From the NCBI GenBank assembly GCA_029263455.1, contig JAJCXM010000032.1, positions 186,001 through 250,000 of the forward strand: a stretch of 64,000 nucleotides of DNA, in the 5' to 3' direction. Positions within the stretch are counted from its first letter, which is position 1; every line of letters begins with the position of its first letter. Under the pieces are notes generated by a model. The model did no database searches. It was not told the origin of the DNA and saw nothing but the letters and a program-made list of their open reading frames with translations. The position numbers and the translations under genes were made by a program. Source of the DNA: Holophagae bacterium. Lineage in GTDB: Bacteria > Acidobacteriota > Holophagae > Acanthopleuribacterales > Acanthopleuribacteraceae. Positions 1 through 64,000 of the stretch are shown one piece after another.

Positions 1-2
1 AG

Positions 3-1568
3 GTTACGGAAATAAAAGGACGAAAAATAACTATCAAAGCTGGTGCGAGCTTTGAATGTGAGCGAATCGTAGCGTCCGAGGAAGTGATCTTTGCGTCAGG
101 AAGTATTGCCGTCAAGTTTATCGACGCACCACGTATTACGGCGGACCCATCGGTGAAGGGAATCGTCATCCTGACCAACGCCGAAGAGGTGAGAGCTGAA
201 GGTGTGCGAGGTTTTATTCGCCCTAACGAGTTTAAGATGTTGACCGATCAGGGTCCGCTCTTGGCTCTCACATCAGTGGCGAGTGAACCGTCTGACAGAT
301 CATTTGATTGGGCTCAAGGGCCTGCCCCAGATCCTCCGTCAGCGACAGAACCTGAATCCGAGCCGGAGGGTGACGGTGTAACTTCCATGGACCTTGATTT
401 CGAGGAACTGGAAGCGCAAGTTGAAGAAGAGGCAACGCAAGAATCGTCCGACGAGCCTGAAGAGATTGTCCATGAAGACATTGATGTTGATGCGGAAGAT
501 GGTGAGTTTGAAGACGTACCCGAAACGGATGTCGAGGAAGATGTGCCGCCGCCCTTGATTGAAGATGAGGCCGATGCAGATGTCGAAGAGGATGTACCGC
601 CGCCCTTGATTGAAGATGAGGCCGATGCAGATGTCGAAGACGATGTACCGCCGCTTATGATTGATGAGCAGGATGACACCCCTCCACCTCTTACAGAAAT
701 CGATGAAGATATCCCTCCGCCCTTTGATGAAACATCGGAGTCGGAAAGTGCGGAATCGATTGTGGACGAATCTGTCGAGCAAATAAAAACCGTTAACATG
801 GACGATGAAGTCGAAGATTTTATGACCCGTGAAATCCGCGATTTCAACCCTAACGCCCAATTGATCACAGAGGACGTCGAACCTGAACAGGCTGAAGACG
901 ATGATATGTTGCTTGAGGGAGACGATGAAGTTTCGGACTCCATGTTATTAGATGACGATGACGATGAAATTCTGGAAATTGATATTCCGAGCGAAGAAGT
1001 CGAGTTCCTGCCGGAAATAACAGATTTTGATGATTTACCTGAATTGAATGAGGGCGATGTCAGCCTTAACGAAGATGCCAATAGTGGACCTATCGGCGAC
1101 GTTCCTTCCGTCGCCCCCATCCCTGATGATTATGATGAGCAGGATTCTGGAGAAGATGAAGCGATCGAATCCGAAGACGATGTAATCGACGACGAGCCTT
1201 TAGACGGCGAAAACGTCGCTGACAACTCAATCGATCAAAGCATGCATTTGGAAGAAACCTACACACCCACCGACTTCGATGCTGCCATGTTGGAAGAAAA
1301 TGAAGGCGATAGCGATGAGGACATCGTCGTTAGCCGCCTCAATGCAGTATTGGACGAAATCAAGGAATGTTTTCCGGATGTTAACTACCCGAAATTCATC
1401 AACCAGATCCAGTCGTATTTGGATGAACGGCGATTTTCGATATTACGCAAGAAACGTAACATGGAAGCCGTGCTCAATAGTTTTGATCGTTTGAAACACG
1501 CGCGCATATCGGAGCTTGCTCGGGACTTTTACGCAGTTCTGATTGACCATTTCGGCGACGAATTTTAG
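3..1568 (+). CDS. Acidic, low-complexity protein, 5' end outside the window
   Basis: The frame is open to the left edge, so the gene probably starts upstream; a GTG at 84 is the first in-window start but has no convincing ribosome site. Residues encoded from base 3 (VTEIKGRKITIKAG, then alternating short strands) look like the end of a beta-rich or bactofilin-like domain; this is a weak impression. The middle, about 300 residues, is extremely rich in Asp and Glu with Pro-Pro-Pro runs, and holds a 17-residue unit (DVEEDVPPPLIEDEADA) twice plus a partial third. The last 75 or so residues become basic and helical (NAVLDEIKECFPDV...ERRFSILRKKRNMEAVL). A DUF4388-like gene follows after 14 bases, so the two may be co-transcribed. 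Function not recognised; the layout suggests a cytoplasmic scaffold with a disordered linker. Confidence 0.6.
   Translation, partial: VTEIKGRKITIKAGASFECERIVASEEVIFASGSIAVKFIDAPRITADPSVKGIVILTNAEEVRAEGVRGFIRPNEFKMLTDQGPLLALTSVASEPSDRSFDWAQGPAPDPPSATEPESEPEGDGVTSMDLDFEELEAQVEEEATQESSDEPEEIVHEDIDVDAEDGEFEDVPETDVEEDVPPPLIEDEADADVEEDVPPPLIEDEADADVEDDVPPLMIDEQDDTPPPLTEIDEDIPPPFDETSESESAESIVDESVEQIKTVNMDDEVEDFMTREIRDFNPNAQLITEDVEPEQAEDDDMLLEGDDEVSDSMLLDDDDDEILEIDIPSEEVEFLPEITDFDDLPELNEGDVSLNEDANSGPIGDVPSVAPIPDDYDEQDSGEDEAIESEDDVIDDEPLDGENVADNSIDQSMHLEETYTPTDFDAAMLEENEGDSDEDIVVSRLNAVLDEIKECFPDVNYPKFINQIQSYLDERRFSILRKKRNMEAVLNSFDRLKHARISELARDFYAVLIDHFGDEF
528..680 (+). repeat. 51-bp in-frame tandem repeat, about 2.5 copies
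   Basis: Units begin at 528 and 579, each encoding the same 17 residues and differing at few bases; a third, more diverged copy starts at 630. Because the unit is a multiple of three it expands or contracts without frameshift. Degenerate shorter versions (DDTPPPLTEIDEDIPPPFDE) continue to about 735. Confidence 0.8.
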
Positions 1569-1582
1569 ATCGTTGGATTAAT

Positions 1583-2299
1583 ATGTGGGGCAACTGGTCA
1601 AAATTTCGTGCCTATGGACAACACAAAGCTTTTTCGAGCATATCGAGACGGCACACAACCGGTGTTTGGTGCGTGCGCGACCCCGAATTCAACCAAAGAC
1701 AACTGTATTTCGACGCGGGAAGATTAGTCTTTGCTGTATCACCATTAGAAGCTGAGCAGTTTGAGCGGGCCATGATTGACCTAGAGCTGGTATCCCTTCA
1801 ACAACTAGATCGAGTAAAGGCTGAATTTGACCTGCAAAAGACGATGGCCCGCAACTTGATTGATATGGGGCTGATGTCAGTTAACGAGTTACTTTCGGCG
1901 GCAAGGCGTCAGCTAGAGATGGTCTTGAATGGGGCACTGGCCATGGAATCTGGACAGATATTGTTCCTCGAAGAATTGCCATCGCAGCTACCACAAGTTA
2001 CGCCGCTGTTTCCTCATACAGTAGTGAAAGCGATTTTGGCTCTCGATGATCGCGAACATTTGGCTCACCATTTAGGCAATGATTTCGACAAAATCCCCGT
2101 TTTTTGTGAGACGGTCTCTAATCAATTTTGCCAAGAAATTGGTATTCCCGTTGACTTGGTAAGCTTGGCCGATGGTGAACGGACGGTCAAACAGATTGCT
2201 TTTGAGAGCTTCCTGGATTTTTTTCTGGTTCTTAAACTCTTTTATGCTTTTGAGCTACTCGGTTTTTGTGTTTTTAAGTCCAAACAGCCTCTCACTTAA
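1583..2299 (+). CDS. DUF4388-like protein
   Basis: A 238-residue cytoplasmic protein. The N-terminal part (TTGVWCVRDPEFNQRQLYFDAGRLVFA, residues about 25-51) matches the style of DUF4388, where a short peptide is followed by a strand of the form QRxLYFDxGxLVFA. The middle is helical, with a LVSLQQLDRVKAEF segment resembling the helical repeats found after DUF4388. The C-terminal part (LVSLADGERTVKQIAFES followed by hydrophobic helices) fits the winged-helix-like ending of this family. Such proteins are common in myxobacteria and Acidobacteriota, often near gliding-type GTPases and response regulators; their biochemical role is not established. It follows the acidic protein by 14 bases and its last 8 bases overlap the convergent DUF2608 gene. 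Confidence 0.6.
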   Translation: MWGNWSKFRAYGQHKAFSSISRRHTTGVWCVRDPEFNQRQLYFDAGRLVFAVSPLEAEQFERAMIDLELVSLQQLDRVKAEFDLQKTMARNLIDMGLMSVNELLSAARRQLEMVLNGALAMESGQILFLEELPSQLPQVTPLFPHTVVKAILALDDREHLAHHLGNDFDKIPVFCETVSNQFCQEIGIPVDLVSLADGERTVKQIAFESFLDFFLVLKLFYAFELLGFCVFKSKQPLT

Positions 2300-3179
2300 A
2301 ATGCTGCTTCAACTGCAGATAATCGGTCCAGGCCTGCATGACTTCCGTTTTGTCTGACTCGTGAAATGATTTGACGTGTTCTTCCTCGGCCAAATAGTGG
2401 ACGGTTACAATGTCTACATCGTCTTCTTTACTTTCGTTTGCATTATAGAAACGATGAAGTGCCATAGCCACTCGTGAACAGTTTTGAATGTGGTCGTCGA
2501 CCATAATGATAGCTTTGAAGTGTTTCTGCTGTCGTTCGAGTAGCGCCACTAGCATGGCGCCTTTGTGTTGACCTTCGGTCATAAAGATGCCATCACAATA
2601 GCTAACTTGCCGAGGTTCGTGGTCCAGTTTGAACTGCTTCTGATCATCTTTGGAAAGTCGCGCTTTGAGGGTGTCGGTCCCGATATGGAATCGTCCTGGA
2701 AGATCCATTCCCATTTTTGTCTTGCTCAAATCGTAGTCGTTTCGCGCCAATTCTCGCTCGGTGGCATCCCGTGAGGTCGGTCCACGTGAGGTCATTGCCA
2801 TCACGACGTAACCCTCTCGTTGCAGTTTCATCACAAAACCTGGCGTAATCGCTTCTGGTGGATGCATCTGGCTTAGTGTGAAGAGTTCCCTTTGTAAGGA
2901 CAAAAGTTCTGACATCGATTTGGCCATCTGACCCGCATTGTTGTTATCGTCATTCAGCATTAGGTATTGCCAGTTAAACCACTGATCACTACCAAAAGCT
3001 TGGTTCATGGCTAACAAAGTGTTGTCAATATCGAATACGATCAGTACCTGATCACTTCCATAGAGCTTCGTCTTTTCGTTGACGCAGGATTCGACCTTTG
3101 CCATTGTGCGACTGGAAATAGGCTCGGGACCATTTTCTCCATCAAAGAAAGGCAAAAAGAGTATCAAGAACCATGTCAT
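2292..3179 (-). CDS. DUF2608 family HAD-like protein
   Basis: A 295-residue protein with a short hydrophobic N-terminus (MTWFLILFLPFF) that could act as an export signal. Residues 47-56 (IVFDIDNTLL) carry the DxD motif of HAD-superfamily phosphatases, with Asp50 as the expected nucleophile. Later segments AMTSRGPTSRD (motif II region) and IIMVDDHIQNC (motif IV region) fit the DUF2608 arrangement, seen in bacterial surface or secreted proteins of unknown substrate. The start codon overlaps the stop of the upstream PhoX gene (ATGA), so translation is likely coupled, and the two may act on related phosphorylated substrates. Substrate unknown. Confidence 0.7.
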   Translation of the reverse strand: MTWFLILFLPFFDGENGPEPISSRTMAKVESCVNEKTKLYGSDQVLIVFDIDNTLLAMNQAFGSDQWFNWQYLMLNDDNNNAGQMAKSMSELLSLQRELFTLSQMHPPEAITPGFVMKLQREGYVVMAMTSRGPTSRDATERELARNDYDLSKTKMGMDLPGRFHIGTDTLKARLSKDDQKQFKLDHEPRQVSYCDGIFMTEGQHKGAMLVALLERQQKHFKAIIMVDDHIQNCSRVAMALHRFYNANESKEDDVDIVTVHYLAEEEHVKSFHESDKTEVMQAWTDYLQLKQHFK

Positions 3180-5452
3180 GTTAACTGCTCCTCAAATGGC
3201 GTTCGTGTAATGCAGACGACGCTAGGTCGTGGAACATCTCCCAATTGCTTGCTAGGAAAGTTACTCCCGATTGGGACTTTGCGTTGCTGTGTTTGGTAGT
3301 TTCCTTGTCGGTCTCGTAACCTAATTGGCCGAATGGTATCAGGAACCGGATCAGTACGTGTTCCGTGTAGTTCGCCAGGATGTTGGACAGACAAGATCAG
3401 GCTTTGGCAGTCGGCTGAAAAGGTTGGCCCCGTCAATTCGGCTTCACATGGTGCCACCGCAAATAGGGCAGGAACACCTGCCGATGGTCCGGAGGTTGGC
3501 ACCATAAATATGGAGTTGTTGCCAAAAACGCCTTGGTATACGGAGCTTCCTGGTTTTACTTCGCTACCGTCGCTGTTATCGTTGAGCGATCCAGTTGAAA
3601 CATCGCAAACGATCCATAGTTGTTGGTTCTTGTCGAAGATCAAATTGTCCGGGCAGGCGAAGCCAGCACCACCGTCTGCTAGTTCACCGGACTGAATAAA
3701 GCGACCCCAGGTGAAGGTGTTGTCCTGGTTTGACAGGTCGTCAAGACGCATGACACATCCATATCTCTTTGAGGTGGGATCGACCGCTTCTGGAAAAACT
3801 ATTCTTGAGGGTGAACCTTCCAAACTGGTTATGGCATCGGTGAAAGCAATATATATGGAACCGTCCTGGGGATGGACTTCTAAGTCTTCGGGTCGAGCAC
3901 TAGGTGTAGCCCCGATCGCATTGGCCATGGCGAACGCGTCCAGATGGATAACGGCCAGTCTCTCTACATCATTGCCTTCGACTAGGTCTCGTAACGTACA
4001 TGTTTCGAATGGCTTTTGGGTGTATTCCTCAATCGACTGTAGCCACTGATCCACTGTTACCTGCGCATATTGTGCCTTTTTGTTGCCTACGGCAACATGT
4101 CCGCCGCCCGGTCGGTTAGGTAACCATAAATGACCACCGCCTGTGAGTTCTGGCTTAGGTACAACTAGAGGAGTATTGAGTTCCAAAGCGACCCAACTTC
4201 CTTTGAAGTTGGCATCAAACCGTGCGGCATAGAGCGTACCATTGCTTAGCAGTTGGCTTGTTTTTGTATCTGACGGATCTGCAACGGTTTCATGACTGAC
4301 ATAACGCCAAACGTGACCACCGCGGCGATCATCACCCATATAGGCCATCAAAGGTTGGCCGTGTTCGGCTCGGAGTGCCACATTTTCGTGTCGAAATCGA
4401 CCTAGCGCGGTGTGTTTGGTCAGTTGTGTCGTGCGAGGGTCCACCTCGCAAACCCACCCGTAATGTCGTCCATCTAATCGTTTTGAAAGGCAGGTACCTG
4501 TTCTCAATAGATGGCTTGGTAGCTTTGATTTACGCTCCGGTGTCACTTTGAAGGAAACATCAAAGCGCTGCCCGTATTGAATCTCGTCGCCGTTTGCCTT
4601 AACGAATTCATCCACGTGATTGTCTATATTTTCTTCACAGGTTAGGAATGTACCCCAAGGAGTCGTCGCGCCAGAGCAATTTCCAAACGTGCCGCGAATC
4701 GGTTCGGTAAGTATGGCGCCGGCAGGTCCTGAGAATAAAGCGGGTCGTGGTGTAATTCGGCCTGAAGTCTTCGTTCGAATAGGCGATATGCGCTTGTGGA
4801 GATTTGAGTCAGCGACAACCTTAAAATGGCCATCACGTTGCCGTTTAACGTGGAGAATTGATACCCCTAACTCGTCCAATACCGCCGCTGCCGTTTCACG
4901 GAGACGGATTTTCAAGTCTGCAGGGCACACATCCATGTTAATCGACCTGCCTACAAAGGAGACGCCATCCACAGATAATTGGGGCCCGTCATCGGACAGA
5001 GTCACTTTAAATTCGGGCACCTTTAGGTCGAGAACGTCAGCAGCTCCTTCTAGCCACGGGCGGGCAGATATTTCTTCGTGATTGACGAATAAATAGAACT
5101 CGTCACGCCGGCCACTTATGGGAACAAGACCTGTATAGTCGCAGTTATAACCAAAGCGGATTTGATTGCCCGCAGGTCCAAAATTGTCGCCCCACTGCGC
5201 GACTATTTGATAACGGAAACCCTTCGGTAGGATTAATGCGTCTCGTGCTTCGAACGCAGTAGCTAATTCGTTGGTCTTGCCAAATACTATGGGTGTCGCT
5301 GGCTCGTCCCAGGCTGGGCGGCCATTTATTGTCCAGCTCATCGATGCTGTCGGTTCGATAGAATGCGTTGGAGAATACTTGCAAGCGCTCGGCGCGATTC
5401 CAAGACTGGCTGTACCCCAGCCGATGTAACTCATGAATTGTCGCCTTTTCAC
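3176..5452 (-). CDS. PhoX-type (DUF839) phosphatase-like protein
   Basis: About 758 residues. The N-terminus MKRRQFMSYIGWGTASLG has a twin-arginine-like RRxFM motif followed by a hydrophobic stretch, so Tat export is likely; Ala/Ser/Cys after it leaves a lipoprotein possible. I prefer the GTG at 5452 because a run of six G lies 8 bases upstream; a GTG at 5461 would leave no spacing. The family signature NCSGATTPWGTFLTCEEN is present, along with FDKNQQLWIVCD and a C-terminal GPTFSADCQSLILSVQHPGE typical of PhoX/DUF839 proteins. PhoX enzymes are calcium- and iron-dependent alkaline phosphatases outside the cytoplasm; not every DUF839 member is proven to be one. The downstream HAD-like gene overlaps by 4 bases. 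Confidence 0.8.
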   Translation of the reverse strand: MKRRQFMSYIGWGTASLGIAPSACKYSPTHSIEPTASMSWTINGRPAWDEPATPIVFGKTNELATAFEARDALILPKGFRYQIVAQWGDNFGPAGNQIRFGYNCDYTGLVPISGRRDEFYLFVNHEEISARPWLEGAADVLDLKVPEFKVTLSDDGPQLSVDGVSFVGRSINMDVCPADLKIRLRETAAAVLDELGVSILHVKRQRDGHFKVVADSNLHKRISPIRTKTSGRITPRPALFSGPAGAILTEPIRGTFGNCSGATTPWGTFLTCEENIDNHVDEFVKANGDEIQYGQRFDVSFKVTPERKSKLPSHLLRTGTCLSKRLDGRHYGWVCEVDPRTTQLTKHTALGRFRHENVALRAEHGQPLMAYMGDDRRGGHVWRYVSHETVADPSDTKTSQLLSNGTLYAARFDANFKGSWVALELNTPLVVPKPELTGGGHLWLPNRPGGGHVAVGNKKAQYAQVTVDQWLQSIEEYTQKPFETCTLRDLVEGNDVERLAVIHLDAFAMANAIGATPSARPEDLEVHPQDGSIYIAFTDAITSLEGSPSRIVFPEAVDPTSKRYGCVMRLDDLSNQDNTFTWGRFIQSGELADGGAGFACPDNLIFDKNQQLWIVCDVSTGSLNDNSDGSEVKPGSSVYQGVFGNNSIFMVPTSGPSAGVPALFAVAPCEAELTGPTFSADCQSLILSVQHPGELHGTRTDPVPDTIRPIRLRDRQGNYQTQQRKVPIGSNFPSKQLGDVPRPSVVCITRTPFEEQLT

Positions 5453-5602
5453 GCCATGCACCCCCCGCTATTTAACCGTAGCCTGGTAATTTGACTATTC
5501 TACTAAAGTTAAGTCATTGTTATAGAGCTATCTAATTCATCAGAACCGAAAGCTCTGCTATCGGAAATGTTTGACCATCATATTATGCATATTGGAGGCG
5601 TT

Positions 5603-7069
5603 ATGTGTCTGATGTGGTTGGTATTGCTGAGTACCGATCCTTCGATTACTTCTGTCGATAAAGAACAGCTTGAGTTGGCCTTTACGCAAGACGAAATGAC
5701 GATATTACGTCTACGTGAGGGACTTCATACAACCTTGGATGCCATGAATGAGACTGGGCTCTTTGATCCAATAGCGAAGAATCAAATATGGTCTCGAGAA
5801 AGGCGTGATCTTGCTCGCCAGACTTGGGCGGTGTGGACAGATTATGTGCTGGGGCTGGAATCCATTAGCCATTTCCACCGTACTTTTGAGGAATTACCAA
5901 CGAATAGTAGAAGCCGTTCCTTCCAGCTCCATCATGCGGCTTTTTTGGCTCAATATCGAACGGCTCTGGACTTGTTAGACAGAATGCATGATGACCCTTC
6001 ATTTGATGTTGTCTTAAATGAAGCAATGCCGCAATCTGGACTTCCAGAAAACACCCTGGCTGGCTTCAAGTTTCGCTTCCTTCACATTAGCATTGCCGCC
6101 CGTTTTGTCACCCTTGGAGCCCTCAACAATGCCCATTCGGATGGCTTTACTGATGCGTTGCGACTGGTTGTTGATGAGGATCGAGCCAGGATCTGGCATC
6201 ACGGCAAAGGGCGGGGTGAGTTGATGACGTTAATCAATGGCGTCAATATCGCGGCTGATGTTGGCCATGACTCATGGTTTCCGATCCAGAAAGGCCTGGC
6301 TAATGCCATGGGAGACGTCCGCGTCATGCGTGGTCATCATTCACTGATTAAGAAAAATCACATGCCGCTTATTGCGCGGCGTATGCGCGCAGGTGACATT
6401 ATGCTCCAGCGGCGTGAGTGGTACCTGTCCAATTTGGGGATACCAGGGTATTGGACTCATGCCGCTCTGTACATCGGAAGTGTCGACGATCGAGCGCTAT
6501 TAAGCCAGCAAACCGATGTTCGTGCGTGGCTTGATGGGTTGGGTCACCAAGGAAAATCCTTAGACCAAGCGGCGATAACTGCTTTTCCTGATATCCATGA
6601 GTTCCTGATAACCAACGATGGGGGCGAGGAGAATCGCGTCATTGAGGCCATAGGGGAAGGGGTTATTTTTGCCAGTTTGGAGCATTCTGCTGCTGCCGAT
6701 TCTTTGGCCGTATTGCGGCCAAAAGTCAAATCCCTTGCTGTTGCGCAGGCGCTATGGCGGGCCTTCCATTTTGTAGGCAGACCCTATGATTATGATTTTG
6801 ACTTCACGACAGATACGGCTCTGGTCTGTTCAGAATTGGTATACAAGGCCTTTGAGGGTTCGTTGGGTCTTAAGTTGATGCCCGTGGCAGGGCGATTGAT
6901 GCTAGCTCCAAACGAAATGGCGCGCGTGCATTCTTTAGAACAGTCGCCCTTTGAATTTGTGCTTTTCTTAGACGGTAATGAGGCTACTGATTCGGCTGTC
7001 TTTAGCGAGGAAGAGGTTTTCAACAAGTCGTGGATGCGTCCGAAGTGGCATATAGTGACCCATCGTTAG
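5603..7069 (+). CDS. YiiX/YebB-like cysteine hydrolase with N-terminal signal
   Basis: About 488 residues. The ATG at 5603 has GGAGG at 5594-5598; an in-frame ATG at 5567 would extend the protein by 12 residues. The N-terminus MCLMWLVLLSTDPSITS is signal-like. The first half is helical and unrecognised. The second half carries the permuted NlpC/P60-like (Peptidase C92, YiiX) pattern: RAGDIMLQRREWYLSNLG and WTHAALYIG supply the histidine, VIEAIGEGVIFASL follows, and ALVCSELVYKAF supplies the cysteine. Family members are thought to cleave peptide or fatty-acyl bonds in the envelope; the substrate here is unknown. It is divergently arranged with PhoX across about 150 bases, and convergent with the Lon-like gene. 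Confidence 0.75.
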   Translation: MCLMWLVLLSTDPSITSVDKEQLELAFTQDEMTILRLREGLHTTLDAMNETGLFDPIAKNQIWSRERRDLARQTWAVWTDYVLGLESISHFHRTFEELPTNSRSRSFQLHHAAFLAQYRTALDLLDRMHDDPSFDVVLNEAMPQSGLPENTLAGFKFRFLHISIAARFVTLGALNNAHSDGFTDALRLVVDEDRARIWHHGKGRGELMTLINGVNIAADVGHDSWFPIQKGLANAMGDVRVMRGHHSLIKKNHMPLIARRMRAGDIMLQRREWYLSNLGIPGYWTHAALYIGSVDDRALLSQQTDVRAWLDGLGHQGKSLDQAAITAFPDIHEFLITNDGGEENRVIEAIGEGVIFASLEHSAAADSLAVLRPKVKSLAVAQALWRAFHFVGRPYDYDFDFTTDTALVCSELVYKAFEGSLGLKLMPVAGRLMLAPNEMARVHSLEQSPFEFVLFLDGNEATDSAVFSEEEVFNKSWMRPKWHIVTHR

Positions 7070-7089
7070 CGGCGAGATGACGCGACAAC

Positions 7090-9504
7090 TTATTTTGTTC
7101 TATTGGCCGACTTTCTAGTCTGGCCGGATACCATTTGCCAATAATTACGTGCCTGGCGCATGGCAAGACCCAATAACGTGTCTTTAGGATAGGGGGTTTG
7201 ATCGCCTGCGGGTTTGCCCATCACAAGTTCTAATGCTTGCTCAATGCGGTCGATAGGATAGATTTGAAACTGCCCTTCGTGGGCGGCCGTAACGATGTCG
7301 GAACGTAACATTAGGTCACCAGCATTCGATTTAGGGATAATGACACCTTGTGTGCCCGTCATTCCGCTCGACTGGCAAACGTCGTAGAAACCCTCTATTT
7401 TTTCATTGACAGCCCCGATGGCCAAAATGTTGCCCTTTTGATCAATCGCTCCTGTCATCGCTAGGTCTTGTCGCAATGGAATTTGCGTTAACGCGCTTAA
7501 CAAGCAGCACATCTCAGCTCCTGACGCCGAATCACCATCAATGCCACCATAACTCTGCTCAAAGGCGATAGACGCATCAAAAGCAAGGGGATGATCTGAA
7601 CGGAGAAGATGGCGCAATAGTCCACCCAATATGTAGAAACCCTTGGTGTGAATGGCTCCGCTCAGTGACGCTTCGCGTTCGATGTTAATCACACCTGCTG
7701 TTCCAGGACCGATAGTGGCTGTGATGCGCGAAGGGAACCCGTAGGTTAAAGGACCGGCGCTCATGACAGCTAGTCCGTTGATTTGACCAACCACCGCGCC
7801 CTCAGTACGGATACGGATTGTTCCCTGATGTATGAGTTCGGCAAATCGACGAGAAGGCAAATCGGCACGTCTCTTCGTTCGCTTTATCGTTCGGTTAACG
7901 TGCTCTTTATCAACGACTTCTTGCTTGTCTTGACGTGCGAGGTATACAGCCTCGCGCGCAATATCTGCAAGTCGACCAAAGCGTGCGGAAAGTTTACCGC
8001 CACGCGAGGCAATTCGCGCTCCATGCTCAACTAAGGCTGCAACCGCGCTGGCTGAGAAATGTAAGAGATTCTCTTCAGCTACCATACGAGAAAGCACACT
8101 CGCGTATTGATGAGCGGACTCGACGGATCGAGGTATGTGGGCATCAAAATCGGCCAATACTTTGAATAAATTGCCAAAATCGCGGGCGTTACGCTCAAGC
8201 ATGTAATAAATGTCGGCATCTCCGATGAGGATTATCTTCACATCGATCTTTATCGGTTCGGGTTTAATGGAAAAGCCTTGAAATCCTTGGTTCCAATCGT
8301 GGGGAACGATTTCCAATCGCCCGGTTCTGAGTGTACGCACAAGGACTTTCCATGATCCCGTTTCTTCCAGCAAATCTTTGGCATCAAGAATTAGGTAACC
8401 GCCATCGGCTCGAAGTATGGATCCCGCTCTGATAGCCATATGATCAGAGCGGACCGCATTCGGGCTTTGTTCGGGGAAATCGATGTTTCCTAATAGACGG
8501 GAAACGGTAGGTGTGTTTTCAATGACAATGGGGCATGGTTGATTCTCAGATCTACTCAAACACAGATTCACACGAAATAGAGACGTAAAATCGCTGGCGG
8601 TTTCGTCCAAATGAGGCAATCTGCTTTCGACCGTGTCATTGATGATCGAGTCGATAAATTGGTGAGCTGCGTCCGTCTTGAAGTCGCGTTTTAGGGTTTT
8701 GGCTAAGTGGACTAATTGACGCTTGGCTTCCTTTGAAACCAGCTCGATCAAGGCTTCAGCTTGTCCTCTTTGTATTTCCTGGACACGTTGCGTAATTTCT
8801 TCAAATTGTTTGCCAAAGGTTTCCCGACGTTTTTGGAATTCATCTATCTTTTGCTGCTCAATCTGTCCTTCAACTTGTAACTTCTCATAGTCATCCGGCG
8901 AGATGGCTTGGCCTTCATGCACGGGGAAAATGGCTGTCTTAGTGGTGTTGCCACTTTGAAATGAAACCAAACGCAAGTCTGCCTCGAGCAGTGCTTTCTC
9001 GAACGGTTCAATGAGTCCGTCGATTTGTTTGCGGAACTTTTGTTCAAGCTTTTTTCGTTTTTGGCTGACGGTGTCTGAATCTAAGGACGCACGTAAATCA
9101 TCTCTGATGTAGTCTGCAAAACGATCAATTCTCTTACGAAATTTACCACCATCTCCGGGCGGTAAGCTCACTAATCGTGGGCGGTCAGGCTGTTCAAAAT
9201 TATGCACGAAACAGCGGTCAAGCGGTTTACGGCAAGTTGGCTGATTCTCCTGTAATAAGCGGTGGATTAAGGCCATTCGACCAGTGCCGTCCAGGCCGCG
9301 CACAAATATGTTTTGTCCTGGAGCGGTGGTTTCAAGTCCAAACTTCAGAGAATCTATAGCAGATTCTTGACCGACAATGCCTTGGATGGGGTTCACTTCC
9401 GATGTCGAGGAGAACTGGAAGAGTTTTTGGTCAAACTGCCAGCGAAACTTCTCAGCGGGCAAGGCGGCAACCCCTAGCACTTTCTTGACTTTGCTCGCTT
9501 TCAT
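7090..9504 (-). CDS. Lon-like ATP-dependent protease (AAA_32 type)
   Basis: 804 residues, cytoplasmic. The N-terminus has the AAA_32 style nucleotide site (FVRGLDGTGRMALI, with Arg in place of the usual Walker A Lys), a helical insertion of about 150 residues (residues 130-280, Glu/Lys/Gln rich, probably coiled coil), and a LonB-like body (AGSILRADGGYLILDAKDLL). The C-terminal S16 peptidase domain holds the catalytic dyad: Ser659 in GGIDGDSASGAE and Lys702 in VNEKIEGF. This fits the Lon-related family common in Acidobacteria and Proteobacteria, distinct from classical Lon because there is no LAN substrate domain. The start has GGGAGG just upstream. The prepilin peptidase gene lies 10 bases upstream on the same strand. 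Confidence 0.88.
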   Translation of the reverse strand: MKASKVKKVLGVAALPAEKFRWQFDQKLFQFSSTSEVNPIQGIVGQESAIDSLKFGLETTAPGQNIFVRGLDGTGRMALIHRLLQENQPTCRKPLDRCFVHNFEQPDRPRLVSLPPGDGGKFRKRIDRFADYIRDDLRASLDSDTVSQKRKKLEQKFRKQIDGLIEPFEKALLEADLRLVSFQSGNTTKTAIFPVHEGQAISPDDYEKLQVEGQIEQQKIDEFQKRRETFGKQFEEITQRVQEIQRGQAEALIELVSKEAKRQLVHLAKTLKRDFKTDAAHQFIDSIINDTVESRLPHLDETASDFTSLFRVNLCLSRSENQPCPIVIENTPTVSRLLGNIDFPEQSPNAVRSDHMAIRAGSILRADGGYLILDAKDLLEETGSWKVLVRTLRTGRLEIVPHDWNQGFQGFSIKPEPIKIDVKIILIGDADIYYMLERNARDFGNLFKVLADFDAHIPRSVESAHQYASVLSRMVAEENLLHFSASAVAALVEHGARIASRGGKLSARFGRLADIAREAVYLARQDKQEVVDKEHVNRTIKRTKRRADLPSRRFAELIHQGTIRIRTEGAVVGQINGLAVMSAGPLTYGFPSRITATIGPGTAGVINIEREASLSGAIHTKGFYILGGLLRHLLRSDHPLAFDASIAFEQSYGGIDGDSASGAEMCCLLSALTQIPLRQDLAMTGAIDQKGNILAIGAVNEKIEGFYDVCQSSGMTGTQGVIIPKSNAGDLMLRSDIVTAAHEGQFQIYPIDRIEQALELVMGKPAGDQTPYPKDTLLGLAMRQARNYWQMVSGQTRKSANRTK

Positions 9505-9514
9505 GCAGCCTCCC

Positions 9515-10399
9515 TTATTTATCTTCTTCGTGCGCCTCTATTTCTTGGGCGATGTTTGCATAATCCTTTTCGATCATCTCTGTGTAATAAGCGGCGCGAC
9601 GTCTAATGCGGACCATGAGCAAAATAAGCACAACCACCAATAAGACGAAAAAGAATAGGTTAGCCATTTTTGGCATGGCAAATAGAAAGGCGTAGAAGGC
9701 AACCATCATTCGCATCAGTTGATCATGGAAATACGCCAAGGCGATTGCGCCAAAAGCCAACGGTGGTCCAAAAGGCGCGTGTGGAATTTTGAACAAAAGC
9801 TTGAACAGCAGGCCGCTCAATATGCCAATGATCGATGCCGGAAACAACACAGCTACAACCAGTTCAGGACCCAAGAAAGCGCCCAACAAAGCCATGAATT
9901 TGACGTCACCAAAGCCCATTACTTCCATGTCGGCGAATTTACTCAATAGCCAGCGCAGTAAATATAGGAATAGGGTTCCTGCCGTCGCGCCCATAAGCGA
10001 CAACAAAAAACCACCCATGTGTGGCTGCGCATTTCCCAATACAGACCAAACAATTTCTTGATGGCCGAGAAATGAGAGGATGGAGGTCGGCAAGAGCGTT
10101 GAACTAATCAGTCCCAGCAAAACGCCTACAATCTGAATACGGTCGGGAATTAGTTTATAACCGTAGTCGGTCGCTATGGCCGCTAATACAAGTGTACAAA
10201 AGCAATACCAAACAAGTGCGTCGGGGTTTGAAAAGCGCCAACTTGTCAGGGCAAACATCATGGCGGATAAGATTTCTACCCAGGGCCATCGGAACGGAAG
10301 ACCACGATTCTTTAGATTCAGAAGAGATGGCGTTAATCGTCTGATGAGGTGGCCGACAAGCGCCCCAGCTAACGCAGCGAGCCAAAGATGGATATGCAA
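9515..10399 (-). CDS. Prepilin peptidase (type IV leader peptidase), lacking the zinc-cysteine domain
   Basis: 294 residues with about eight hydrophobic segments. The two membrane aspartates expected of this aspartic protease are present: Asp78 in AIATDYGYKLIPD and Asp165 in MGFGDVKFMALLG. The usual N-terminal cytosolic domain with four cysteines (which carries the N-methyltransferase zinc site) is absent; the corresponding loop is only NRGLPFRWPWVEIL. The enzyme may therefore cleave prepilin leaders without methylating, or a separate methylase is used. The C-terminal 45 residues form an extra membrane helix plus a charged tail (RIRRRAAYYTEMIEKD). Translation starts at TTG with AGGA upstream, immediately after the ptsI stop. 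No pilin or secretion genes are in the window. Confidence 0.8.
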   Translation of the reverse strand: MHIHLWLAALAGALVGHLIRRLTPSLLNLKNRGLPFRWPWVEILSAMMFALTSWRFSNPDALVWYCFCTLVLAAIATDYGYKLIPDRIQIVGVLLGLISSTLLPTSILSFLGHQEIVWSVLGNAQPHMGGFLLSLMGATAGTLFLYLLRWLLSKFADMEVMGFGDVKFMALLGAFLGPELVVAVLFPASIIGILSGLLFKLLFKIPHAPFGPPLAFGAIALAYFHDQLMRMMVAFYAFLFAMPKMANLFFFVLLVVVLILLMVRIRRRAAYYTEMIEKDYANIAQEIEAHEEDK

Positions 10400-10400
10400 G

Positions 10401-12188
10401 CTACGATTTCCTGCGCCCGTGATCCTCGATCAAGCGGCGAAAAGTCTTAGGGGGTAGGATGTTTTTTAGAGCGGCGCGAAATTGCGCACGTGTCTCTACG
10501 CCAGTTGTGAATTTGGATGGGTTGGGGATTGCTTCCCTCAACTTTCCGACATGAATTTCACGCACCAAATGATGAATAGCAGGTACAGATGTGGGGTTCA
10601 TTGAAAGTTGAGTTAATCCCAAATGTAATAGAAGCGAGGCATACAACGGTGAGGATGCCATTTCACCACAACAGCTCACCTGAATGCCTGCATTGGCCCC
10701 TTCTTGGATGATGTGCTGCAACAAACGAATAATGCCCGGATGGAATGGTTCGTATAGGTAATTCACATCGTCGTTGGCGCGGTCGATGGCTAGAAAGTAT
10801 TGGATTAGGTCGTTGGTGCCAATGCTGAAGAAATCCACTTCCTTAGCTAAATGATCGGCTACCAAAGCTGCCGAAGGCACTTCAATCATGACGCCAATTT
10901 GAATGTCTCGGCGAATAGCGACGCCTTCCGACTCTAATTCGTCAGCGACGTCACTGACGATTTTTCTGACGATACGTAATTCCTCGACCCCAGTGATAAG
11001 CGGAAACATCACTTTAATGTTGGCGTAATCCGCGGCCGCTCGAATAAGTCCACGAAGTTGGGTTTTGAAAATATCACGCCGAAACAAACAAAGACGTACG
11101 CCTCGTAAACCCATCACTGGATTCAACTCTTTCTCTTTGACAAAAGCGCGATGAAAGAATTTTTCGCCGCCCAAATCTAACGTTCGAATGGTCACTGGGA
11201 AAGGTGCAGACTCGGCCGCGATTCTGCAATAGGTGTCAAAGTGAACATCTTCGCTTGGAAAATCTGGCGCGTAATGCAGGAATAAGAACTCGGTGCGATA
11301 AAGTCCGATTCCTCTAGCGCCATAAGCCAGAGCCGTATCAACCTCTTGGGGTATTTCGATATTTGACTGCAACTGCACTTCAATGCCGTCGATCGTGATT
11401 GCCGGAGCTTGGGCCGACTTTTTCGAAAGAACCACTTGGCGTTTGTGGGCACGCTGCATCTTTTTATAGGCGTCCAGAGTCTTTCTGTCTGGATCAATGA
11501 TGACTTTGCCTTGAAAGCTGTCGAGAATGACGAGATCACCTGAATTGACACGACGAGTTACGTGATGCAAACCAAGGACGGCTGGTAGTCCTAGGGCCTT
11601 GGCGATAATGGCTGTGTGGGTTGTCTGTCCGCCCAAATCGGTGGCAAAGCCCAGTATTTTGGGGTGATCAAAGGTTGTGATATTCGAGGGTCCAAACTCA
11701 TTGCCTATCACAATAATGTTTTCTTTTAGGTTCTGGAATCCAAAGGGTTTTCCACCCATGAGTATCTTGAGGATGCGTTTACCAACGTCTTCTAGGTCTT
11801 TGCCCCTTTCAACAAAATAGGGGTCACCTAAGTTTTCAAATTGGTGCAGGATTGAAAGCAGGACCTGATTAAATGCCCACTGGGCTGTACAAGATTCCGC
11901 TCGAATGAAAACAATGGTTTCTTTTATTAAGCTTTGGTCGTCTAGAAACAAAACGTGGGCGTCGAAAATGACGGCGTGTTCTTCGCCAATCTTGGCGCTG
12001 ACTTGGTCTTTAATGGCTTCGATTTGGCGACGAGCTTCGCCAATGGCGGCTCTGAATCGGTCCACTTCCTTTTCAGTGTCGTCCACTTTAATGGTTTCTT
12101 TGAACACCAGCGTTTCTTCATCAAAAAGAAGCAAAGCTTGGCCGATGGCAATGCCTGTAGCGACACCAACCCCTTCAAGCGATTCCAT
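10401..12188 (-). CDS. ptsI: PTS enzyme I (phosphoenolpyruvate-protein phosphotransferase)
   Basis: 595 residues, normal family length. It transfers phosphate from phosphoenolpyruvate to HPr. The phospho-accepting histidine lies in GGQTTHTAIIAKALGLPAVLG, in the swivel domain, and the PEP-binding barrel shows the expected GARGIGLYRTEFLF, MGLRGVRLCLF, IGVMIEVPSAA and FFSIGTNDLIQYFLA motifs, with the cysteine in QVSCCGEMAS. The gene follows HPr directly (4-base gap) in the order EIIA-HPr-EI. No membrane EIIB/EIIC gene is present, which suggests a regulatory rather than sugar-importing PTS. Confidence 0.95.
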   Translation of the reverse strand: MESLEGVGVATGIAIGQALLLFDEETLVFKETIKVDDTEKEVDRFRAAIGEARRQIEAIKDQVSAKIGEEHAVIFDAHVLFLDDQSLIKETIVFIRAESCTAQWAFNQVLLSILHQFENLGDPYFVERGKDLEDVGKRILKILMGGKPFGFQNLKENIIVIGNEFGPSNITTFDHPKILGFATDLGGQTTHTAIIAKALGLPAVLGLHHVTRRVNSGDLVILDSFQGKVIIDPDRKTLDAYKKMQRAHKRQVVLSKKSAQAPAITIDGIEVQLQSNIEIPQEVDTALAYGARGIGLYRTEFLFLHYAPDFPSEDVHFDTYCRIAAESAPFPVTIRTLDLGGEKFFHRAFVKEKELNPVMGLRGVRLCLFRRDIFKTQLRGLIRAAADYANIKVMFPLITGVEELRIVRKIVSDVADELESEGVAIRRDIQIGVMIEVPSAALVADHLAKEVDFFSIGTNDLIQYFLAIDRANDDVNYLYEPFHPGIIRLLQHIIQEGANAGIQVSCCGEMASSPLYASLLLHLGLTQLSMNPTSVPAIHHLVREIHVGKLREAIPNPSKFTTGVETRAQFRAALKNILPPKTFRRLIEDHGRRKS

Positions 12189-12191
12189 AAA

Positions 12192-12461
12192 CTATTCGTT
12201 TTCCTGAAATTTAGAGACGATTAGGTCGCAAATACTTTCGATTGCTGAATCCTCGTCACTACCCTCAACTTTCACGGTTAACCATGTACCTTGGTGAGCT
12301 GCAAGCATTAATAAGCCTAAAATACTCTTGCCGTTGACCTCGTTGTCACCTTTACAAATGAAGATATCGGACTGAAAGTTATGCGTAAGATTGATCAACT
12401 TGGCCGCCGCTCGAGCATGCAGGCCTTTCTTGTTGGTGATTTCTAATGAGCGCTCAATCAT
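12192..12461 (-). CDS. ptsH: HPr phosphocarrier
   Basis: 89 residues. His15 in NKKGLHARAAAKLI is the phosphorylation site from enzyme I. The regulatory serine position is also kept (NGKSILGLLMLAA), which in other lineages is modified by HPr kinase; no hprK is seen in the window. The start codon overlaps the EIIA stop (ATGA), and ptsI follows, so the three are one translation-coupled unit. Confidence 0.93.
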   Translation of the reverse strand: MIERSLEITNKKGLHARAAAKLINLTHNFQSDIFICKGDNEVNGKSILGLLMLAAHQGTWLTVKVEGSDEDSAIESICDLIVSKFQENE

Positions 12462-12862
12462 GAACGGCTCCCGGCTAATTCGCTGGCGATATAAATTGAT
12501 TTTTGAGCTTGATCCTTAAGTTGCCGTGCAGCTTCACTAAGTTCAATTCCGCTCGGTAACGTGATTGCTTTCATGATCATGGGTAAATTTACGCCCGTAA
12601 TAATTTCCACCTTATTCGGCTTGTGATAATTCAGAGAGATGTTTGTAGGCGTCCCACCGAACATGTCCGTCAGAATAAGCACGCCATCACCGTCGTCAAT
12701 GTCTTGGATTTTCTGACCCAGCGCTTCCTGAACAGTTTGGATCTCATCGTCCCAGCCCACGCAATAATAGCTAATGTGTTGGCAGGACCCAATGATCTGC
12801 TGGGTAGCTTCTACCAATGATTTGGCAATGGTACCGTGGGTCACGATCAGGGATTGAATCAT
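12458..12862 (-). CDS. PTS EIIA component, mannose family
   Basis: 134 residues with the EIIA-Man fold pattern. The likely phospho-histidine is His9 in LIVTHGTIAKSL. The sequence GVLILTDMFGGTPTNISL is the family signature, and VEIITGVNLPMIMKAI matches the following strand and helix. Alone, without EIIB and EIIC, such proteins are usually regulatory phospho-acceptors. It is the first gene of the EIIA-HPr-EI unit; the region 12863-12988 upstream should carry the promoter, but I see no clear consensus hexamers there. Confidence 0.9.
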   Translation of the reverse strand: MIQSLIVTHGTIAKSLVEATQQIIGSCQHISYYCVGWDDEIQTVQEALGQKIQDIDDGDGVLILTDMFGGTPTNISLNYHKPNKVEIITGVNLPMIMKAITLPSGIELSEAARQLKDQAQKSIYIASELAGSRS

Positions 12863-12988
12863 GAAACTCTTATATCTCGCTTTGTAATATTGGGAACGCT
12901 TTACGCTACGGTATGGCCTGGACTAGTTGGAATCGTATCTTTCAGTTATACCCGGGAAGGCATGAGTGGTCAAGGTTACTACTGTCTG

Positions 12989-14326
12989 TCAACCTTGGGT
13001 GCGTTTTGCCAATACTTGTCCGCACCATTGCAGATAAGTCGTGTAATTGATTTTACCGTGCAATGCGGCGGTACGCTGCATTACCTGTTCACGTATGCTT
13101 GCATCGACCGAAGATAGATTCTCTGCATAACTGAGCAATTCTTCGACAAATGGACGCACGGCGCTTTGCTGTGATTCCAGGAGTTCTGCTCGTTGTATGG
13201 CGTCTTCGGAGAGACCGGCGAGGCTTATTCTGGCTAGACTTTGGGCGCTTTTTAAGGACGCTTTAATGTTTCCTTTACCGGTGATGGCGTTGCCCGCACA
13301 ATAAATTCCGTCGTACTTGCTGAGCCGACCCGTTGTGGCGTCGGTCGTGTCATAGAGCTCTCCGTTCATGGGCAGTCCTGGAAGATTCTCAGGAATACTG
13401 CCTACAGAGCTAATAATTAATGAAGTGTTGAGTCTGGTTAATTCTTCGCAACCAATGACTCGGCCCTGTTCGATGCGCGTTTTTCGCAATACAACGCCCG
13501 TAACGGATCCATTCTCATGCTCGATCTCTTCAGGTTTATGCAATGGCATGACGCGGAAACCATAGCGGCCGCAGGCATTTGCAACGATTTTTTCGCGTGT
13601 GCGTTTCGCCTTTTCTAGTCGTACTTCGTCGGCATCGTCGTTAAGCGGAACCAGTGGCATATCTTCGATTTGACGACGATACACGATGGTTGCGGGCTCA
13701 AATGACAAATCCTCCATTGATAATCCATGTTTTATGGCGGTTTTCTCTAAGCCGTAATGTTCTAGTTGAACGACATTCTCGTCAATGCCTCGTTCTCGAA
13801 GCTTGCGTAAGAAGTTTTCGAATTGGCATATCTTTGCCACGTCGATGGAGGCAAGCCCTCCGCCAAATATGACCGCACCCTCGGGAACATTAAATACTTC
13901 ACCGGCGTAATTTGAGTCTGGGTAGTGATTAAACCAGTAAACAAATGGATTCTGTTCGACCAATGAACGGTCCTTGATTGCCTCTGAACCCGGTATTTTT
14001 AAGGTTCTGTCCCGCCAAGCACCATTGGCCAAAACAACTAATTGAAATCCCCATTGCTCGCGAAGTTCACTAAGGTCGAAGTCCGTTCCGAGCTTATGGC
14101 ATGGAACGAATGTGATGCGTTCGTGATTTAGACGATCGTCAATCAGTCCCATTTCTCGGCGTTGCAATTTCTGGTGCCAACGAGGAAGTCCGTCTTCGAT
14201 CTTTCCATAAGGTAATTCGTTTTGCTCAAAGACGACAACGTGATGACCAGCTTCTGCCAGTTTTGAAGCGAATTCGGAGCCCGCACAAGCTCCTCCTATC
14301 ACGGCAATCAATGTGGATTTAGTCAA
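12989..14326 (-). CDS. FAD/NAD(P)-dependent oxidoreductase, ferredoxin-NADP reductase-like
   Basis: 445 residues. The N-terminal dinucleotide site is VIGGACAGSEFASKLAEAGH, followed by VVVFEQNELPYGKIEDGLP, which resembles the FAD-binding half of adrenodoxin reductase, FprA or the glutamate synthase small subunit. A second nucleotide-binding segment is EGAVIFGGGLASIDVAKIC. The C-terminal FAD motif is KYDGIYCAGNAITGKGNIKAS. The first glycine motif is GGACAG rather than GxGPAG, an unusual but conservative variant. Translation starts at TTG with GAGGTAAC upstream. It follows the propeller gene by 12 bases and may share its transcript; the electron partner is unknown. Confidence 0.75.
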   Translation of the reverse strand: MTKSTLIAVIGGACAGSEFASKLAEAGHHVVVFEQNELPYGKIEDGLPRWHQKLQRREMGLIDDRLNHERITFVPCHKLGTDFDLSELREQWGFQLVVLANGAWRDRTLKIPGSEAIKDRSLVEQNPFVYWFNHYPDSNYAGEVFNVPEGAVIFGGGLASIDVAKICQFENFLRKLRERGIDENVVQLEHYGLEKTAIKHGLSMEDLSFEPATIVYRRQIEDMPLVPLNDDADEVRLEKAKRTREKIVANACGRYGFRVMPLHKPEEIEHENGSVTGVVLRKTRIEQGRVIGCEELTRLNTSLIISSVGSIPENLPGLPMNGELYDTTDATTGRLSKYDGIYCAGNAITGKGNIKASLKSAQSLARISLAGLSEDAIQRAELLESQQSAVRPFVEELLSYAENLSSVDASIREQVMQRTAALHGKINYTTYLQWCGQVLAKRTQG

Positions 14327-14338
14327 GGTTACCTCGAT

Positions 14339-15361
14339 TCATTCAGATGATGCGGCCATTACTGTCGCGCCGTTCATGGCATAGGATGTTATATAACCGT
14401 CGTATCCAATAAATAGCACAGTGTTTTGATTTTGCAATACATGGGTGACATGTGAGCTAAGTGGTTGGATATGCTTCTCTCGTTTTTCGAGATCTAGCCA
14501 TATAAGTTCCGGCGACTCCAATTGAGTAACGATGAGGGATTGGGCATCCCAGCGAATGAGCGCCCCGGGTCTATCGCGCAAATTGACGCGCCAAAGTTCA
14601 CGGCCAGATTTTGCAAAGATACGTACATCACGCGCCTGCGAGGCAATCGCCAGTATGGGCTTCTTTGGAGTTCCAAGCCAAATGGGCATGAGCTCAACAT
14701 CAACGACAAATTGGCGCTCCCACAGATCGCTCCAATCAGCTCGGTAGAGATGCAATGAACGGTCCGAGTAAATGACGGCAAGTGATTGGTCAGGTCCACG
14801 AGTCACAAATACCAAACTTCTGGCTCCAAATCGTTGTGTCCCCTGATCGCTCCAACCCACCAGATGGTTGTCCCAAATCCGATTAATCCTGTCCTTTCCA
14901 GATATTAAGAGGGAAGTACCGAGACGTTGCAGACTCTCGATCCCAGAATCCACGTAAATACCTCGCTCCAATTCTCCCGTTTCGGGATTCAACAGAGCAA
15001 CAAGGTCGTCGGTGGGAATGGCCAGGTGACGCCGAAAAATGAACGGTTGACTGGTAGGCTTGGGGAGGACGCGACTCCACATAACATTAAGGTCAGGTGA
15101 ATAACAATGCATGACGCCATAGGCATCGTAGACATAGAATTGTTGTAATTGATCTGAAAAGGCTAATTTTGGATGTGTTTTCTCTTCGCGCCTGGCAATG
15201 AGGTTACCAGCGACGTCATAGACGTATAATTCGTCGTTGGTGGCGAAAAAAACTTGGTCTAGTGCATTCAGGGCCGCCTGTTGAACGGGGAAAAAGGGGA
15301 CCTGCCATCTGGAATCAGCGGTAGGGTTGTTGAGCACGAAGACCGTTAAGAATGTTATCAT
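14339..15361 (-). CDS. Beta-propeller (PQQ/WD40-like repeat) protein
   Basis: 340 residues. Successive segments of about 40 residues share a strand-turn-strand style: QVFFATNDELYVYDVAGNLIAR, QFYVYDAYGVMHCYSPDLNV, SLAVIYSDRSLHLYRADWSD, PILAIASQARDVRIFAKSGRE and VLFIGYDGYITSYAMNG. This is the pattern of a seven-bladed propeller of the PQQ-like type. The N-terminus (MITFLTVFVLNNPTADSRW) is only weakly hydrophobic, so export is uncertain. It is first in a minus-strand run with the oxidoreductase. No catalytic residues recognised; probably a binding or scaffold protein. The divergent ybeY lies 109 bases away. Confidence 0.6.
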   Translation of the reverse strand: MITFLTVFVLNNPTADSRWQVPFFPVQQAALNALDQVFFATNDELYVYDVAGNLIARREEKTHPKLAFSDQLQQFYVYDAYGVMHCYSPDLNVMWSRVLPKPTSQPFIFRRHLAIPTDDLVALLNPETGELERGIYVDSGIESLQRLGTSLLISGKDRINRIWDNHLVGWSDQGTQRFGARSLVFVTRGPDQSLAVIYSDRSLHLYRADWSDLWERQFVVDVELMPIWLGTPKKPILAIASQARDVRIFAKSGRELWRVNLRDRPGALIRWDAQSLIVTQLESPELIWLDLEKREKHIQPLSSHVTHVLQNQNTVLFIGYDGYITSYAMNGATVMAASSE

Positions 15362-15470
15362 GGCCCGCCTATTATAAGGCCGCGGCCAATCGGAAGCGAG
15401 TCATCACGAAAACCGGCGCCTTCTGCTATGATGGAAGCTTGTTTTGCGTCGAAAGTAATCAACATAACTT

Positions 15471-15923
15471 ATGAACGGACCTTCAATTCAATGGGATGTC
15501 TTGTGGGAGGCAGAAGAGGCAGAGCCTCCGTCGACCCACTTAGACGGATTTCTTCAGGCTCTTGCGTCAGCGCTTGAGTTAGAAGACGCTGAAGTAAGTA
15601 TCCTGATTTCAAATGATAAGCGTATACGCGACTTGAATTTACAGTACCGTTCCATCGACAAAGCGACCGATGTATTGTCATTTCCGCAAACGCACCACTT
15701 GGACCAACAACCAAGGCAACTAGGTGATATTGTGATTAGTCTCGATCAGGCAAAAAAGCAAGCGTTGGCGTTGAATCAGCCGGTTTCAGATGAGCTTCAA
15801 TTCTTGGTTTTGCATGGATTATTGCATCTGTTAGGGTACGATCACGAAACCGACGATGGTGAAATGTTATCTCTTCAACAAAAGCTGAGAACTTTGTTGA
15901 CTGACTATTTTCGAGGGGGATGA
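15471..15923 (+). CDS. ybeY: rRNA maturation endoribonuclease YbeY
   Basis: 150 residues, normal length. The zinc-binding signature HGLLHLLGYDHETD is intact (three histidines), and NLQYRSIDKATDVLSFPQ precedes it as in all YbeY proteins. YbeY processes 16S rRNA 3' ends and takes part in ribosome quality control. The stop codon is followed four bases later by the CorC-type gene, a common pairing (ybeY with a hemolysin/CorC gene). Confidence 0.95.
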   Translation: MNGPSIQWDVLWEAEEAEPPSTHLDGFLQALASALELEDAEVSILISNDKRIRDLNLQYRSIDKATDVLSFPQTHHLDQQPRQLGDIVISLDQAKKQALALNQPVSDELQFLVLHGLLHLLGYDHETDDGEMLSLQQKLRTLLTDYFRGG

Positions 15924-15927
15924 GTAC

Positions 15928-17175
15928 TTGGACGAAGGTTTATCTAGCATATGGATTCTGTTGTTATGTGTGCTGATTGTATTGCGCCTGCTCAACAATC
16001 TACTGCGTTCTGGTTATCAAGGTCTTGGTGACATTTACCAGAAGGCATTAGCGGAACGACTCAAGAACGAAAGGCCCAATTTGGCTCGCGCCTTAGATCA
16101 TGCCCATCTATTGGAGAGTTCCGTTCAAACTGTTGATGCTTTAGGTTTGGTGGCCGTCGTCTCGCTCTTGCTTAGCCACCTCGGTTTTGAGCCGAATGTA
16201 TTCTTGGCTTTGGGTTTGTATGTCGTTATTGCTGACATACTTGTTCCATTCTATTTGGCTCGCCACCATACAGAGGCATTTGTCATTCGTTTGTTCCCCT
16301 TAGTAAGTTGGCTCTATTTTTTTGTGAGACCCATAGCCTTGTTGGCCGGGGTACTAGCCAAAATTGGGAAACGATTTGAGGATAAGAGGTCGGAAGAAAT
16401 CGACGAAACGCCTGCGGAACTAAATGCCTTCATTGAAGCTGGTGCCGAAGAAGGTTTCATTGAGGAGAAACAAAGAATTTTAGTTCAGAATATTCTCAAT
16501 ATTGATGAGACCGTCGCACGTGAGATCATGACACCGCGAACGGATATGCAGTGCGTGCCCATGAACGCAGAACGTCCGGATGTACTTGGTGTATTCAAAG
16601 AATGCAAGTTCTCCCGGCTTCCTGTCTATAAGAAGGACATAGATACCATAGAGGGCATGGTTCGACTTAAGGACTTAGTCAACGAGGAACATGCAAAAGT
16701 TTCAGAATTAGTGATGCCGGTTTTGTATATACACGAAGACATGAATGTCGCTGACCTGATGACGAAAATGCTACGTACAAGAATTCAAATGGCAGTTGTT
16801 CTGGATCAATACAGCGGGACATCTGGATTAATTACGCTCGAAGATGTCATCGAAGAAATCGTGGGCGAAATCCATGACGAACATGAGTCTCCTGATGGGG
16901 ATGAAGTAATTAGGCTTGAAGATGGCAGCTATTTAGTAGATGGGCGTTTTAACATCTCAGATTTTGAGAAGAGATTCGCTGTATCCATTGAAAGTGAAGA
17001 TGTTGACACCATTGGCGGGTACATATTTATGGTGCTAGGCCGTATCCCAGATGTGGGTACGCTCATTGACCTGGCAGGCATGCAAGTTGAAATTATCCGC
17101 TCGGACGAACGACGTATCTATCAGGTTAAGATTTATCCTGTTGTCCATGACGAGATTGGCGCCAATACGGATTAA
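15928..17175 (+). CDS. CNNM/CorC (HlyC) family membrane protein with CBS pair
   Basis: 415 residues. The start is a TTG at 15928 with GAGGGGGA 7 bases upstream; no in-frame ATG fits. The first 150 residues hold several hydrophobic segments (IWILLLCVLIVLRLLNNLL; ALGLVAVVSLLLSHLGF; FLALGLYVVIADILVPFYL; WLYFFVRPIALLAGVLA), a CNNM-like membrane domain. Then follow the CBS pair (VAREIMTPRTDMQCVPM...CKFSRLPVYKKDID; MLRTRIQMAVVLDQYSGTSGL) and the C-terminal CorC_HlyC domain (DGSYLVDGRFNISDFEKRF). Family members are linked to magnesium or cobalt export; the transported ion is not shown by sequence. It sits in an operon with ybeY and the DUF1444-like gene. Confidence 0.88.
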   Translation: MDEGLSSIWILLLCVLIVLRLLNNLLRSGYQGLGDIYQKALAERLKNERPNLARALDHAHLLESSVQTVDALGLVAVVSLLLSHLGFEPNVFLALGLYVVIADILVPFYLARHHTEAFVIRLFPLVSWLYFFVRPIALLAGVLAKIGKRFEDKRSEEIDETPAELNAFIEAGAEEGFIEEKQRILVQNILNIDETVAREIMTPRTDMQCVPMNAERPDVLGVFKECKFSRLPVYKKDIDTIEGMVRLKDLVNEEHAKVSELVMPVLYIHEDMNVADLMTKMLRTRIQMAVVLDQYSGTSGLITLEDVIEEIVGEIHDEHESPDGDEVIRLEDGSYLVDGRFNISDFEKRFAVSIESEDVDTIGGYIFMVLGRIPDVGTLIDLAGMQVEIIRSDERRIYQVKIYPVVHDEIGANTD

Positions 17176-17178
17176 ACG

Positions 17179-18390
17179 ATGCTCTTTACTCGCCCAACAA
17201 GAAAGAAATTCGCTACCTTGTGCATGGGCGAATTGACGAAACTTCTACCAGACCGTGAGTTTTTGTTTGATGAACAGGCATTTCGTTTACGGACACCCGG
17301 CGACTGTCCGCAGATAATAAATCTTTCGAATGCCTATACCGAAGTGTGTCAATCGCGGTGGTATCGCAGAGCGAGAGTCATGCGCGGGTTTCTGTTGGCC
17401 GTTATTTCTACGCCGGCGAGTATGCCTGCAGACTTTCTAGATGTTAGGGATCATTTGCTTCCTGGCGTTAGAGAGCATGCATTTTTTGCATTTACACGCT
17501 TAAATGCAGAGACTGACCAGAAAGCCGGTTTAGAAATACCGGTCGAGCGTTTGTCGTCTCGGTTATCCATGTGTCTGCTATACGATTTACCGAATTCCAT
17601 GCAATATGTCACCAGTGACAACCTTAAGGAATGGCAGATAGATTTTGCCGAGGCAAAATCTTGTGCGCTCAAGAACCTTGAGTCTCGAACAAGTGGTAGC
17701 CTTCAATCCGTTGCACAAGGGTTGTACGTGTCGGATTGGTGCGATAATTACGATGCTTCCAGGATCCTACTAACAAACACATTTAGAGGCTTGGACCTGC
17801 TTGGGGATCCCATCGTTTGGGTGCCTTCACGCAACCGTCTAATCGTATGTGGGGCTGACGACATCGAAGCCTTGGCAGGGGCCATAGGCCTCGTCCAGGA
17901 AGCCATTGAAACGGATCGCGCTATTTCGTGTCGTCCCCTGAGATGGGCCTGGCCGGAACTGAGTGACTTTGAACTTGATGAGCGCCATGTTTGTTATCCT
18001 TTGTGGCGAAAAACAAGAATCCAAGAGGATGCCGACCTTTATGAAGAGCAAAAGGCCCTGTTGGACCGCGAGTTTGTTGACCAGAAAAACGACCTCCATG
18101 TTGGATCGTATTTAGTGCTCGAACAACAGGACAGTAAAGAACGTTTCTCGTTATGCACCGTCGCACGTGATGTGGATAGCCTTATTCCAGTCACCGAGTA
18201 CGTGTTACTTGTGGACAGCGAACGGTCAGAAAACGAACGGCATCTTGGACCCGTCCCTTGGCATCAGTTTCTGTTGATCTGCAAGGAAAACTTGAAGCTG
18301 GAAGATGTCTACCCGCCCAGATACCGAGTGACCTCGTTTCCAGACAACGATCATTTGGACAAATTACGCACGTTTGTTAAACAGGGCTAG
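17179..18390 (+). CDS. DUF1444-like protein
   Basis: 403 residues, no signal or membrane segment. The opening RKKFATLCMGELTKLLPD, then FRLRTPGDCPQIINLSNAYTEV, resembles DUF1444 (YtpQ-like) proteins, in which a short N-terminal helix precedes a strand-rich body. The middle, SRILLTNTFRGLDLLGDPIVWVPSRNRLIV, also fits. The C-terminal 150 residues add a segment (HVGSYLVLEQQDSKERFSLCTV) not typical of short DUF1444 proteins. Start ATG lies 3 bases after the CorC-type stop, so it is probably co-transcribed with ybeY. Role unknown. Confidence 0.5.
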   Translation: MLFTRPTRKKFATLCMGELTKLLPDREFLFDEQAFRLRTPGDCPQIINLSNAYTEVCQSRWYRRARVMRGFLLAVISTPASMPADFLDVRDHLLPGVREHAFFAFTRLNAETDQKAGLEIPVERLSSRLSMCLLYDLPNSMQYVTSDNLKEWQIDFAEAKSCALKNLESRTSGSLQSVAQGLYVSDWCDNYDASRILLTNTFRGLDLLGDPIVWVPSRNRLIVCGADDIEALAGAIGLVQEAIETDRAISCRPLRWAWPELSDFELDERHVCYPLWRKTRIQEDADLYEEQKALLDREFVDQKNDLHVGSYLVLEQQDSKERFSLCTVARDVDSLIPVTEYVLLVDSERSENERHLGPVPWHQFLLICKENLKLEDVYPPRYRVTSFPDNDHLDKLRTFVKQG

Positions 18391-18418
18391 TTTGGTTACT
18401 GATTCAATCTTCGAGTGT

Positions 18419-19513
18419 TTACCGGCCATTTCGGTTGCGAAAAGAAAGGGCGTAGATAGGCGGTAATCTTGCATCGATTGACTGCCAATCATCGCCATTA
18501 TTGTCGGACCACCAGAGCCCGCCTGAAGTTGTACCAAATGCAAGCGTCTGTGCTTGTTCATCCATCGTCATTGCATGACGGTATGTCAAATCATAGGCGT
18601 GGTTTTGAGGTAGTCCATCTTTCAACGTTTGGAATGATTGCCCGCTGTTCTGTGTGCGATTGACAATGACTTTGCCGTTAGATGGCACACGGCATTCATC
18701 TTTGACCGCTGGCACAAACCAAGCGGTCTTTGCATCGTTTGGATGGGCCACAACGGCAAATCCAAAGGTTGAAGGGTCGATGTCGGTCAGTTCGCGCCAG
18801 TTCTGTGCCCGATCGGTTGAGTGAAAAATGCCGTTGTGATGTTGCATCCAAAGGTGTTCTGGATCGGTTTGGCACTGGGCAATTTGATGGGGATCTTGGC
18901 TGACTGGGTCACCAGCCTTTTCGGGCGGCATATATTCGGCTCTTAAGCCTTGGCACCTGTGATGCCAAGAGGATCCTTTGTCGTTCGTATGCCAAACGCC
19001 ACCGCATGATATGCCTAGCAAAATGTCCGCCGGGTCGTGAGGATGGATGAGGATGGAATGGATGCCTGCTTGGTCGTAACCGCCGCCAAACCATTCAGTC
19101 CTTGATGGCTCGTTCCAGAGCGCCTCGTTTAACTGCCAGGTCTGGCCTCGGTCCTTGGAATGAAAAAGTGCGGCAGGGATAGTGCCTGCCCATAGTTCGT
19201 TTTCGTCGGATCCTTGGACAACTGACCAGATTTGCATGACCGATGGGGCTTTTTCTTCGTCAGATCCAACTTTTGCATGCTCGAGACTTGGCGGATCAAA
19301 CTCCTGCCAATCGGTATCGCCATCCTTGCGCCTGAACTTTATGCCGAAGTGTCCCAGATTCAATGCTGCATAAAGTGTGTCATCGGTTGCGAGCGTGAAA
19401 GTGACCGGATCGCCCAAAAAATGGATGTCGCTGACTTGATATGTCCCATTTGTGCGGGTCAATTCAAAAAGCCCTTTTCGGGTCGATACGTACAATTGCG
19501 AATTCGTCACCAT
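18419..19513 (-). CDS. BNR/sialidase-like beta-propeller protein
   Basis: 364 residues. Several Asp-box type repeats are visible: STDRAQNWREL, SKDRGQTWQLN, TNDKGSSWHHR, TQNSGQSFQTL and SDNNGDDWQSI, each of the SxDxGxxW class. This is the six- or seven-bladed BNR propeller annotated as exo-alpha-sialidase or Ycf48-like; the catalytic residues of true sialidases are not evident, so enzymatic activity is doubtful. No signal peptide, so cytoplasmic. The ATG overlaps the last base of the upstream MoaD/ThiS-like stop, and that gene's final Gly-Gly codons (GGA GGC) double as the ribosome site. Confidence 0.75.
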   Translation of the reverse strand: MVTNSQLYVSTRKGLFELTRTNGTYQVSDIHFLGDPVTFTLATDDTLYAALNLGHFGIKFRRKDGDTDWQEFDPPSLEHAKVGSDEEKAPSVMQIWSVVQGSDENELWAGTIPAALFHSKDRGQTWQLNEALWNEPSRTEWFGGGYDQAGIHSILIHPHDPADILLGISCGGVWHTNDKGSSWHHRCQGLRAEYMPPEKAGDPVSQDPHQIAQCQTDPEHLWMQHHNGIFHSTDRAQNWRELTDIDPSTFGFAVVAHPNDAKTAWFVPAVKDECRVPSNGKVIVNRTQNSGQSFQTLKDGLPQNHAYDLTYRHAMTMDEQAQTLAFGTTSGGLWWSDNNGDDWQSIDARLPPIYALSFRNRNGR

Positions 19514-19782
19514 TAGCCTCCTGAAAGAGCCTGCATAATATAAATCTCGCTATTGGGTGAGACCGGATCGCTCAACGTTTCTCGATCACTGATGGACGAG
19601 CCATCGACAAAAATAGCGACATGAGTGCGCAATCGCCAAGCGTCATCGACGATGTAGTGTTTGAGTGGAGGTCGTAGCTGGAAAGCTTGTTTTAAGACCT
19701 CATGCACCGTATCACCGATCACATGAAGCGAGCCGCAGTCGAGGTGTCTCTTCAGATTATGGGTAAAGCTAACCTGAACCAT
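19513..19782 (-). CDS. MoaD/ThiS family ubiquitin-like protein
   Basis: 89 residues, the usual size of sulfur-carrier proteins, ending in the diagnostic Gly-Gly (MQALSGG). The pattern NLKRHLDCGSLHVIGDTVHEVLKQAF, then HVAIFVDGSSI and NSEIYIMQALSGG, is the beta-grasp fold of MoaD/ThiS. It is not next to MoaE, ThiG or ThiF-type genes; instead it is coupled to a BNR propeller. It could carry sulfur for an unknown pathway or act as a protein modifier, but neither is shown here. First gene of the pair; an A/T-rich stretch (about 19815-19830) precedes it. Confidence 0.8.
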   Translation of the reverse strand: MVQVSFTHNLKRHLDCGSLHVIGDTVHEVLKQAFQLRPPLKHYIVDDAWRLRTHVAIFVDGSSISDRETLSDPVSPNSEIYIMQALSGG

Positions 19783-20029
19783 ATCAATTTTTCGCCAATA
19801 GAAAGTGCGTCAATCATATAATATTTTTTTGCTTGTCTTGAACCCATGATTGAATTTAATGATCATGGAAGGCTGGATTAATTGGCCCTGCAGAGCTGAG
19901 TAGGGGAGTCATTGAAGCAATGCATGCGTAACTTGATTCACACTAAGAACTCATATTCTTTGTTTCCCTATTGCCATACCGATGGCTTATCCTACTGCAT
20001 ATCAACAACAAGTGAGAAATTAAGCGACT

Positions 20030-22504
20030 ATGTGGCTGTCACGATTGGGACTGCTTTTTACGACTGCGATTTCCATGGCATTTGCATCGGAAACGATTCA
20101 TTTTGATTATCTTGATGAGTCTGACGGATTATCACATGGCGTCGTCAATACTATGGCTCAAGACAAAACCGGTTTCATGTGGTTTGGTACTCAAGACGGT
20201 CTCAATAGATATGATGGCTATCGGTTTCAAGTTTATCGACATTCAAATGATCGCCCCGGTAGTTTAGCTAGCAACGATATCTTTTGCTCCTTGTACGATA
20301 GCCAAGGCCGCTTGTGGATTGGTTCGTTGGGCGGTGGATTGGATCGCTACCGAGAAAATAGCGATGATTTTGAACATATCAATTTGGGAGATGCGCTGCC
20401 TGATATGCTCGATGCAGACCATATCCTTAGTTTAACGGAAGGGCTGTCCGGCCGTATTTGGGTAGGCACAAGAGGTTCCGGCATCGTCGTCATCGAAAAC
20501 GATGATAGTAAACATCCTTTGGATACGAGACACGGATTGCCTCATCAAACAATCTGGAAAATGTTATTGCTACGTTCTGGCGCAATGTTAATTGGCACAG
20601 AATCTGGCTTAGCTCGAGTCGAGAAGGGCGGTTCTAAGGTTGAAGTCGTCGATCAGTTTAATGGCATAGCAGTACGCGCTCTCTACGAACACGACGACGG
20701 TATATTGTGGGTTGGAACTTGGGGTGAGGGCTTGATGGCCTACGATCGCGCTGCTGATGAGGTAAAAAAGTTATCCTCAATTAGCGATGAATTTATTCGC
20801 GATATTTGGGGTACACAAGGAGATGTATGGGTCGCAACGCAAAGGGGTCTTAACCGTTGGGATCGTGAATCTGAAGCTTGGAGCCAACTCTTCCATAACC
20901 CGGGGGATTTGCGATCTTTGAGGCATGATTATGTCTTGAGTCTTTTTGTGTGTAGAGCTGGCATATTGTGGCTTGGTTCACCCGGGAAAGGTGTAAGTCG
21001 CTTGTCGCCCATTGCTGCGGCCATGAGGCACGGTCAAATAGCTAGTGCAGATAGTCAATCCATCAACGCAATCGCAGACCATAAGAATGGAGCTCTATGG
21101 ATTGCGAAAGACGATGGCGTCGTTGTCATTGAAAGCGGGCAATTAGAATTGGGTAACGGAAAAGTGCGCGATGAACTGAGGCAAAAGAAGGTCACTGCGT
21201 TACATACTGATGACCGCGGGTGGATATGGATAGGCACGTCACAGGACGGACTCTACAGGTATGAAAACGATCGATCGGTTGTCCGCGTCGATGGATTTCA
21301 TGCAAAGGGTGTGACGGCAATTAAAGATGCGACTCGTGGCGATGTGTGGATTGCCAGCGAAAACGAAGGACTGTTTCGTTGGAGCGTTCATCATCGACAA
21401 TATGCCCAGTGGCAGAATGACGCGGCCAAGAACGATAGTTTGGCCAGCAATCAGCTGAACTGCCTAGAGCCAGACGCCAACGGAGTCTGGGTAGGAACGT
21501 CGAATCGCGGTTTAGATTATTTTGACGGTACGGTATTTACGCATATTCGGTCGGCACGTGGACGATTTGATCAAAACGCCGTGCACGCGTTATTGCGCGA
21601 CCAAGATGTACTGTGGGTCGCCACGAGTCGTGGATTCACGCGCTTAGTTTTGCGCGGCACCAATGTGGTCGACCATGTGATTTATGACCACACCCGTGGA
21701 CTCCGTGGCAACCAGGTATTTGGAGTCGTAAAAGACAGGATGGGCATGATTTGGTTGAGTACAGACAAGGGGTTATCGCGCCTGGAGCCACGAACGGATC
21801 TTTTGGTGAACTACGATTTGGCTGATGGGTTACAAGGATTGACGTTTCATCCAGGTGCCTACCTAAACACCTTGGATGGCCAGCTCTATTTCGGCGGTTC
21901 CCAGGGATACAACAGGTTTGATCCTGGAGATCTACCTCAAACTTGGCCTTCTTTTTCTTTGGTGGCGACGGCGATTCGTGTCGGGAACCGTAAAGGTATG
22001 CATGAATTTGATGATCAGGCGAAGGAAATTCTCATCGAACCCAAGAATGATCGTTTTGAAGTTGAAGTGGCGATGCTCGACTTTACCAAGCCAAAACAAA
22101 ACCAGTTTAGACATCGTTTGTTGGGTTTTGATCGAGATTGGAAAGACAGTCATTCAAACCCATTGGTTATCTATCAGGGTCTAGAGCCCGGAAGGTATGG
22201 GTTGGAAGTTGAAGGGATCAACGCCTATGGTGTGAAGGCCAGAGATACTTGGCATTTGGAAGTTGAAGTCCAGCCCCCGTTTTGGAAGACACGATTGGCA
22301 ACGAGCCTCTTCACGTTGATCATCGTATTTATTATCTTTGTGATTCCTGCATGGAAAATACTTACGTTAAAACGTCATGTACAAACACTAAACGAACAAA
22401 TGAACGAGCTGCAAAAAGGGCTAAACGAAAACGGCCAAACTGGTGCGTTCAATGACAAGCAAGCATTTTATGCAGACGAAGGACCCAGAGCCAAGTTGAA
22501 TTGA
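20030..22504 (+). CDS. Periplasmic two-component-type propeller sensor, membrane anchored, without a kinase domain
   Basis: 824 residues. Signal peptide MWLSRLGLLFTTAISMAFAS. Residues about 30-610 are a Reg_prop ligand-binding double propeller, with repeats such as GFMWFGTQDGLNRYDG, GRLWIGSLGGGLDRY, GRIWVGTRGSGIVV, GILWVGTWGEGLMAYD and GWIWIGTSQDGLYRY. A Y_Y_Y domain follows (RFEVEVAMLDFTKPKQNQFRHRL...GRYGLEVEGINAYG), then a single membrane helix (SLFTLIIVFIIFVIPAWKI, near residue 765) and a 50-residue coiled coil (LTLKRHVQTLNEQMNELQKG). In most relatives a histidine kinase, GGDEF or HTH domain follows the coil; here the gene stops. A PilZ-kinase gene lies 115 bases downstream and may be its output partner. 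Confidence 0.88.
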   Translation: MWLSRLGLLFTTAISMAFASETIHFDYLDESDGLSHGVVNTMAQDKTGFMWFGTQDGLNRYDGYRFQVYRHSNDRPGSLASNDIFCSLYDSQGRLWIGSLGGGLDRYRENSDDFEHINLGDALPDMLDADHILSLTEGLSGRIWVGTRGSGIVVIENDDSKHPLDTRHGLPHQTIWKMLLLRSGAMLIGTESGLARVEKGGSKVEVVDQFNGIAVRALYEHDDGILWVGTWGEGLMAYDRAADEVKKLSSISDEFIRDIWGTQGDVWVATQRGLNRWDRESEAWSQLFHNPGDLRSLRHDYVLSLFVCRAGILWLGSPGKGVSRLSPIAAAMRHGQIASADSQSINAIADHKNGALWIAKDDGVVVIESGQLELGNGKVRDELRQKKVTALHTDDRGWIWIGTSQDGLYRYENDRSVVRVDGFHAKGVTAIKDATRGDVWIASENEGLFRWSVHHRQYAQWQNDAAKNDSLASNQLNCLEPDANGVWVGTSNRGLDYFDGTVFTHIRSARGRFDQNAVHALLRDQDVLWVATSRGFTRLVLRGTNVVDHVIYDHTRGLRGNQVFGVVKDRMGMIWLSTDKGLSRLEPRTDLLVNYDLADGLQGLTFHPGAYLNTLDGQLYFGGSQGYNRFDPGDLPQTWPSFSLVATAIRVGNRKGMHEFDDQAKEILIEPKNDRFEVEVAMLDFTKPKQNQFRHRLLGFDRDWKDSHSNPLVIYQGLEPGRYGLEVEGINAYGVKARDTWHLEVEVQPPFWKTRLATSLFTLIIVFIIFVIPAWKILTLKRHVQTLNEQMNELQKGLNENGQTGAFNDKQAFYADEGPRAKLN

Positions 22505-22619
22505 TTAATAGGGCTTCGAACGCCCCGATTACCGAATTTGCCATTGGATTAACGCTTCCGTCAGGTAAAATGAACGGTAATCATACTCTTAAAGTTTTGG
22601 CTTCTTGGCATGTGAGAAT

Positions 22620-25600
22620 ATGGATCAATTTTTCCAAGGCTCAGAAAAACGGCAACGTAAACGATTTAGACTGAGCCACAAGGCAGAGATCCAAGTTCAG
22701 GGTCAATTTTTTGAAGCTACATTAATCGATTTCAGTACCCGAGGCTTTTGTCTCGCGACAGCTGCAAATATTCCGAACGACGACAAGGTTCAGGTTGTTT
22801 TTTCGTTGCAGTCACCCAGAGATTGGGTTTTTCTAATTGCCATCGTCAACCAAAAATTGATGAACCAAAAAGGCTCTCAAGTGTCGCGCCTAGGTGTTCG
22901 CATTACAAGTTTTTCAAGTAACCCGGCTGCTTTTTTTGAACATTTAGTTCATTTGGTGAAAGTAGCACAAGCGGCACCTGTTGCGGCGAAACCCGTGGAA
23001 AAAACGGTTGTAGGACAAGTTACAGGTGCGACCCAATCAACTGAGAGCAAAAAAAAGGCGGGTACCAAGACAAAAAAGGAACATCGGACGGACAAACGTA
23101 TCCCATATTCGGCAGATGCCAAGATACGCATTGGGGAGAAAATATTTAAGGCAAGTGTGCATGACGTGAGTCAACGTGGGCTAAGTGTGCAGGCACCGAT
23201 GGAAATGCCGGTGTCAAAGCAAATGAACGTCCTGATTTTTATGCCAGATGGGGCTCGCCTACAGGTGGATGCGGTGGAGCGTGAACGACAGATCGTCGAA
23301 CAATCAGATGGTATCGGTCTGCGTTTGGGTTTACGTATCGTGCGTTCTGATGAGCAATTCAAGAAATTCTTTATTCATCTGCGTGATGACGAAGAACGGG
23401 ACGTTACGTTAAGGCAAACAGGTGCCCAAGATGACACAGGTAAAACGCATATCCTCTCGTCGGAACGTCATTTAGGCGATGCATCTTTTGGACTGCTAGG
23501 AAAACAGAAGTACAAGTTTATGAAGCCGTTAGGGAAGGGCGGGTTTGCTGAGGTTTACCTAGTTCGAGATTTGGCCTTGAACCGTGATGTCGCCATGAAG
23601 GTGCTAACGCCGAAATTTTCCAGTGATCCTAAGCTGAGTTCGCGATTTATTGCCGAGGCTCAGATCGCGGCCCAATTTGAACATGCACACATCGCCACGG
23701 TTTATGAGGTCGGCGACATTCCTAACCACGAATACAAGGAGAAACTGGACTTCCCGCCAGAGATTCTGGCAGCCTATGGCGCACGCATCGTCTATTTCAC
23801 CATGCAGTACATACAGGGTCACTCCATTGCTGAATTCATAAAGAATGAAGGGCGTCTTGATGGGAAGAGAACGCTGCTTTGGTCGTCGGCGGTTGCAAAG
23901 GCGCTCGCTTACGCCCACGAAAAAGGGGTGGTTCATCGAGATATAAAACCTGAAAACATCATGGTTACGTTGGAGAAACATGTGCTGGTGACCGACTTTG
24001 GGATCGCCAAAGTTTTGTCGCGCCAAGTGGACGATGATCCTGAGGTCGAAGGGTCTGTGGAGCAAGATAAGACGCGGGGTTTTATGGGGACACCTATCTA
24101 TGCGTCGCCAGAGCAAGTCGTGGCTGAAGGCATAGATGGTCGTTCAGACCTTTATAGTTTAGGCGTGATGATGTATGAAATGTTGCTTGGTCAACCTCCA
24201 TTCCGTGGCGAGCGATGGGTAGAAACCATAGCCATGCACCTACATAAGCTACCCGTACCCTTAATTGACCAAGATGCTCAGATTTCTTTGAACCTTTCCG
24301 ATCTTGTTATGAAGTGTTTAGAAAAAGACAAAGAGAATCGCTATCAGTCGGCGAGCGTATTTGTTGAAGCCATCGAAAAAGTGTATCTGTTCTTGCAACG
24401 TGGTGATATTGAGGTTGAAGCGCAGACGGCATTTGACGAAGATTCGTTTGAGCTAGTTAAGCGCCTATTCGTACAGTTTGGTAAAGCTTATCGAACGATT
24501 GGCACATACCCCGAAACGCACGATCTAGTGAAGCAAGCCACTACGGAGCTGTACAAACGTTTTGAAGCGTTCTTCGCTAAACACGAGCGGTTGGATATAA
24601 GAATAGAGTCCATGCGCATGATGTTCTTACATCAGACCATCTGGGAGGAGGACCAAAAAGAAAACGCTTTTTGTTTTAACCTCTTTCGCGACGGCATTCG
24701 CAAGCTTTTGTTTTTCAGAGGTATGCCTGCAGAAGAAATTGAATCTCTAATGATTCGCTTGTTTCGCTACGTCAATGACCATAGTAACTATGAAGAAGAC
24801 TCGGTGACGCTTCTGTTTCAGGCCGGTCTTCAATTTATTGACTTCGAATATGTGGATTCGTTTTACGAAGACGAGACGAGCCTGGCAAAAATACAACAGG
24901 TTCAAACTTATTGGTTGAATCGTTCGCCCTGGAAGTTTGCCGATCTTGCACAGCGATTACACCCCATCTCGGATGTTTTGGAACTAGAAAAACAAATCGA
25001 TCATTCATATAAGACCCTGCCGGTTGCTAAGTTGAAGCACTACCTGACAAAAGAAGTGGACCAAGCAATTCGACTTAAGGCGATCGACATCTTCCTCAGC
25101 CATTTACGTTTGGAAACCGATGTGGAGGATTTTGAAAGGCACTTCGCTGTACTAGAGGATGTGGTTTATTCGTGCCTCACTGAGAATGACCTAACGGCAG
25201 TACGCCAAATCTTCTCGGCACTGGAAATTTGGTCTCATGAAATCCCAGAATCCGACCCACGCCAAATGCACAAGCGACTCTTGTTACTTAAAGAACGAAT
25301 GTCACAACAGGATTTTCTAGATGAACTAATCGATAAATACTTTACGGTTGATCGTTCTACTAAAGACGCCATTTTTAATCTGTGTGAATTCATGCTGCCG
25401 AACATTGCGGTTAAGGTTATTTTTAATCGATTCAATACGGAAGTTGAAGAATGGCGCAAAATTTTCTTGAGCGAAATGGCGGTTATTGCAAGTGGGGCCA
25501 CTCTTACACCGCTGATCAAAATGTCGCTCAAACTGTCCGACGAACATGCCGCCATCATGTTGAACGGTTTTGCGCGCTCGAGCGATAAGCTTTCTAAAAG

Positions 25601-26105
25601 TGTATTCGATTCTTGGCTGAAGCACTCCGGCTCTCAGACTCGATTGCGCGTGGCACGTATGATTGCTGCCGCAAAAGATCCTGCCCTGCTTGATTTAATG
25701 ATTCGCATTGGGCGTGATCCTAATTTGAAATTCGAAGAATCGCGTCGCTATGCGTGGCGGTATATCGGTCAAGTTGCTAAGCCCAAGTTAGCGCCTATCG
25801 TTCTTGAGTTCATGAATTTGGACGTCTTTTTGCCATTGTCAGAAGACGAACGAAAAACAATTATTCAATACGCTGGAAAGTCAGGGGTCGACAAAAACTT
25901 CGATTTCTTAGTTGGGTTACTTAATGAACATGGCGCCTTTGGCCAAGGAAAAGCTGATTTGGAGGATCGCAAATTGGCGGCGACGATCCTGCTAAAAACG
26001 GGACAAAAAATAGGCCGAGAGGCGGTTGGCAAAATGGCAAAAAAATTAATTGGGAATCGCGATTTGATTAATCATTGTAAGCAACTTCTAGAGGCCAACT
26101 CGTGA
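22620..26105 (+). CDS. Tandem PilZ - Ser/Thr protein kinase - helical-repeat protein
   Basis: 1161 residues from the ATG at 22620 (a TTG at 22605 would add five). Two PilZ domains: the first has RQRKR (RxxxR) and DFSTRG (DxSxxG), residues about 8-110; the second has RTDKR and DVSQRG, residues about 155-260. Both motif pairs are those that bind cyclic di-GMP. A Hanks-type kinase follows (about 295-590): LGKGGFAEVYLV glycine loop, VAMKVL lysine, VVHRDIKPENIM catalytic loop, VTDFGIAKV, GTPIYASPEQ. The remaining 570 residues are helical, with HEAT-like stretches (TRLRVARMIAAAKDPALLDLMIRIG). The downstream gene overlaps by 4 bases. A kinase controlled by cyclic di-GMP is the natural inference. Confidence 0.88.
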   Translation: MDQFFQGSEKRQRKRFRLSHKAEIQVQGQFFEATLIDFSTRGFCLATAANIPNDDKVQVVFSLQSPRDWVFLIAIVNQKLMNQKGSQVSRLGVRITSFSSNPAAFFEHLVHLVKVAQAAPVAAKPVEKTVVGQVTGATQSTESKKKAGTKTKKEHRTDKRIPYSADAKIRIGEKIFKASVHDVSQRGLSVQAPMEMPVSKQMNVLIFMPDGARLQVDAVERERQIVEQSDGIGLRLGLRIVRSDEQFKKFFIHLRDDEERDVTLRQTGAQDDTGKTHILSSERHLGDASFGLLGKQKYKFMKPLGKGGFAEVYLVRDLALNRDVAMKVLTPKFSSDPKLSSRFIAEAQIAAQFEHAHIATVYEVGDIPNHEYKEKLDFPPEILAAYGARIVYFTMQYIQGHSIAEFIKNEGRLDGKRTLLWSSAVAKALAYAHEKGVVHRDIKPENIMVTLEKHVLVTDFGIAKVLSRQVDDDPEVEGSVEQDKTRGFMGTPIYASPEQVVAEGIDGRSDLYSLGVMMYEMLLGQPPFRGERWVETIAMHLHKLPVPLIDQDAQISLNLSDLVMKCLEKDKENRYQSASVFVEAIEKVYLFLQRGDIEVEAQTAFDEDSFELVKRLFVQFGKAYRTIGTYPETHDLVKQATTELYKRFEAFFAKHERLDIRIESMRMMFLHQTIWEEDQKENAFCFNLFRDGIRKLLFFRGMPAEEIESLMIRLFRYVNDHSNYEEDSVTLLFQAGLQFIDFEYVDSFYEDETSLAKIQQVQTYWLNRSPWKFADLAQRLHPISDVLELEKQIDHSYKTLPVAKLKHYLTKEVDQAIRLKAIDIFLSHLRLETDVEDFERHFAVLEDVVYSCLTENDLTAVRQIFSALEIWSHEIPESDPRQMHKRLLLLKERMSQQDFLDELIDKYFTVDRSTKDAIFNLCEFMLPNIAVKVIFNRFNTEVEEWRKIFLSEMAVIASGATLTPLIKMSLKLSDEHAAIMLNGFARSSDKLSKSVFDSWLKHSGSQTRLRVARMIAAAKDPALLDLMIRIGRDPNLKFEESRRYAWRYIGQVAKPKLAPIVLEFMNLDVFLPLSEDERKTIIQYAGKSGVDKNFDFLVGLLNEHGAFGQGKADLEDRKLAATILLKTGQKIGREAVGKMAKKLIGNRDLINHCKQLLEANS

Positions 26106-27514
26106 GTCCCGTGGGCGAGAAAGACCCCCGCCAGGAACGTATTCAGGTACTTGGCCGCTCTATGCTGTCTCACGTTCAACAGGTTTTCAGAAACGCAGAT
26201 CTGTTTGAGCCTAATAACCAAATTTTTGTTCGCTTAGCGCAGACCCTGGCCAATTACATTAAGGAATCCTATCGCCTTGTAGGCGGCTGTTCCATCCACG
26301 TCAATGCTCATCAGGTTTTTCTCGAAGATAGCCGCGTTTTCATTGACTCCGGTCTCATAGAAAGTGTGAATTTCTTGGCCAACCTGTTTGCGAGTGCCGA
26401 GGTAGGTGGCATCGTTTTCCATGAGGAATGTTGGGACCCAAAAGTCGTTATCAAGACTATGTTTGCATTGAGATCTACCATTTTGGATGACAAGGCTCGT
26501 GGTGAAGCGGCGATAAAAAAAGGGCTCATCCGCAGGCATAGTCCCTATGTAACAGTCATGAAGATGAGTACCGTTGAGACCACCATGACGGGTATCCGCG
26601 ACGAAGAGAATGCTCTGCGATTCACCTTTCGCAATGCTGCTAAACTGGCCTTGTTTGTAAAAGAAATGGATGACCGTATTCAGAACCAAGAACCGGTTCG
26701 CGTTAATGTAAGTTATCGACTGCTTTTGAATCTCATTCGCATAAACGAGCAATATCCACATTTCATCCATATGTTACTTGCCTGTCCCGAAGAGGATCGG
26801 GTGCGGGGCCGTATCTATTTCGGCGTCTTAATGGTTCTAGCGGTTTGTCACTATTTGAAACTTGAACGACAAACCCAAATCGATTTTGGCGTCGCGGCCC
26901 TGTTTCAATGTTTAGGTGAGCAACAGGTTCCACCCTCTATTCGAAACAGCGACCGCATAGAAGATTTTCGTGACGAATTACCCGATCGCGCGATTCGATG
27001 GTTGTTAGACAGTCGATTCGTTAATCGCTCGCTCTATTACCGCGCTGTAACCGCTTTCCAAACGCCGTTACGCCGAGACAATCCCGAAGAGACGCCTCTG
27101 CCCGCTGTCAGACTCTTGCGTGCCATTAACCACGTTGTCGAAGTCTGGAAGCTAAGCAGCCAGAGGCGTCCATTCCATGTGTGTATCCAACGGTTGCTGA
27201 CTTCAAACGATGTCACGGTTGACAAAGCATTTGTACTCATCATCGCTAAAACATTTGGTGTACTTCCGGCTTCAACGTTGGTAGCTGTTGATGAGAAGTT
27301 CATCGCCACTGTAACCGCGAATAGTAGCGAAACCATCAAGTTCACCTCAATTCCCGAATCACGGGTTGACAGTGTACGTAAGTTGGATTGGGACCGTAGA
27401 GATGCGCTTCGCAACGAAGAATTCAAGGTTCGATTGAAGTTGGTACTTGGCCAACAAGAATTGCCGAATAGCATGCCATCGCTCTTTTATTCAGGAGAGC
27501 AGCAACTTACCTAG
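26102..27514 (+). CDS. Helical partner protein, possibly a degenerate HD-GYP/HDOD-like domain
   Basis: 470 residues, starting at a GTG that overlaps the kinase stop (GTGA). The first 200 residues (RSMLSHVQQVFRNADLFEPNN, then SIHVNAHQVFLEDSRVFID) resemble the N-terminal part of proteins ending in an HD domain. The second half contains GRIYFGVLMVLAVCHYLKLERQTQIDFGVAALFQ, which sits where an HD-GYP helix would be, but no HD dyad is visible. It is therefore probably a non-catalytic HD-like fold. Strong translational coupling suggests that it works together with the PilZ-kinase. Not recognised as a named family. Confidence 0.55.
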   Translation: MSPVGEKDPRQERIQVLGRSMLSHVQQVFRNADLFEPNNQIFVRLAQTLANYIKESYRLVGGCSIHVNAHQVFLEDSRVFIDSGLIESVNFLANLFASAEVGGIVFHEECWDPKVVIKTMFALRSTILDDKARGEAAIKKGLIRRHSPYVTVMKMSTVETTMTGIRDEENALRFTFRNAAKLALFVKEMDDRIQNQEPVRVNVSYRLLLNLIRINEQYPHFIHMLLACPEEDRVRGRIYFGVLMVLAVCHYLKLERQTQIDFGVAALFQCLGEQQVPPSIRNSDRIEDFRDELPDRAIRWLLDSRFVNRSLYYRAVTAFQTPLRRDNPEETPLPAVRLLRAINHVVEVWKLSSQRRPFHVCIQRLLTSNDVTVDKAFVLIIAKTFGVLPASTLVAVDEKFIATVTANSSETIKFTSIPESRVDSVRKLDWDRRDALRNEEFKVRLKLVLGQQELPNSMPSLFYSGEQQLT

Positions 27515-27602
27515 ACCGCTATGATTTGAATTGGTCGTGCTATCCCTCTATAATCTTGGGCTGTTGCGCATGTAAAGCATCTGTCTGGAGAGTTGAAAAC
27601 CG

Positions 27603-28523
27603 TTGTTTTTCGAAGGATCTGAAAAAAAGTTTGAAATTGTCGTAAAGATAGGGCTTCCCTCTTTGCGAAGTCTCAAGTCCGAATGGCAACGTGTGGTGCT
27701 TGCGTCTGGTGCGCAAGTGCTTTCGGTTGTTAGCAATAGCGACTGCGACGCATATTTGTTGTCCGAATCGTCACTTTTTGTGTTTGATCAACGCGTCATC
27801 ATGATTACTTGTGGTCAGACAGCCTTAATACGGGCGGTGCAAACCGTCTTTACTTTTGTTCGCCGCCAAGACGTTGAGCTTTTCATTTATGAACGCAAGA
27901 ATGAGCACTTGCCCGAAAATCAATCGACCGACTTTGATGCTGATGTACGCATATTGAATGGGCTCATGCCAGGAAAGGCATATTGTTTTGGCGACCGGGA
28001 CGGGCATCATATCCGGCTGTATCATATGTTGGCTGACTACCACCCTGAACCTCAAGATACGACGTTAGAGATATTAATGCATGGTCTCGATCGTGAGTCG
28101 GCCGAGCTTTTCTTTGCCAGTCAAGGCATCACCTCCAGCGATGTCGGCATACGTTCTGGATTGACGCGTCTCTTTCCTGACTTTGAAAGTGATGGCTTTA
28201 TATTTGATCCGTTTGGTTATTCGTTAAATGCGATACACAAAAAGGAATACTACACGGTTCATGTCACGCCTCAAGTTGGTTGTTCCTATGCGAGTTTTGA
28301 AACCAATCGTCATTTACAAGGTGATGTCTCGCAGTTAGTTGACAAAGTTCTTGATATTTTTAAGCCCGAATTCTGTTTACTCATGTTGTTTGAGCGTGAA
28401 GATGGGAATTGTCGTTTAGGCGCGACCGATGTTGTTGATCACCGCATCTCACATGCCTTGGAATGCGGATACCGAGTGCATTTTGCGTCTTACAAAATGG
28501 ATTCGCATGCGTTGAATCGCTAG
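27603..28523 (+). CDS. speD: S-adenosylmethionine decarboxylase proenzyme, eukaryotic-type
   Basis: 306 residues, close to the eukaryotic length and unlike short bacterial SpeD. It decarboxylates AdoMet to supply aminopropyl groups. The N-terminus FFEGSEKKFEI matches the human opening, keeping both glutamates used in proenzyme processing. YLLSESSLFVFDQRV contains the self-cleavage site Glu55-Ser56; Ser56 becomes the pyruvoyl cofactor. The catalytic Cys70 is in MITCGQT. FDPFGYSLNAI (Ser207) and VHVTPQVGCSYASFETN (His220) supply the other processing residues. The TTG at 27603 is preceded by GGAGAG. speE follows after 42 bases. This class is unusual in bacteria. Confidence 0.92.
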   Translation: MFFEGSEKKFEIVVKIGLPSLRSLKSEWQRVVLASGAQVLSVVSNSDCDAYLLSESSLFVFDQRVIMITCGQTALIRAVQTVFTFVRRQDVELFIYERKNEHLPENQSTDFDADVRILNGLMPGKAYCFGDRDGHHIRLYHMLADYHPEPQDTTLEILMHGLDRESAELFFASQGITSSDVGIRSGLTRLFPDFESDGFIFDPFGYSLNAIHKKEYYTVHVTPQVGCSYASFETNRHLQGDVSQLVDKVLDIFKPEFCLLMLFEREDGNCRLGATDVVDHRISHALECGYRVHFASYKMDSHALNR

Positions 28524-28565
28524 AAATTTTTTAATCAAAAAGATTCGTCGTCAGGAGACCTGGAT

Positions 28566-29453
28566 ATGCAATCCGTTGAATCGAATACGCAGTTGTGGAT
28601 CGAAGAAATACATAAAGGAGTCTTGGGCCAAAGATTTCGTGTCCGTGACACGTTGTTCTCAGGACGCAGTGAATTCCAGACCGTTGACGTTGTCGATACC
28701 TATGGCCATGGCCGTATGCTCTTTATCGACGGGCTGGTGATGCTTTCAGAACGAGATGAGCACGTGTATCACGAGATGATCGCGCACGTCCCGTTGTTCT
28801 CACACCCCAAACCGCGTCATGTTTTGGTGATAGGCGGTGGAGATGGTGGAACGATTCGAGAGGTGGTTCGCCATCCTTATGTCGAAAGCGCGACATTGGT
28901 TGAAATTGACGAAATGGTGGTTGATGTTTCTCGAAAATATCTAAAGTCGACCTCTTGCTCATTGGACGACCCTCGAGTGACCGTGCGAATTGAAGACGGT
29001 TTGGCTTTTGTCAAACACTGCAAGCAGAAGTTTGATGTGGTTATTGTTGATTCCACCGACCCAATAGGGCCCGCAGCACCATTGTTTGGCTTAGATTTTT
29101 ATCGCGACGTAAAGTCTGTGCTGGCCGAGAACGGGATTGTTGTCTCTCAAGGCGAATCTCCATATTACGAACCAGATTGGCAAATCGCGCTGGCGAAATT
29201 ACTGGCGCAAGTCTTTCCTGATGTGTTTTTTTATAACTATCACAACATGACCTATCCAGGCGGACTATGGAGTTTTTCTTATGCGTCAACTGGTAGCCAC
29301 CCATTGCGCGACTTCAAGAAAGAACGTTGGCATGCGCTTAACTTGGAAACGAAATATTATGATCCCGAAATGCATCGAGCCGCGTTTGCGCTGCCTCGCG
29401 CCCAGAAAAAGGCTTTGAGTGCGTTTATTAACATTACCAATGATGACCAATAA
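28566..29453 (+). CDS. speE: Spermidine synthase
   Basis: 295 residues. It transfers the aminopropyl group from decarboxylated AdoMet to putrescine, releasing methylthioadenosine. The nucleotide-site motif VLVIGGGDGGTIREVVRH is intact, followed by TLVEIDEMVVDVSRKYL and the active-site FDVVIVDSTDPIGPAAPLF. YHEMIAHVPLFSHP and VVSQGESPYYEPDW also fit. The N-terminal segment (LWIEEIHKGVLGQRFRVRDTLFSGRSEFQ) forms the small beta domain. A good ribosome site (AGGAGA) precedes the start. The stop TAA overlaps the first base of the RuBisCO-like gene's ATG. Confidence 0.95.
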   Translation: MQSVESNTQLWIEEIHKGVLGQRFRVRDTLFSGRSEFQTVDVVDTYGHGRMLFIDGLVMLSERDEHVYHEMIAHVPLFSHPKPRHVLVIGGGDGGTIREVVRHPYVESATLVEIDEMVVDVSRKYLKSTSCSLDDPRVTVRIEDGLAFVKHCKQKFDVVIVDSTDPIGPAAPLFGLDFYRDVKSVLAENGIVVSQGESPYYEPDWQIALAKLLAQVFPDVFFYNYHNMTYPGGLWSFSYASTGSHPLRDFKKERWHALNLETKYYDPEMHRAAFALPRAQKKALSAFINITNDDQ

Positions 29454-30559
29454 TGACACAAACGGATAAGCGACTCGTCGTCCATTACGACGTCACCGGC
29501 GAAGGTGACCTGAAAGAGGCCGTCCATGCAATTGCCTTGGAGCAAACGGTCGAATTACCCCAAGACTTACTCAATGACAGCTGGATCGAAGCCCATGTTG
29601 TCGGTCGCATTGAGCATTGTGAGTCAAAGGGTCCCAAGCAATTGCGAGCTGTGATTTCGTATGATTTGGACACCGTAGGCGGTGAAACACCGCAGCTCCT
29701 TAATGTCTTGTTTGGCAATATTTCGCTGAAACATGGCATTAGGATTCTGGATGTTGAGGGGCTAGAGCACATCTTGCCAGGACCTCGATTAGGCATCGAA
29801 GGATTACGCAAGCGAGTTGGCGTTGAGAAAGGTGCGTTGATATGCACGGCACTCAAACCAATGGGCAAGTCAGCCGAGTATTTGGCTTCTATGGCCTACC
29901 AACTAGCCCTAGGGGGCATGGACCTGATCAAAGATGATCATGGCCTAAGTAATCAAAGTTATGCGCCCTTTCGGACCCGTGTGCGACTAATACAAGAAGC
30001 CGTTGATAAGGCCAATCGGGAAACCGGGCAACGATCAATCTATATACCTAATGTTGCTTCGCCGTTGGGCCGCCTTAACGCCGATCTTGAACTCTGTCAG
30101 ACGCTTGGCATCGAGATGATCATGGTCAGCCCATTTCTGATGGGATTGGACGTTTTTCGTCATATCGCTCAGCAAAACAAGTTCGCTATCTTGGCGCATC
30201 CGGCAATGAGCGGATCTCTTTTTGCCTCTAGCACCCATGGGATGTCTCCTCAATTTGTACTGGGCACTCTTTTTCGAGCGCTTGGAGCTGATGCGTCGAT
30301 ATACCCCAACGTGGGCGGACGTTTTGTATTTGAACAGGACGTTTGCCACCTGATTAACGACGCCTTACGAAATATGAGAGCTACTTTTAAGCCATCGTTT
30401 CCGGTCCCTGCTGGCGGCATGACATTGAATCGTGTTGACGAGATTCATGATGTCTATGGTCAAGAACTGATACACTTGATTGGCGGAGGATTGCTGCGAA
30501 CCAATCCAGATTTGCGGCTTGCGGCCCAGGCATTTAGGCAGGCCGTTAGACCTCAATAA
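29453..30559 (+). CDS. RuBisCO-like protein (form IV), probable methylthio-sugar phosphate isomerase
   Basis: 368 residues, shorter than true RuBisCO large subunits. CTALKPMGKS (Lys135) corresponds to the catalytic Lys in loop 1, and GGMDLIKDDHGL holds the carbamylatable Lys160 and Asp161-Asp162; the third metal-binding residue, normally Glu, is His163. AHPAMSGSLF and GADASIYPNVGGRF fit the barrel. The loop 6 lysine region is absent, so it should not fix carbon dioxide. Family members catalyse enolase or isomerase steps in methylthioadenosine salvage. The KDDHGL signature and neighbours speD, speE and a cupin suggest the Rhodospirillum-type 5-methylthioribulose 1-phosphate isomerase; other RLP roles (e.g. 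apionate metabolism) remain possible. Confidence 0.88.
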   Translation: MTQTDKRLVVHYDVTGEGDLKEAVHAIALEQTVELPQDLLNDSWIEAHVVGRIEHCESKGPKQLRAVISYDLDTVGGETPQLLNVLFGNISLKHGIRILDVEGLEHILPGPRLGIEGLRKRVGVEKGALICTALKPMGKSAEYLASMAYQLALGGMDLIKDDHGLSNQSYAPFRTRVRLIQEAVDKANRETGQRSIYIPNVASPLGRLNADLELCQTLGIEMIMVSPFLMGLDVFRHIAQQNKFAILAHPAMSGSLFASSTHGMSPQFVLGTLFRALGADASIYPNVGGRFVFEQDVCHLINDALRNMRATFKPSFPVPAGGMTLNRVDEIHDVYGQELIHLIGGGLLRTNPDLRLAAQAFRQAVRPQ

Positions 30560-30573
30560 GAAGGCGGGAACCC

Positions 30574-31050
30574 ATGATCGTTAGTCAAAACGGCACGCTT
30601 GAAACAACGCCCGAAAAAATGTTCGGAACCACGAGTAAAATTTTTCGGGCACAAGAATCTGGGGATTGGAAACACATTCCGGTGGAACCTTACAAGAAGG
30701 AATCCCAGACCTATCGCGGTATGACTCGTCGCGAGCTAGTCGGCAAACGGGGCGAGAAAACGAGTTTTCATTTGAGATATTTTGAGATTGAGAAGGGTGG
30801 CTATTCAACGTACGAACACCACCAACATGAACATGTTGTTTACATCACCAAGGGAACGGGTGAAGTGAGGCTCGGTTGCCGTTATATGACCGTTGGCGTT
30901 GGTGATGTGGTTTATGTAGGCCCCGATGATGCCCACCAGTTCTTGAACCCTAATAGCGATGAGCCATTTGGGTTTCTGTGTGTGGTGGACGCTGTGCGGG
31001 ACCGGCCTCGAGAAGTGGACGGTGAGGGTTTTTGCGAGATATGCGAATGA
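30574..31050 (+). CDS. Cupin protein, candidate methylthioxylulose 5-phosphate methylsulfurylase
   Basis: 158 residues with one complete cupin. Motif 1 is GGYSTYEHHQHEHVVYITKG (metal-binding histidines plus following residues) and motif 2 is GDVVYVGPDDAHQFLN. The first 55 residues are a basic, less conserved extension. It lies 14 bases after the RuBisCO-like gene with AGGCGGGA upstream. In R. rubrum a cupin next to the RuBisCO-like gene removes the methylthio group from 1-methylthioxylulose 5-phosphate to yield 1-deoxyxylulose 5-phosphate; by position this is the likely counterpart, although small cupins are functionally diverse. Two cysteines at the C-terminus (GFCEICE) may be of interest for thiol chemistry. 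Confidence 0.75.
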   Translation: MIVSQNGTLETTPEKMFGTTSKIFRAQESGDWKHIPVEPYKKESQTYRGMTRRELVGKRGEKTSFHLRYFEIEKGGYSTYEHHQHEHVVYITKGTGEVRLGCRYMTVGVGDVVYVGPDDAHQFLNPNSDEPFGFLCVVDAVRDRPREVDGEGFCEICE

Positions 31051-31093
31051 TGCTTATTTAAGTCAGCGCCAAATTCTTAACAAAATCAGTCGC

Positions 31094-31127
31094 AAAAAAA
31101 CGAAAGGCCCGCATACATGCAGGCCTT
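31094..31127 (-). terminator. Intrinsic terminator after rplI
   Basis: A stem of AAGGCC/GGCCTT (31104-31109 with 31122-31127), extended by GCA/TGC inside, is followed on the minus strand by a run of seven T (31094-31100). It lies about 25 bases past the rplI stop. The plus-strand cupin transcript would also cross the hairpin but has no T-run. Confidence 0.8.
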
Positions 31128-31150
31128 CAGCGTAGTCATTTAAGAACGGA

Positions 31151-31594
31151 TTAAGTTTGCGCGGTTACCGCAATCTTGAGTTCCGCCGTCACATCGCTAT
31201 GCAAGCGGATATGAACGTCGTACTCGCCGAGCTCTTTGATGTGAGGAATCGTGATTTTTCGTTTGTCGATATCAAAGCCTTCAGCTTCAAGCATTGCGGC
31301 CACTTCTTGTGAGGTGACTGAGCCAAATAATGCCCCAGATTCGCCCGCACGCTTTTCAATACTTAACGACACTTCTTCAAGCTTGCCTTTTGTTTCTTCA
31401 GCAACGCCCTGTTCAGCCATGATTCGTTTTTGATAGTTGCGAGCTTCAATTTCAAGCTGCTTCTTGTTTCCTTCGGTTACGGGAACAGCCAGTCGTTTCG
31501 GGAAAAGAAAATTACGCGCGTAGCCTGGCGTCACGCGTACAACTTGGCCTCGTTGACCTAATTTAACTACGGGTTCTCGAAGTAACACTTCCAT
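31151..31594 (-). CDS. rplI: 50S ribosomal protein L9
   Basis: 147 residues from the ATG at 31594, which has GGGAGG upstream and gives the canonical opening MEVLLREPVVKLGQRGQVV. Longer reading to 31639 adds 15 residues not found in L9. The rRNA-binding N-domain (VTPGYARNFLFPKRLAVPVT), the long central helix (KKQLEIEARNYQKRIMAEQG) and the C-terminal domain (GALFGSVTSQEVAAMLEAEG) are all present. It is here apart from rpsF and rpsR, its frequent neighbours, and follows the GHKL genes. Confidence 0.96.
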   Translation of the reverse strand: MEVLLREPVVKLGQRGQVVRVTPGYARNFLFPKRLAVPVTEGNKKQLEIEARNYQKRIMAEQGVAEETKGKLEEVSLSIEKRAGESGALFGSVTSQEVAAMLEAEGFDIDKRKITIPHIKELGEYDVHIRLHSDVTAELKIAVTAQT

Positions 31595-31654
31595 GTGCGA
31601 GTCCTCCCATTCAATTACACAAGGGATGGAGCATAGCAAAATTGGGGATGGGCG

Positions 31655-32881
31655 TCAATCGGGTTTTAGCATCAATAATTGTTGTAAATGGGCCCTATCA
31701 TCAGTGCTCAGCCAAGAAAGGTTTTTGAATAGTTTGGAACTGTTGGCCAACATCTGTTTGCATCGCAGTTGTTGGAGCCACGTTGGCAACCAAGTACGCT
31801 TTTGGTGGGCTTCCTTCAGAGTGAATCCGAGTCCGCGCAAAAAGGCAACTTCTTCAGCACGTAAGATAGGCAATGGCAACGCATGATGAGTGCCTGGACT
31901 GATGTAAGGCAGGTAAGCAAAATGTGACTCGATTTTCCGTAATTCATGAACGGAAGCATTGCCATTTTGTGCTCTTGTAAAGAGCGGTAGTTTGCCGAAT
32001 AGTCGTTCCCAAGCAGGTGTTGAATAACGTATTAGTAGCGTCTTTACTCGTTCTTGCTGTCCCTCAGACATGTCCGAATAGTGATCTGGGACTTGATGGT
32101 AAAGATGCTTTATGAGCGTCTTAATGGCTTCATCGCCTTGTTCAATGGATTTTGCATAGTGAGGTTCGAATCGGCTTACGTAGCTATTCCAGTTACTTGA
32201 AGTAATCGTTCCGGTACGGCTCTGTCCATATTTGACCCCAAACCGGATCCCGCATTTGTAGTATGTCGTTCGGCTTACGCTTCCTGTGGCCAACATGCCG
32301 GTCACGCCTCTGCCTTTCTTGTCATCCGATTGGGCGGTCAAAACCCATTCATCGTCGTCAACAGTGGGGACAAGGTCTTTACCGTTGAGTCGGATCTTGA
32401 CGTCAGATTGGGCGCAGAAATAGGCTAGTTCATGGGCTTCCTCGGTCACATACTTGGTCGGACGTTTGATCGTTAATTCAAAGCCCGCTAACGGAGTAGG
32501 CAACTGTGTAAATGCCAAGCTCTTACCGTCAGCTTGCACGCCCATAGAGCCGCTACGAAGATCCACTTGCCAACCTGAAAGCAACACGGCAATAAGCGCG
32601 ATGCCTCGCTTTTGCTCCACATCTTCTAGTGCCATATTGCGGGTTTGTGGTTCATCGCTCAGGGCGACGTTCTTAAGTGTCTGCCATTCGTTGGCGGAAA
32701 GTGGCGTTCCTTGGTGGACCAGCCTGAATTGACCGCCTCCATTCTCAACACTAATGACATCAGGTGACCGTGTCAGGGCATCGCGGATAAGTTGTACCGT
32801 GTAGTGAACTTGATTCAAGGATTGTCGCTGCGAGATTTTCAATAGCGCTTTGTCTAGGTCGATATCTAATAAGCTATCCAT
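31655..32881 (-). CDS. Degenerate GHKL-like protein, partner of the ATPase-transglutaminase
   Basis: 408 residues, no signal or membrane helix. The N-terminal 120 residues look like a worn GHKL/HSP90 nucleotide domain: VQLIRDALTRSPDVISVENGGGQFRLV replaces the N-box and the DxGxG motif (no Asn in the expected place; ENGGG at 46-50), and KRGIALIAVLLSGWQVDL sits where the second glycine motif would be. Function of the middle and C-terminal parts is unknown. The gene begins inside the last 8 bases of the preceding ATPase gene, so translation is coupled. It may bind the partner's ATPase domain, giving a heterodimer, but this is inference. Not recognised as a described family. Confidence 0.55.
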   Translation of the reverse strand: MDSLLDIDLDKALLKISQRQSLNQVHYTVQLIRDALTRSPDVISVENGGGQFRLVHQGTPLSANEWQTLKNVALSDEPQTRNMALEDVEQKRGIALIAVLLSGWQVDLRSGSMGVQADGKSLAFTQLPTPLAGFELTIKRPTKYVTEEAHELAYFCAQSDVKIRLNGKDLVPTVDDDEWVLTAQSDDKKGRGVTGMLATGSVSRTTYYKCGIRFGVKYGQSRTGTITSSNWNSYVSRFEPHYAKSIEQGDEAIKTLIKHLYHQVPDHYSDMSEGQQERVKTLLIRYSTPAWERLFGKLPLFTRAQNGNASVHELRKIESHFAYLPYISPGTHHALPLPILRAEEVAFLRGLGFTLKEAHQKRTWLPTWLQQLRCKQMLANSSKLFKNLSWLSTDDRAHLQQLLMLKPD

Positions 32882-35651
32882 GGCTAGCCCCTTCGATGTT
32901 TTGTCGAGCTATTTTCAAGACTCGATGGATGTGTAATCTCAGCGACAGCGTTCTCGAAATTAATTCTACGGTGGCGATCAATGCACCACGTTTTGCATCG
33001 ATATCGTAGATAGCTTGACTTTCATTGATCCAACGACTGTTACTTGAAAAACCGATCCAGTGGTGTAGCCCATCCTTAAGCCGTACTTGAAGGTCAATGG
33101 GTGTCTGATCGTTCTCAAGCATGACAAGATGTGTTTTTTTATCAAGTGAACTGAGGACTCTCTTTACCAGTTCCAAGCAGCTAGGCATTTGAAACGGGGA
33201 ATCGAAACGAAGGATGTCGTCTAGGTCAACGCAATCAGGCAAGTACGGTCTGAGCCTTTGGACATAAGGACAGTCACGATCAAGCACCCAAACAGAATCG
33301 TGGAGACGTTTGATTAACGCGTGTTCATCACGACCCATTAGGGGCGATCTTGTTTTCGCGTATTGCTGCAATTGACGCAGGCTGACGTGACGACCGTTCA
33401 ATAGACGAAGCACCGGAGCGTAGTGAGCCATGTTTCCGTGCTGGTTGTCCGAGTTTACGTCATGCTCTAGGATTTGTCCGAGTACCAGGGCCGCTTCCAG
33501 GTCTGGGCGCGGGTTGGCGGGCCGTCGACGCTTTAGCCACAAAACGATTAGGCCAGAGATGGTGAGAGCCAGAGCAATATACGGAATTGACGAACGAGTG
33601 GAAGGGTTAGGACTCTGCGACGAAACGTCGGTTTGAGTCGCCACCGGGATCGGGTTAGGGGCCGGTCCCGAGCCCAATGGTTCGTGATTTTGAGATTGAG
33701 ACGAGACATCTATGTGATGCCAGCCGTCCAGGTAATAGTTAGTCCAGGCATGCAAACTGGCTGGGGTCCCTTGACCATGCATGGGCAGACCCACTTCTAC
33801 GTAGGCAGGAATGCCGACACTGCGAAGCATCAATGCGCACATACCGTTCATGACATCGCAATCACCACGTCCCACGGAGAGAACCTTTTGAATCCAGTCA
33901 AGGTCCGATTGGTTAAAGCGTCGGATGCTTTGCCAATCGCGCGCGTAACTAAGGTGGCTGGCCAGAAGAATACGTACGGCTGCGACACGTTCGTCAAGAG
34001 AAGAGATGGTTTGTATTTCAGCTAGTTGCGCTTGAATGAGCGTGTCCCATTTGGGCGGCGCTTCCAAGAACGAAGGGTGAGAGCCAACTTGGACCGAATG
34101 GTTGCGACGCGCTCTATATGAAACATGAGTTTCCTGTAGCGATCTCAAGGTTAAAATTGGTGATCCGGCTCGGGAAAGCATTAGATTTTGTATCTCGCCT
34201 TGATCCAAGGATATGGAGCTCTTGACGAGGGCGCTGCCTGTGGGAAGTGGAAGAAATACGATCCTGTTTCGACCCGAGATGCGCATCCTGATTCTGTAAT
34301 CGCTTTCAGCTGGTTCCAGTTCGGGGTAGGCCGTGTCTGAGGTCAGGGCAGCTGGGAGCAACCCCTTTTTGGCGTCAAATTGGGACAATTGGCCAACTGT
34401 TAAGATCAAATCCTCGGCTGGGGTGACGCTGATGTCCCATGTTTGGGGGTCTTGTTGAGGCAGATCAATCTTTGGTTCGCTCCAATGGTCAAAGATCTGG
34501 TCCAGGGTTGTCTGTGATTGAGGTCGCTCTAAAGCCCTCGATACCGTGCTTGCAGTTAGGGGCACCGTATCTGTGTCGGGAACGCGAAAAATGAGCCAGC
34601 TGAGCAAGACTAAGAATACAATCGAGATTGAAGCAATTTTCCAACGTCGTTTCAATCCATCCAGTAGCCACAGACATTGATTGAAACGATTCAAAGGGAA
34701 GAGGGACCTCAAAACGACGCGTTCTTTCTTTTTTAGTTTTTGTTCGCATTGTTCAATGATCGCCAGCAAATGTGCATCTTCGTATATGGAACGACGGTCC
34801 ATGAGTATGGTCAGCGAGTCATCGTTGATGACCACCTGCGGGTGAATGCCAAAGGTGTTAGGCGTGTATTGCTGGCCGCGGCTAGGTAAGAGCTCGTGCA
34901 AATCGGTGACGTCTCGCACCAGAATGCCTGCCTTGTAGACACGCACCCATGGCTTGCGGCCAAAGCCAACAAATCCCTCTGCATAGCCATTGTTGATGGT
35001 GTCTGCCATGTATTGGGGCTGAGGCAGAGGTCGATTCATAGGCTTATTGTTCAATTCGAGCTTTAGATGGGGAATTGGGGGTACAGGCTGGACAGGGCCA
35101 GCAAAGGCGGTCACATGTTTTTCTATTTCACTTTCTAGCTCAGACACGCGAATGAAATGACGTGGTCGATGGAGAATGACTCGGAATCCGTCTTGCTGCA
35201 GCGATGGGTCAACGGCCTCGATATCTAGTGAACGACAATCCAAGCGGTAAGCGGTTGCAATGCCATCGCTGCAGGCCTCTACCAAGACCCAGTCGGGGTC
35301 GTAAAGCAGAATGGACCAAAAACCCACCCCAAATACGCCTACACTGGCCGGATCTACCTCTTTGCTGGAAGCATAAAGGCGAAATAAGTACCGCCTCATC
35401 TCATCGTCGGTCATGCCAATGCCGTCGTCTCTGCATTCAATCCACTCGCGGTCACCGTCGATGCCTGCCGATAATCGTATGTGACTTGCCTTGGCGTCAC
35501 GGCTGTTTTGTATCCATTCACGTAAGAAGACCCAGCGATTTTCGCCATATCGCTTAGCTTCATGCAGGGCACGGGTTAAAAATGCCTGAGTCATAGATTG
35601 AGCGGTATTTGTCAGTGTCATAACCTTCCAATCCCTCATCGGCATGCTCAC
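32874..35651 (-). CDS. HSP90/GHKL-type ATPase fused to a membrane-anchored transglutaminase-like domain
   Basis: 925 residues from the GTG at 35651; ATGs at 35645, 35639 and 35621 are possible starts. Residues 22-200 are a GHKL nucleotide domain like HSP90/MutL: REWIQNSRDA (44-53, N-box), CRDDGIGMT (73-81) and VGVFGVGFWS (104-113). A membrane helix lies at about 338-356 after KRR. The following region ends in a transglutaminase-like core: GRGDCDVMNGMCALMLRSVG (Cys598), LHAWTNYYLDGWHHIDVS (His634, Asp648). A second membrane helix at about 690-706 ends at KRRR. Positive charges on both sides place the transglutaminase outside and the ATPase inside. The last 210 residues are unrecognised. Confidence 0.8.
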   Translation of the reverse strand: MSMPMRDWKVMTLTNTAQSMTQAFLTRALHEAKRYGENRWVFLREWIQNSRDAKASHIRLSAGIDGDREWIECRDDGIGMTDDEMRRYLFRLYASSKEVDPASVGVFGVGFWSILLYDPDWVLVEACSDGIATAYRLDCRSLDIEAVDPSLQQDGFRVILHRPRHFIRVSELESEIEKHVTAFAGPVQPVPPIPHLKLELNNKPMNRPLPQPQYMADTINNGYAEGFVGFGRKPWVRVYKAGILVRDVTDLHELLPSRGQQYTPNTFGIHPQVVINDDSLTILMDRRSIYEDAHLLAIIEQCEQKLKKKERVVLRSLFPLNRFNQCLWLLDGLKRRWKIASISIVFLVLLSWLIFRVPDTDTVPLTASTVSRALERPQSQTTLDQIFDHWSEPKIDLPQQDPQTWDISVTPAEDLILTVGQLSQFDAKKGLLPAALTSDTAYPELEPAESDYRIRMRISGRNRIVFLPLPTGSALVKSSISLDQGEIQNLMLSRAGSPILTLRSLQETHVSYRARRNHSVQVGSHPSFLEAPPKWDTLIQAQLAEIQTISSLDERVAAVRILLASHLSYARDWQSIRRFNQSDLDWIQKVLSVGRGDCDVMNGMCALMLRSVGIPAYVEVGLPMHGQGTPASLHAWTNYYLDGWHHIDVSSQSQNHEPLGSGPAPNPIPVATQTDVSSQSPNPSTRSSIPYIALALTISGLIVLWLKRRRPANPRPDLEAALVLGQILEHDVNSDNQHGNMAHYAPVLRLLNGRHVSLRQLQQYAKTRSPLMGRDEHALIKRLHDSVWVLDRDCPYVQRLRPYLPDCVDLDDILRFDSPFQMPSCLELVKRVLSSLDKKTHLVMLENDQTPIDLQVRLKDGLHHWIGFSSNSRWINESQAIYDIDAKRGALIATVELISRTLSLRLHIHRVLKIARQNIEGASHG

Positions 35652-35760
35652 TTCATTTCGTAAGCATAAGCTGTTTACTTCGCGATCGCAAAGTACCAGA
35701 ATTTAGTCTAAACCCTTGTCTGTCCTTGGTTGTCGAAGACTTGCGACGACAAAAAAACCT

Positions 35761-35789
35761 TTGACTTCGGGACGCAAAATCGATATTCT
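35761..35789 (+). promoter_or_regulatory. Sigma-70-type promoter of tRNA-Arg
   Basis: TTGACT at 35761-35766 and TATTCT at 35784-35789 are separated by exactly 17 bases, and the tRNA begins 22 bases later. This is a near-consensus vegetative promoter. Confidence 0.75.
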
Positions 35790-35811
35790 TTGGCCCGTTC
35801 TATAGCTTTGT

Positions 35812-35888
35812 GCGGGCGTAGCTCAGCTGGATAGAGCATCTGGCTACGAACCAGAAGGTCAGGGGTTCGAATCCCTTCGCCCGTACCA
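35812..35888 (+). tRNA. tRNA-Arg (ACG)
   Basis: A 77-base cloverleaf with encoded CCA. The acceptor stem pairs GCGGGCG with CGCCCGT (one G-U). The anticodon stem TCTGG/CCAGA encloses the loop CTACGAA, giving anticodon ACG. The T-loop GGGGTTCGAATCCC is canonical. Confidence 0.96.
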
Positions 35889-35925
35889 CTTTATAGAATA
35901 AGGCATAATTTGGGATTAGCCTTCT

Positions 35926-35955
35926 AGCCACCTTGACCACAGGGTGGCTTTTTTC
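35926..35955 (+). terminator. Intrinsic terminator after tRNA-Arg
   Basis: AGCCACC (35926-35932) pairs with GGTGGCT (35943-35949) and is followed by a run of T. It ends the tRNA transcript and separates it from the convergent hydrolase gene. Confidence 0.85.
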
Positions 35956-35965
35956 TTTGGGGCCG

Positions 35966-36964
35966 CTAAAAACGGTTTTCGTCCACGTCAATCAAGAAAC
36001 GGGTGACACCTTCAAAGTAGGTTTTCTCGTCGTCGTACATCGCCATATGACTGCCTTCAGGACAGTGCAAATAGCGAGCCTGGGGTATTTCATCAGCCAT
36101 CCACTTCATGTGGGCAGGATCCATCGTGTCAAACTGTGCGCCAATAACCAGCGTCTTTACCTTAATGTTCTTAAGATCTTGGCTGCGATCCCAGTTCTCC
36201 AGTCGCCCGCTAGCGCCAAGTTCACTGGGCCCTTGCATGAGCAAATAGATCTCAAAGTTCAAGTGCGAGAAGGCTTGATTCACTGCTGTAGGCCATTGCT
36301 CAACCGGGCGTCGTAAAACGTGATTGACATAGTGATGATTGGTCAGCAGATCCATATATCTAGGATTCTGATAGTCGTTATCCGCTTCGATGGATTTAAG
36401 TTCAGCTAGTACATCGGGATCTAGTTCAGGCATCAACACATCTTGCGCGTATTGGTTATAGGCAGGAATGCTGGCCATCATATTGGAAATAACGAGGCCT
36501 TTCAGGTGCTGTGGATAAGCCAAAGCGTATTCCATGGCCAAGAGCCCGCCCCAAGAATGTCCCATCAAGTAAAAGTTGCTCTTGTCCAGTTGCAGAGCCA
36601 CCCGAACTTGCTCAACCTCATCTACAAAGCGGTCTATCTGCCAAAGATCTGGGTCTGTCGGTTTATCGCTGTGAAACGAGCCGAGTTGATCGTAGTAGTA
36701 ATATTCGATGGGAACGTCTTGAAAATGGTTTTCAAAGACTTTCCAGTACTCATGGGTGCTTCCAGGTCCGCCATGTAGTAATAGCACCTTGATGCCGTCA
36801 TGGCTGCCGACTCTTTTTGTCCAAACATTGAAGGAGCCTTGTTCTGTTTTGATGGGAATGAGTTTTGACCCGGATTGTGGCATCTTCGTGTCTCCATCTG
36901 ACTGCCCCAAAACCATCGTGCTGCCAAGTAGGCAAAAAAAGCTTATTGAATAAATGAGTCGCAT
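35966..36964 (-). CDS. Exported alpha/beta hydrolase, proline iminopeptidase-like (S33)
   Basis: 332 residues. Signal peptide MRLIYSISFFCLLGSTMVLG. The oxyanion-hole motif LLLHGGPGSTHEYW is typical of proline iminopeptidase relatives, the nucleophile elbow is GHSWGG (motif GxSxGG), and VIGAQFDTMDP and PEGSHMAMYDD supply the acidic residue and histidine. This family removes N-terminal proline or hydrolyses amides and esters; the substrate cannot be told. A clear ribosome site (GGGAGA) precedes the ATG. It follows the PqqB-like gene by 14 bases. Confidence 0.85.
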   Translation of the reverse strand: MRLIYSISFFCLLGSTMVLGQSDGDTKMPQSGSKLIPIKTEQGSFNVWTKRVGSHDGIKVLLLHGGPGSTHEYWKVFENHFQDVPIEYYYYDQLGSFHSDKPTDPDLWQIDRFVDEVEQVRVALQLDKSNFYLMGHSWGGLLAMEYALAYPQHLKGLVISNMMASIPAYNQYAQDVLMPELDPDVLAELKSIEADNDYQNPRYMDLLTNHHYVNHVLRRPVEQWPTAVNQAFSHLNFEIYLLMQGPSELGASGRLENWDRSQDLKNIKVKTLVIGAQFDTMDPAHMKWMADEIPQARYLHCPEGSHMAMYDDEKTYFEGVTRFLIDVDENRF

Positions 36965-36978
36965 GAATTTCTCCCAGC

Positions 36979-37899
36979 CTAAAGCTCAAATTTGTCCAAC
37001 TGATTGGCGACCTTAAATCCCAATTCCGATATTTTTTTACGCGCATCGCTGTCCGGCCAGTTGGCTGGATTTGTATGGTTTAGGTGAATAAAAGTCACCT
37101 TGGCCTTATCCTGTGGCGACAAATCCTTCAGGCGCTCCATCGTTGTACGAATAAAAGGGTGCGGGAAACCGCTCATGTCTCGGCCTGGCAACTCATTACC
37201 GTCATAAAAAGTTGCGTCTAGCAATGCCAGGTCAACAGTTTGAATCAATGTTTCGATTCTTGTCCCTTCTAAATCCCATTTTTCCCAACTATCGATGTCA
37301 GGGATGAAGATGGCGGAGCGATTAGGTCCTTCAATTTTGTAACCAACCACCTCTGAAAATTCTTGGCGGTGAGGGACTAAAAAAGGCGTCACCTGAATAC
37401 GCTCGTTAATGGCAACCGGTTTACCGTTTTTCAAATCCATCAGTTTTATGTTCTTGTAGCGAACCAACTGGCTCCACGGACCATTTTCTGTCAAATAGGT
37501 AGCCATTTTTTGCATCGCATAAACGGGTACTGATTTAGACCCCATAGATTCGTGGCCTAAATGCATCAGTCCGACGTAATGACCTATGTGAGCATGTGTG
37601 ATGAAGATGCCTTGCAACCCTGGACGTTCTTCGACCGCATGTAACTCATCGAGCAGCTGTAATTGTTCTGGAAAATCTGGTGTGGCCTCAAACATCCATC
37701 TTTGGCCCTTATCAAGCAAACCAAGGCTAACGACGAGTCGACGCTTGCTTGCATCTTTCCAGCCCGGATGCATCTTGCTGCCTGCCTGGGGTGTGCCTCC
37801 ATCTTGGGCCGTGCCTAACACAACCAATATCGGCGCTGGGGAATCGTGACTGCTCGTCGCAGTTTGGAAGGCAAGCAGACACATAATCGGAATCAGCAT
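36979..37899 (-). CDS. PqqB-like metallo-beta-lactamase fold protein, exported
   Basis: 306 residues with a short signal (MLIPIMCLLAFQTATSS). The opening VVLGTAQDGGTPQAG and HPGW are signatures of PqqB relatives, and ITHAHIGHYVGL is their modified metal-site motif (Ile-Gly instead of the usual Glu/Asp-His). LALLDATFYDGNELPGRDM and FIHLNHTNPANWPDS complete the family pattern. PqqB takes part in pyrroloquinoline quinone synthesis, but no other pqq gene is here and this copy carries a signal, so the true role is probably different. It lies 3 bases after dxr on the same strand. Confidence 0.8.
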   Translation of the reverse strand: MLIPIMCLLAFQTATSSHDSPAPILVVLGTAQDGGTPQAGSKMHPGWKDASKRRLVVSLGLLDKGQRWMFEATPDFPEQLQLLDELHAVEERPGLQGIFITHAHIGHYVGLMHLGHESMGSKSVPVYAMQKMATYLTENGPWSQLVRYKNIKLMDLKNGKPVAINERIQVTPFLVPHRQEFSEVVGYKIEGPNRSAIFIPDIDSWEKWDLEGTRIETLIQTVDLALLDATFYDGNELPGRDMSGFPHPFIRTTMERLKDLSPQDKAKVTFIHLNHTNPANWPDSDARKKISELGFKVANQLDKFEL

Positions 37900-37902
37900 T
37901 AT

Positions 37903-39072
37903 TTATCCCTTTGAATTCTCCAAACGTGAAACAACGCCAAGGCCAAACTTACGTGTTTGTTTGTCTAGATCAAGTATTTCGTCAAGACTGGATGCTCTGC
38001 GGTGAGCCATTTTTTCGAGGCACGCAGCGTTGATGCGGTGAATATCCGTGAACTTGACGCGTTCATCTAAGAACGCTTGGACGGCTATTTCGTTGCCCGC
38101 ATTTAGGATGGCCGGAGCGTTACCACCCATCAACAATGCATCGTAGGCCAGCTGTGAGCAGGGAAACTTGCTGCGATCTACTTTGAAGAAATCCAACTTG
38201 GCACCTTTGGTAATGTCAAAGCCCTTGAATGGGTTCTGGACGCGATCGGGATACGTCAGCGCGTACTGGATAGGATGAACCATGTCGGTATTTCCAAGTT
38301 GACAGATATAAGAATTGTCAATGAATTCGATCATCGAATGAACGATGGATTGAGGGTGGATCACAATGTCGATTTCGTTGGGGGAGAAGCCGAAAAGATA
38401 ATGCGCTTCGATGACTTCTAAGCCTTTGTTCATCAAAGTCGCACTGTCGATGGAAATTTTTTTTCCCATATCCCATGTCGGATGCTTGAGCGCTTGGGCA
38501 GGGGTGATCTGATTGAAGTCGCCCTCGAATTCGCGAAAAGGCCCGCCCGAAGCGGTTAGAATGAGCCGTTTAACTTCTTCACGTTTTGCGCCGTGTAAAC
38601 ATTGATGCAAAGCATTGTGCTCGGAGTCGACCGGCAATATTTCGACGCCTTTTTCCTTGGCCAACTGATTCATGAGTCTGCCGGCAACAACCATGGCTTC
38701 TTTATTGGCAAGGGCGATGTTAGAACCAGATTCGATGGCAGCAATGGTTGGTCGTAAACCGGCCGCCCCAACGATGGCAGAAACGGTCAGGTTGACGCGT
38801 AATTTACGCACCACTCGTTCAAGCTGTTCGGGTCCTTGGATGACACGGATTTTTTTATCGCCAATTTGATTCTTTAACCAAGCAGCATCAAAGTCCCGTG
38901 TAATGTAGATCCAATCCGGCGTGAACTCCATGGCTTGCTGCAACAGGCGTTCACGTTGTCGATTGGCAGCCAATAATTTGATCTGAAAGCGACCGGGAAA
39001 TGCACGTACAACCTTGAGCGTGGATTGTCCTATCGATCCAGTGGAGCCAAGGATTGAAATAATTTTTTTCAT
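37903..39072 (-). CDS. dxr: 1-deoxy-D-xylulose 5-phosphate reductoisomerase
   Basis: 389 residues. It converts DXP to methylerythritol 4-phosphate with NADPH, the committed step of the MEP isoprenoid pathway. The NADPH site is ISILGSTGSIGQSTLKVV. Substrate and metal residues lie in ALANKEAMVVAGRLM, ILPVDSEHNALHQCL, LTASGGPFREF, MGKKISIDSATLMNKGLEVIEAH and NAGNEIAVQAFLD. Part of a uppS-cdsA-dxr cluster that is widely conserved; a speD-speE-RLP-cupin operon which may produce DXP sits 7 kb upstream. Confidence 0.96.
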   Translation of the reverse strand: MKKIISILGSTGSIGQSTLKVVRAFPGRFQIKLLAANRQRERLLQQAMEFTPDWIYITRDFDAAWLKNQIGDKKIRVIQGPEQLERVVRKLRVNLTVSAIVGAAGLRPTIAAIESGSNIALANKEAMVVAGRLMNQLAKEKGVEILPVDSEHNALHQCLHGAKREEVKRLILTASGGPFREFEGDFNQITPAQALKHPTWDMGKKISIDSATLMNKGLEVIEAHYLFGFSPNEIDIVIHPQSIVHSMIEFIDNSYICQLGNTDMVHPIQYALTYPDRVQNPFKGFDITKGAKLDFFKVDRSKFPCSQLAYDALLMGGNAPAILNAGNEIAVQAFLDERVKFTDIHRINAACLEKMAHRRASSLDEILDLDKQTRKFGLGVVSRLENSKG

Positions 39073-39129
39073 GATGACATCTCACGATAACGTGCTGGTC
39101 TTAATGATTCAACGATTTTATCGGTTCCC

Positions 39130-39963
39130 TTATTCAACAATCACACGCATTAGGACATAAAAGATAGGGGCAGTAAGAAAGATGGAGTCTACACGATCTA
39201 AGACACCTCCGTGTCCGGGAAATAAGTGTCCACTATCTTTTATCTGCGAACCACGTTTCCAGGAGGACTCAACAAGATCGCCGAATAGACCAAAGATGAA
39301 AAATACTAAGACTAGCATCACCACATTCGTCCAACTGAGTTCGGGGAATAAGGTCGATTTTCCAATCCAGACGGCGAGCGCATTGCCTAGTAAATTAGCG
39401 ATTGCTCCTTCCAGAGATTTGTTGGGCGAAATAGTTTTGGCAATCTTGTGTTTCCCAAAGGCACTACCCAGTAAATACGCCGCGGAATCGCCCATCCAGA
39501 CGATGAAAAAGCAAAAAAGGACAAGGTGGCGTCCGCGAACATCGCTTTCCGCGCTGCTGATGGCGAAAATATAGGAAAGACCCACCATTGATAAACATAA
39601 ATAGGCGCTGCCAACGAGTGTGGCGCCTACGGTGTGAAGACTAGTCCGCACGTCGTTGGGTGGCGTTAGTGATAATAGGCAAGCTAGGGCTACTGTTAAA
39701 TAAGGCAGCCAGTTGAGATCTAGTCCATCTATGTATAGCGTAAGAATGCCATAGCCGACGCTAATAACGATGGGTACGGTCATGGCTCGGATCTCGAATC
39801 CCTTGGCAATGGCGCGAAATTCGTAGGCACCGACAATGCCACATCCCATCAGCAAACTATGGAAAGCCCATTTTGGAAGGAAGAGCACAATGGCCAAAAT
39901 AAGGCCAGCCCCGACAAAGGTGGTTGCACTGCGTTTGACCAGCTTCTTTAGCTGTAAAGCCAT
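39130..39963 (-). CDS. cdsA: Phosphatidate cytidylyltransferase
   Basis: 277 residues with about eight membrane segments. It makes CDP-diacylglycerol from phosphatidic acid and CTP. The C-terminal family signature is GDLVESSWKRGSQIKDSGHLFPGHGGVLDRVDSIF, with its conserved Asp, Lys and Asp residues. WMGDSAAYLLGSAFGKHKI and ISPNKSLEGAIANLL also match. The uppS stop lies 3 bases upstream and GGGGG acts as ribosome site. Confidence 0.94.
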   Translation of the reverse strand: MALQLKKLVKRSATTFVGAGLILAIVLFLPKWAFHSLLMGCGIVGAYEFRAIAKGFEIRAMTVPIVISVGYGILTLYIDGLDLNWLPYLTVALACLLSLTPPNDVRTSLHTVGATLVGSAYLCLSMVGLSYIFAISSAESDVRGRHLVLFCFFIVWMGDSAAYLLGSAFGKHKIAKTISPNKSLEGAIANLLGNALAVWIGKSTLFPELSWTNVVMLVLVFFIFGLFGDLVESSWKRGSQIKDSGHLFPGHGGVLDRVDSIFLTAPIFYVLMRVIVE

Positions 39964-39966
39964 AAA

Positions 39967-40725
39967 TTAAATACCCCCGAAGCGACGCTCACGCGCTTGA
40001 AAATCAAGTATCGCCGCGTATAAATCGTTGCGACGGAAATCTGGCCAATAGGTTTTGGTTACCCAGATTTCTGAATAGGCAATCTGCCAAAGTAAAAAAT
40101 TAGAGATACGGTATTCACCGCTGGTTCGAATGACAAGGTCAGGGTCCGGTTGGCCGGCTGTTGAAAGCCAGGTTGAAAACTGTTCCTCCGTGATGCGACT
40201 CATGTCGACTCCGGACTCGGATGCTTGGCGAATTCCTTGCACGATATCGGATCGACCTGAGTAATTGAGGGCCAGATTAAACTGCATGCCCTCGTGCCGA
40301 GAAGTGGCGTCTATGACAGTTTTGAGGTCACGCTGGATGCCCTTGGAAAGTGCTTTGATGTCGCCAATGACGTTCAGTTTCACATCATATTTGTGCACAG
40401 TCTTGAATTCCATGCGCAAATACTGACGAAGCAAAGCCATGAGTGTGCCGGTCTCTTGCGCAGGTCGTTTCCAGTTTTCGGTCGAGAAGGCGTAAAGGGT
40501 GAGGTGTTTGATATTTAAGTCAATACAAGCTTTAACGACATCTTGTACGGCGGCGATCGCCGCTTTATGCCCCTTGATCCGAGAAAAATCACGCGCCCTC
40601 GCCCAGCGGCCATTCCCGTCCATAATAATCGCAATGTGGCGAGGCAAACGGGCTTTATCAATGTCATCTAGGAGTTGTTCCGGTTGAACTGTTTCCTGGG
40701 ATGTTTGTGCAATTTCTGCCGACAA
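39967..40725 (-). CDS. uppS: Undecaprenyl diphosphate synthase (isoprenyl transferase)
   Basis: 252 residues. It elongates farnesyl diphosphate with IPP to the C55 carrier lipid of cell-wall synthesis. The catalytic Asp lies in HIAIIMDGNGRWARARDFSRIKGHKA; LTLYAFSTENWKRP and DLVIRTSGEYRISNFLLWQIAYSE are further signatures. Translation starts at TTG 40725 with CCGAGGA upstream. First gene of the uppS-cdsA-dxr cluster, divergent from the MoxR ATPase across 181 bases in which I see no clear promoter. Confidence 0.95.
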   Translation of the reverse strand: MSAEIAQTSQETVQPEQLLDDIDKARLPRHIAIIMDGNGRWARARDFSRIKGHKAAIAAVQDVVKACIDLNIKHLTLYAFSTENWKRPAQETGTLMALLRQYLRMEFKTVHKYDVKLNVIGDIKALSKGIQRDLKTVIDATSRHEGMQFNLALNYSGRSDIVQGIRQASESGVDMSRITEEQFSTWLSTAGQPDPDLVIRTSGEYRISNFLLWQIAYSEIWVTKTYWPDFRRNDLYAAILDFQARERRFGGI

Positions 40726-40906
40726 TGAATCCTCGGTTGGGAACCGCAGTGGGGTCTCGCTGTGTGGGGGTAAAAGCGGTTCATCCTATCACATCATTTG
40801 AACGACCCAAATCACGAGGCCGTGGCTTAATGATTCGGTATGCGCCACATGATGTTAAGATGCGCAGATCTAGGCCATAGCAGCCTGCAAACATCTCGGA
40901 GGAGAC

Positions 40907-41839
40907 ATGCCACAGACGCTCGTACATTTTGTGCTTGATGCCCTTGAGAAGCGGCTCCTGGGAAAACGGCTACAGCTTGAATATGCGTTGGCTTGCCTTT
41001 TAGCTCGGGGTCATTTGCTAATTGAAGATGTGCCTGGGGTCGGTAAAACCACATTGGCGAAGAGCTTGGCTTCTTGTTTTGATGTTAAGTTCCGTCGCTT
41101 GCAGTTCACTTCTGACTTGTTACCTAGCGATCTCATCGGTGTCACCATTTATAAACAGCGTGAGGAAGTATTCGAATTTGTGCCCGGTCCCATATTCACT
41201 AATGTTTTACTTGCTGATGAAATAAACCGTGCGAATCCCAAAACGCAAAGCGCGCTTTTGGAAGCCATGCACGAGGGTCAAATAAGCCACGACAGTCAAA
41301 CTATGATTCTTCCAAAGCCCTTTTTTGTGATCGCGACCCAAAATAGTAAAGACCACTACGGCACATTCCCATTACCTGAATCTCAATTGGATCGTTTCTT
41401 GATGCGCCTAAAGCTCGGATACCCAAACGCCAAATTCGAGAAACAGGTCATACAAGGCGATTACATGTCTAGTGACATAGCCATTAACGCAAGTCATTTG
41501 GACGATTTACTGCATCTTCAGGAGCAAGCCGATCAGGTGAGCATCTCAGAAGAAGTGATGGATTACATCTACCAAATTGTGCGTGCCACGCGAGCCCACG
41601 ACGCCATCCGAATCGGTGTTTCGCCCAGGGGCGGCCAGGCGCTGTATCGGTCGGTTAAAGCCTTGGCAATGGTGCGCGGGCGTACCTTCGCTATTCCTGA
41701 TGATGTTCGCGAATTGGCGGGCATTGTTTGTGGCCACAGGATTTTGTTGAAATCAACGGTCACGAGTGCCGAAGGTGAGGACGAAGCCACCACCATGATC
41801 TTCCAAGATATTTTGGAGAGCATGCCGTCACCGGTCTAA
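40907..41839 (+). CDS. MoxR-type AAA ATPase
   Basis: 310 residues. Walker A is EDVPGVGKTTLAKSLA, Walker B is LLADEINRANPKTQSALLEAM, sensor 1 is FVIATQN. FVPGPIFTNVLLADE and PLPESQLDRFLMRLKLGYP are MoxR signatures. MoxR ATPases help mature protein complexes, usually next to a DUF58/vWA gene; here the next gene is RNase J on the other strand, so the common partners are absent. The start has GGAGGAGAC upstream. Confidence 0.92.
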   Translation: MPQTLVHFVLDALEKRLLGKRLQLEYALACLLARGHLLIEDVPGVGKTTLAKSLASCFDVKFRRLQFTSDLLPSDLIGVTIYKQREEVFEFVPGPIFTNVLLADEINRANPKTQSALLEAMHEGQISHDSQTMILPKPFFVIATQNSKDHYGTFPLPESQLDRFLMRLKLGYPNAKFEKQVIQGDYMSSDIAINASHLDDLLHLQEQADQVSISEEVMDYIYQIVRATRAHDAIRIGVSPRGGQALYRSVKALAMVRGRTFAIPDDVRELAGIVCGHRILLKSTVTSAEGEDEATTMIFQDILESMPSPV

Positions 41840-41875
41840 AAACGATAGGGCCACAAACTTGTTTCTCTCGGTCGC

Positions 41876-43501
41876 CTACATATGACCGTCGACGATGATT
41901 TTGATAAGTGGCCGGCCGAAGAATTTGGTCTTTAGGAATTTTTTGCTTTCACGCTTGAGGATTGCATGGGGGTCGGCGGCACGTTGCTTACTCAAAACTC
42001 GAGTCAACGTCTTGGCCATCTCCGAAGCCAACAAGCCCGGCTCTTTCTCTGCCAAACCGTGTGTCGCTATTTCAACGTTGATAGACTCTCCGGTATGCGC
42101 GCTAACCACGATCAGGCCGCTGTACATCATGTCTTTTCGGTCGCGAAGGGTTTTCGTGTCCAACGGCACGTCTTGGTTGCCATCGATCGGTAATAAGGGA
42201 ACCTGGTAGGGATCGTTAATGACGAGTTGGTCTCCCTTTAGCTCAACAACGTCGCCAGTCTGAATGAGATGAGTGCGTTGATCACTGCCTAACAACTCCT
42301 GCAACCATCGATAGTGCTGCAGTAAAAAATTGAACTCGCCATGGATCGGGATAACGTGACGGGCTTTTGTCAGTGAATAGAGGAATGCCATGTCTTCACG
42401 GTAGCCGTGTCCTGAGGTGTGGATTGGATATTTGGAGGCAGCAATCACGTGTACCGCTTTGTTTTCCAAATCACTGATTAACAACGCAATGACGCGCTCG
42501 TTCCCGGGAATGGTTTTTGACGAAAAAATCACGGTATCGCCTTGGTCAAGACGGAGACCTTGAAATTCATCGTGTGTGAGTTTAGCCAACACGGCCGAGC
42601 GCTCGCCTTGTGAGCCGGTTACGACATAGATTAGTTGCTCATCTGGAACACTTTCAGCCTCTTGCATAGAGATAAATGTGTCGGGATCATGAGCTAGGTA
42701 GGCGGCATCAATACTTGCCATGTAATGACGTTGAAAACTCCTTCCCAAAAGCACAACTTTACGACCTGCTGCCTTCGCAATGCGTTTCAGCTTCTTTAAA
42801 CGAGGCATGTGGGAAGAGAAGGTCGTGAAGAATACTCGGCCCTTCGCCTGGCGGATATGGTCTTCGATGGTGTCAACTATTTCGGCATCGCTAGGGCAGA
42901 ACCCCGGTTTGGCCGCATTGGTGGAATCCATGATAAGCAAGTCAATACCGTCTTCACCCAATTGTTGAAATCGTTGCCACTGGAACGGATACTCGTCGCC
43001 AGGCAAGGCATCTACCTTAAAGTCGCCGCTATGTATCACTGATGAGCCGTTGGCGTGTATGGCTAAGGCGCAAGCTTGAATAATTGAATGAGTCACACCA
43101 ACAAATTCGACTTGAATATCGCCGATGGATATCGGTTTATTTAAAGAAACCGTCTTCAACGATGGCTTTAGATGGCGACATTTTTGGCGGATCAAATCTG
43201 CGGTGTAAGGCATGGTAAATACGGGAACGTCGAGACGCGCCAGCAGGAACGGCAACGCGCCAATATGATCCTCGTGGCCGTGCGTGATGCAAATGGCATC
43301 TAGCTTGGGAAAATTCGTCAGCAAAAAGTCAGGGTCGATGATGTAGTAGTCAACGCCCGGTTGACGTGAGTCCGGCGGGAACATCAACCCGAAATCAACC
43401 AAGATCGACGTGCTCTCCGTTCTAAAAATGGTTGCATTGGCGCCAAACGCGCCCACGCCTCCTAATGGGATGATTTGCATCGAGTAAGAATTTTGCTTCA
43501 A
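41876..43501 (-). CDS. rnj: Ribonuclease J
   Basis: 541 residues. The metallo-beta-lactamase motif ITHGHEDHIGALPFLL has the full HxHxDH. ALAIHANGSSVIHSGDFKVD, FFTTFSSHMPRLKKL and the beta-CASP residues in VHVIAASKYPIHTSGHGYREDM and PIHGEFNFLLQHY complete the enzyme; the C-terminal 130 residues form the dimer domain. It has 5' exo- and endo-RNase activity in mRNA decay and rRNA processing. A TTG at 43501 overlaps the rsmA stop; an ATG at 43480 (MQIIPLGGVG) is the other possible start and matches the family opening better. Confidence 0.94.
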   Translation of the reverse strand: MKQNSYSMQIIPLGGVGAFGANATIFRTESTSILVDFGLMFPPDSRQPGVDYYIIDPDFLLTNFPKLDAICITHGHEDHIGALPFLLARLDVPVFTMPYTADLIRQKCRHLKPSLKTVSLNKPISIGDIQVEFVGVTHSIIQACALAIHANGSSVIHSGDFKVDALPGDEYPFQWQRFQQLGEDGIDLLIMDSTNAAKPGFCPSDAEIVDTIEDHIRQAKGRVFFTTFSSHMPRLKKLKRIAKAAGRKVVLLGRSFQRHYMASIDAAYLAHDPDTFISMQEAESVPDEQLIYVVTGSQGERSAVLAKLTHDEFQGLRLDQGDTVIFSSKTIPGNERVIALLISDLENKAVHVIAASKYPIHTSGHGYREDMAFLYSLTKARHVIPIHGEFNFLLQHYRWLQELLGSDQRTHLIQTGDVVELKGDQLVINDPYQVPLLPIDGNQDVPLDTKTLRDRKDMMYSGLIVVSAHTGESINVEIATHGLAEKEPGLLASEMAKTLTRVLSKQRAADPHAILKRESKKFLKTKFFGRPLIKIIVDGHM

Positions 43502-44292
43502 GATATAACGGCCCTCAGCCAGTCAGCGTAGTCTTTAACACTTAGCTCCTCCGGGCGTGACTGCATAGAAAAACCTAGTGATTCAAAGGATTCTAACAGA
43601 TTGCCAAAGTTGCCATTGTCGCCTTGCCGGCGTAGGACAGAGGTGATCATTTTTCGGCGTTGCTGGAAAAGAGGCTCAATCAAACGGCGAAGCGCAGGCA
43701 GTTCACAGACAGCAATTAAGGGCTCGCTCAAGCGCTCAAACACCAAAACCTGACTTTGCACTTTAGGTGGCGGTTTGAAGGCGCCTGGCCCAAGATTCAT
43801 GAGTTTGCTAATTCGATATTGGCTTTGGGTAAAGACGGAAATTGGACCATATGCTTTGGTTCGAGGTTGCGCGCGAATACGTTCAGCCACTTCCTTTTGA
43901 TACATCATCACGAGTCTCGGTACATATTCAGCATAAGCCATTAGGCGCGCGGTAATTGGTACGGACGTTTGGTAGGGCAGATTTGATATGACTAAACTTT
44001 GCGGCTTTAGGATGGGGTCAAAATCATAGGTCAGCGCGTCACCAAGCAGCAATTGTGCGTGCTGAAATTGGGGGTCTGCATTCAATAAATCAATCATATC
44101 TTGGTCGGCATCCAGTGCGACTAATTGCACGTCTTTGGCCGCTAATGATTTTGTGAGAGCGCCTGGGCCTGGGCCTATCTCAAATATGCGATCGCCAGAT
44201 TGAGCGTCTAACGCGGCCACGATACGACTAATAATGCCCTTGTCATGTAAGAAATGTTGACCGAGGCTCTTTTTTGGCTGAATCATAAACAC
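43498..44292 (-). CDS. rsmA: 16S rRNA adenine dimethyltransferase (KsgA)
   Basis: 264 residues. It dimethylates two adenosines near the 3' end of 16S rRNA. IQPKKSLGQHFLHDKGIISRI is the N-terminal signature, FEIGPGPGALTKSLA the SAM site, and LVISNLPYQTSVPITARLM holds the NLPY catalytic motif. The start is GTG 44292 or ATG 44286, both in frame. RNase J follows with a 4-base overlap, an understandable pairing since both act on rRNA maturation. Confidence 0.94.
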   Translation of the reverse strand: MFMIQPKKSLGQHFLHDKGIISRIVAALDAQSGDRIFEIGPGPGALTKSLAAKDVQLVALDADQDMIDLLNADPQFQHAQLLLGDALTYDFDPILKPQSLVISNLPYQTSVPITARLMAYAEYVPRLVMMYQKEVAERIRAQPRTKAYGPISVFTQSQYRISKLMNLGPGAFKPPPKVQSQVLVFERLSEPLIAVCELPALRRLIEPLFQQRRKMITSVLRRQGDNGNFGNLLESFESLGFSMQSRPEELSVKDYADWLRAVIS

Positions 44293-44570
44293 GTGCTTTC
44301 AAAGATTTTGCAATCGACAATCGAGCCTAATCTAAATGGCCCGTTAATGGTAGCTCGCATTTGTGCCTGCAGGTCAGATTGCGATACACGGGAAAATTTC
44401 TGGCCCCACTTTAATCTGGTCGCCTGTAGTGCTAGACTAGGCCGGCTAAAAAACGGGGCAGCAGAACTCTTTCGTCAGCAGCGGCGAGCGGTTCTTTGCT
44501 TGAAAAGTGGGATGCAATCCACTTCAGAGGCGATACGCCCTTGCCCTACGTTTGTATTCTGGAGGTTTCG

Positions 44571-45737
44571 GTGAAGATTCACGAATATCAAGCCAAATCG
44601 ATCCTGGCTAAATACCAGGTTCCTGTCCCCAAAGGGGATGTGGCAGATAACCCGGATCGTGCGGTTGAAATTGCGCGCGATATGGGCGGTTCGGTATGGG
44701 TTGTCAAAGCACAAATCCATGCAGGTGGTCGCGGTAAAGGTGGCGGCGTCAAACTTGCCCGATCGTTAGACGAAGTGCGTGCCCATGCTGAAAGCATCAT
44801 AGGCATGACGTTAGTTACACATCAGACAGGTCCCGAAGGGAAACATGTTAAGAACGTGCTCGTCGAGGCAGGCCAAGATATTCAACGCGAATTATACTTT
44901 GGTATCGTCATTGATCGCGCAACAAGCTGTCCTGTGGTGATGGCGTCTTCTGAAGGTGGAATGGACATCGAGGAAGTGGCAGCCGACAACCCCGACGCAA
45001 TCATGAAAGAGGTCGTCGACATCGAAGTCGGCCTCATGCCATTCCAAGCGCGAAAGATCGCCTTTGGTTTGGGCTTGAGTGGCAAACAAATTCGGAAAGC
45101 CGTGTCTTTCATGCAAGCAACTTATAAGGCGTTTATCGACAGTGACTCCTCGTTGTTGGAGATTAACCCGCTCATGATCGATGGTGCTGGCGAATTAATT
45201 GCTCTGGACGCCAAGATGACGTTTGACGATAACGCCATGTATCGCCATCCAGATATTCTGGCGATGCGTGACCTCGACGAAGAGGAACCAAGCGAAATTG
45301 AGGCAAGTAAATTCGACCTCAACTTTATCAAGTTAAACGGAACCGTTGGCTGCATGGTCAATGGGGCTGGGCTCGCTATGGCAACCATGGACATTATTAA
45401 GATCGCTGGCCAAGAGCCAGCCAACTTCCTGGATGTCGGTGGCGGTGCAACCCAAGAACGCGTTGAAGCAGCCTTTAAGCTCATTCTTAGTGATCCGGCG
45501 GTTAAAGCCGTCTTGATCAATATTTTTGGCGGCATTGTGCGTTGTGACATGATTGCTCGAGGCGTCATAGAAGCCGCACGTAACCTGGATCTTAAAGTTC
45601 CAGTGGTCGTTCGTCTGGAAGGCACCAACGCAGAAGAGGGACTCGCGCTTTTGAATGATTCAGGGCTTGGGTTGATACCTGTTCAGGGCTTAGCTGCAGC
45701 TGCTCGAAAAGTCGCCGATGTCGTGAAGGGAGCATAA
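44571..45737 (+). CDS. sucC: Succinyl-CoA synthetase beta subunit (ADP-forming)
   Basis: 388 residues from the GTG at 44571, which sits behind GGAGGT and gives the conserved opening KIHEYQAKSILAKYQVPVPKG. A longer frame back to 44496 is not supported. The ATP-grasp domain shows VVKAQIHAGGRGKGGGVKLA, LLEINPLMI and LIALDAKMTFDDNA; the C-terminal CoA-ligase part has NFLDVGGGATQERVEAAF and INIFGGIVRCDMIARGVIEA. It works with sucD, whose ATG follows immediately. Confidence 0.97.
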   Translation: MKIHEYQAKSILAKYQVPVPKGDVADNPDRAVEIARDMGGSVWVVKAQIHAGGRGKGGGVKLARSLDEVRAHAESIIGMTLVTHQTGPEGKHVKNVLVEAGQDIQRELYFGIVIDRATSCPVVMASSEGGMDIEEVAADNPDAIMKEVVDIEVGLMPFQARKIAFGLGLSGKQIRKAVSFMQATYKAFIDSDSSLLEINPLMIDGAGELIALDAKMTFDDNAMYRHPDILAMRDLDEEEPSEIEASKFDLNFIKLNGTVGCMVNGAGLAMATMDIIKIAGQEPANFLDVGGGATQERVEAAFKLILSDPAVKAVLINIFGGIVRCDMIARGVIEAARNLDLKVPVVVRLEGTNAEEGLALLNDSGLGLIPVQGLAAAARKVADVVKGA

Positions 45738-46613
45738 ATGAGTATCTTAGTAAACAACCATACTCGCGTCGTGGTGCAAGGGATCACGGGTAGTCAAGGC
45801 TCGTTTCATGCCGAGCATTGTATTAATTACGGCACGCAAATCGTTGCTGGTGTTACGCCTGGTAAAGGTGGAACATCGGTCATCGAAGATCAAGTTCCTG
45901 TTTACAACACCGTGGCCGAAGCTGTTAAGAAGGCGGGCGCCAATGTCTCTCTTATCTTTGTACCTCCTCCTTTTGCGGCTGATGCCATCATGGAAGCGGC
46001 TGACGCCGGGGTTGCCTTAGTTGTCTGTATTACCGAAGGAATTCCGACCGTGGATATGATCCACGCCTATAACTTTGTTCAGCGCAAAGGCGTGCGGCTA
46101 GTTGGTCCCAATTGCCCAGGAGTGATTACGCCCGGCGCTTGCAAAATAGGCATCATGCCAGGTCATATCCATCGACCTGGACGTGTAGGCGTCGTTTCTC
46201 GATCAGGCACGCTAACTTATGAAGCGGTTGGTCAGTTGACCGCACTGGGCATTGGCCAGTCGACTTGTGTTGGGATTGGCGGAGACCCCGTTATTGGTTC
46301 GAACTTCACGGATATTCTGAAACTCTTTAACGATGATCCAGATACCGACGGCGTAGTCATGATTGGTGAAATTGGCGGTACCGCTGAAGATGAAGCTGCG
46401 GTTTGGGCCAAAGCCAACATGAAAAAACCGATTGTTGGTTTTATTGCAGGCCAAACAGCGCCTCCTGGTAAACGAATGGGTCATGCTGGCGCCATCATCG
46501 CCGGAGGGAAGGGTACAGCTGCAGAGAAGATGCAGATTATGTCTGAATGTGGCATTCACGTCGTCAATAGCCCTGCAGATATGGGCTCCAAGATGCGTGA
46601 AGTGCTGTCTTAA
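45738..46613 (+). CDS. sucD: Succinyl-CoA synthetase alpha subunit
   Basis: 291 residues. The CoA-binding opening [31 protein letters not shown], and [20 protein letters not shown] all match. The phospho-histidine lies in [21 protein letters not shown]. Starts directly after the sucC stop with GGGAG inside the sucC end. ndk follows 28 bases later, so the three genes likely form one transcript ending at the terminator at 47084. Confidence 0.97.
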
Positions 46614-46641
46614 ATAAAAGAAAAACGAATTAGGAGATCTT

Positions 46642-47058
46642 ATGCAAAAGACATTTGCCATCATTAAACCGGATGCGGTGGCACAAGGCCATGCTGGCGC
46701 AATCTTGGCGGAAATCGAAAAGGCTGGCTTTAAGGTCGCTGCATTGAAAATGATGCAGCTATCGAAGGATCAAGCGGAAGGCTTTTATGCCGTCCATCGC
46801 GAGCGACCGTTCTTTAACGACCTTGTGGCCTTTATGACTGAAGGTCCGGTTATTGCGATGATCCTGCAGAAGGACGGGGCTATCAAAGCATGGCGCGACC
46901 TTATGGGTGCGACAAACCCTGAACAGGCAGTAGAAGGCACCATCCGCAAACGGTTCGCGACGAATATCGAACGCAACGCTGTTCACGGTTCTGATGCCGA
47001 GGAAACGGCTGCTTTTGAAACACGTTACTTCTTCAACGCGATGGAGACGGTCGGCTAA
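46642..47058 (+). CDS. ndk: Nucleoside diphosphate kinase
   Basis: 138 residues. It equalises nucleoside triphosphates using GTP or ATP. FAIIKPDAVAQGHAG is the opening, YAVHRERPFFNDLVAFMTEGPV follows, and the catalytic histidine lies in RNAVHGSDAEETAAFE. The ribosome site is TTAGGAGA. Position after sucCD makes functional sense, since GDP/ADP-forming succinyl-CoA synthetase and Ndk cooperate. Confidence 0.97.
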   Translation: MQKTFAIIKPDAVAQGHAGAILAEIEKAGFKVAALKMMQLSKDQAEGFYAVHRERPFFNDLVAFMTEGPVIAMILQKDGAIKAWRDLMGATNPEQAVEGTIRKRFATNIERNAVHGSDAEETAAFETRYFFNAMETVG

Positions 47059-47083
47059 ATTCTTTGTCAACAATCTAGCGAAG

Positions 47084-47108
47084 AAGGGGCCTTTTGGTCC
47101 CTTTTTTT
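47084..47108 (+). terminator. Intrinsic terminator after ndk
   Basis: AAGGGGCC (47084-47091), a TTTT loop and GGTCCCTT (47096-47103) form a strong stem with one mismatch, followed by a run of T to 47108. It ends the sucC-sucD-ndk transcript. Confidence 0.9.
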
Positions 47109-47234
47109 GTGCCCAAACATGAGAGCGAATAATCGTTTTTGCGGCGAAACAAAAAAAAAGAAAAAAAGAGTTAAGGCTCCATGTAACTTGGACGATAAGA
47201 GTAGTGTAACAACAGAAGGTATCAAACTCCCCCT

Positions 47235-47259
47235 GTGTGCGGCTCCCCAAGCCGCACAC
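47235..47259. other. Perfect 10-bp hairpin with C-rich flanks
   Basis: GTGTGCGGCT (47235-47244) and AGCCGCACAC (47250-47259) are exact inverted copies around a 5-base loop, flanked by CCCCCT and CCCCCC. On the plus strand it is followed by TTTATTTG, on the minus strand by no T-run. It lies between ndk and the convergent orphan gene and may be a backup terminator or an mRNA end stabiliser. A nearby A-rich tract (about 47145-47170) is also unusual. Confidence 0.5.
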
Positions 47260-47360
47260 CCCCCTTTATTTGATGCAAAGGGAATGTTGGCGATGGTTAC
47301 CGGGGGTGATCTGATCTTCTACAACATGACGCGTTGACGACAGGAAGTTGACGATTCAGT

Positions 47361-48428
47361 TCAACGTGATTCAGACACTGAGTTACCGAATGATTGCTCG
47401 TAGTCAGCAAGACAAGAAAAAATCGGCAGTGTCCTGCGAGAGAGTTCCCCTTCAGGGTGTCGCTTTGCCTGTTCGGCATGGCGATGAACCTCGATTGCTA
47501 AATTAAAGAACGCATCAAGCGGGTTCTTGATGGTTGGGAAGAATCTACCTGGCGCAATAGACCGACTATCTATTCTCAGTAGTCGTCGTTGATCGCATGG
47601 TTTTGTGTCTGGATCGATAAATAGATCGATGAGTACATACGCTGATGCGTTGGGGCGCCTTATCCCCGCAATCACGATGGCGCTTACGTCATCATAACTC
47701 ATGAACCGACCAACGCCTTCGCTATTACTGTAATTGAGACCCCAAGCGGCGATATCTTCTAACTTGATGCGAATACAAAGAAATCGAGATGCGCAGCGTT
47801 GGCGGCGATTCATGTTGGCTAGCTTATTAACTTGTGCACTGACAGAATCTTGTTGGCTCTGGACTTGGTTGGCTAATTCGACTGCATGCAACATTCTGGG
47901 GTGATGCGTTTTATCGACAACCTTGAATAAGCGCGGCGCTTCATCAAGCAAGCTGATAGGCACATGAATCGACGCCAAATCAATGATCTCAAGTAGGGAA
48001 TCCTGGTCGTTTCTTTTGTTTGTTTGCAAGGCCAGGCGCAAGACACTTTGACACTCCAGCCTATGATCTCGAAGGGCTAACCGCTGGGCCAGTTTTAGGT
48101 GTTCTTGGATCGGGAATCCACGACCGGTAATGGTATGGCATTCTCGCCACACCCTAAAGGCCCCTTCGATATCGGCTCTTTGCAATAAACGGCCTGCAAG
48201 ATGACAGCAAGAGACACGTCCACGTTCCCAGGCACCCAGTTGTTTGGCCAACTGCCAATGTAAATAGAGAGCTTCGTCGGTTACCTGATGGAGAACTATG
48301 TCTATGGATTCAAAGGCGAGCAAAGATTGGCCTGCGTCCACCAAGTCACGAGCTTTTTGGAAAATTGCTTGGTTACCGGGTTCATGGTCAGGAAGGATCG
48401 TTCCAATATCCATAGCGGCTAAATTCAT
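47361..48428 (-). CDS. Hypothetical protein, helical N-terminus
   Basis: 355 residues. The first 200 residues are helical with a TPR-like rhythm (ARDLVDAGQSLLAFESIDIVLHQV, ALYLHWQLAKQLGAWERGRVSCCHLAGRLL, IEGAFRVWREC). The rest (SRFLCIRIKLEDIAAWGLNYSNSEGVGRFMSYDDVSAIVIAG) looks like a small strand-rich domain. No signal, membrane helix or catalytic motif seen. It stands alone between the ndk terminator and the tRNA cluster. Not recognised. Confidence 0.55.
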   Translation of the reverse strand: MNLAAMDIGTILPDHEPGNQAIFQKARDLVDAGQSLLAFESIDIVLHQVTDEALYLHWQLAKQLGAWERGRVSCCHLAGRLLQRADIEGAFRVWRECHTITGRGFPIQEHLKLAQRLALRDHRLECQSVLRLALQTNKRNDQDSLLEIIDLASIHVPISLLDEAPRLFKVVDKTHHPRMLHAVELANQVQSQQDSVSAQVNKLANMNRRQRCASRFLCIRIKLEDIAAWGLNYSNSEGVGRFMSYDDVSAIVIAGIRRPNASAYVLIDLFIDPDTKPCDQRRLLRIDSRSIAPGRFFPTIKNPLDAFFNLAIEVHRHAEQAKRHPEGELSRRTLPIFSCLADYEQSFGNSVSESR

Positions 48429-48684
48429 AGACTTTAAACTCGCTCTCTAGGATCGTGTTTAGGTTGTATCTCGTTTACCCAAATTTGTCCGTGATCTGGA
48501 TCATTAAGCGTGTATGGGTGTCTCAGTCGTGATATCCGTTGTTGGTGAGGCGTTTGGCGATGCAGGTCAGGTTTCGTTCTTGATTTGTTTTATTTTGTTC
48601 GAGCGAAATTGGTGAGTTTGCTGGCCGGGGTATGGCCATTTTTGAAACGGAATCTTCAGATAGGGATTGCAAGGCGTTTTAAGC
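48429..48684. other. Intergenic stretch before the tRNA cluster
   Basis: About 256 bases between the orphan gene start and the tRNA promoter. It must carry the orphan gene's promoter on the minus strand, but I see no clear hexamers. No ORF or structure worth naming. Confidence 0.4.
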
Positions 48685-48713
48685 TTGACACTGGGTTTAG
48701 GCCTTCTTATACT
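48685..48713 (+). promoter_or_regulatory. Sigma-70-type promoter of the tRNA cluster
   Basis: TTGACA at 48685-48690 and TATACT at 48708-48713 with an exact 17-base spacer, 24 bases before tRNA-Gly. This is the strongest consensus promoter in the window. Confidence 0.85.
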
Positions 48714-48737
48714 CTAGGGCTTGTGACGCATGGCTGA

Positions 48738-48813
48738 GCGGGTGTAACTCAGTGGCTAGAGTGCAACCTTGCCAAGGTTGAAGTCGTGGGTTCGAATCCC
48801 ATCACCCGCTCCA
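48738..48813 (+). tRNA. tRNA-Gly (GCC)
   Basis: 76 bases with encoded CCA. Acceptor GCGGGTG/CACCCGC; anticodon stem CAACC/GGTTG with loop TTGCCAA, anticodon GCC. T-loop GTGGGTTCGAATCCCAT. Confidence 0.96.
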
Positions 48814-48870
48814 TATCATTCTGTCGTTTGGCTTGCGTTGATGATGAATTTGCGATAGAACGTGCAAATC

Positions 48871-48946
48871 GGCGGCGTCGCCAAGTGGCTAAGGCAGAAG
48901 TCTGCAAAACTTCCATTCACCGGTTCGACTCCGGTCGCCGCCTCCA
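48871..48946 (+). tRNA. tRNA-Cys (GCA)
   Basis: 76 bases with encoded CCA. Acceptor GGCGGCG/CGCCGCC; anticodon stem GAAGT/ACTTC with loop CTGCAAA, anticodon GCA. T-arm CCGGTTCGACTCCGG. Confidence 0.95.
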
Positions 48947-48956
48947 AACGTTTCTT

Positions 48957-49046
48957 GCCCGAGTGGTGAAATTGGTAGACACACGGGACTTAAAATCCCG
49001 CGGAGGTAACCCCTCTGTGCCGGTTCGAGTCCGGCCTCGGGCACCA
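48957..49046 (+). tRNA. tRNA-Leu (TAA)
   Basis: 90 bases with a long variable arm (type II) and encoded CCA. Acceptor GCCCGAG/CTCGGGC; anticodon stem CGGGA/TCCCG with loop CTTAAAA, anticodon TAA. Only 10 bases separate it from tRNA-Cys, so Gly-Cys-Leu form one transcript. Confidence 0.95.
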
Positions 49047-49542
49047 AGAACGTTTTTTGGTTTCGCAATTGTATAGCCGTGACCTGTGGGTCATTGCACC
49101 CAAAATGGCGCAAGCAGTTCGATCGCCGATCTAACTGCATCGCTTGCGATTTACGTGAGTGAGGCCTGGTTGGTATTGAAAGCATGGGCAGCGTCATTCG
49201 AAAATTAAGTAGGCGAGTCTTCGGGTAGTTAAGCGGATACACTCGCTGAGAATGTCGAAAACTCAAGCTTACTCGACTCTGAGTCACGTGCTACAGGGCA
49301 TGGCTAGACCCGGTCTTCCAAAAAGAAATGCGAATGATTGACCACCGATCGCTCGGCGTCCTTCAAATCAAGATTTTGGTGTCTTAGCTGAGAGTCACTT
49401 AGAAATAAGTTGTCTGCAACTCCCGATTCTGCTTTTACGTCTCATGCTTTTGTGGTTTTAATGTGCACTCGATGACACGCAACGAAGCGTGTCGTTTGAA
49501 GATGACGTTATAGCGTTTATCAGGTTGCCCGTTTGGAATTGA
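49047..49542. other. Intergenic region between tRNA-Leu and the diguanylate cyclase
   Basis: About 500 bases with no credible gene; the minus-strand frame across it is a shadow of the tRNAs. It holds the inverted repeat GACACGC/GCGTGTC (49474-49480 with 49487-49493) 50 bases before the diguanylate cyclase start, which could be a leader hairpin or a repressor site. No recognisable riboswitch was seen. Confidence 0.45.
49474..49493. promoter_or_regulatory. Inverted repeat upstream of the diguanylate cyclase
   Basis: A perfect 7-base inverted repeat with a 6-base centre (AACGAA). It could be an operator for a dimeric regulator or a leader hairpin. No direct evidence of function. Confidence 0.3.
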
Positions 49543-50376
49543 ATGCTCACTAAATTGACACGAGTCATGACTGGGAAATCGGCGACCTTTGTTACCTTGG
49601 TCGGGACAATGCTCCTCGCACTTATAGGTTTGTTAGATATTCAAACCGGCTATGAGCTATCGTTCTCAATATTTTATCTATTGCCGATCATGTTCGTAAC
49701 TTGGTTTTCACGAACACGATTGGGATTCGTATTTTGTTTCCTTTCGGCCGTCGTTTGGATGCTCGCAGACCAGAGCTACAGCAACCGATTTATTCCTGTT
49801 TGGAATACGGGCGTGCGTTTTGGGTTCTTTCTGCTTATTGCGTATCTCATGCGTGAATTGAAGATACATCTTGTTGTGGAGCGGAACCGGGCTCGAATCG
49901 ATGGATTGACGAGTCTATTGAATGCGGAGACGTTCCGTCACTTGGTGCAAAACCGTATTGAGTTATCAGCGCGCCAGGAACGGTCGTTGGCTTTGGGTTT
50001 TGTAGATGTTGACAATTTTAAGGCTGTCAATGATCAGCTAGGACATGCTGAAGGCGATCGCGTGTTGAAGATGGTCGGGCAGACACTGAGCGAATGTGTG
50101 CGAACGTCTGATTTGGTGGGACGCATGGGTGGCGATGAGTTTGCCGTCTTACTGTCGGAAACCGAGTTAGGTGCAAGGATTGTATTTGACCGTATCCACG
50201 AACAACTGCAGCTGGTTGCGGGGGCAGAGAACTGGCCAATCGGATTTAGCATGGGTGTCGCCCTGTTTGAGAATGCCCCTGAAAGTGCAGATAATGCCAT
50301 CAAGGTAGCCGATAAACTTATGTACCGTGTTAAGCATCAGGGAAAAAACGGACTGCTGTATGAAATCTGTAGCTAG
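49543..50376 (+). CDS. Membrane-bound diguanylate cyclase (GGDEF)
   Basis: 277 residues. The first 110 residues hold about four membrane helices (ATFVTLVGTMLLALIGLL; LSFSIFYLLPIMFVTWF; LGFVFCFLSAVVWMLA; VRFGFFLLIAYLM). The GGDEF domain begins at ARIDGLTSLLNAETF; the active site is RMGGDEFAVLL, intact. RTSD precedes GGDEF by exactly five residues, the RxxD inhibitory site, so the enzyme should be feedback-inhibited by its product. It makes cyclic di-GMP from GTP; PilZ receptors at 22.6 and 55.9 kb are possible readers. No EAL domain. Confidence 0.92.
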   Translation: MLTKLTRVMTGKSATFVTLVGTMLLALIGLLDIQTGYELSFSIFYLLPIMFVTWFSRTRLGFVFCFLSAVVWMLADQSYSNRFIPVWNTGVRFGFFLLIAYLMRELKIHLVVERNRARIDGLTSLLNAETFRHLVQNRIELSARQERSLALGFVDVDNFKAVNDQLGHAEGDRVLKMVGQTLSECVRTSDLVGRMGGDEFAVLLSETELGARIVFDRIHEQLQLVAGAENWPIGFSMGVALFENAPESADNAIKVADKLMYRVKHQGKNGLLYEICS

Positions 50377-50631
50377 CAAGGGGCAGGTGAATAATTGAAT
50401 ATTATCTGAGCTATCGCATGGGCGGATCTTGCTAACTGAGAGACACTAGCGTGAACCTGATTCAGCGGCCACTTGGCAAGAGATAGAGGGATAGCGAAAA
50501 ATCACGGCCACAAGTCATCTATTGCCTTTGCCATTCTCGCCGCAAATGGTTATGATGGATGCGGTTACCTACTAATTTTCGTACGAATAATCTAAAACGT
50601 TTACGCTGTCTGGAGGCGATTAGGACTCAGT

Positions 50632-52854
50632 ATGGTCCAGATTAATTTCACTGGAAAAGAGATCCTCACCAAGATCGTCTATTATGGGCCGGCGCTTTGT
50701 GGCAAAACCACCAATTTACAGGTGCTCCACAAAATGACCGATCCAGATCGAAAGACTAAGCTCTTTTCGATCAACACAGATCAAGACCGCACGCTATTTT
50801 TTGACCTCTTGCCATTGAGTCTGGGTCGAATTTTTGGCTACCGCATAAAACTGCAAATCTATACGGTGCCAGGTCAAGTTCACTACGCGAGCACGAGACG
50901 AGCTGTGCTGGCTGGGGCCGATGGTGTTGTCTTTATCGCCGACTCGGAGCGTGGAAAAATGGACGATAACCTACAATCGTTCCAGGATCTAAGCGCAAAT
51001 CTTCCGTACAACGGTCTTGATATTGAGTCGATACCCCTGGTTATCCAGTACAACAAGCGCGACCTACAAGACGTGTATTCCTACGTGGAATTGGAACGCA
51101 CGCTTAACTCCTTGAAGGCGCATAGCTATGAGTCGGTAGCGATCAATGGGCAAGGCGTACTCGATACCTTTATTTCCATTTCTAAACGCATGATCAACAA
51201 TGTCGTTGCCCGTTACCGTTTGAACCGAGGCGCAAAAGGAAAAGTAGATTTCGGCGAGCGTTTGGCGCGAGCCATGGAAGAGTTTAGACAACGTGACAGT
51301 GAAGACACAAACCCGGTTGATCTTAGTCGCCTTCAGTTGAAGTTTGGGCACCCAACCGGGTCAAAAATCCCTGATTTGGGTCACAGTCAAGACGGTTCAG
51401 GTACGCAACACGCCGCCATGACTAATGCTGACCTTATTGAACGTGCCGTGGCAGCCAACATGGAGTTGGCCAACCTCTATGTAAAGTTGGATGAGACCAA
51501 ACGCGAACGGGACGAACGAATCAAGCAACTAGAAGCCGTCAACCGCATCGGCGAAACGGTGACGTCGGTGCTGGACATCGATCGATTGTTGAATATCTTG
51601 TGCAAGATTTTAGGCGACCACGCCGGTGATTGTATCTGCATTGCCTTGGTTGAAGGTCGACCCCCAGAGCTCAAGCCACGAGCCGCTTATCGCTTAAAGA
51701 CTGATCCCATCTTTTTGGTTCGATCCGATAAAGGTAAGAGCCTAGCCCATTTACTTGCGCATCAACGGAAAGCGTCTATTGTCAGTGCAGAGAGCAATCC
51801 GGAATGGTTCGATTTCATTCGGCAAAAGTTTTCCACCATTGAAGGTGTCATTTCCATTCCGCTGATGAGTCACCGGCGGTTGTTGGGTCTCATTAACGTC
51901 ATAACGACGGAATCGAAGAGATGTTATGAAGAACATGATTTGGCCTTCTTTTCGGCCACGGCCAAATTCATGGCCTCAGCCATCGAGAACGCGCGTCTTT
52001 ATGGCATGGTTTCGGGACTTAACCGTAACCTTGAGCGCAAAGTTACTGAAATCAATGATCTGAACGTGAAACTTGAAGACAAAATCAAAGATCGTACCCA
52101 AGAACTCCAGTTCGCCAATCGGGCTCTGCAACGTGCCAATGAGGAATTGAAGTTATTAGACAAAACCAAAGATCAATTCATGTCTTTAATTACGCAAGAA
52201 CTGCGTAATCCAATGGGCAGTATCAGTAACAATTTGAAGGGCCTGGCCAAAGGCGATCTCCCGGCTGAACAAAAGGGGAAGTTGGTCGATATTTACCGAA
52301 CAGCAGAGTCGGTCAACCTAACCATTTCTAAGGTCATCCGTCTCTTTAATTTGGAACAAGGCAAGACGCAACTTGCGAACCGATCTATTAAGCTCAATGA
52401 AATCATTCGTGCGGCCTTGCGCGAAGATCGTTATGCCATTAAAGAACGTAAGATACGTATTCTTACCAGAGTCAATGAGGATGTGGTTGTCTCGGCCGAT
52501 CCCGTCTTACTAATTGAAGCGATTCGCCATTTGACTCAGAATGCAATTCGTTATTCGCCAGATGGAGGATCGGTAAAACTTTGGACCGACATCCGGGCCG
52601 GTAAAGTATTGTTCTACATTCGTGACCAAGGGCCAGGAATCCCGGAAGATAGGCGAAATCAGGTCTTTAACAAATATCAAATTGTGCAAGGCGAAGCCTA
52701 TCTTGAGGAAGGGCTTGGTTTAGGGTTACCGATTTCGAGAGCCATTATTGAACGTCACGGTGGAGAAGTTGAATTGCTCGACCCGCCCGGTGCTAAAACG
52801 GATCCTGCCGGTCTGCTGGTTAGGGTTTGGTTACCAATGCCTGATCAAGGCTAA
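50632..52854 (+). CDS. MglA-like GTPase fused to GAF and a histidine kinase-like module lacking the phospho-histidine
   Basis: 740 residues. Residues 1-195 are a small Ras-like GTPase of the MglA type: YYGPALCGKTTNLQVLH (P-loop, 18-34), TVPGQVHYASTRR (78-90) and QYNKRDL (139-145). A linker of about 70 residues follows, then a GAF domain (about 310-455, SVLDIDRLLNILCKI to ASAIENARLY), a coiled coil, and a kinase module. Its dimerisation helix reads KDQFMSLITQELRNPMGS: the histidine of HELR is Gln522. The ATPase half is intact: N-box HLTQNAIRYSP, DQGPGIPEDRR and EEGLGLGLPISRAII. It may thus act by ATP binding or with a partner kinase rather than by autophosphorylation. Confidence 0.9.
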   Translation: MVQINFTGKEILTKIVYYGPALCGKTTNLQVLHKMTDPDRKTKLFSINTDQDRTLFFDLLPLSLGRIFGYRIKLQIYTVPGQVHYASTRRAVLAGADGVVFIADSERGKMDDNLQSFQDLSANLPYNGLDIESIPLVIQYNKRDLQDVYSYVELERTLNSLKAHSYESVAINGQGVLDTFISISKRMINNVVARYRLNRGAKGKVDFGERLARAMEEFRQRDSEDTNPVDLSRLQLKFGHPTGSKIPDLGHSQDGSGTQHAAMTNADLIERAVAANMELANLYVKLDETKRERDERIKQLEAVNRIGETVTSVLDIDRLLNILCKILGDHAGDCICIALVEGRPPELKPRAAYRLKTDPIFLVRSDKGKSLAHLLAHQRKASIVSAESNPEWFDFIRQKFSTIEGVISIPLMSHRRLLGLINVITTESKRCYEEHDLAFFSATAKFMASAIENARLYGMVSGLNRNLERKVTEINDLNVKLEDKIKDRTQELQFANRALQRANEELKLLDKTKDQFMSLITQELRNPMGSISNNLKGLAKGDLPAEQKGKLVDIYRTAESVNLTISKVIRLFNLEQGKTQLANRSIKLNEIIRAALREDRYAIKERKIRILTRVNEDVVVSADPVLLIEAIRHLTQNAIRYSPDGGSVKLWTDIRAGKVLFYIRDQGPGIPEDRRNQVFNKYQIVQGEAYLEEGLGLGLPISRAIIERHGGEVELLDPPGAKTDPAGLLVRVWLPMPDQG

Positions 52855-52912
52855 AAAGTATATGGAACGTCTATAATAATTGAATTATTTGTGATGGATA
52901 TGAGGAGGAATT

Positions 52913-54346
52913 GTGGCGCAACCTAGAGATCAATGGGGCAGTCGTCTTGGTTTTGTGCTAGCTGCGTCGGGATCGGCAGTTGGACTGGGTAACCTTTGGA
53001 AATTCCCATATATCGCGTGGAATAATCATGGTGGCGCATTTGTGCTTATCTATTTGGCTTGTATCCTGGCTGTTGGCATGCCCGTCATGATGTCCGAAAT
53101 TATCATTGGCCGCAGGGCGCAAACCAGTCCCGTACCAGCCTTTGGCGTTTTGGGCCATCCACGCTGGGCGTTTGTCGGTTGGTTAGGTGTGGCGTCTGGT
53201 ATTGTCATTCTCGCCTTTTATGCGGTGATTGCTGGTTGGTCGATTTCGTCGTTTCTGCAATGTATGAAATGGTCTTTTACTGGCTATGAAACACCGGATC
53301 CGAACGCGTTTGGTGATTTTTTGGGCCAGGGCACGCTGCAAGTCTTTTTGACAGGCATATTCTTGACGGTCACCTCGTTCATTGTCTCTCGTGGTATTTC
53401 CAGAGGTATTGAAAAAGCCACAAAAATCCTCATGCCCGTGTTGCTGAGCATCATGGTGTTACTCGTTTTGAATTCGTTCTCCTTGGCTGGCTTTGGCCAA
53501 GCGCTAGGTTTTCTCTTTAAACCTGACTTCAGCGAAGTGACCGGCCATTCGGTCTTAGAGGCTTTAGGCCATGCCTTCTTTACTTTGTCGCTTGGTATGG
53601 GCGCCATGATTACCTACGGCTCGTATATGAAGAAATCGGAGTCCATTACTAAGGCGTCCGCTGCCATCGTTGTCCTTGACACGGTGATCGCGTTGGCTGC
53701 CTGTATCATTATGTATTCCATTATTTTCACCGTGCCAGAACTTCAAAATAATGTAGGCAAGTCGACGGTAGGCATGCTCTTCGTCACTTTGCCGGAGATG
53801 TTCTATACCAAAATGAGTTTGGGTGTCGTTTTGGGGCCTGTTTTTTATGTTCTCGTCGCATTCGCCGCTTTATCATCAACCATCTCGTTGTTGGAAGTTG
53901 TGGTCTCGTTGTTGGTCGATAAGATTAAGTGGTCCCGTAACAAGTCAACCGCGGTATCGGCCCTCGGTATCATGTCCTTAAGCGTCTTTTGCGCATTATC
54001 TAATGGTGCTTGGTCATGGGCTTCAACATTCGAGTTTTTTGGGCACGGCGAAAAGGGGATCGGCCGTCTATTCAACAACAGGCTGTTTGCTGATAAACAA
54101 GGGTTTCTAAATCTATTTGATCACTTCTCAGCCAACTGGATGTTGCCGGTTGGCGGACTGTTTATCACGTTGTACGCCGGTTGGATCCTGAAGCGTCCTG
54201 AGAGCCTTGAGGAACTTGCACTTACCCGTGAGGATGGGACCGTTCATTGGTTCTACTCGACCTGGTTATTTTTTGTTCGATTTGTCGCGCCACTTGGTAT
54301 TGGGTGGATTATTCTTAAGGTTATTATGGGGGCGGACTTCTCTTAA
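52913..54346 (+). CDS. Sodium:neurotransmitter symporter family (SNF) transporter
   Basis: 477 residues with about eleven to twelve membrane helices. The sodium and substrate site appears in the opening GFVLAASGSAVGLGNLWKFPYIAWNNHGGAFVLIYL, the family signature. The GTG at 52913 is preceded by GAGGAGG. Substrates in this family are amino acids or amines; the exact one cannot be told, but a sodium-driven uptake system fits a marine or saline habitat. mqnA follows after 3 bases. Confidence 0.93.
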   Translation: MAQPRDQWGSRLGFVLAASGSAVGLGNLWKFPYIAWNNHGGAFVLIYLACILAVGMPVMMSEIIIGRRAQTSPVPAFGVLGHPRWAFVGWLGVASGIVILAFYAVIAGWSISSFLQCMKWSFTGYETPDPNAFGDFLGQGTLQVFLTGIFLTVTSFIVSRGISRGIEKATKILMPVLLSIMVLLVLNSFSLAGFGQALGFLFKPDFSEVTGHSVLEALGHAFFTLSLGMGAMITYGSYMKKSESITKASAAIVVLDTVIALAACIIMYSIIFTVPELQNNVGKSTVGMLFVTLPEMFYTKMSLGVVLGPVFYVLVAFAALSSTISLLEVVVSLLVDKIKWSRNKSTAVSALGIMSLSVFCALSNGAWSWASTFEFFGHGEKGIGRLFNNRLFADKQGFLNLFDHFSANWMLPVGGLFITLYAGWILKRPESLEELALTREDGTVHWFYSTWLFFVRFVAPLGIGWIILKVIMGADFS

Positions 54347-54349
54347 ACC

Positions 54350-55141
54350 GTGCGTAGTTCACTTTCGATTATCGATTATCTCAACGCATTGCCCTTGAAC
54401 CTCGCGTTCAAGGACCATGTCTTTGGCGACCAGATCGGGTTGACGTTCGATTACCCATCCCAATGTGCGGATAACCTGGCCGCGGGTCGCGTAGATGGCG
54501 GTCTTATCTCGTCCATCGAATACCAACGCATTCCTAATTTGACCATTGCGCCCGGGATCTGTATCGCCGCCAAGAAAAGGGTCAAATCGGTTGTTATCGT
54601 TTCTCGAAAGGCGCTTGAAGATGTTGAGATGATCGCCGTGGACCGCTTCTCGCGATCCTCTGTCACCCTAGTCGAAATCCTTTTTTGGCGCCAATTCAAA
54701 AGACGTTTGAAGATCGTGGCAATGGCACCTGATCGAGAAGCTATGTTAGCAGTTGCCGACGCGGCCCTCATCATTGGCGATGCCGCGTTGCGGTTGTCGC
54801 CCAGTGATGAGGCGATTCATGATCTGGCGGCCTGGTGGTATGCGGAAACAGGTCTATCGTTTGTGTTTGCGTTTTGGGCTTTACGTGAAAATGACAACGA
54901 CCGTTGGCTAGCCAGTTGTCTCACCGATGCTAAAGAATATGGTAAACGTCATTTGAGTGAGCGCTGGGATGCGGCGGCCCGGCGTTGGGGCATCGCTGAA
55001 AGCGATATTGAACATTACCTCACACAGGTGATCCAATATGACATGGGCGATGAAGAGCACAAAAGCTTGGAAACCTATTATCGCTACGCTAAGGAATGCG
55101 GTGCCATTGCCCATATAAAACCATTACGATTTACGGGCTAG
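54350..55141 (+). CDS. mqnA: Chorismate dehydratase (MqnA)
   Basis: 263 residues. It converts chorismate to 3-enolpyruvyl-benzoate, first step of the futalosine route to menaquinone. The opening SIIDYLNALPLNLAF, GRVDGGLISSIEYQRI, CIAAKKRVKSVVIVSRK and ALIIGDAALRLSP are family motifs. The GTG at 54350 follows the SNF gene closely. mqnB, mqnC and mqnD are not in the window. The 3' end overlaps the convergent orphan gene by 11 bases. Confidence 0.88.
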   Translation: MRSSLSIIDYLNALPLNLAFKDHVFGDQIGLTFDYPSQCADNLAAGRVDGGLISSIEYQRIPNLTIAPGICIAAKKRVKSVVIVSRKALEDVEMIAVDRFSRSSVTLVEILFWRQFKRRLKIVAMAPDREAMLAVADAALIIGDAALRLSPSDEAIHDLAAWWYAETGLSFVFAFWALRENDNDRWLASCLTDAKEYGKRHLSERWDAAARRWGIAESDIEHYLTQVIQYDMGDEEHKSLETYYRYAKECGAIAHIKPLRFTG

Positions 55142-55661
55142 CGTCACGCCATTCAAGAATAGCGGCAGGTAACTGTTCCGCATATCGAGGTGTCTGAAGC
55201 CATATCGCTTGTGGGCGGTAAGCGCTTAATTCCAAAGCTGACCTTAGAGCTTGCAACGCAGTAGTCAAATCGAGATGGGCGTGAATCGTGCCCAACAATT
55301 CGGCTGCTAATAAAGTGGACTGTGAACGTTGGGCCAACTCAAACGCCTGCGTCCAACAGGGTTCTAACGCCTGTTTTTGGATGGAAGGATCTTGTTCCAG
55401 TCTATGAACCACAGCCAATAACTCGTGTCCGCGCCACACGACTGTACCAGGTTCTCTAGGCTCGTCATTCATGATGCCGGTCCAGGTTCGAACTGGATGT
55501 TCGTCAACTCGCCTTACGATGGGTGGTGCCGAAAGCACCAAAAAACCATCCTCTTCGCGAATCTTCGTGACGACACCTTGAGGCGCACTTCCAACAAAGA
55601 GCTGTGTTCCGAACCAATCGGATCCGTTTCTTAGTCCACCTTCGATGACTTCAAATCGCAT
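55131..55661 (-). CDS. Hypothetical protein
   Basis: 176 residues. The N-terminal 75 residues are strand-rich (MRFEVIEGGLRNGSDWFGTQLFVG, GVVTKIREEDGFLVLSAPPIV); the C-terminal half is helical. No signal or membrane helix. Not recognised. Its start codon directly follows a hairpin and T-run resembling a minus-strand terminator, so either its translation starts elsewhere, or an unusual promoter or attenuation operates here. Confidence 0.5.
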   Translation of the reverse strand: MRFEVIEGGLRNGSDWFGTQLFVGSAPQGVVTKIREEDGFLVLSAPPIVRRVDEHPVRTWTGIMNDEPREPGTVVWRGHELLAVVHRLEQDPSIQKQALEPCWTQAFELAQRSQSTLLAAELLGTIHAHLDLTTALQALRSALELSAYRPQAIWLQTPRYAEQLPAAILEWRDASP

Positions 55662-55689
55662 AAAAAAAGAAAGCCCCGTTGCCGGGGCT
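55661..55689 (-). terminator. Hairpin plus T-run directly before a start codon
   Basis: On the minus strand AGCCCCG and CGGGGCT (55683-55689 with 55672-55678) enclose a 4-base loop, followed by TTTC and seven T (55662-55668), ending exactly at the ATG at 55661. It is a textbook intrinsic terminator by sequence. It could end the tandem-PilZ transcript (200 bases upstream) or regulate the orphan gene by attenuation. Confidence 0.75.
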
Positions 55690-55893
55690 AACCCTTCGTA
55701 GAGGATACGTTAAGACGACTTAATATAAGTATCAATAGATAGATCTTACTGACAATGTAGGTTAGTGGGATTCGATAGTCAAGAAATTTTTTTAATAGTA
55801 ATGTAAAAAAACTGAAATCGATTAGGATAGTATGTTTTTTAATATGCTTGGAGCTGATTAGTTCTCGAATTTGGCGCTCCAGAAGACGTAATT

Positions 55894-56571
55894 CTATTGA
55901 GAAATCAGGTCATGTCGTTTGAGAAATTGATGAAATGCGGCGGTACCCGAAATAGCTTTAACACCAATGCGATAGCCGGAACGTGGTGCCATAACAAGCT
56001 CTCGATAAACGGTTTTCACTTTTAAGGGAATCAATCCACCTACTGGATCTTCAATGATCAGATCAAAAGTCTCGTCGTCAGGGAAATCGGGCGGCACCAA
56101 AATGCTGGCGCCCCTCGAACCGATGTCGAATGTTTGGCATTTGTAGACGCGACTCTCCACGCGAGCCCTAACGGGTAGCTGAAATTGAATGCGCCTGTGA
56201 ATACGGTCTTTGAGTCGCGGCGCTTTTTGGCTGTTGTCAACTTGTCGGCTTTGTACGAGGTTGGCTAATTCACGGAAAAAGTCAGGCGAACTTGGCGACG
56301 CTTGCGTGATGTGCAGTCCTAACCGTAGATAGCGCAACGAGCCGCGATGTACATAACGGCGCTGTCGTTCTTCGACCTCCAGCAGGGTTTCACGGCCACT
56401 CTCCAAACTGCAACGCACGTGAAACAAAGTGCCTAGCGGTATTTCGTTGGCCGTGATGATGGTCAGACCTTGAGGACTTAAATCGTGGGTCTGTGCTTCA
56501 AAATATTCGCCCTGTATTTGGCACAGAACTTTTACGGCTTGTTGGTACCGCAAGAATTTTCGACGTTCCAT
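55894..56571 (-). CDS. Tandem PilZ domain protein
   Basis: 225 residues, cytoplasmic. The first PilZ domain has RRKFLR (RxxxR) and THDLSPQG (DxSxxG), as expected for cyclic di-GMP binding; the second has RIHRR and FDIGSRG, where the serine is a glycine, so its binding is less certain. There is no output domain, so it probably acts by protein contact. It resembles the PilZ halves of the kinase at 22.6 kb, suggesting shared ancestry. An A/T-rich stretch of about 200 bases follows it, down to the next start. Confidence 0.85.
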   Translation of the reverse strand: MERRKFLRYQQAVKVLCQIQGEYFEAQTHDLSPQGLTIITANEIPLGTLFHVRCSLESGRETLLEVEERQRRYVHRGSLRYLRLGLHITQASPSSPDFFRELANLVQSRQVDNSQKAPRLKDRIHRRIQFQLPVRARVESRVYKCQTFDIGSRGASILVPPDFPDDETFDLIIEDPVGGLIPLKVKTVYRELVMAPRSGYRIGVKAISGTAAFHQFLKRHDLISQ

Positions 56572-56673
56572 AAAGTCATCCGCGGTTTGATGGCTTCATC
56601 CTACACCTAAAACTCAGTGATCGGAAGGAATACTAAGGTGTAAGATAGGATACGAATTCTGGGGAGGCTTTCA

Positions 56674-57342
56674 TTGAAATGGTGGTTGGTTTTTTGTCTT
56701 TTGCCATGCATTTTCGCCCAAGAGGAATGGATCATACGTGGGTTTGATGTTTCGCATCTTGATGGGGAAGTGGATTGGGGTAAAGTGGTGGCCGGAGGTT
56801 ATGCTTTTGTATTTGTGAAAGCGACAGAGGGCGATGATTTTGTGGATCCGCAGTTGCACACGAATTTGGATGGTGCGCGCAAGAGCGGAATTCCTGTCGG
56901 CGCCTATCATTTCTATCGCACCAATGATGATCCCGAAGTACAAGCCCGGAATTTCATTGAGAACACACCGCTCAAAGAAGGTGATTTGGCGCCAGTCGTT
57001 GATATTGAAGTAGTTACGCCAGGATCAAGTCCTGGATGGCTGGACGACCTGCGTCGTTTTTTGCAAACACTGGAGCAACACTATCGCGTGGTACCCATCA
57101 TTTACACTAGTCCCCATTTTTGGAATAGTTACGGCAATGATACGTTTGGCAAACACCCATTATGGATTGCCGAATATGGCGTCGACCAACCGGCTATCCC
57201 AGCTGGCTTTGATCATTGGACCTGGTGGCAATTTAGTGATGATCATTCAATCGCCGGTATTCCCAGTCCTGTTGATGTCAGTTACTTCCGAGGTCATCAC
57301 AGCGAACTGAACATACACCTCATACCTGCGACTGAACATTAG
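56674..57342 (+). CDS. Exported GH25 lysozyme
   Basis: 222 residues. It starts at TTG 56674 behind GGGGAGG; no in-frame ATG fits. Signal peptide MKWWLVFCLLPCIFA. The family pattern begins with RGFDVSHLDGEVDWGKV and AFVFVKATEGDDFVDP, and the catalytic Asp-x-Glu pair lies in APVVDIEVV. WIAEYGV and WTWWQFSDDHSIAGI are further motifs. It cleaves peptidoglycan at N-acetylmuramic acid. Divergent from the tandem-PilZ gene across about 100 bases. Confidence 0.92.
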   Translation: MKWWLVFCLLPCIFAQEEWIIRGFDVSHLDGEVDWGKVVAGGYAFVFVKATEGDDFVDPQLHTNLDGARKSGIPVGAYHFYRTNDDPEVQARNFIENTPLKEGDLAPVVDIEVVTPGSSPGWLDDLRRFLQTLEQHYRVVPIIYTSPHFWNSYGNDTFGKHPLWIAEYGVDQPAIPAGFDHWTWWQFSDDHSIAGIPSPVDVSYFRGHHSELNIHLIPATEH

Positions 57343-57369
57343 AGCAAGCCTGTCGGAATTCGTTTTGAT

Positions 57370-58434
57370 TCAAAACAAGCTTAATTGGTCGCCGTGTTTG
57401 TGGGGCCGTCGGAATTGCAGTGTATCTAACGTGACCCTGATTCGATTCAGCTGGTGCTGCTGAATTGCGAGTTCGAAGCGCCTTGCAAGGATATCTGCCA
57501 GAGGTCCACTTCCTTTCATTCGCTGTTTGAATTGCGCGTTGTAAATGGAGCCGCCTCGAAGTTGCCGCATCAGGCTCATGACGTGGTCTTGTTTGTCAGG
57601 AACGTTTCTTTTTAGCCAATCATCAAAAATACTTGCAACTTCAAGGGGTAATCTCAACAGGATGTAGCTCGCGTATGCTGCGCCTGCATTGGCCGAGGCT
57701 TCGAGGATGCGTTCAAGTTCCCAGTCTGTTAAAGCTGGGATGACGGGCGCTACCATCACGGCTGTGGGGATGCCAGCGTCGGCAAGCTGCTGGATGGCAT
57801 CGAGCCTACGTGCAGGCGATGCCGCTCGAGGTTCCATTTTTCGGGCCAGCTTAGGGTCCAGTGTTGTAATGGAAAGTGCCACTGATGCCAGGTTGTGCTG
57901 GGCCATCTCTTTCAGCAAATCAATATCACGTAAAATGCCGGCGGACTTGGTTGTGATGGTGACTGGGTGGCAATACTCCTGCATTAGTTCCAGGATACGG
58001 CGTGTAATCTTCTCTTCTCTTTCGATCGGCTGATAGGGATCGGTATTCGTGCCCAACGCAATGACTCTGGCCTGGTAGCCCTTTTTTTCAAACTCCTGTT
58101 TCAGTAGTTCATCGGCGTTGCGCTTGGCGAAGATCTGTGTCTCAAAGTCCAAGCCTGGTGAGAGTCCCCAATATGCGTGTGATGGTCTCGCGTAACAATA
58201 GACACAGCCGTGCTCGCAGCCGCGGTAGGCGTTGATCGACCAATCAAAGGGCACGTCTGGCGACTTGTTACTGGCTAAGATGCCCTTGGATGTGTCTTCC
58301 AGGATTGTCGTGCCGATCACTTGGGACTCGGGTTCTTGGTGCCAGCCATCATCAAAAGGGTCAAGGCGTGTTGACTCAAAACGGTTGTGCGGGTTGTATC
58401 CGGCGCCGCGCCCGCGTTTAGGTTCTGTGCTCAT
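57370..58434 (-). CDS. PA0069 family radical SAM protein
   Basis: 354 residues. The iron-sulfur motif is GCEHGCVYCYARPSH (CxxxCxxC), followed by DFETQIFAKRNADELL and VIALGTNTDPYQPIERE, as in SplB-like and PA0069-type proteins. TKSAGILRDIDLL and SITTLDPKLARKMEPRAASP also match. The substrate of this family is not established. It sits alone on the minus strand between a lysozyme and a regulator. Confidence 0.9.
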   Translation of the reverse strand: MSTEPKRGRGAGYNPHNRFESTRLDPFDDGWHQEPESQVIGTTILEDTSKGILASNKSPDVPFDWSINAYRGCEHGCVYCYARPSHAYWGLSPGLDFETQIFAKRNADELLKQEFEKKGYQARVIALGTNTDPYQPIEREEKITRRILELMQEYCHPVTITTKSAGILRDIDLLKEMAQHNLASVALSITTLDPKLARKMEPRAASPARRLDAIQQLADAGIPTAVMVAPVIPALTDWELERILEASANAGAAYASYILLRLPLEVASIFDDWLKRNVPDKQDHVMSLMRQLRGGSIYNAQFKQRMKGSGPLADILARRFELAIQQHQLNRIRVTLDTLQFRRPHKHGDQLSLF

Positions 58435-58524
58435 GGCAAGACCTGCGCCGCTTTGTGTGCGGCAGCCAGCGATATTTGGTGCCTTGATGTGAACAGGATC
58501 ATAAAGATGCCTTCTTTTTGGTTT

Positions 58525-60663
58525 TTAGGGGTCAGGTCCCCTTAGTGGGTCCTTTTTGAAGGGCAGATCAAGTCTTTGCTCGCTCGTGGCTGCCAATTGA
58601 TAAACATGCAAGTAGTCTTCTTTTCCTTGATCCCAATCGCCAGCGTCCATCAGTCCACGAGCTTTCAGTTGCTTATCGAGTGCGATTGCGGCATTGCCGA
58701 GTCCGTAGTCAACCGCTGCCTCATATAACAATAAACGCGCATTGAGGAAGTTTGTATCAGATGAATCGATCAGTCTTGCTCTGTGCAATTGTTCTGCGGC
58801 CTGCGCTAAATTTCCTGCTTGCATGTAGCATTCGCTAAGGCCAATGATGGCGAAAATGGTACCGTGTTCATCTTCGGCATTTCTGGCCGACGTCTCCGCT
58901 TCAGCGTAATGTGTAAGGCTAGTCGCATAGTCTTGAGTCACCATGGCTAAGTAGCCCAAGTTAAGTCGTTGATTGATGGCGTTGTACCTATCATTGGTTT
59001 CGATATTTATCTCAAGTGCTGCTTGGATTTGACGCTGCGCGTCTTCGAAGCGCCTGTCAAAAATAGCCACAGATCCCAGGTATGCCAGAGCAACGCCGAC
59101 ACCGCGACGGTCATTAAGCGCTAATCTAAGTTCAAGCACCTGCTGGTAGTATCGTCGCGCTTCAGCAAAGTTATCAGAATAAAAATAATAGTCACCGGTG
59201 GTTAATAAGATTCCTGACTCCAAAGCACTGTTCTGCATGGCCTTGGCGATTGGCAGAGCCTTTTCCAAGTGGTCGAGCGATTCTCGGGTTCGTCCATTTC
59301 GCTGATATAGGCTGGCAAGTAATTTGTGTGATGTCACTTCACCGCGAGCGTTGTTTTGCTCCTGACTCACTCGTAAAGCTTCCTTTAATTCCAATTCTGC
59401 CGTGTCAAGTTGATTGCTTGCCGTATGGATGGTGCCCAGTATTGTTAGTGCCCGGATTCGTTGTGATGCGGATAGTTTTGGCTCCTGCATGAGCTTATCT
59501 ACTAGTGCGAGGCAAGCATGCAAATCACGTTTTTCGTAAGTGAGTTGGGCTTTTAGCCAGTCAAGTTCTATTTGCAGATAGGGATTGTCTGTAACGAGTT
59601 CTTGTATGAGGCGGTCAGCTTCTTCGAACCGAGAGCCGTGGACCAAACATCGGGCGAGATAAAAGCCAGCATGCCAGAATGAAGGATCCTGTTCGTGACA
59701 TATCTCAAAGTAGGGCACAGCCTCGTCCATTGATCCAGCCAACATGAGTGACAAACCCTTGACGTAAACGTCTCTTAGGTAGGGTTTCTTGAATGGGTAT
59801 TGAGTGGATTGCTGAATGTCTAGATGTAAGTGACGCGAAATGAGATCTGTGATTGCGCCCACATGCAATGGCTCGGGGAGCGGGTCTATTACTACCGACT
59901 GAACACCCGCTGAAGATAGCCACCGTATTTCCAACTGCCAATGATTTGGTTGACCGCGAATAATACCAGCTACCAGGATCGGATTGCCCAGATTATGTTT
60001 CAGTGTGAGATGACTAGACGTTGTAAGCATCTGTTCACCCAAACCAAGACGAGTGATCTCGGAAACGACTTCTGTGGAATCGATCATGTGAATTTTGGTC
60101 AACAGATTGGCGCGCACCATATCCATGAGAGCCAATTTAGTCCAGTCCCAACGCGAATCGTTGCTTTCATTAATGAATGGAAGAATGGCAATGGACGCCG
60201 ACTCACCCATCACACTTGTGTGCCCTGACTTTGCCGCTGTTACGCGCCAGATCACGATGGCGAGTAACATGATAATTGGCGATGTCAGTAACCAATGAAA
60301 TTGGCGCGTTTTCCTTTTTGGTGAACGAATTTGGATCGGCAAAGGAGCCGTTTTTTGGATCACAAGTACATCAAGCGCATAACCTTGTTTGGGTACGGTC
60401 CGGATCCATTTCCGATTGCCGCCGACTTCTTCAATCGCCGAACGCAATTCAGTTATTACTTGTGGCAAAGCGCGCTCGTCGACATGTGTATCCGGCCAAA
60501 TTTGTTGTAGAAATGTTTCTTGATTTACGAGGGAACCGTTGGCCTGAACGAGCAGGGTCAACGCTGCAGCTACTTTTTGCCGCAGCGAAACTTGGCTCTG
60601 GTGGTTTATCAACAGCTGTTTTTGTGAATCGAACTGGATTGATTCGATTTGGTAGGTTGACAT
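58525..60663 (-). CDS. CadC-like winged-helix regulator with a membrane helix and TPR repeats
   Basis: 712 residues. Residues 1-105 are an OmpR-type DNA-binding domain (VAAALTLLVQANGSLVNQETFLQQIWPDTHVDERALPQVITELRSAI), with KWIRTVPKQGYAL at its end. One membrane helix (HWLLTSPIIMLLAIVIWRV) is near residue 135. The outer part continues with an unnamed domain and about eight TPR repeats (residues 330-680: PYFEICHEQDPSFWHAGFYLA, EARRYYQQVLELRLALNDRRG). This one-component layout signals from the periplasm directly to DNA. Target genes unknown; a divergent beta-helix gene is next to it. Its end overlaps a short inverted repeat. Confidence 0.85.
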   Translation of the reverse strand: MSTYQIESIQFDSQKQLLINHQSQVSLRQKVAAALTLLVQANGSLVNQETFLQQIWPDTHVDERALPQVITELRSAIEEVGGNRKWIRTVPKQGYALDVLVIQKTAPLPIQIRSPKRKTRQFHWLLTSPIIMLLAIVIWRVTAAKSGHTSVMGESASIAILPFINESNDSRWDWTKLALMDMVRANLLTKIHMIDSTEVVSEITRLGLGEQMLTTSSHLTLKHNLGNPILVAGIIRGQPNHWQLEIRWLSSAGVQSVVIDPLPEPLHVGAITDLISRHLHLDIQQSTQYPFKKPYLRDVYVKGLSLMLAGSMDEAVPYFEICHEQDPSFWHAGFYLARCLVHGSRFEEADRLIQELVTDNPYLQIELDWLKAQLTYEKRDLHACLALVDKLMQEPKLSASQRIRALTILGTIHTASNQLDTAELELKEALRVSQEQNNARGEVTSHKLLASLYQRNGRTRESLDHLEKALPIAKAMQNSALESGILLTTGDYYFYSDNFAEARRYYQQVLELRLALNDRRGVGVALAYLGSVAIFDRRFEDAQRQIQAALEINIETNDRYNAINQRLNLGYLAMVTQDYATSLTHYAEAETSARNAEDEHGTIFAIIGLSECYMQAGNLAQAAEQLHRARLIDSSDTNFLNARLLLYEAAVDYGLGNAAIALDKQLKARGLMDAGDWDQGKEDYLHVYQLAATSEQRLDLPFKKDPLRGPDP

Positions 60664-60825
60664 GATGAGTATTCTAACGCGCTCAGTTTAGATTGAAAGA
60701 CTATCTGTCAACTAGCTGTAAACAAAAGATTTGATGTTTTCTTGAGTCAATTTGGTTGGATCTTTCAAATGCTTTCAATCAGATTGTGACTAGCCATAAA
60801 CGCAATTAGGAAACTGGAGGACTTA

Positions 60826-62115
60826 ATGAATACATCTACTTTGTGGATCACGGTGGTACTGGCGTCATTACCGTGTTTTTGTTCAGACATTTATGTGAGT
60901 AGTGAGCGCGGACGACGGGGCGGAAGCAAAGAGCAACCTTTTAAGTATTTGGCTGACGCAATAGCCAAGGCAGAGCCTGGCGATACGATTCACGTTGCAG
61001 CTGGCGTGTATCACGGTAAAGGCAACAGTGGCCATTGGGTGATCAATAAAGATAACCTGACGTTATTGGGCGGTTACGACGATCAATTCAGTGTACGTGA
61101 TCCTTTCAAGAATCGCACGCTGCTTGAATTTGATGGTTCACCTGAGAACAAGACGATGCGACCCGCTGGCAGTGAAATCAAAGCAACCGAGAACGCCTCT
61201 CGCAAACCTCTCAATGGCATCGTGTTTGACGGATTTTGGCTCGACGGTGGATCACGTAACAAGTATCGCGAAGATCAGGATAATCCATCAATGAAGTTGG
61301 ATTCGTCGCCCGGTGACTTCCTGCTCCACGTTAAAGTCGCCAAGGGCAGTCGCTGTGTCGTCAAAAATTGCACCTTCATTAACCCGGGCAAATCGGCCGC
61401 GCTCATGATCCAAGGTGAGGGCGGCAGTGAATTTGATTGCCAAAACAATGTATTCGTTAATGGGGTCTATCACCACATGATCGTTGGTCGCCTGGGCGCA
61501 AAAAATGATATACGCATGAAGGCAACCATCAAGAACAATAGCTTTTTGTTCGCATGGCACGTAAGCGCCAACGGTGAGGGTGTTGTTGTTTATCCTTTTA
61601 CCGACATTGATTTCAACAACAATGTATTCGCTTTTGGCGAGTCGACAGCCATCGTTAACGATCGCTACGAGGAACTCATCGATAATCGTGGCAACAAAAC
61701 CAAAGGCGTTAACAAAACCGTCAAGATCGATGACAATCTCTTTTTTATGTGGAAACGAGGTCTCTATGGCTGGGTTGAGAGTGGTCAATCTGGTACGCGC
61801 CGAACCACAAATCCCGATGATCTGTGGGAAACTTCGATCAACGAAGATTCGGGTAACAACAACCTAATTGCTGATCCGGGATACGCGTACAACAAAAAAT
61901 GGATCGAATTATTTGCAAGCCGTTCTGACGTTGCCGATGGCGAGGTGACCATGGATGCGGTCAATGAATGGCGTCGTATCCTGGGTCTTCCCTTACAAGG
62001 TAAAGCCAATCCTAATCGCCAAGGATATGCGATGCGCTATGCGCTCGATGACGTCGGTAAATTCCGTATGCCTGGCAATAACAAGGACAAAGGAGCTCAA
62101 CTTAAACTTATGTAA
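60826..62115 (+). CDS. Exported right-handed beta-helix (DUF1565-like) protein
   Basis: 429 residues. Signal peptide MNTSTLWITVVLASLPCFCS. The opening DIYVSSERGRRGGSKEQPFKYLADAIAKAEPGDTIHVAAGVYHG is the DUF1565 pattern found in secreted parallel beta-helix proteins. Further turns show NNSFLFAWHVSANG, FNNNVFAFGEST and DDNLFFMW. Many such proteins are polysaccharide lyases or cell-surface proteins; no catalytic residues identified. GGAGGA precedes the ATG. Its end overlaps the convergent kinase gene by 8 bases. Confidence 0.75.
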   Translation: MNTSTLWITVVLASLPCFCSDIYVSSERGRRGGSKEQPFKYLADAIAKAEPGDTIHVAAGVYHGKGNSGHWVINKDNLTLLGGYDDQFSVRDPFKNRTLLEFDGSPENKTMRPAGSEIKATENASRKPLNGIVFDGFWLDGGSRNKYREDQDNPSMKLDSSPGDFLLHVKVAKGSRCVVKNCTFINPGKSAALMIQGEGGSEFDCQNNVFVNGVYHHMIVGRLGAKNDIRMKATIKNNSFLFAWHVSANGEGVVVYPFTDIDFNNNVFAFGESTAIVNDRYEELIDNRGNKTKGVNKTVKIDDNLFFMWKRGLYGWVESGQSGTRRTTNPDDLWETSINEDSGNNNLIADPGYAYNKKWIELFASRSDVADGEVTMDAVNEWRRILGLPLQGKANPNRQGYAMRYALDDVGKFRMPGNNKDKGAQLKLM

Positions 62116-64000
62116 ATGACGGTTGCTGCGGCAACACTCGATAGATACGAAGATTAATCGCATTAATCTCACCGACACTTCGCAATTCGAATCCGAATCC
62201 GGCGATCAGATCGCACGCCGCTTGGGTGACGATGATTTCCCCATTGGGAACATTAGCTAGCAAGCGGTCTGCGATCTCGGTCGCTTCTCCCTGACCGGTC
62301 TCAGGGTCCATGGATCCGCAATGAATTGCAAATCGTCCCGTTGAGTCTTGTTCCCAGAGCGCCCAAGCAAATTGGATGGCGCGTCCTGGACCCGAAAAAA
62401 AGACTGCTTGCTTCGATGCCAGCCGCTGGCCGCCAGATGTTTTTACTAATTGATCGAGTCTGTCGTTGTCGATTTGAGCATCGAAGACCAGGCAAGCAAC
62501 GTGTTTGATGGCAGCTTCAGAAACACGTCTGAGCTGATAAACGAAGGCTTCGATGTGGTCTAAGATCGCACTTTGATCGCCCACAAAGGGTAGATGATCG
62601 ATGCCCGGTAATTCGATTAACTGAGCCCTTGGGATTCTCTCTGCTAAATAGCGTCCTTCTTCAACCTTTAGACACATATCGCCTTCACGGTGAAGTACCA
62701 GCGTTGGGACCGTTATTGTTGGCAGGACACTGCGGACATCAATTTCCGCATTCATCTGGGTGAGAGCGACGGCTGCATTTGGGCTGGCGCCCATTCTTAA
62801 GTAAGCGGACCACCAGTTCCTGAATTCTTTGTCGTGCGCCAACGATGGCGCACGATCCTCAATGCCGACGGGTCCACCCCATGTCTTTCTCATATATTCA
62901 AAGAACTTATCTCGTTGTTCAGAGGTTGGTGCCCAGGGATAATCGGGCGCCCAGATCCTTTTTGCATAAGATCCGATCATGACGATTCCGGCTGTCTTTT
63001 CAGGGTAAGCGGCTGCGAATAAGGCGCAAAGTGGGCCGCCTTCAGATACGCCGCACAGAACAGCTCGTTGAGAATTGGCCGCTTCCATAACGGCGCGAAC
63101 GTCGTCCATTCGCTGTTCCATCGTAGGCAAGCGGTCAATGGGAACACGATCAGACAGGCCAGTCCCGCGTTTATCGAAAACGATCAAACGCGAGAAAGAG
63201 GCCAGACGGTATAAGAAACGAGCAAAATGGGGTTCACGCCAAAAATATTCAAGATGGGATACCCAACCCATCACAAAGACCAAGTCAATGGGTCCTTGGC
63301 CAACCACCTGATAGGCGATGTTCACATCGCCACTTTGAGCGTAGTTAACGTCTGGCGTCTCCAAGAAACTGAGATCCATATCGTGTTCAGGCTTGCGATA
63401 GGCAATGCGTGGATGATCTGTTTCCTGCCAAGGACGATGCAGCCTGGGAATCACATTTCGTAACGATTCTGCGAAATCACTGGCGGTATGGAAACGTGCG
63501 AGTGGATTCTTCTCGAGAGCATGCTGAATGATGGCCTCGAATTCGTCGGGTATGTCGGTGATGTGTTGATCGAGGCTTTCGGCTGGTTCGTGTAGGATGG
63601 CGAATATAGTCCTGATTGAGTTCTTACGTCTGAACGGCGATACGCCCGTCAACATTTCATAGAGCATGGTGCCCAACGAAAACAAATCCGTTTGGTAAGT
63701 AATCGACTCATTACTGAGTTGTTCAGGTGACATATAGGCCAACGTGCCTTCCGATCCCTCGGAGCCTTGTTCTTCTAATGTGTTTCTTGCTAAGCCGAAA
63801 TCGAGGATCTTCACACGGCCATCTTCAAGTACATAAATATTGTCGGGCTTAAGGTCGCAATGAACGATTCCCCGCGCATGGGCGCTAGCTAGTCCGTCTG
63901 CGATAGCTGCGCCAAGCTCCAGAACGCGTGACCAAGGTAGTCTGATTGATAGTGTCAGCAAGTCTCGCAGTGACTGTCCGCTTAATAACTCCATGACGGC
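62108..64000 (-). CDS. Ser/Thr kinase - alpha/beta hydrolase - cyclase-like fusion, 5' end outside the window
   Basis: At least 630 residues; the frame runs past the right edge, with AVMELLSGQSL at the edge being a kinase hinge, so the start is upstream. The kinase part shows IVHCDLKPDNIYV (Arg of HRD replaced by Cys), KILDFGLARN and GTLAYMSPEQ, and ends near residue 185. An alpha/beta hydrolase follows (about 205-490): VNYAQSGDVNIAYQVVGQGP, FDKRGTGLSDRV, nucleophile elbow CGVSEGGPL, and GIDHLPFVGD. The C-terminus (about 495-628) resembles a class III adenylate cyclase (VKTSGGQRLASKQAVFFSGPGRAIQ, EIIVTQAACDLIAG), but metal aspartates are not evident. Activity of the cyclase part is doubtful. 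Confidence 0.85.
   Translation of the reverse strand, partial: AVMELLSGQSLRDLLTLSIRLPWSRVLELGAAIADGLASAHARGIVHCDLKPDNIYVLEDGRVKILDFGLARNTLEEQGSEGSEGTLAYMSPEQLSNESITYQTDLFSLGTMLYEMLTGVSPFRRKNSIRTIFAILHEPAESLDQHITDIPDEFEAIIQHALEKNPLARFHTASDFAESLRNVIPRLHRPWQETDHPRIAYRKPEHDMDLSFLETPDVNYAQSGDVNIAYQVVGQGPIDLVFVMGWVSHLEYFWREPHFARFLYRLASFSRLIVFDKRGTGLSDRVPIDRLPTMEQRMDDVRAVMEAANSQRAVLCGVSEGGPLCALFAAAYPEKTAGIVMIGSYAKRIWAPDYPWAPTSEQRDKFFEYMRKTWGGPVGIEDRAPSLAHDKEFRNWWSAYLRMGASPNAAVALTQMNAEIDVRSVLPTITVPTLVLHREGDMCLKVEEGRYLAERIPRAQLIELPGIDHLPFVGDQSAILDHIEAFVYQLRRVSEAAIKHVACLVFDAQIDNDRLDQLVKTSGGQRLASKQAVFFSGPGRAIQFAWALWEQDSTGRFAIHCGSMDPETGQGEATEIADRLLANVPNGEIIVTQAACDLIAGFGFELRSVGEINAINLRIYRVLPQQPSFT

Follow-up and report, generated by a model that had tools for sequence, protein, structure and literature searches.

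The MTA-isoprenoid shunt, which converts methylthioadenosine (MTA) into 1-deoxyxylulose 5-phosphate (DXP), has been described in R. rubrum and R. palustris (PMC4958253, PMC5893883). In R. rubrum the genes are those of a RuBisCO-like protein (RLP, Rru_A1998), a cupin (Rru_A2000), mtnA (Rru_A0360), and mtnP (Rru_A0361) (PMC4958253); the R. palustris counterparts include rlp1 (RPA2169) and a cupin gene (RPA2170) (PMC5893883). Rru_A2000 is the methylthioxylulose-5-phosphate sulfurylase (methylsulfurylase) of R. rubrum, an organism that runs the shunt yet has two DXP synthase isozymes (PMC4958253). A survey has also turned up five genomes without Dxs in which both shunt enzymes occur (PMC10663253). 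The other system to keep in mind is MtnW (YkrW), the DK-MTP-1-phosphate enolase of Bacillus and Geobacillus (2oek, 2zvi), which has the RuBisCO fold and a methionine-salvage context in common with the protein discussed below, but belongs to another clade, carries a KDDE motif, and catalyzes another reaction.

Here, we consider a locus in a Holophagae genome (Acidobacteriota, Acanthopleuribacteraceae), within a 64,000-nucleotide stretch of one contig that we call the window. As in the purple bacteria, an RLP and a cupin of the same families are encoded as an adjacent or near-adjacent pair, mtnP and mtnA are encoded separately, and classical mtnB and mtnC were not found; unlike in those systems, the pair shares a predicted operon with speD and speE. 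We think it likely that the four genes form one operon, combining polyamine synthesis with recycling of its by-product through the MTA-isoprenoid shunt. This chemistry is familiar from purple bacteria, and its linkage to MTA-making genes appears to be new: among open-licence PMC papers, searched by title and abstract, we found no earlier account of an RLP linked to spermidine synthase.

In the ORF list of the window, speD, speE, the RLP gene, and the cupin gene lie in tandem at 27603-31050 (Table 1). Between speD and speE there is a 42-base gap, speE and the RLP gene overlap by one base (TAATG), and a 14-base gap precedes the cupin gene; the gene set and both RLP junctions are as the first-pass annotation had given them. 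The assigned start codon of speD has GGAGAG ahead of it and an in-frame TGA just upstream. From the sequence we infer that the four genes are co-transcribed; promoter and Rfam scans found no operon-specific regulator. Directly upstream lie a large PilZ-like/serine-threonine kinase ORF and then a 470-aa ORF without a Pfam match. The latter gene keeps its place in a second genome of the same genus (G004), where it is preceded by a 1164-aa ORF.

Table 1. Features discussed in the text. Positions are those of the window unless a locus (L number) is named.
Feature	Position	Strand	Size and basis
PilZ-like/serine-threonine kinase ORF, then ORF without Pfam match	22605-27514		second ORF 470 aa
speD	27603-28523	+	306 aa, TTG start, LSESS self-cleavage motif; PF01536
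speE, spermidine synthase / aminopropyltransferase	28566-29453	+	295 aa; TIGR00417 and NF002010 above cut-off
RLP, KDDH (DeepYkr-type) clade, probable 5-methylthioribulose-1-phosphate 1,3-isomerase	29453-30559	+	368 aa; 3qfw, tree, invariant residues
Cupin, probable 1-methylthioxylulose-5-phosphate methylsulfurylase	30574-31050	+	158 aa, C-terminal CxxC; 3ibm/3kgz/3jzv
CxxC of the cupin	31033-31044		C154 and C157
dxr, DXP reductoisomerase	37903-39072	-	PF02670, PF08436, PF13288
MqnA-like ORF	54350-55141	+	likeness by eye
RLP gene divergent from speD–speE, G397	L074 4079-7093
RLP gene divergent from speD–speE, G123	L087 8007-11035
Transketolase-linked RLP loci	L009 4985-9113; L012 1-4117; L010 4027-7095; L011 1086-4181; L073; L075; L076; L077
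PfkB-family sugar kinase gene	L003 2367-3272 (contig C26)
Futalosine hydrolase gene and MqnD-like gene	L004 653-2106 (contig C12)	-	hydrolase above cut-off; MqnD likeness by eye

The first gene product matches SAM_decarbox in Pfam (PF01536, 1.4e-70) and scores 182.7 bits with TIGR00535 of NCBIfam, under the cut-off of 233. When aligned with the solved proenzyme (1jl0/1msv), its FFEG, LSESS, and TCG motifs match, and by these sequence features it is an AdoMet decarboxylase proenzyme of the eukaryotic type, not of the short bacterial type. Eukaryotic-type speD genes also occur at loci L019, L020, L074, and L087; PF01536 was shown for the window and for G003, a genome of another genus of the order, and the remaining loci were assigned by similarity. 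SpeE matches Spermine_synth (2.4e-66) in Pfam, in addition to its NCBIfam assignment. Its acceptor is probably putrescine and its product spermidine, and MTA is set free whenever an aminopropyl group is taken from decarboxylated S-adenosylmethionine.

The RLP (RuBisCO_large, 1.8e-28 in Pfam) falls far under the RuBisCO equivalog cut-offs of NCBIfam. Its best solved relative is 3qfw (2.1e-73), which we take to be the R. palustris RLP enzyme, with the MtnW structure 2oek well behind (5e-44). In a tree of 31 rows, from which the R. rubrum RLP sequence itself is absent, the window RLP groups with 3qfw and the cupin-linked RLPs in a clade split from the MtnW and Photo RLPs at 97/97, in keeping with the assignment made at first pass. 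This clade has two halves, one holding RLPs linked to a split transketolase (97/93) and the other (93/86) holding the window RLP, 3qfw, and every RLP found beside a cupin or speDE; the finer forks within the 93/86 half are weak, and the position of 3qfw there is weakly supported.

Residues 160-165 read KDDHGL, giving Lys-Asp-Asp-His where RuBisCO has Lys-Asp-Asp-Glu. The remaining active-site lysine and histidine are retained as well, and K160, D161, D162, H163, K135, and H249 are invariant. KDDH is found in the clade of the window RLP (one member has KDDQ), and KDDE in the MtnW and Photo RLPs; a few KDDH-clade members have Q for H, or S or N for G. The variant reported in the first-pass annotation is thus present, but it is not private to this protein: KDDH is the signature of the whole clade, and we have dropped the idea of a special variant.

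The cupin (Cupin_2, 1.7e-11 in Pfam) has as its three best solved relatives 3ibm (1.1e-27), 3kgz (4.3e-22), and 3jzv (6.6e-20), the last of which carries the name Rru_A2000. When cupins of the family are aligned, the window protein retains the histidines of HxHxH as well as the HQF further on. It differs from the described shunt cupins in a C-terminal CxxC, which is found in the cupins of all three four-gene operons; eight other cupins of the family lack it, as do the aligned parts of three solved ones. The solved sequences were cut by the alignment, and 3ibm has a single C at this site. In R. rubrum the thiol for the cupin step is glutathione. Our guess would be that the cysteine pair serves as a built-in thiol for removal of the methylthio group.

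The rest of the genome (6.25 Mb) was searched gene by gene with profiles and curated cut-offs, and it is important to remember that the absences below rest on its 95% completeness. Both genes that the first-pass annotation predicted to lie outside the window are there: mtnA on contig C1 (TIGR00512, 437 bits, cut-off 279) and mtnP on contig C26 (TIGR01694, 327 bits, cut-off 275). They thus sit on two contigs, whereas in R. rubrum and R. palustris they are neighbors by locus number. The final stretch of mtnP is shared with a gene for a PfkB-family sugar kinase. The diagnostic genes of the classical salvage set, expected to be missing, are not found in this 95% complete genome: mtnC and mtnD (ARD) have no match, and no gene reaches the mtnB cut-off, since the class II aldolase family has just two members here and both score far below it. 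mtnE encodes a general aminotransferase and is no diagnostic gene. With the window RLP as the sole RuBisCO-fold gene of the genome, mtnW can be excluded. The two PF00596 genes score best with PRK07044 and aldolase/short-chain-dehydrogenase fusion models, which makes the aldolase (Ald2/DHAP) route unlikely.

For the later steps, dxs is present on contig C8, and dxr lies in the window in a uppS–cdsA–dxr block, about 7 kb from the operon, on the opposite strand and outside it. On the sulfur side, unlike in the purple bacterial systems, none of the four clear PF01053 genes reaches the cut-off for O-acetylhomoserine sulfhydrylase, as scored on matched stretches and not full proteins; one of them is a cystathionine gamma-synthase by cut-off. 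A glutathione-synthetase homologue on the contig of the window is most like glutathione synthase, with 172 residues scored, under full-length cut-offs. On paper, the predicted DXP half of the pathway is complete and the methionine half is not. In addition, a futalosine hydrolase gene adjoins an MqnD-like gene, and the window holds an MqnA-like ORF; menaquinone is probably made via the futalosine route.

The sequence itself shows the order of the genes, their families, the clade of the RLP, the content of the genome, and the conserved linkage; from these we infer the individual catalytic activities, the donor of the thiol, and what becomes of methanethiol. SpeD would decarboxylate S-adenosylmethionine, and SpeE would release MTA while passing on the aminopropyl group, with putrescine as the probable acceptor and spermidine as the resulting product. 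MtnP would then split MTA into adenine and 5-methylthioribose-1-phosphate, which MtnA would convert to 5-methylthioribulose-1-phosphate. The RLP is predicted to carry out a 1,3-isomerization of this sugar to 1-methylthioxylulose-5-phosphate, and the cupin a thiol-dependent removal of the methylthio group to yield DXP, which would pass through Dxr to isoprenoids.

The first-pass annotation had proposed that polyamine synthesis feeds isoprenoid synthesis. The MTA-to-DXP route on which this depends is supported; its role as a main route is not, and we read it as a salvage by-flow. Each aminopropyl transfer could yield one DXP at most, the genome has dxs, and R. rubrum has Dxs isozymes too, all of which weaken the notion of feeding. 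The presence of dxs also rules out the shunt as a DXP supply that replaces Dxs. The shunt therefore more likely serves to dispose of MTA and to salvage its ribose carbon, and perhaps its sulfur, than to be the main supply of DXP.

Some alternatives deserve careful inspection. The one that survives best, although we consider it improbable, is that the RLP and the cupin use another substrate, such as 5-deoxyribulose-1-phosphate from 5'-deoxyadenosine, and that their place next to speDE has some other cause. Radical SAM enzymes form 5'-deoxyadenosine as a by-product, and 1,3-isomerization of 5-deoxyribulose-1-phosphate would yield DXP directly. The fold clade may also have more than one purpose, since the RLP genes of the sister half (97/93) have a split transketolase (tktN, tktC) next to them, with mtnA at two loci, and no cupin. 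Against this, speE yields MTA and not 5'-deoxyadenosine, and a demethylthiolating cupin, which only a methylthio sugar would call for, accompanies the RLP in three of three four-gene operons.

The sister clade merits a comment in its own right. Its RLPs are 40-46% identical to the window RLP and have the split transketolase as neighbor in place of the cupin, without speDE; the two loci beside mtnA are also near genes for a SorC-type sugar-binding regulator or a sugar ABC transporter. There, a transketolase may take the cupin's place in processing the product of the RLP. A search of open-licence PMC papers for RLP, transketolase, and methylthioribulose together found nothing.

A further alternative is that speDE and the RLP–cupin pair are two functional units, neighbors by descent or chance without a shared purpose. 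The genome of the window and G004 are of the same genus and have the whole region in common, and a promoter scan of the operon gave a result no better than chance, both of which fit such a reading. Conservation beyond the genus makes it very unlikely. An RLP is present in three of the seven genomes compared from the order, always in the order speD–speE–RLP–cupin, and the third carrier, G003, keeps exactly these four genes between different flanks, with gaps of 3, 13, and 0 bases. The same order with small gaps in two other genomes is not what chance would give. Across the phylum, 19 of 396 sampled genomes have an RLP of this kind (E < 1e-79). Adding G003 gives 20 contexts: the four-gene operon (3), an RLP gene divergent from speD–speE (2), RLP–cupin without spe genes (7), a split transketolase (4), and none of these (4). 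The two divergent cases, G397 and G123, both come from one other family of the phylum; there the RLP gene and speD–speE are arranged head to head, and no cupin is found beside the RLP gene at the locus, a point against the shunt reading. Two separate arrangements of an RLP with speDE argue against chance neighbors.

That the RLP is instead an MtnW of classical, oxygen-dependent methionine salvage is close to refuted: its top NCBIfam models are indeed MtnW, but at 196 and 159 bits it is far under the cut-offs of 409 and 514, its motif is KDDH and not KDDE, the tree sets it apart, and the search of the genome turned up none of its partners mtnB, mtnC, and mtnD.

Returning to the reading of one operon that makes and recycles MTA, it can be taken a step further. 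The locus might be a self-contained module that expresses the production of MTA jointly with its conversion to DXP, the CxxC of the cupin perhaps making glutathione unneeded; RLPs would then have become coupled to speDE on at least two occasions within the phylum, in two arrangements. We regard this fuller version as speculative and rather unlikely as a whole.

The names given to RLPs usually rest on distant similarity. In this case, the neighborhood itself supplies the source of the substrate, MTA, and so ties this RLP group to the recycling of a polyamine by-product. An oxygen-independent salvage route that was worked out genetically in purple bacteria would thereby extend to a little-studied phylum, and whether the shunt serves mainly for MTA disposal in polyamine synthesis or for isoprenoid supply becomes a testable question.

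Follow-up and report, generated by a model that had tools for sequence, protein, structure and literature searches.

Two overlapping genes of the 64,000-nucleotide stretch of a Holophagae bacterium contig analysed here (the window) encode an Hsp90-like ATPase (A), predicted to be split by two transmembrane (TM) helices with an outward-facing transglutaminase between them, and a smaller Hsp90-like protein devoid of an ATP site (B). The architecture of the pair, both sets of active-site residues, the homology of the two halves of A with those of B, the Hsp90-like folds and the strict pairing of the genes emerge directly from the computational analysis. We infer a heterodimer, the direction of signalling, the coupling across the membrane and the substrate, and see about even chances that A and B form an Hsp90-type heterodimer in which ATP turnover acts through the membrane to control an external transglutaminase or peptidase.

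Organization of the gene pair

Both genes lie on the minus strand. Gene A (32874..35651) encodes 925 aa when read from a GTG codon, and gene B (31655..32881) encodes 408 aa and starts within the last 8 bases of gene A (32874..32881), as was noticed in the first-pass annotation of this region. The GTG start is uncertain. Alternative ATG codons occur at residues 3, 5, 11, and 20, the homologue of gene A from the same genus starts about 18 codons downstream of the GTG, and the true start is probably the ATG at residue 11 or 20.

The ATPase half of A is Hsp90-like

Residues 19-320 of A (34692..35597, minus strand) correspond to an Hsp90 N domain and a large middle domain, as indicated by fold superposition, hhalign comparison, and residue counts. 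The N domain contains the ATP-site residues E45, N49, D75, G77, G79, G105, G108, and G110, and matches Pfam HATPase_c_3 at residues 43-140 with an E-value of 2e-8, above the curated cut-off, which agrees with the earlier view of a GHKL ATP domain, found here to be intact, on the inner side of the membrane, where both ends of the protein are placed. In the VIA alignment, residues 19..320 of the A model superpose on residues 106..451 of TRAP1 (6d14_A) with Z 19.7 and rmsd 4.4 over 270 residues, and the Z scores against TRAP1, HtpG, and Hsp90 are 19-20. The hhalign comparison of the N part with HtpG gave a probability of 99.3% (E 1.5e-20), and the A segment ILMDRRSIYED was aligned with LNVSREILQND of HtpG, which places R286 (codon at 34794..34796, minus strand) on the middle-domain catalytic arginine of the Hsp90 SRE motif (R417 in TRAP1). 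R286 is unchanged in 26 rows of the A alignment and, like E45, N49, D75, and the glycines, is kept in every row that covers it, the single deviating row being a C-terminal fragment. The Glu, Asn, Asp, and Gly motifs of the Hsp90 N domain are present in A and not in B. The ATP lid (residues 94-106) is modelled with low confidence, and none of the 27 A and 32 B members was matched by Pfam HSP90 (PF00183) at E-values of up to 1. Results of our analysis indicate that the GHKL part of A is specifically Hsp90-like and not a generic GHKL domain; the GHKL fold proposed at first stands, and its assignment is narrowed to the Hsp90 N and middle domains with R286.

An external transglutaminase between two membrane helices

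Two putative TM helices follow, at residues 339-357 (34581..34637, minus strand; hydropathy 2.39; model helix 335-355) and 688-706 (33534..33590, minus strand; hydropathy 2.02; model helix 692-708). Four K/R residues precede the first helix and one follows it, while one precedes the second and five follow it, which by the positive-inside rule places the transglutaminase outside and both ends of A inside. This predicted topology, supported also by the AF2 helices, is the one that had been proposed for the outward-facing domain. The outward region (residues 380-655; 33687..34514, minus strand) consists of a beta domain followed by the transglutaminase core. Transglut_core (PF01841) is matched at residues 551-648 with an E-value of 2.2e-10 and 41.2 bits against a cut-off of 23, and in 26 of the 27 A rows. 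The first-pass numbering of its triad is exact: the nucleophile Cys598 (codon 33858..33860), His634 (33750..33752), and Asp648 (33708..33710), all on the minus strand, are invariant, being kept in all 26 rows that cover this part. The nearest solved structure to the outward domain is the periplasmic domain of TgpA (6g49, E 3.5e-5). The fold-library matches listed for whole A are all taken up by Hsp90 and MORC (and MutL in Foldseek), so that they bear on the Hsp90-like body and not on the beta domain (about 405-520). Between the transglutaminase and the second helix, residues 653-693 are modelled as a disordered linker (pLDDT about 35). Profile searches and structure prediction thus recovered both the GHKL and the transglutaminase folds.

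The cytoplasmic tail of A (residues 707-925; 32877..33533, minus strand), described earlier as a 210-residue extension, is indeed present, with a length of about 218 aa, and comprises a second middle-domain part and an end that may correspond to the Hsp90 C-terminal domain. It is homologous to the tail of B (hhalign probability 94%, E 1.2e-7), most clearly in its middle part (95.8%, E 7e-9). The VIA range of the A model (20..915) spans residues 8..620 of HtpG with an rmsd of 13.8 at full length, so that the relative domain positions in the model are unreliable. The similarity of the tail to the C-terminal part of HtpG is weak by sequence (E 0.0014), and the A and B tails resemble each other (E 1.6e-4); this C-terminal part is missing in B of the window. 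The tail is the rest of the same Hsp90-like body, and the TM-transglutaminase-TM unit is an insertion within the Hsp90 middle domain of A.

B is a degenerate Hsp90-like partner

The model of B (pLDDT 88.4; A and B were predicted as single chains only) matches TRAP1 4ivg in Foldseek with an E-value of 8.7e-14 and superposes on TRAP1 with Z 18.3 over 349 residues (VIA). The hhalign comparison gave an E-value of 1.5e-6 over 354 columns with HtpG and a probability of 98.5% (E 2e-15) with the GHKL half of A; mismatched-part controls stayed below 1%, and the figures for A and B come from deeper profiles, as profiles of 2-3 sequences were too shallow (1.1%). No Pfam family was matched by B. It lacks the Mg-binding Asn, the lid, the catalytic Arg, and most of the G2 glycines. 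In B homologues, the Asn position is most often occupied by A, R, H, S, D, Q, G, M, or V, and those of D52 and A53 mostly by R. The earlier reading of the partner as a GHKL domain without ATP-site residues thus holds and can be refined: B is, as modelled, an Hsp90 N and middle-domain fold without an ATP site. Its best-conserved stretch is the N-terminal SIDxxAxLxK segment, which would sit at the position of the Hsp90 N-terminal dimerisation strap and helix 1. The C-terminal part found in most B homologues is absent from B of the window and its genus and from B of loci L028 and L029.

Conservation and genomic context

The search for the pair across genomes showed it to be conserved. The A and B genes overlap by 4 or 8 bases at all 33 junctions examined (28 and 5, respectively), which come from Acidobacteriota and from two genomes outside that phylum (L012 and L013); L036, whose long B frame begins at -8, is counted among the 8-base overlaps. 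A and B thus remain paired in at least two bacterial phyla. The distances of A and B are correlated (r 0.87 with the N part of A, a value reached in none of 5000 permutations), although simple co-inheritance of an operon would also produce both the overlap and the correlation. Every strong match to the N part of A on an uncut contig is a long frame of about 880-1036 aa, so the sampled genomes gave no instance in which the fusion had been lost.

The distribution of the pair is patchy (13 of 396 genomes of the phylum). In the window and the same-genus copies it lies in housekeeping synteny, with dxr upstream and rplI downstream. The genome of the window has a separate ordinary HtpG, and A/B is therefore not the housekeeping Hsp90. 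Conserved third genes, suggested earlier as worth looking for, were not found: in neighbour clustering over 17 loci, only A and B occur everywhere. A Lactamase_B_3 gene upstream and a DUF3014 gene downstream are limited to one lineage, and in other lineages the adjoining gene encodes a zinc metallopeptidase (PF04298), an OsmC protein, a lytic transglycosylase, or a peptidase C69, none of them constant. No mobile or defence neighbours were seen at the loci, and the plasmid search returned only HtpG and other generic GHKL proteins.

The analysis also uncovered a broader class of gene pairs, soluble and likewise made up of an active and a degenerate Hsp90-like member (L110-L119). As in A/B, an active GHKL gene (about 520-570 aa, with a few longer frames) lies beside a gene with a B-like degenerate N domain, usually overlapping it. 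Unlike A, the active subunit has neither TM helices nor a transglutaminase, the partner is much larger than B (about 750-2300 aa), and these pairs form a clade separate from A/B in the N-domain tree.

Discussion

In the mechanism proposed here, A and B would form a membrane-bound Hsp90-type heterodimer. A would be the catalytic subunit, whose N domain may bind and hydrolyse ATP with the use of its own middle-domain Arg, like Hsp90, and B a pseudo-ATPase subunit that would contribute the second N domain when the clamp closes on ATP. As the TM-transglutaminase-TM unit is inserted in the middle domain of A, clamp motion would move the TM helices; opening and closing of the clamp in the cytoplasm could thus displace the two helices relative to one another, turning the outward Cys-His-Asp enzyme on or off, with the signal passing from inside to outside. 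The enzyme would then cleave or cross-link an envelope protein or peptide by acyl transfer, with papain-like thiol chemistry. The case for a dimer held constitutively by its C-terminal domains, like that of Hsp90, is weakened by the lack of this part in B from the genus of the window and from L028/L029, and with the linker disordered, tight mechanical coupling to the second helix is not obvious.

The signal might also pass in the opposite direction, the external domain binding or processing an envelope signal and thereby controlling the ATPase/chaperone cycle of a cytoplasmic Hsp90-like heterodimer that acts on cytoplasmic clients. The topology and pairing data fit this too, histidine kinases offer a comparable arrangement with the sensor outside and the GHKL domain inside, and divergence has been faster in the external part (mean identity 0.29) than in the ATPase part (0.39). 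Nevertheless, we consider it unlikely, as the invariant triad speaks for an enzyme rather than a mere sensor, and no constant cytoplasmic partner gene besides B accompanies A. Less probable still is a membrane-tethered chaperone for membrane or secreted proteins, in which the transglutaminase would be an independent envelope enzyme on a shared anchor, with no allosteric coupling: the long disordered linker before the second helix would suit it, but the unit lies inside the Hsp90 middle domain and not at an end, which is unlikely for mere tethering, and none of the strong matches on uncut contigs had lost the fusion.

Bacterial conflict systems are known to include GHKL and sacsin-like ATPases as well as transglutaminase-like peptidases (PMC3710099, PMC8195603), and this, together with the patchy distribution, could point to a role in conflict or phage defence, exerted through an ATP-gated effector in the membrane. 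The housekeeping synteny, the neighbourhoods free of mobile and defence genes, and the generic nature of the plasmid matches make such a role very improbable; moreover, the PADLOC search found no full-length match to a known anti-phage system protein, only a partial GHKL match of residues 16-156 of A to TmtA (E 9.5e-8).

Comparison with known systems places the pair closest to Hsp90, HtpG, and TRAP1, with which A shares the N-domain ATP site, the middle domain with its catalytic Arg, and, by fold and profile, some of the rest of the body. It differs from them in that two TM helices and an external enzyme break up the chain of A, and in that two different genes are involved, B having no ATP site, whereas Hsp90 is encoded by one homodimer gene. 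A TM-anchored transglutaminase core outside the cytoplasm is also a feature of Pseudomonas aeruginosa TgpA (PA2873, PDB 6g49), which exhibits transglutaminase activity in vitro and has a critical role in viability (PMC3507681). TgpA, co-transcribed with two upstream genes (PA2875 and PA2874), contains no fused GHKL/Hsp90 ATPase; A has such an ATPase in the same chain and only two TM helices in place of the multi-TM anchor of the TgpA family. The N domain of A is of the Hsp90/sacsin type, and 26 of the 27 A rows match Pfam SACS, with A of the window scoring below the family cut-offs of SACS and NCBIfam P_loop_sacsin; A lacks sacsin repeats, HEPN, and DnaJ, and sacsin lacks the membrane insertion and the transglutaminase. 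The GHKL fold and transducer domain are shared with MORC and MutL (Z about 17-18 against MORC2/3/4), but A has no nuclease or CW domains and its best sequence match is HtpG (E 5.5e-9 vs. 3.7e-7 for MORC2).

No system or family that joins GHKL or HtpG with a transglutaminase was found in the family libraries and open-access papers searched, in line with the initial impression that the layout has no described counterpart, and the open-access papers searched contain no description of obligate pairs of an active and a dead Hsp90. We know of no described Hsp90-type protein that spans a membrane or has an enzyme built into its middle domain. That the pair is a transmembrane Hsp90 machine, a catalytic/dead heterodimer in which cytoplasmic ATP drives an external enzyme, and one of a wider, so far undescribed bacterial group of active/degenerate Hsp90-like heterodimers, seems to us possible at slightly less than even chances. 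ATP is available in the cytoplasm and absent from the cell envelope outside the membrane. If the coupling is real, the pair would represent a novel means of driving or gating reactions in the ATP-free cell envelope, and would provide a natural, genetically separable test of an Hsp90 clamp with one ATP site per dimer.

Results

Gene A (35651..32874, minus strand, 925 aa counted from GTG) is directly followed by gene B (32881..31655, minus strand, 408 aa), which overlaps it by 8 bases; the coordinates and the residue numbers in the first-pass annotation were correct. Because the same-genus homologue begins there, the true start of gene A is probably the ATG at residue 11 or 20 and not the GTG. 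In Pfam, gene A matches HATPase_c_3 (E 2e-8) and Transglut_core (E 2.2e-10), and gene B has no match. Gene A encodes two transmembrane (TM) helices (residues 339-357 and 688-706). Positive charges precede the first and follow the second, a placement from which residues 358-687, with Cys598, His634 and Asp648, are predicted to lie outside the membrane. A tRNA-Arg (ACG) gene (35812-35888, plus strand) lies on the opposite strand immediately upstream of gene A.

The proposal that gene A encodes a GHKL ATPase holds and can be refined to an Hsp90-like one. In profile-profile alignment, its N-terminal part matches HtpG of related genomes (99.3%, E 1.5e-20), and HtpG is also the best hit of the A profile among PDB sequences (5.5e-9), the next relatives after Hsp90/HtpG being MORC and MutL. 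The alignment sets 'ILMDRRSIYED' opposite 'LNVSREILQND', which places R286 at the position of the Hsp90 middle-domain catalytic Arg. In the AF2 model (mean pLDDT 80.6), residues 19-320 match TRAP1 (6d14_A; 270 residues, Z 19.7, rmsd 4.4). Longer Hsp90 chains give matches that resume in the tail past the second TM helix. The best of these, HtpG 9a6t_B (model 20..915, rmsd 13.8), supports the order of parts alone. Taken together, the match over 19-320 and its resumption indicate that, in the model, the TM-transglutaminase-TM unit has been inserted into the middle domain of the Hsp90-like body. The source genome also encodes an ordinary HtpG at a separate site.

The closest solved structure to the transglutaminase core, which is preceded by a beta domain (about 405-520), is TgpA of P. 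aeruginosa (E 3.5e-5), a protein critical for viability whose periplasmic portion acts as a transglutaminase in vitro (PMC3507681). In the sister genome, a same-genus relative, a multi-TM membrane transglutaminase protein of TgpA-like appearance is encoded at L007 397-2385. A MoxR-type AAA ATPase gene (40907-41839, plus strand) is located some 5 kb away from gene A; in other genomes, genes of the MoxR and TgpA families often occur in linkage.

Gene B, described in the first-pass annotation as a degenerate GHKL partner, encodes a degenerate Hsp90-like protein. In profile comparison, each half of B matches its counterpart in the cytoplasmic body of A (98.5%, E 2e-15; 94.1%, E 1.2e-7), and mismatched halves, used as a control, gave no match. 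Its model (pLDDT 88.4) resembles TRAP1 4ivg (Foldseek E 8.7e-14; VIA-align Z 18.3 over 349 residues, 1..361 vs. 101..568). Members of the B family have lost the Mg-binding Asn (motif N), their G motifs are degraded and their lid region is unalignable; Glu or Asp is still present in some of them. The most constant stretch, the N-terminal 'SIDxxAxLxK' segment, appears to sit at the position of the Hsp90 N-terminal dimerisation strap. B of the window genus is without the C-terminal part found in most members, a loss shared by two or more lineages (lengths of 380-408 aa vs. the usual about 450-550; L028:6401-7540, L029:9407-10552 and window B).

The pair recurs, as the search suggested in that annotation revealed: the genes are adjacent in the same genus (identity 41 and 48%) and in another genus of the same family, where a contig end, with a 13-base overlap, divides gene A. 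They also stand together in two more families of this phylum and in the phyla to which two other genomes, L012 and L013, belong. Its frequency is low (13 of 396 phylum genomes with the first B profile, 11 of 297 with the A N-domain profile). At all 33 junctions examined, the start of B lies 4 or 8 bases upstream of the end of the A stop codon. Distances of A and B are correlated (r 0.87; none of 5000 permutations as high), which operon co-ancestry alone would also give. Glu45, Asn49, Asp75, the glycines of both G motifs, R286 and the Cys-His-Asp triad are invariant in every row covering them. No constant third gene was found among neighbours of the compared loci.

Deep B profiles also match operons in which an active GHKL gene (about 520-570 aa) stands beside genes with B-like N-domains (about 750-2300 aa). 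In contrast to A/B, these soluble pairs (L110-L119) are without transglutaminase, and one to three large partner genes adjoin each intact Hsp90-like gene (e.g., L118:6194-11319, L116:3298-11534, L112:2593-11535). The large partners tested matched no Pfam, NCBIfam or PADLOC family. The N-domain tree contains three separate groups, namely, the transglutaminase type (26 rows, 97/93), the soluble type (9 rows, 97/99) and HtpG (13 rows, 100/100); being unrooted, it does not give their order of origin. A soluble ancestor that later gained the membrane-enzyme insertion might be the simpler origin.

Discussion

The anatomy, homology, conservation and pairing of A and B were computed; an A/B complex, its direction of control and its substrate are what we infer from them. 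We favour inside-out control, in which the ATP cycle of an A/B clamp governs the external enzyme: the Hsp90-type clamp would close with ATP, closure would displace both TM helices of A, and their movement would gate the external thiol enzyme. The same layout could instead serve outside-in sensing through the external domain, or a tethered chaperone without coupling to the enzyme.

A defence role is a further alternative. In the window and the sister genome, however, A/B are flanked by dxr (upstream) and rplI (downstream), with two hydrolase-type genes between dxr and the pair in the window; the setting is thus chromosomal housekeeping synteny rather than a defence island. Nearby on the plus strand, a row of four genes (27603-31050) encodes adenosylmethionine decarboxylase (PF01536 type), spermidine synthase, a RuBisCO-large-chain-like protein (368 aa) and a cupin, the latter two of which adjoin rplI in the sister genome too (L037 15309-16880). 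A 1166-aa protein (22605-26105, plus strand) contains PilZ domains followed by a protein kinase domain.

No family in Pfam, NCBIfam or PADLOC covers the A/B system, and no such system was found in open-access literature on the combination. The parts belong to known superfamilies. No precedent was found for their combination, in which a membrane-crossing Hsp90-like ATPase carries an external enzyme within its middle domain and is joined by a dead Hsp90-like partner; on a cautious view, the A/B system could be a new variant of Hsp90.

Follow-up and report, generated by a model that had tools for sequence, protein, structure and literature searches.

The locus described here raises the question of what a histidine-kinase core contributes to a signalling protein when the histidine that it would phosphorylate is absent. 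Within the window (the whole 64,000-nucleotide stretch of Holophagae bacterium DNA that was analysed), an open reading frame with an ATG start encodes a fusion protein of 740 amino acids. Pfam matches, together with a match to MglA, give the domain order as MglA-type GTPase, linker, GAF, helical stretch, HisKA and HATPase_c:

50632..52854, + strand: whole fusion gene, 740 aa (orthologue L003 82% identical)
50632..51225, + strand: MglA-type GTPase, residues 1-198, with P-loop, Arg53/Thr54, TVPGQ82 and NKRD144 (PDB MglA 6hjh; motif residues)
51226..51573, + strand: linker, residues 199-314, its end coiled-coil-like by eye (sequence)
51574..51990, + strand: GAF domain, residues 315-453 (Pfam GAF_2 at 316-452, E 1.4e-6; GAF_3 also matched)
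51991..52167, + strand: signalling helix, residues 454-512, a putative coiled coil (by eye; weak coiled-coil Pfam match at 464-522)
52168..52362, + strand: HisKA (DHp) domain without histidine, residues 513-577 (Pfam HisKA, E 1.3e-7)
52195..52197, + strand: codon CAA for Gln522, the phosphoacceptor position (alignments to homologues and solved kinases)
52498..52842, + strand: HATPase_c with N, G1, F and G2 boxes, residues 623-737 (Pfam, E 3.3e-18; motifs)

The Arf/Ras match of the GTPase part is weak in Pfam, and comparison of residues 3-189 with solved Myxococcus MglA (PDB 6hjh) yielded E 1.1e-57. Residues G19, K25, T26, R53, T54, Q82, N141, K142 and D144 are all present, and the protein carries the signatures of MglA-type GTPases, namely the P-loop GxxxxGKT, the switch-1 pair Arg53/Thr54, TVPGQ and NKxD. 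Arg53 and Thr54 of Myxococcus MglA are described as switch-1 residues moved by MglB, and the exchange Q82L as abolishing hydrolysis (PMC6876712). These matches and motifs confirm the earlier note, which had read the protein as an MglA-like GTPase with a GAF domain and a kinase module lacking its histidine.

The DHp helix of the window protein reads KDQFMSLITQELRNP, and direct alignments place Gln522 opposite the histidine of solved kinases, so that the phosphoacceptor expected of a HisKA domain is missing. There is no histidine anywhere between residues 435 and 633, so that another DHp histidine was rejected as a substitute acceptor. The ATP-binding half, on the other hand, is intact, as had been noted before together with the glutamine: the ATP-site residues N637, D665, G667 and G669 and the sequence GLGLGL are all in place, and the N, G1 and G2 boxes of HATPase_c are recognisable.

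An error of sequencing or assembly at codon 522 has practically no probability left. An independent metagenome-assembled genome of the same genus (HKST-UBA04, G001) contains a fusion that is 82% identical (L003), reads LLTQELRNP and encodes the glutamine by CAG rather than CAA; the use of a different codon refutes the error, for which no supporting evidence was found. The protein of the sister genus (L007 of G002) is 66% identical to the window protein in its GTPase and 58% in its GAF domain, but it has lost part of the histidine region and all three of the N, G1 and G2 boxes; Pfam shows neither HisKA nor HATPase there, only GAF and GTPase. All six fusions of family f3, another family of the same class (L008-L013), read MSHELRTP or MSHELKTP. 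Since the histidine is kept there, it is ancestral and was lost in the lineage of the window. Histidine in sister species had been proposed as the sign of a recent loss or a sequencing error; the same genus has glutamine and the sister genus a degenerate kinase half, while the histidine does occur in f3. As read from these sequences, histidine autophosphorylation has indeed been lost, and the loss is fixed within the genus and common to its relatives. The f3 proteins L008-L010 present the reverse of the window protein, with the histidine kept but the G2 box altered (RGLRLSLH).

Profile searches covered 396 genomes of the phylum, then individual classes (148, 6, 2 and 41 genomes), and were combined with the relatives collected earlier. 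The resulting sample from this one phylum comprises 62 fusions, 57 of them with a kinase half; it excludes three of the 33 genomes of the class search whose locus was not returned (G488; G497 and G475 with partial matches), G260 (contig end), G274 (partial), the second copies L184-L186, the fragment L060 (contig end, histidine present) and all members of a second fusion family (family B, below). At the position of residue 522, the 57 kinase-bearing proteins have H in 36, S in 4, L in 4, A in 3, T in 3, Q in 2, E in 2, D in 1, N in 1 and a gap in 1. Gln522 is thus no isolated case: 21 of 57 sampled fusions are without the histidine. The residue is absent throughout f1 (3/3), f18 (4/4) and f35 (2/2) and from 12 of the 15 f45 proteins; it is present in the other three of f45 and in all members of f3 (6/6), f76 (15/15), f8 (2/2), f80 (1/1), f26 (6/6), f65 (1/1) and f56 (2/2). 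On a quick tree that leaves out the kinase columns and uses GTPase, linker and GAF domain, and whose deep branches are weak, the histidine state changes at least four times, or is lost five times if regain is disallowed.

The eleven motif positions of the GTPase signature are identical in 62 of 62 proteins. The ATP motifs N637, D665, G667, G669 and G696 are retained in 20 of the 21 proteins without histidine, L007 being the exception, and some histidine-bearing proteins have weakened ATP boxes (GLRLSL in L008-L010; no G1 glycines in L169 and L171). Five f6 proteins (L177, L178, L180-L182) consist of GTPase and GAF domain without a kinase half, at about 450 aa. The second copies L184 and L186 are likewise GTPase-GAF proteins of about 450 aa lacking the kinase half.

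If pseudokinases were simply common in these bacteria, the pattern could be due to chance. This explanation was rejected, as the histidine is present in 135 of 137 other HisKA proteins from four genomes (the window genome, G322, G396 and G485; the HisKA proteins of G100 were left out), compared with 36 of 57 fusions. The Fisher p of 5e-11 is only a guide, because the proteins are related and the PF00512 search favours kinases with histidine; moreover, the fusions of G396 and G100 were absent from its results, and it may miss kinases without histidine, making the contrast an upper bound. G322, G396 and G485 contributed 90 of 90 with histidine and the window genome 43 of 45, plus two of two detected by BLAST alone. 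The two exceptions of the window genome read SERIRQP (L298) and IEDLKSP (L299), with N and G boxes recognisable in both:

G000:C8:226500-229500, - strand: L298, HisKA protein without histidine
G000:C12:49500-52000, + strand: L299, HisKA protein without histidine

The window genome also encodes a paralogous fusion of GTPase, PAS and HATPase domains without the histidine (L131:1520-3421, - strand, G000:C8; Pfam). In this family B, of which the 28 proteins counted are a part of those existing, the histidine position is empty in every one of the 7 f1 proteins and occupied by histidine in 16 of 21 f2 proteins, so that the same trend is visible in two families. All 16 of these f2 proteins carry a receiver-like VDDE motif in their C-terminal part, as judged by motif match only.

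How strongly the kinase half is still constrained bears on the possibility that GTPase and GAF domain form the working protein and that the kinase half is a remnant on its way out, as in the sister genus. Between the window protein and L003, dN is 0.069 for the GTPase, 0.090 for the linker, 0.068 for the GAF domain, 0.205 for DHp and 0.263 for the catalytic domain, with dS mostly saturated. DHp and catalytic domain thus change three to four times faster than GTPase and GAF domain in this lineage, which fits such decay, as do the missing boxes of G002 and the kinase-less proteins of f6. Against it, the reading frame has stayed open, and two species whose synonymous sites are mostly saturated still share 52 of 62 ATP-box residues compared with 38 of 76 other catalytic-domain residues (p=3e-5); the ATP boxes also persist in 20 of the 21 proteins lacking the histidine. 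Taken together, dN and ATP-box identity indicate that the kinase half is held more loosely than the GTPase while its ATP site is still maintained, and we regard a remnant as less likely than not, yet as a serious competing reading. Among the 22 pairs compared, the DHp/GAF ratio of dN tends to be higher without the histidine (0.60-3.03, 10 pairs) than with it (0.49-2.02, 12 pairs), with overlapping ranges.

The surroundings of the gene were compared between genomes:

50528..50556, + strand: promoter-like TTGCCA-17-TATGAT (weak: 3 matches, 3.4 expected by chance)
52913..54346, + strand: sodium:neurotransmitter symporter, 58 bases downstream of the fusion (Pfam SNF)
54350..55141, + strand: menaquinone biosynthesis protein, VitK2_biosynth family (Pfam)

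A sequence similar to the promoter-like one was found by eye upstream of L003. The symporter gene lies directly downstream of the fusion in three genomes of the family (window, G001 and G002). The menaquinone-biosynthesis gene, which follows the symporter gene in the window, is directly downstream of the histidine-bearing f3 orthologue L286, and these common neighbours support the orthology of the fusions. Upstream, a GGDEF protein is encoded at 49543-50376, which does not adjoin the gene in L003. In a Robl_LC7 search of the genome, the 64 kb window gave no roadblock match. Both matches in the genome are on other contigs (C38 and C4), in line with the earlier statement that no MglB-type GAP adjoins the fusion, and the C38 match sits beside an mglA gene, so that an MglB-type gene is present elsewhere. 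The second roadblock protein is located next to a TPR protein (L130:4561-4908 and 4901-6112, - strand, G000:C4), and two further long-tailed MglA paralogues (370 and 440 aa) are encoded at L036 (G000:C38) and L037 (G000:C8). At the stop of an f18 fusion without histidine, a TPR protein with DUF4388 begins (L289:8879-10429, + strand); in Myxococcus, the TPR protein SgmX is reported to act with MglA.

Receiver genes were searched with a nine-sequence profile in the fetched flanks, mostly 1.5 kb. A receiver ORF was detected for 28 of the 36 fusions with histidine and for 0 of the 21 without, and all 35 receiver ORFs near fusions are on the strand of the fusion. Pfam confirmed stand-alone receivers in the three that were scanned (L290 and L291 twice), and in several f76 cases the sole match is to a longer ORF upstream. 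The eight histidine-bearing fusions without a receiver nearby are the six of f3, the nearest outgroup, along with L132 and L139. The association (Fisher p=2.6e-9) is confounded with ancestry: on the tree, the receiver state changes twice and the histidine state four times, and the three independent pairs on starred branches cannot reach 0.05. We therefore rejected it as proof of coupling and treat it as a lead; the presence of a receiver gene is suggestively linked with retention of the histidine. Every loss of the histidine falls in a lineage without an adjoining receiver, which would fit an order of receiver, then histidine, then kinase.

With the same profile, no receiver ORF was found in the 64 kb window, so that the nearby cognate receiver, a common if not strictly required feature of HisKA kinases, is lacking. 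This argues against a glutamine version that dephosphorylates the response regulator of another kinase under control of GAF domain and GTPase. E523 and N526 are retained in both members of the genus, and CrdS H371A is described as having lost kinase activity while keeping reduced phosphatase activity, for which the position equivalent to N526 is required (PMC3510030); yet E523 and N526 are retained together in only 7 of the 21 proteins without histidine, and PleC H610A is reported to have neither activity. A phosphatase is on balance improbable. Still less probable is a heterodimer in which the ATP domain would phosphorylate a partner kinase on its histidine. The ATP boxes are intact, the genome holds 45 other HisKA matches with histidine, and in one f76 genome a HisKA-HATPase gene overlaps the fusion upstream, but no kinase gene was present among the immediate neighbours scanned with Pfam.

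The explanation that we favour, at slightly better than even confidence, is a single-chain GTPase switch whose kinase half has repeatedly ceased to be a phosphotransferring enzyme and become a nucleotide-binding input or scaffold, resembling DivL of Caulobacter. Output would probably be the GTPase switch and not phosphate transfer. Here, the MglA-type GTPase would receive its input from the histidine-kinase-like core, the coiled coils and the GAF domain, which would also form the dimer scaffold. The core, derived from a histidine-bearing ancestor and apparently without phosphotransfer in the window lineage, would most likely signal through bound ATP/ADP, a bound partner or both, the partner being a receiver protein if DivL is a guide. 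Binding may shift the dimer and the helices back to GAF domain and GTPase and thereby alter nucleotide state or effector access, while GTP hydrolysis could be stimulated in trans by the MglB of the genome. A role in motility or polarity may be proposed from MglA alone.

That the conserved function lies in the GTPase end is suggested by its invariance in 62 of 62 proteins, the loss of the histidine in 21 of 57, the five kinase-less proteins and the degenerate core of G002. The retained ATP boxes, the distribution of receiver ORFs, the histidine of the other HisKA proteins and the precedent of DivL also speak for this explanation. Several points count against the favoured explanation: the faster dN of the kinase half (0.205 for DHp, 0.263 for the catalytic domain) fits decay as well, the receiver association loses significance when ancestry is taken into account, eight histidine-bearing fusions (six of them f3) have no receiver nearby, and the CA domain of DivL is reported to be dispensable (PMC4211667). 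The main inference of the earlier note, output by a route other than autophosphorylation, stands with the loss of the histidine, although phosphatase action and decay of the kinase half were missing from its list.

More tentatively, and with less than even confidence, MglA-kinase fusions may form a class of signalling GTPases whose grafted two-component core was made, in several lineages of one phylum, into an allosteric sensor of nucleotide or phospho-receiver feeding into a Ras-like switch, so that two-component signalling would run opposite to its usual direction; losses would have proceeded from receiver gene to histidine to whole core. The fusions offer a natural series on one GTPase chain, from histidine with receiver through histidine without receiver and no histidine to no kinase motifs. 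With it, one can test by which steps a bacterial kinase turns into a pseudokinase. One can also test whether the core of a histidine kinase directly drives a Ras-like switch by a change of shape without phosphate transfer.

Among known systems, the accessible parts of a survey of prokaryotic Ras-like GTPases record Group 1 MglA in Acidobacteria and describe no such fusion (PMC4316618). Titles and abstract openings of the literature on MglA and on pseudo-histidine kinases revealed no work on such fusions, a coverage that scarcely extends to subscription journals and leaves absence unproven. The GTPase part is closest to the Group 1 Ras-like MglA of Myxococcus and Thermus, sharing all catalytic residues (E 1e-57). 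Solved MglA proteins are single domains of about 200 aa, whereas this GTPase is fused to GAF, HisKA and HATPase domains and has no mglB beside it. In Myxococcus, the receiver protein RomR is reported to feed MglA. The actinobacterial conservons (CvnA-D) also combine an MglA-type GTPase with a histidine kinase within a single pathway (PMC13343842, PMC4316618). They differ in using four separate proteins, whose genes (kinase, roadblock, CvnC and GTPase) share an operon, and in a kinase that is described as having its histidine (CvnA8 H183); the window has one fusion and no roadblock gene. Corynebacterium ChrS offers a further likeness, as a version of this histidine kinase without kinase function is reported to have a phenotype nonetheless. 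To our knowledge, this pseudokinase version has no GTPase.

The nearest tested precedent is DivL, whose structure (PDB 4q20) matches the kinase half of the window protein with E 6.5e-16. Both have another residue in place of the histidine and retain the N and G boxes; DivL differs in having PAS domains and no GTPase, where the window protein has a GAF domain and a GTPase. In DivL, tyrosine (alanine in one orthologue) replaces the histidine, the protein is described as working without kinase activity, and its core senses a phosphorylated receiver (PMC4211667). DivL orthologues are reported to carry other residues at this position and often to lack DHp-CA in species without that receiver (PMC4211667), a loss that parallels the series seen in the fusions.
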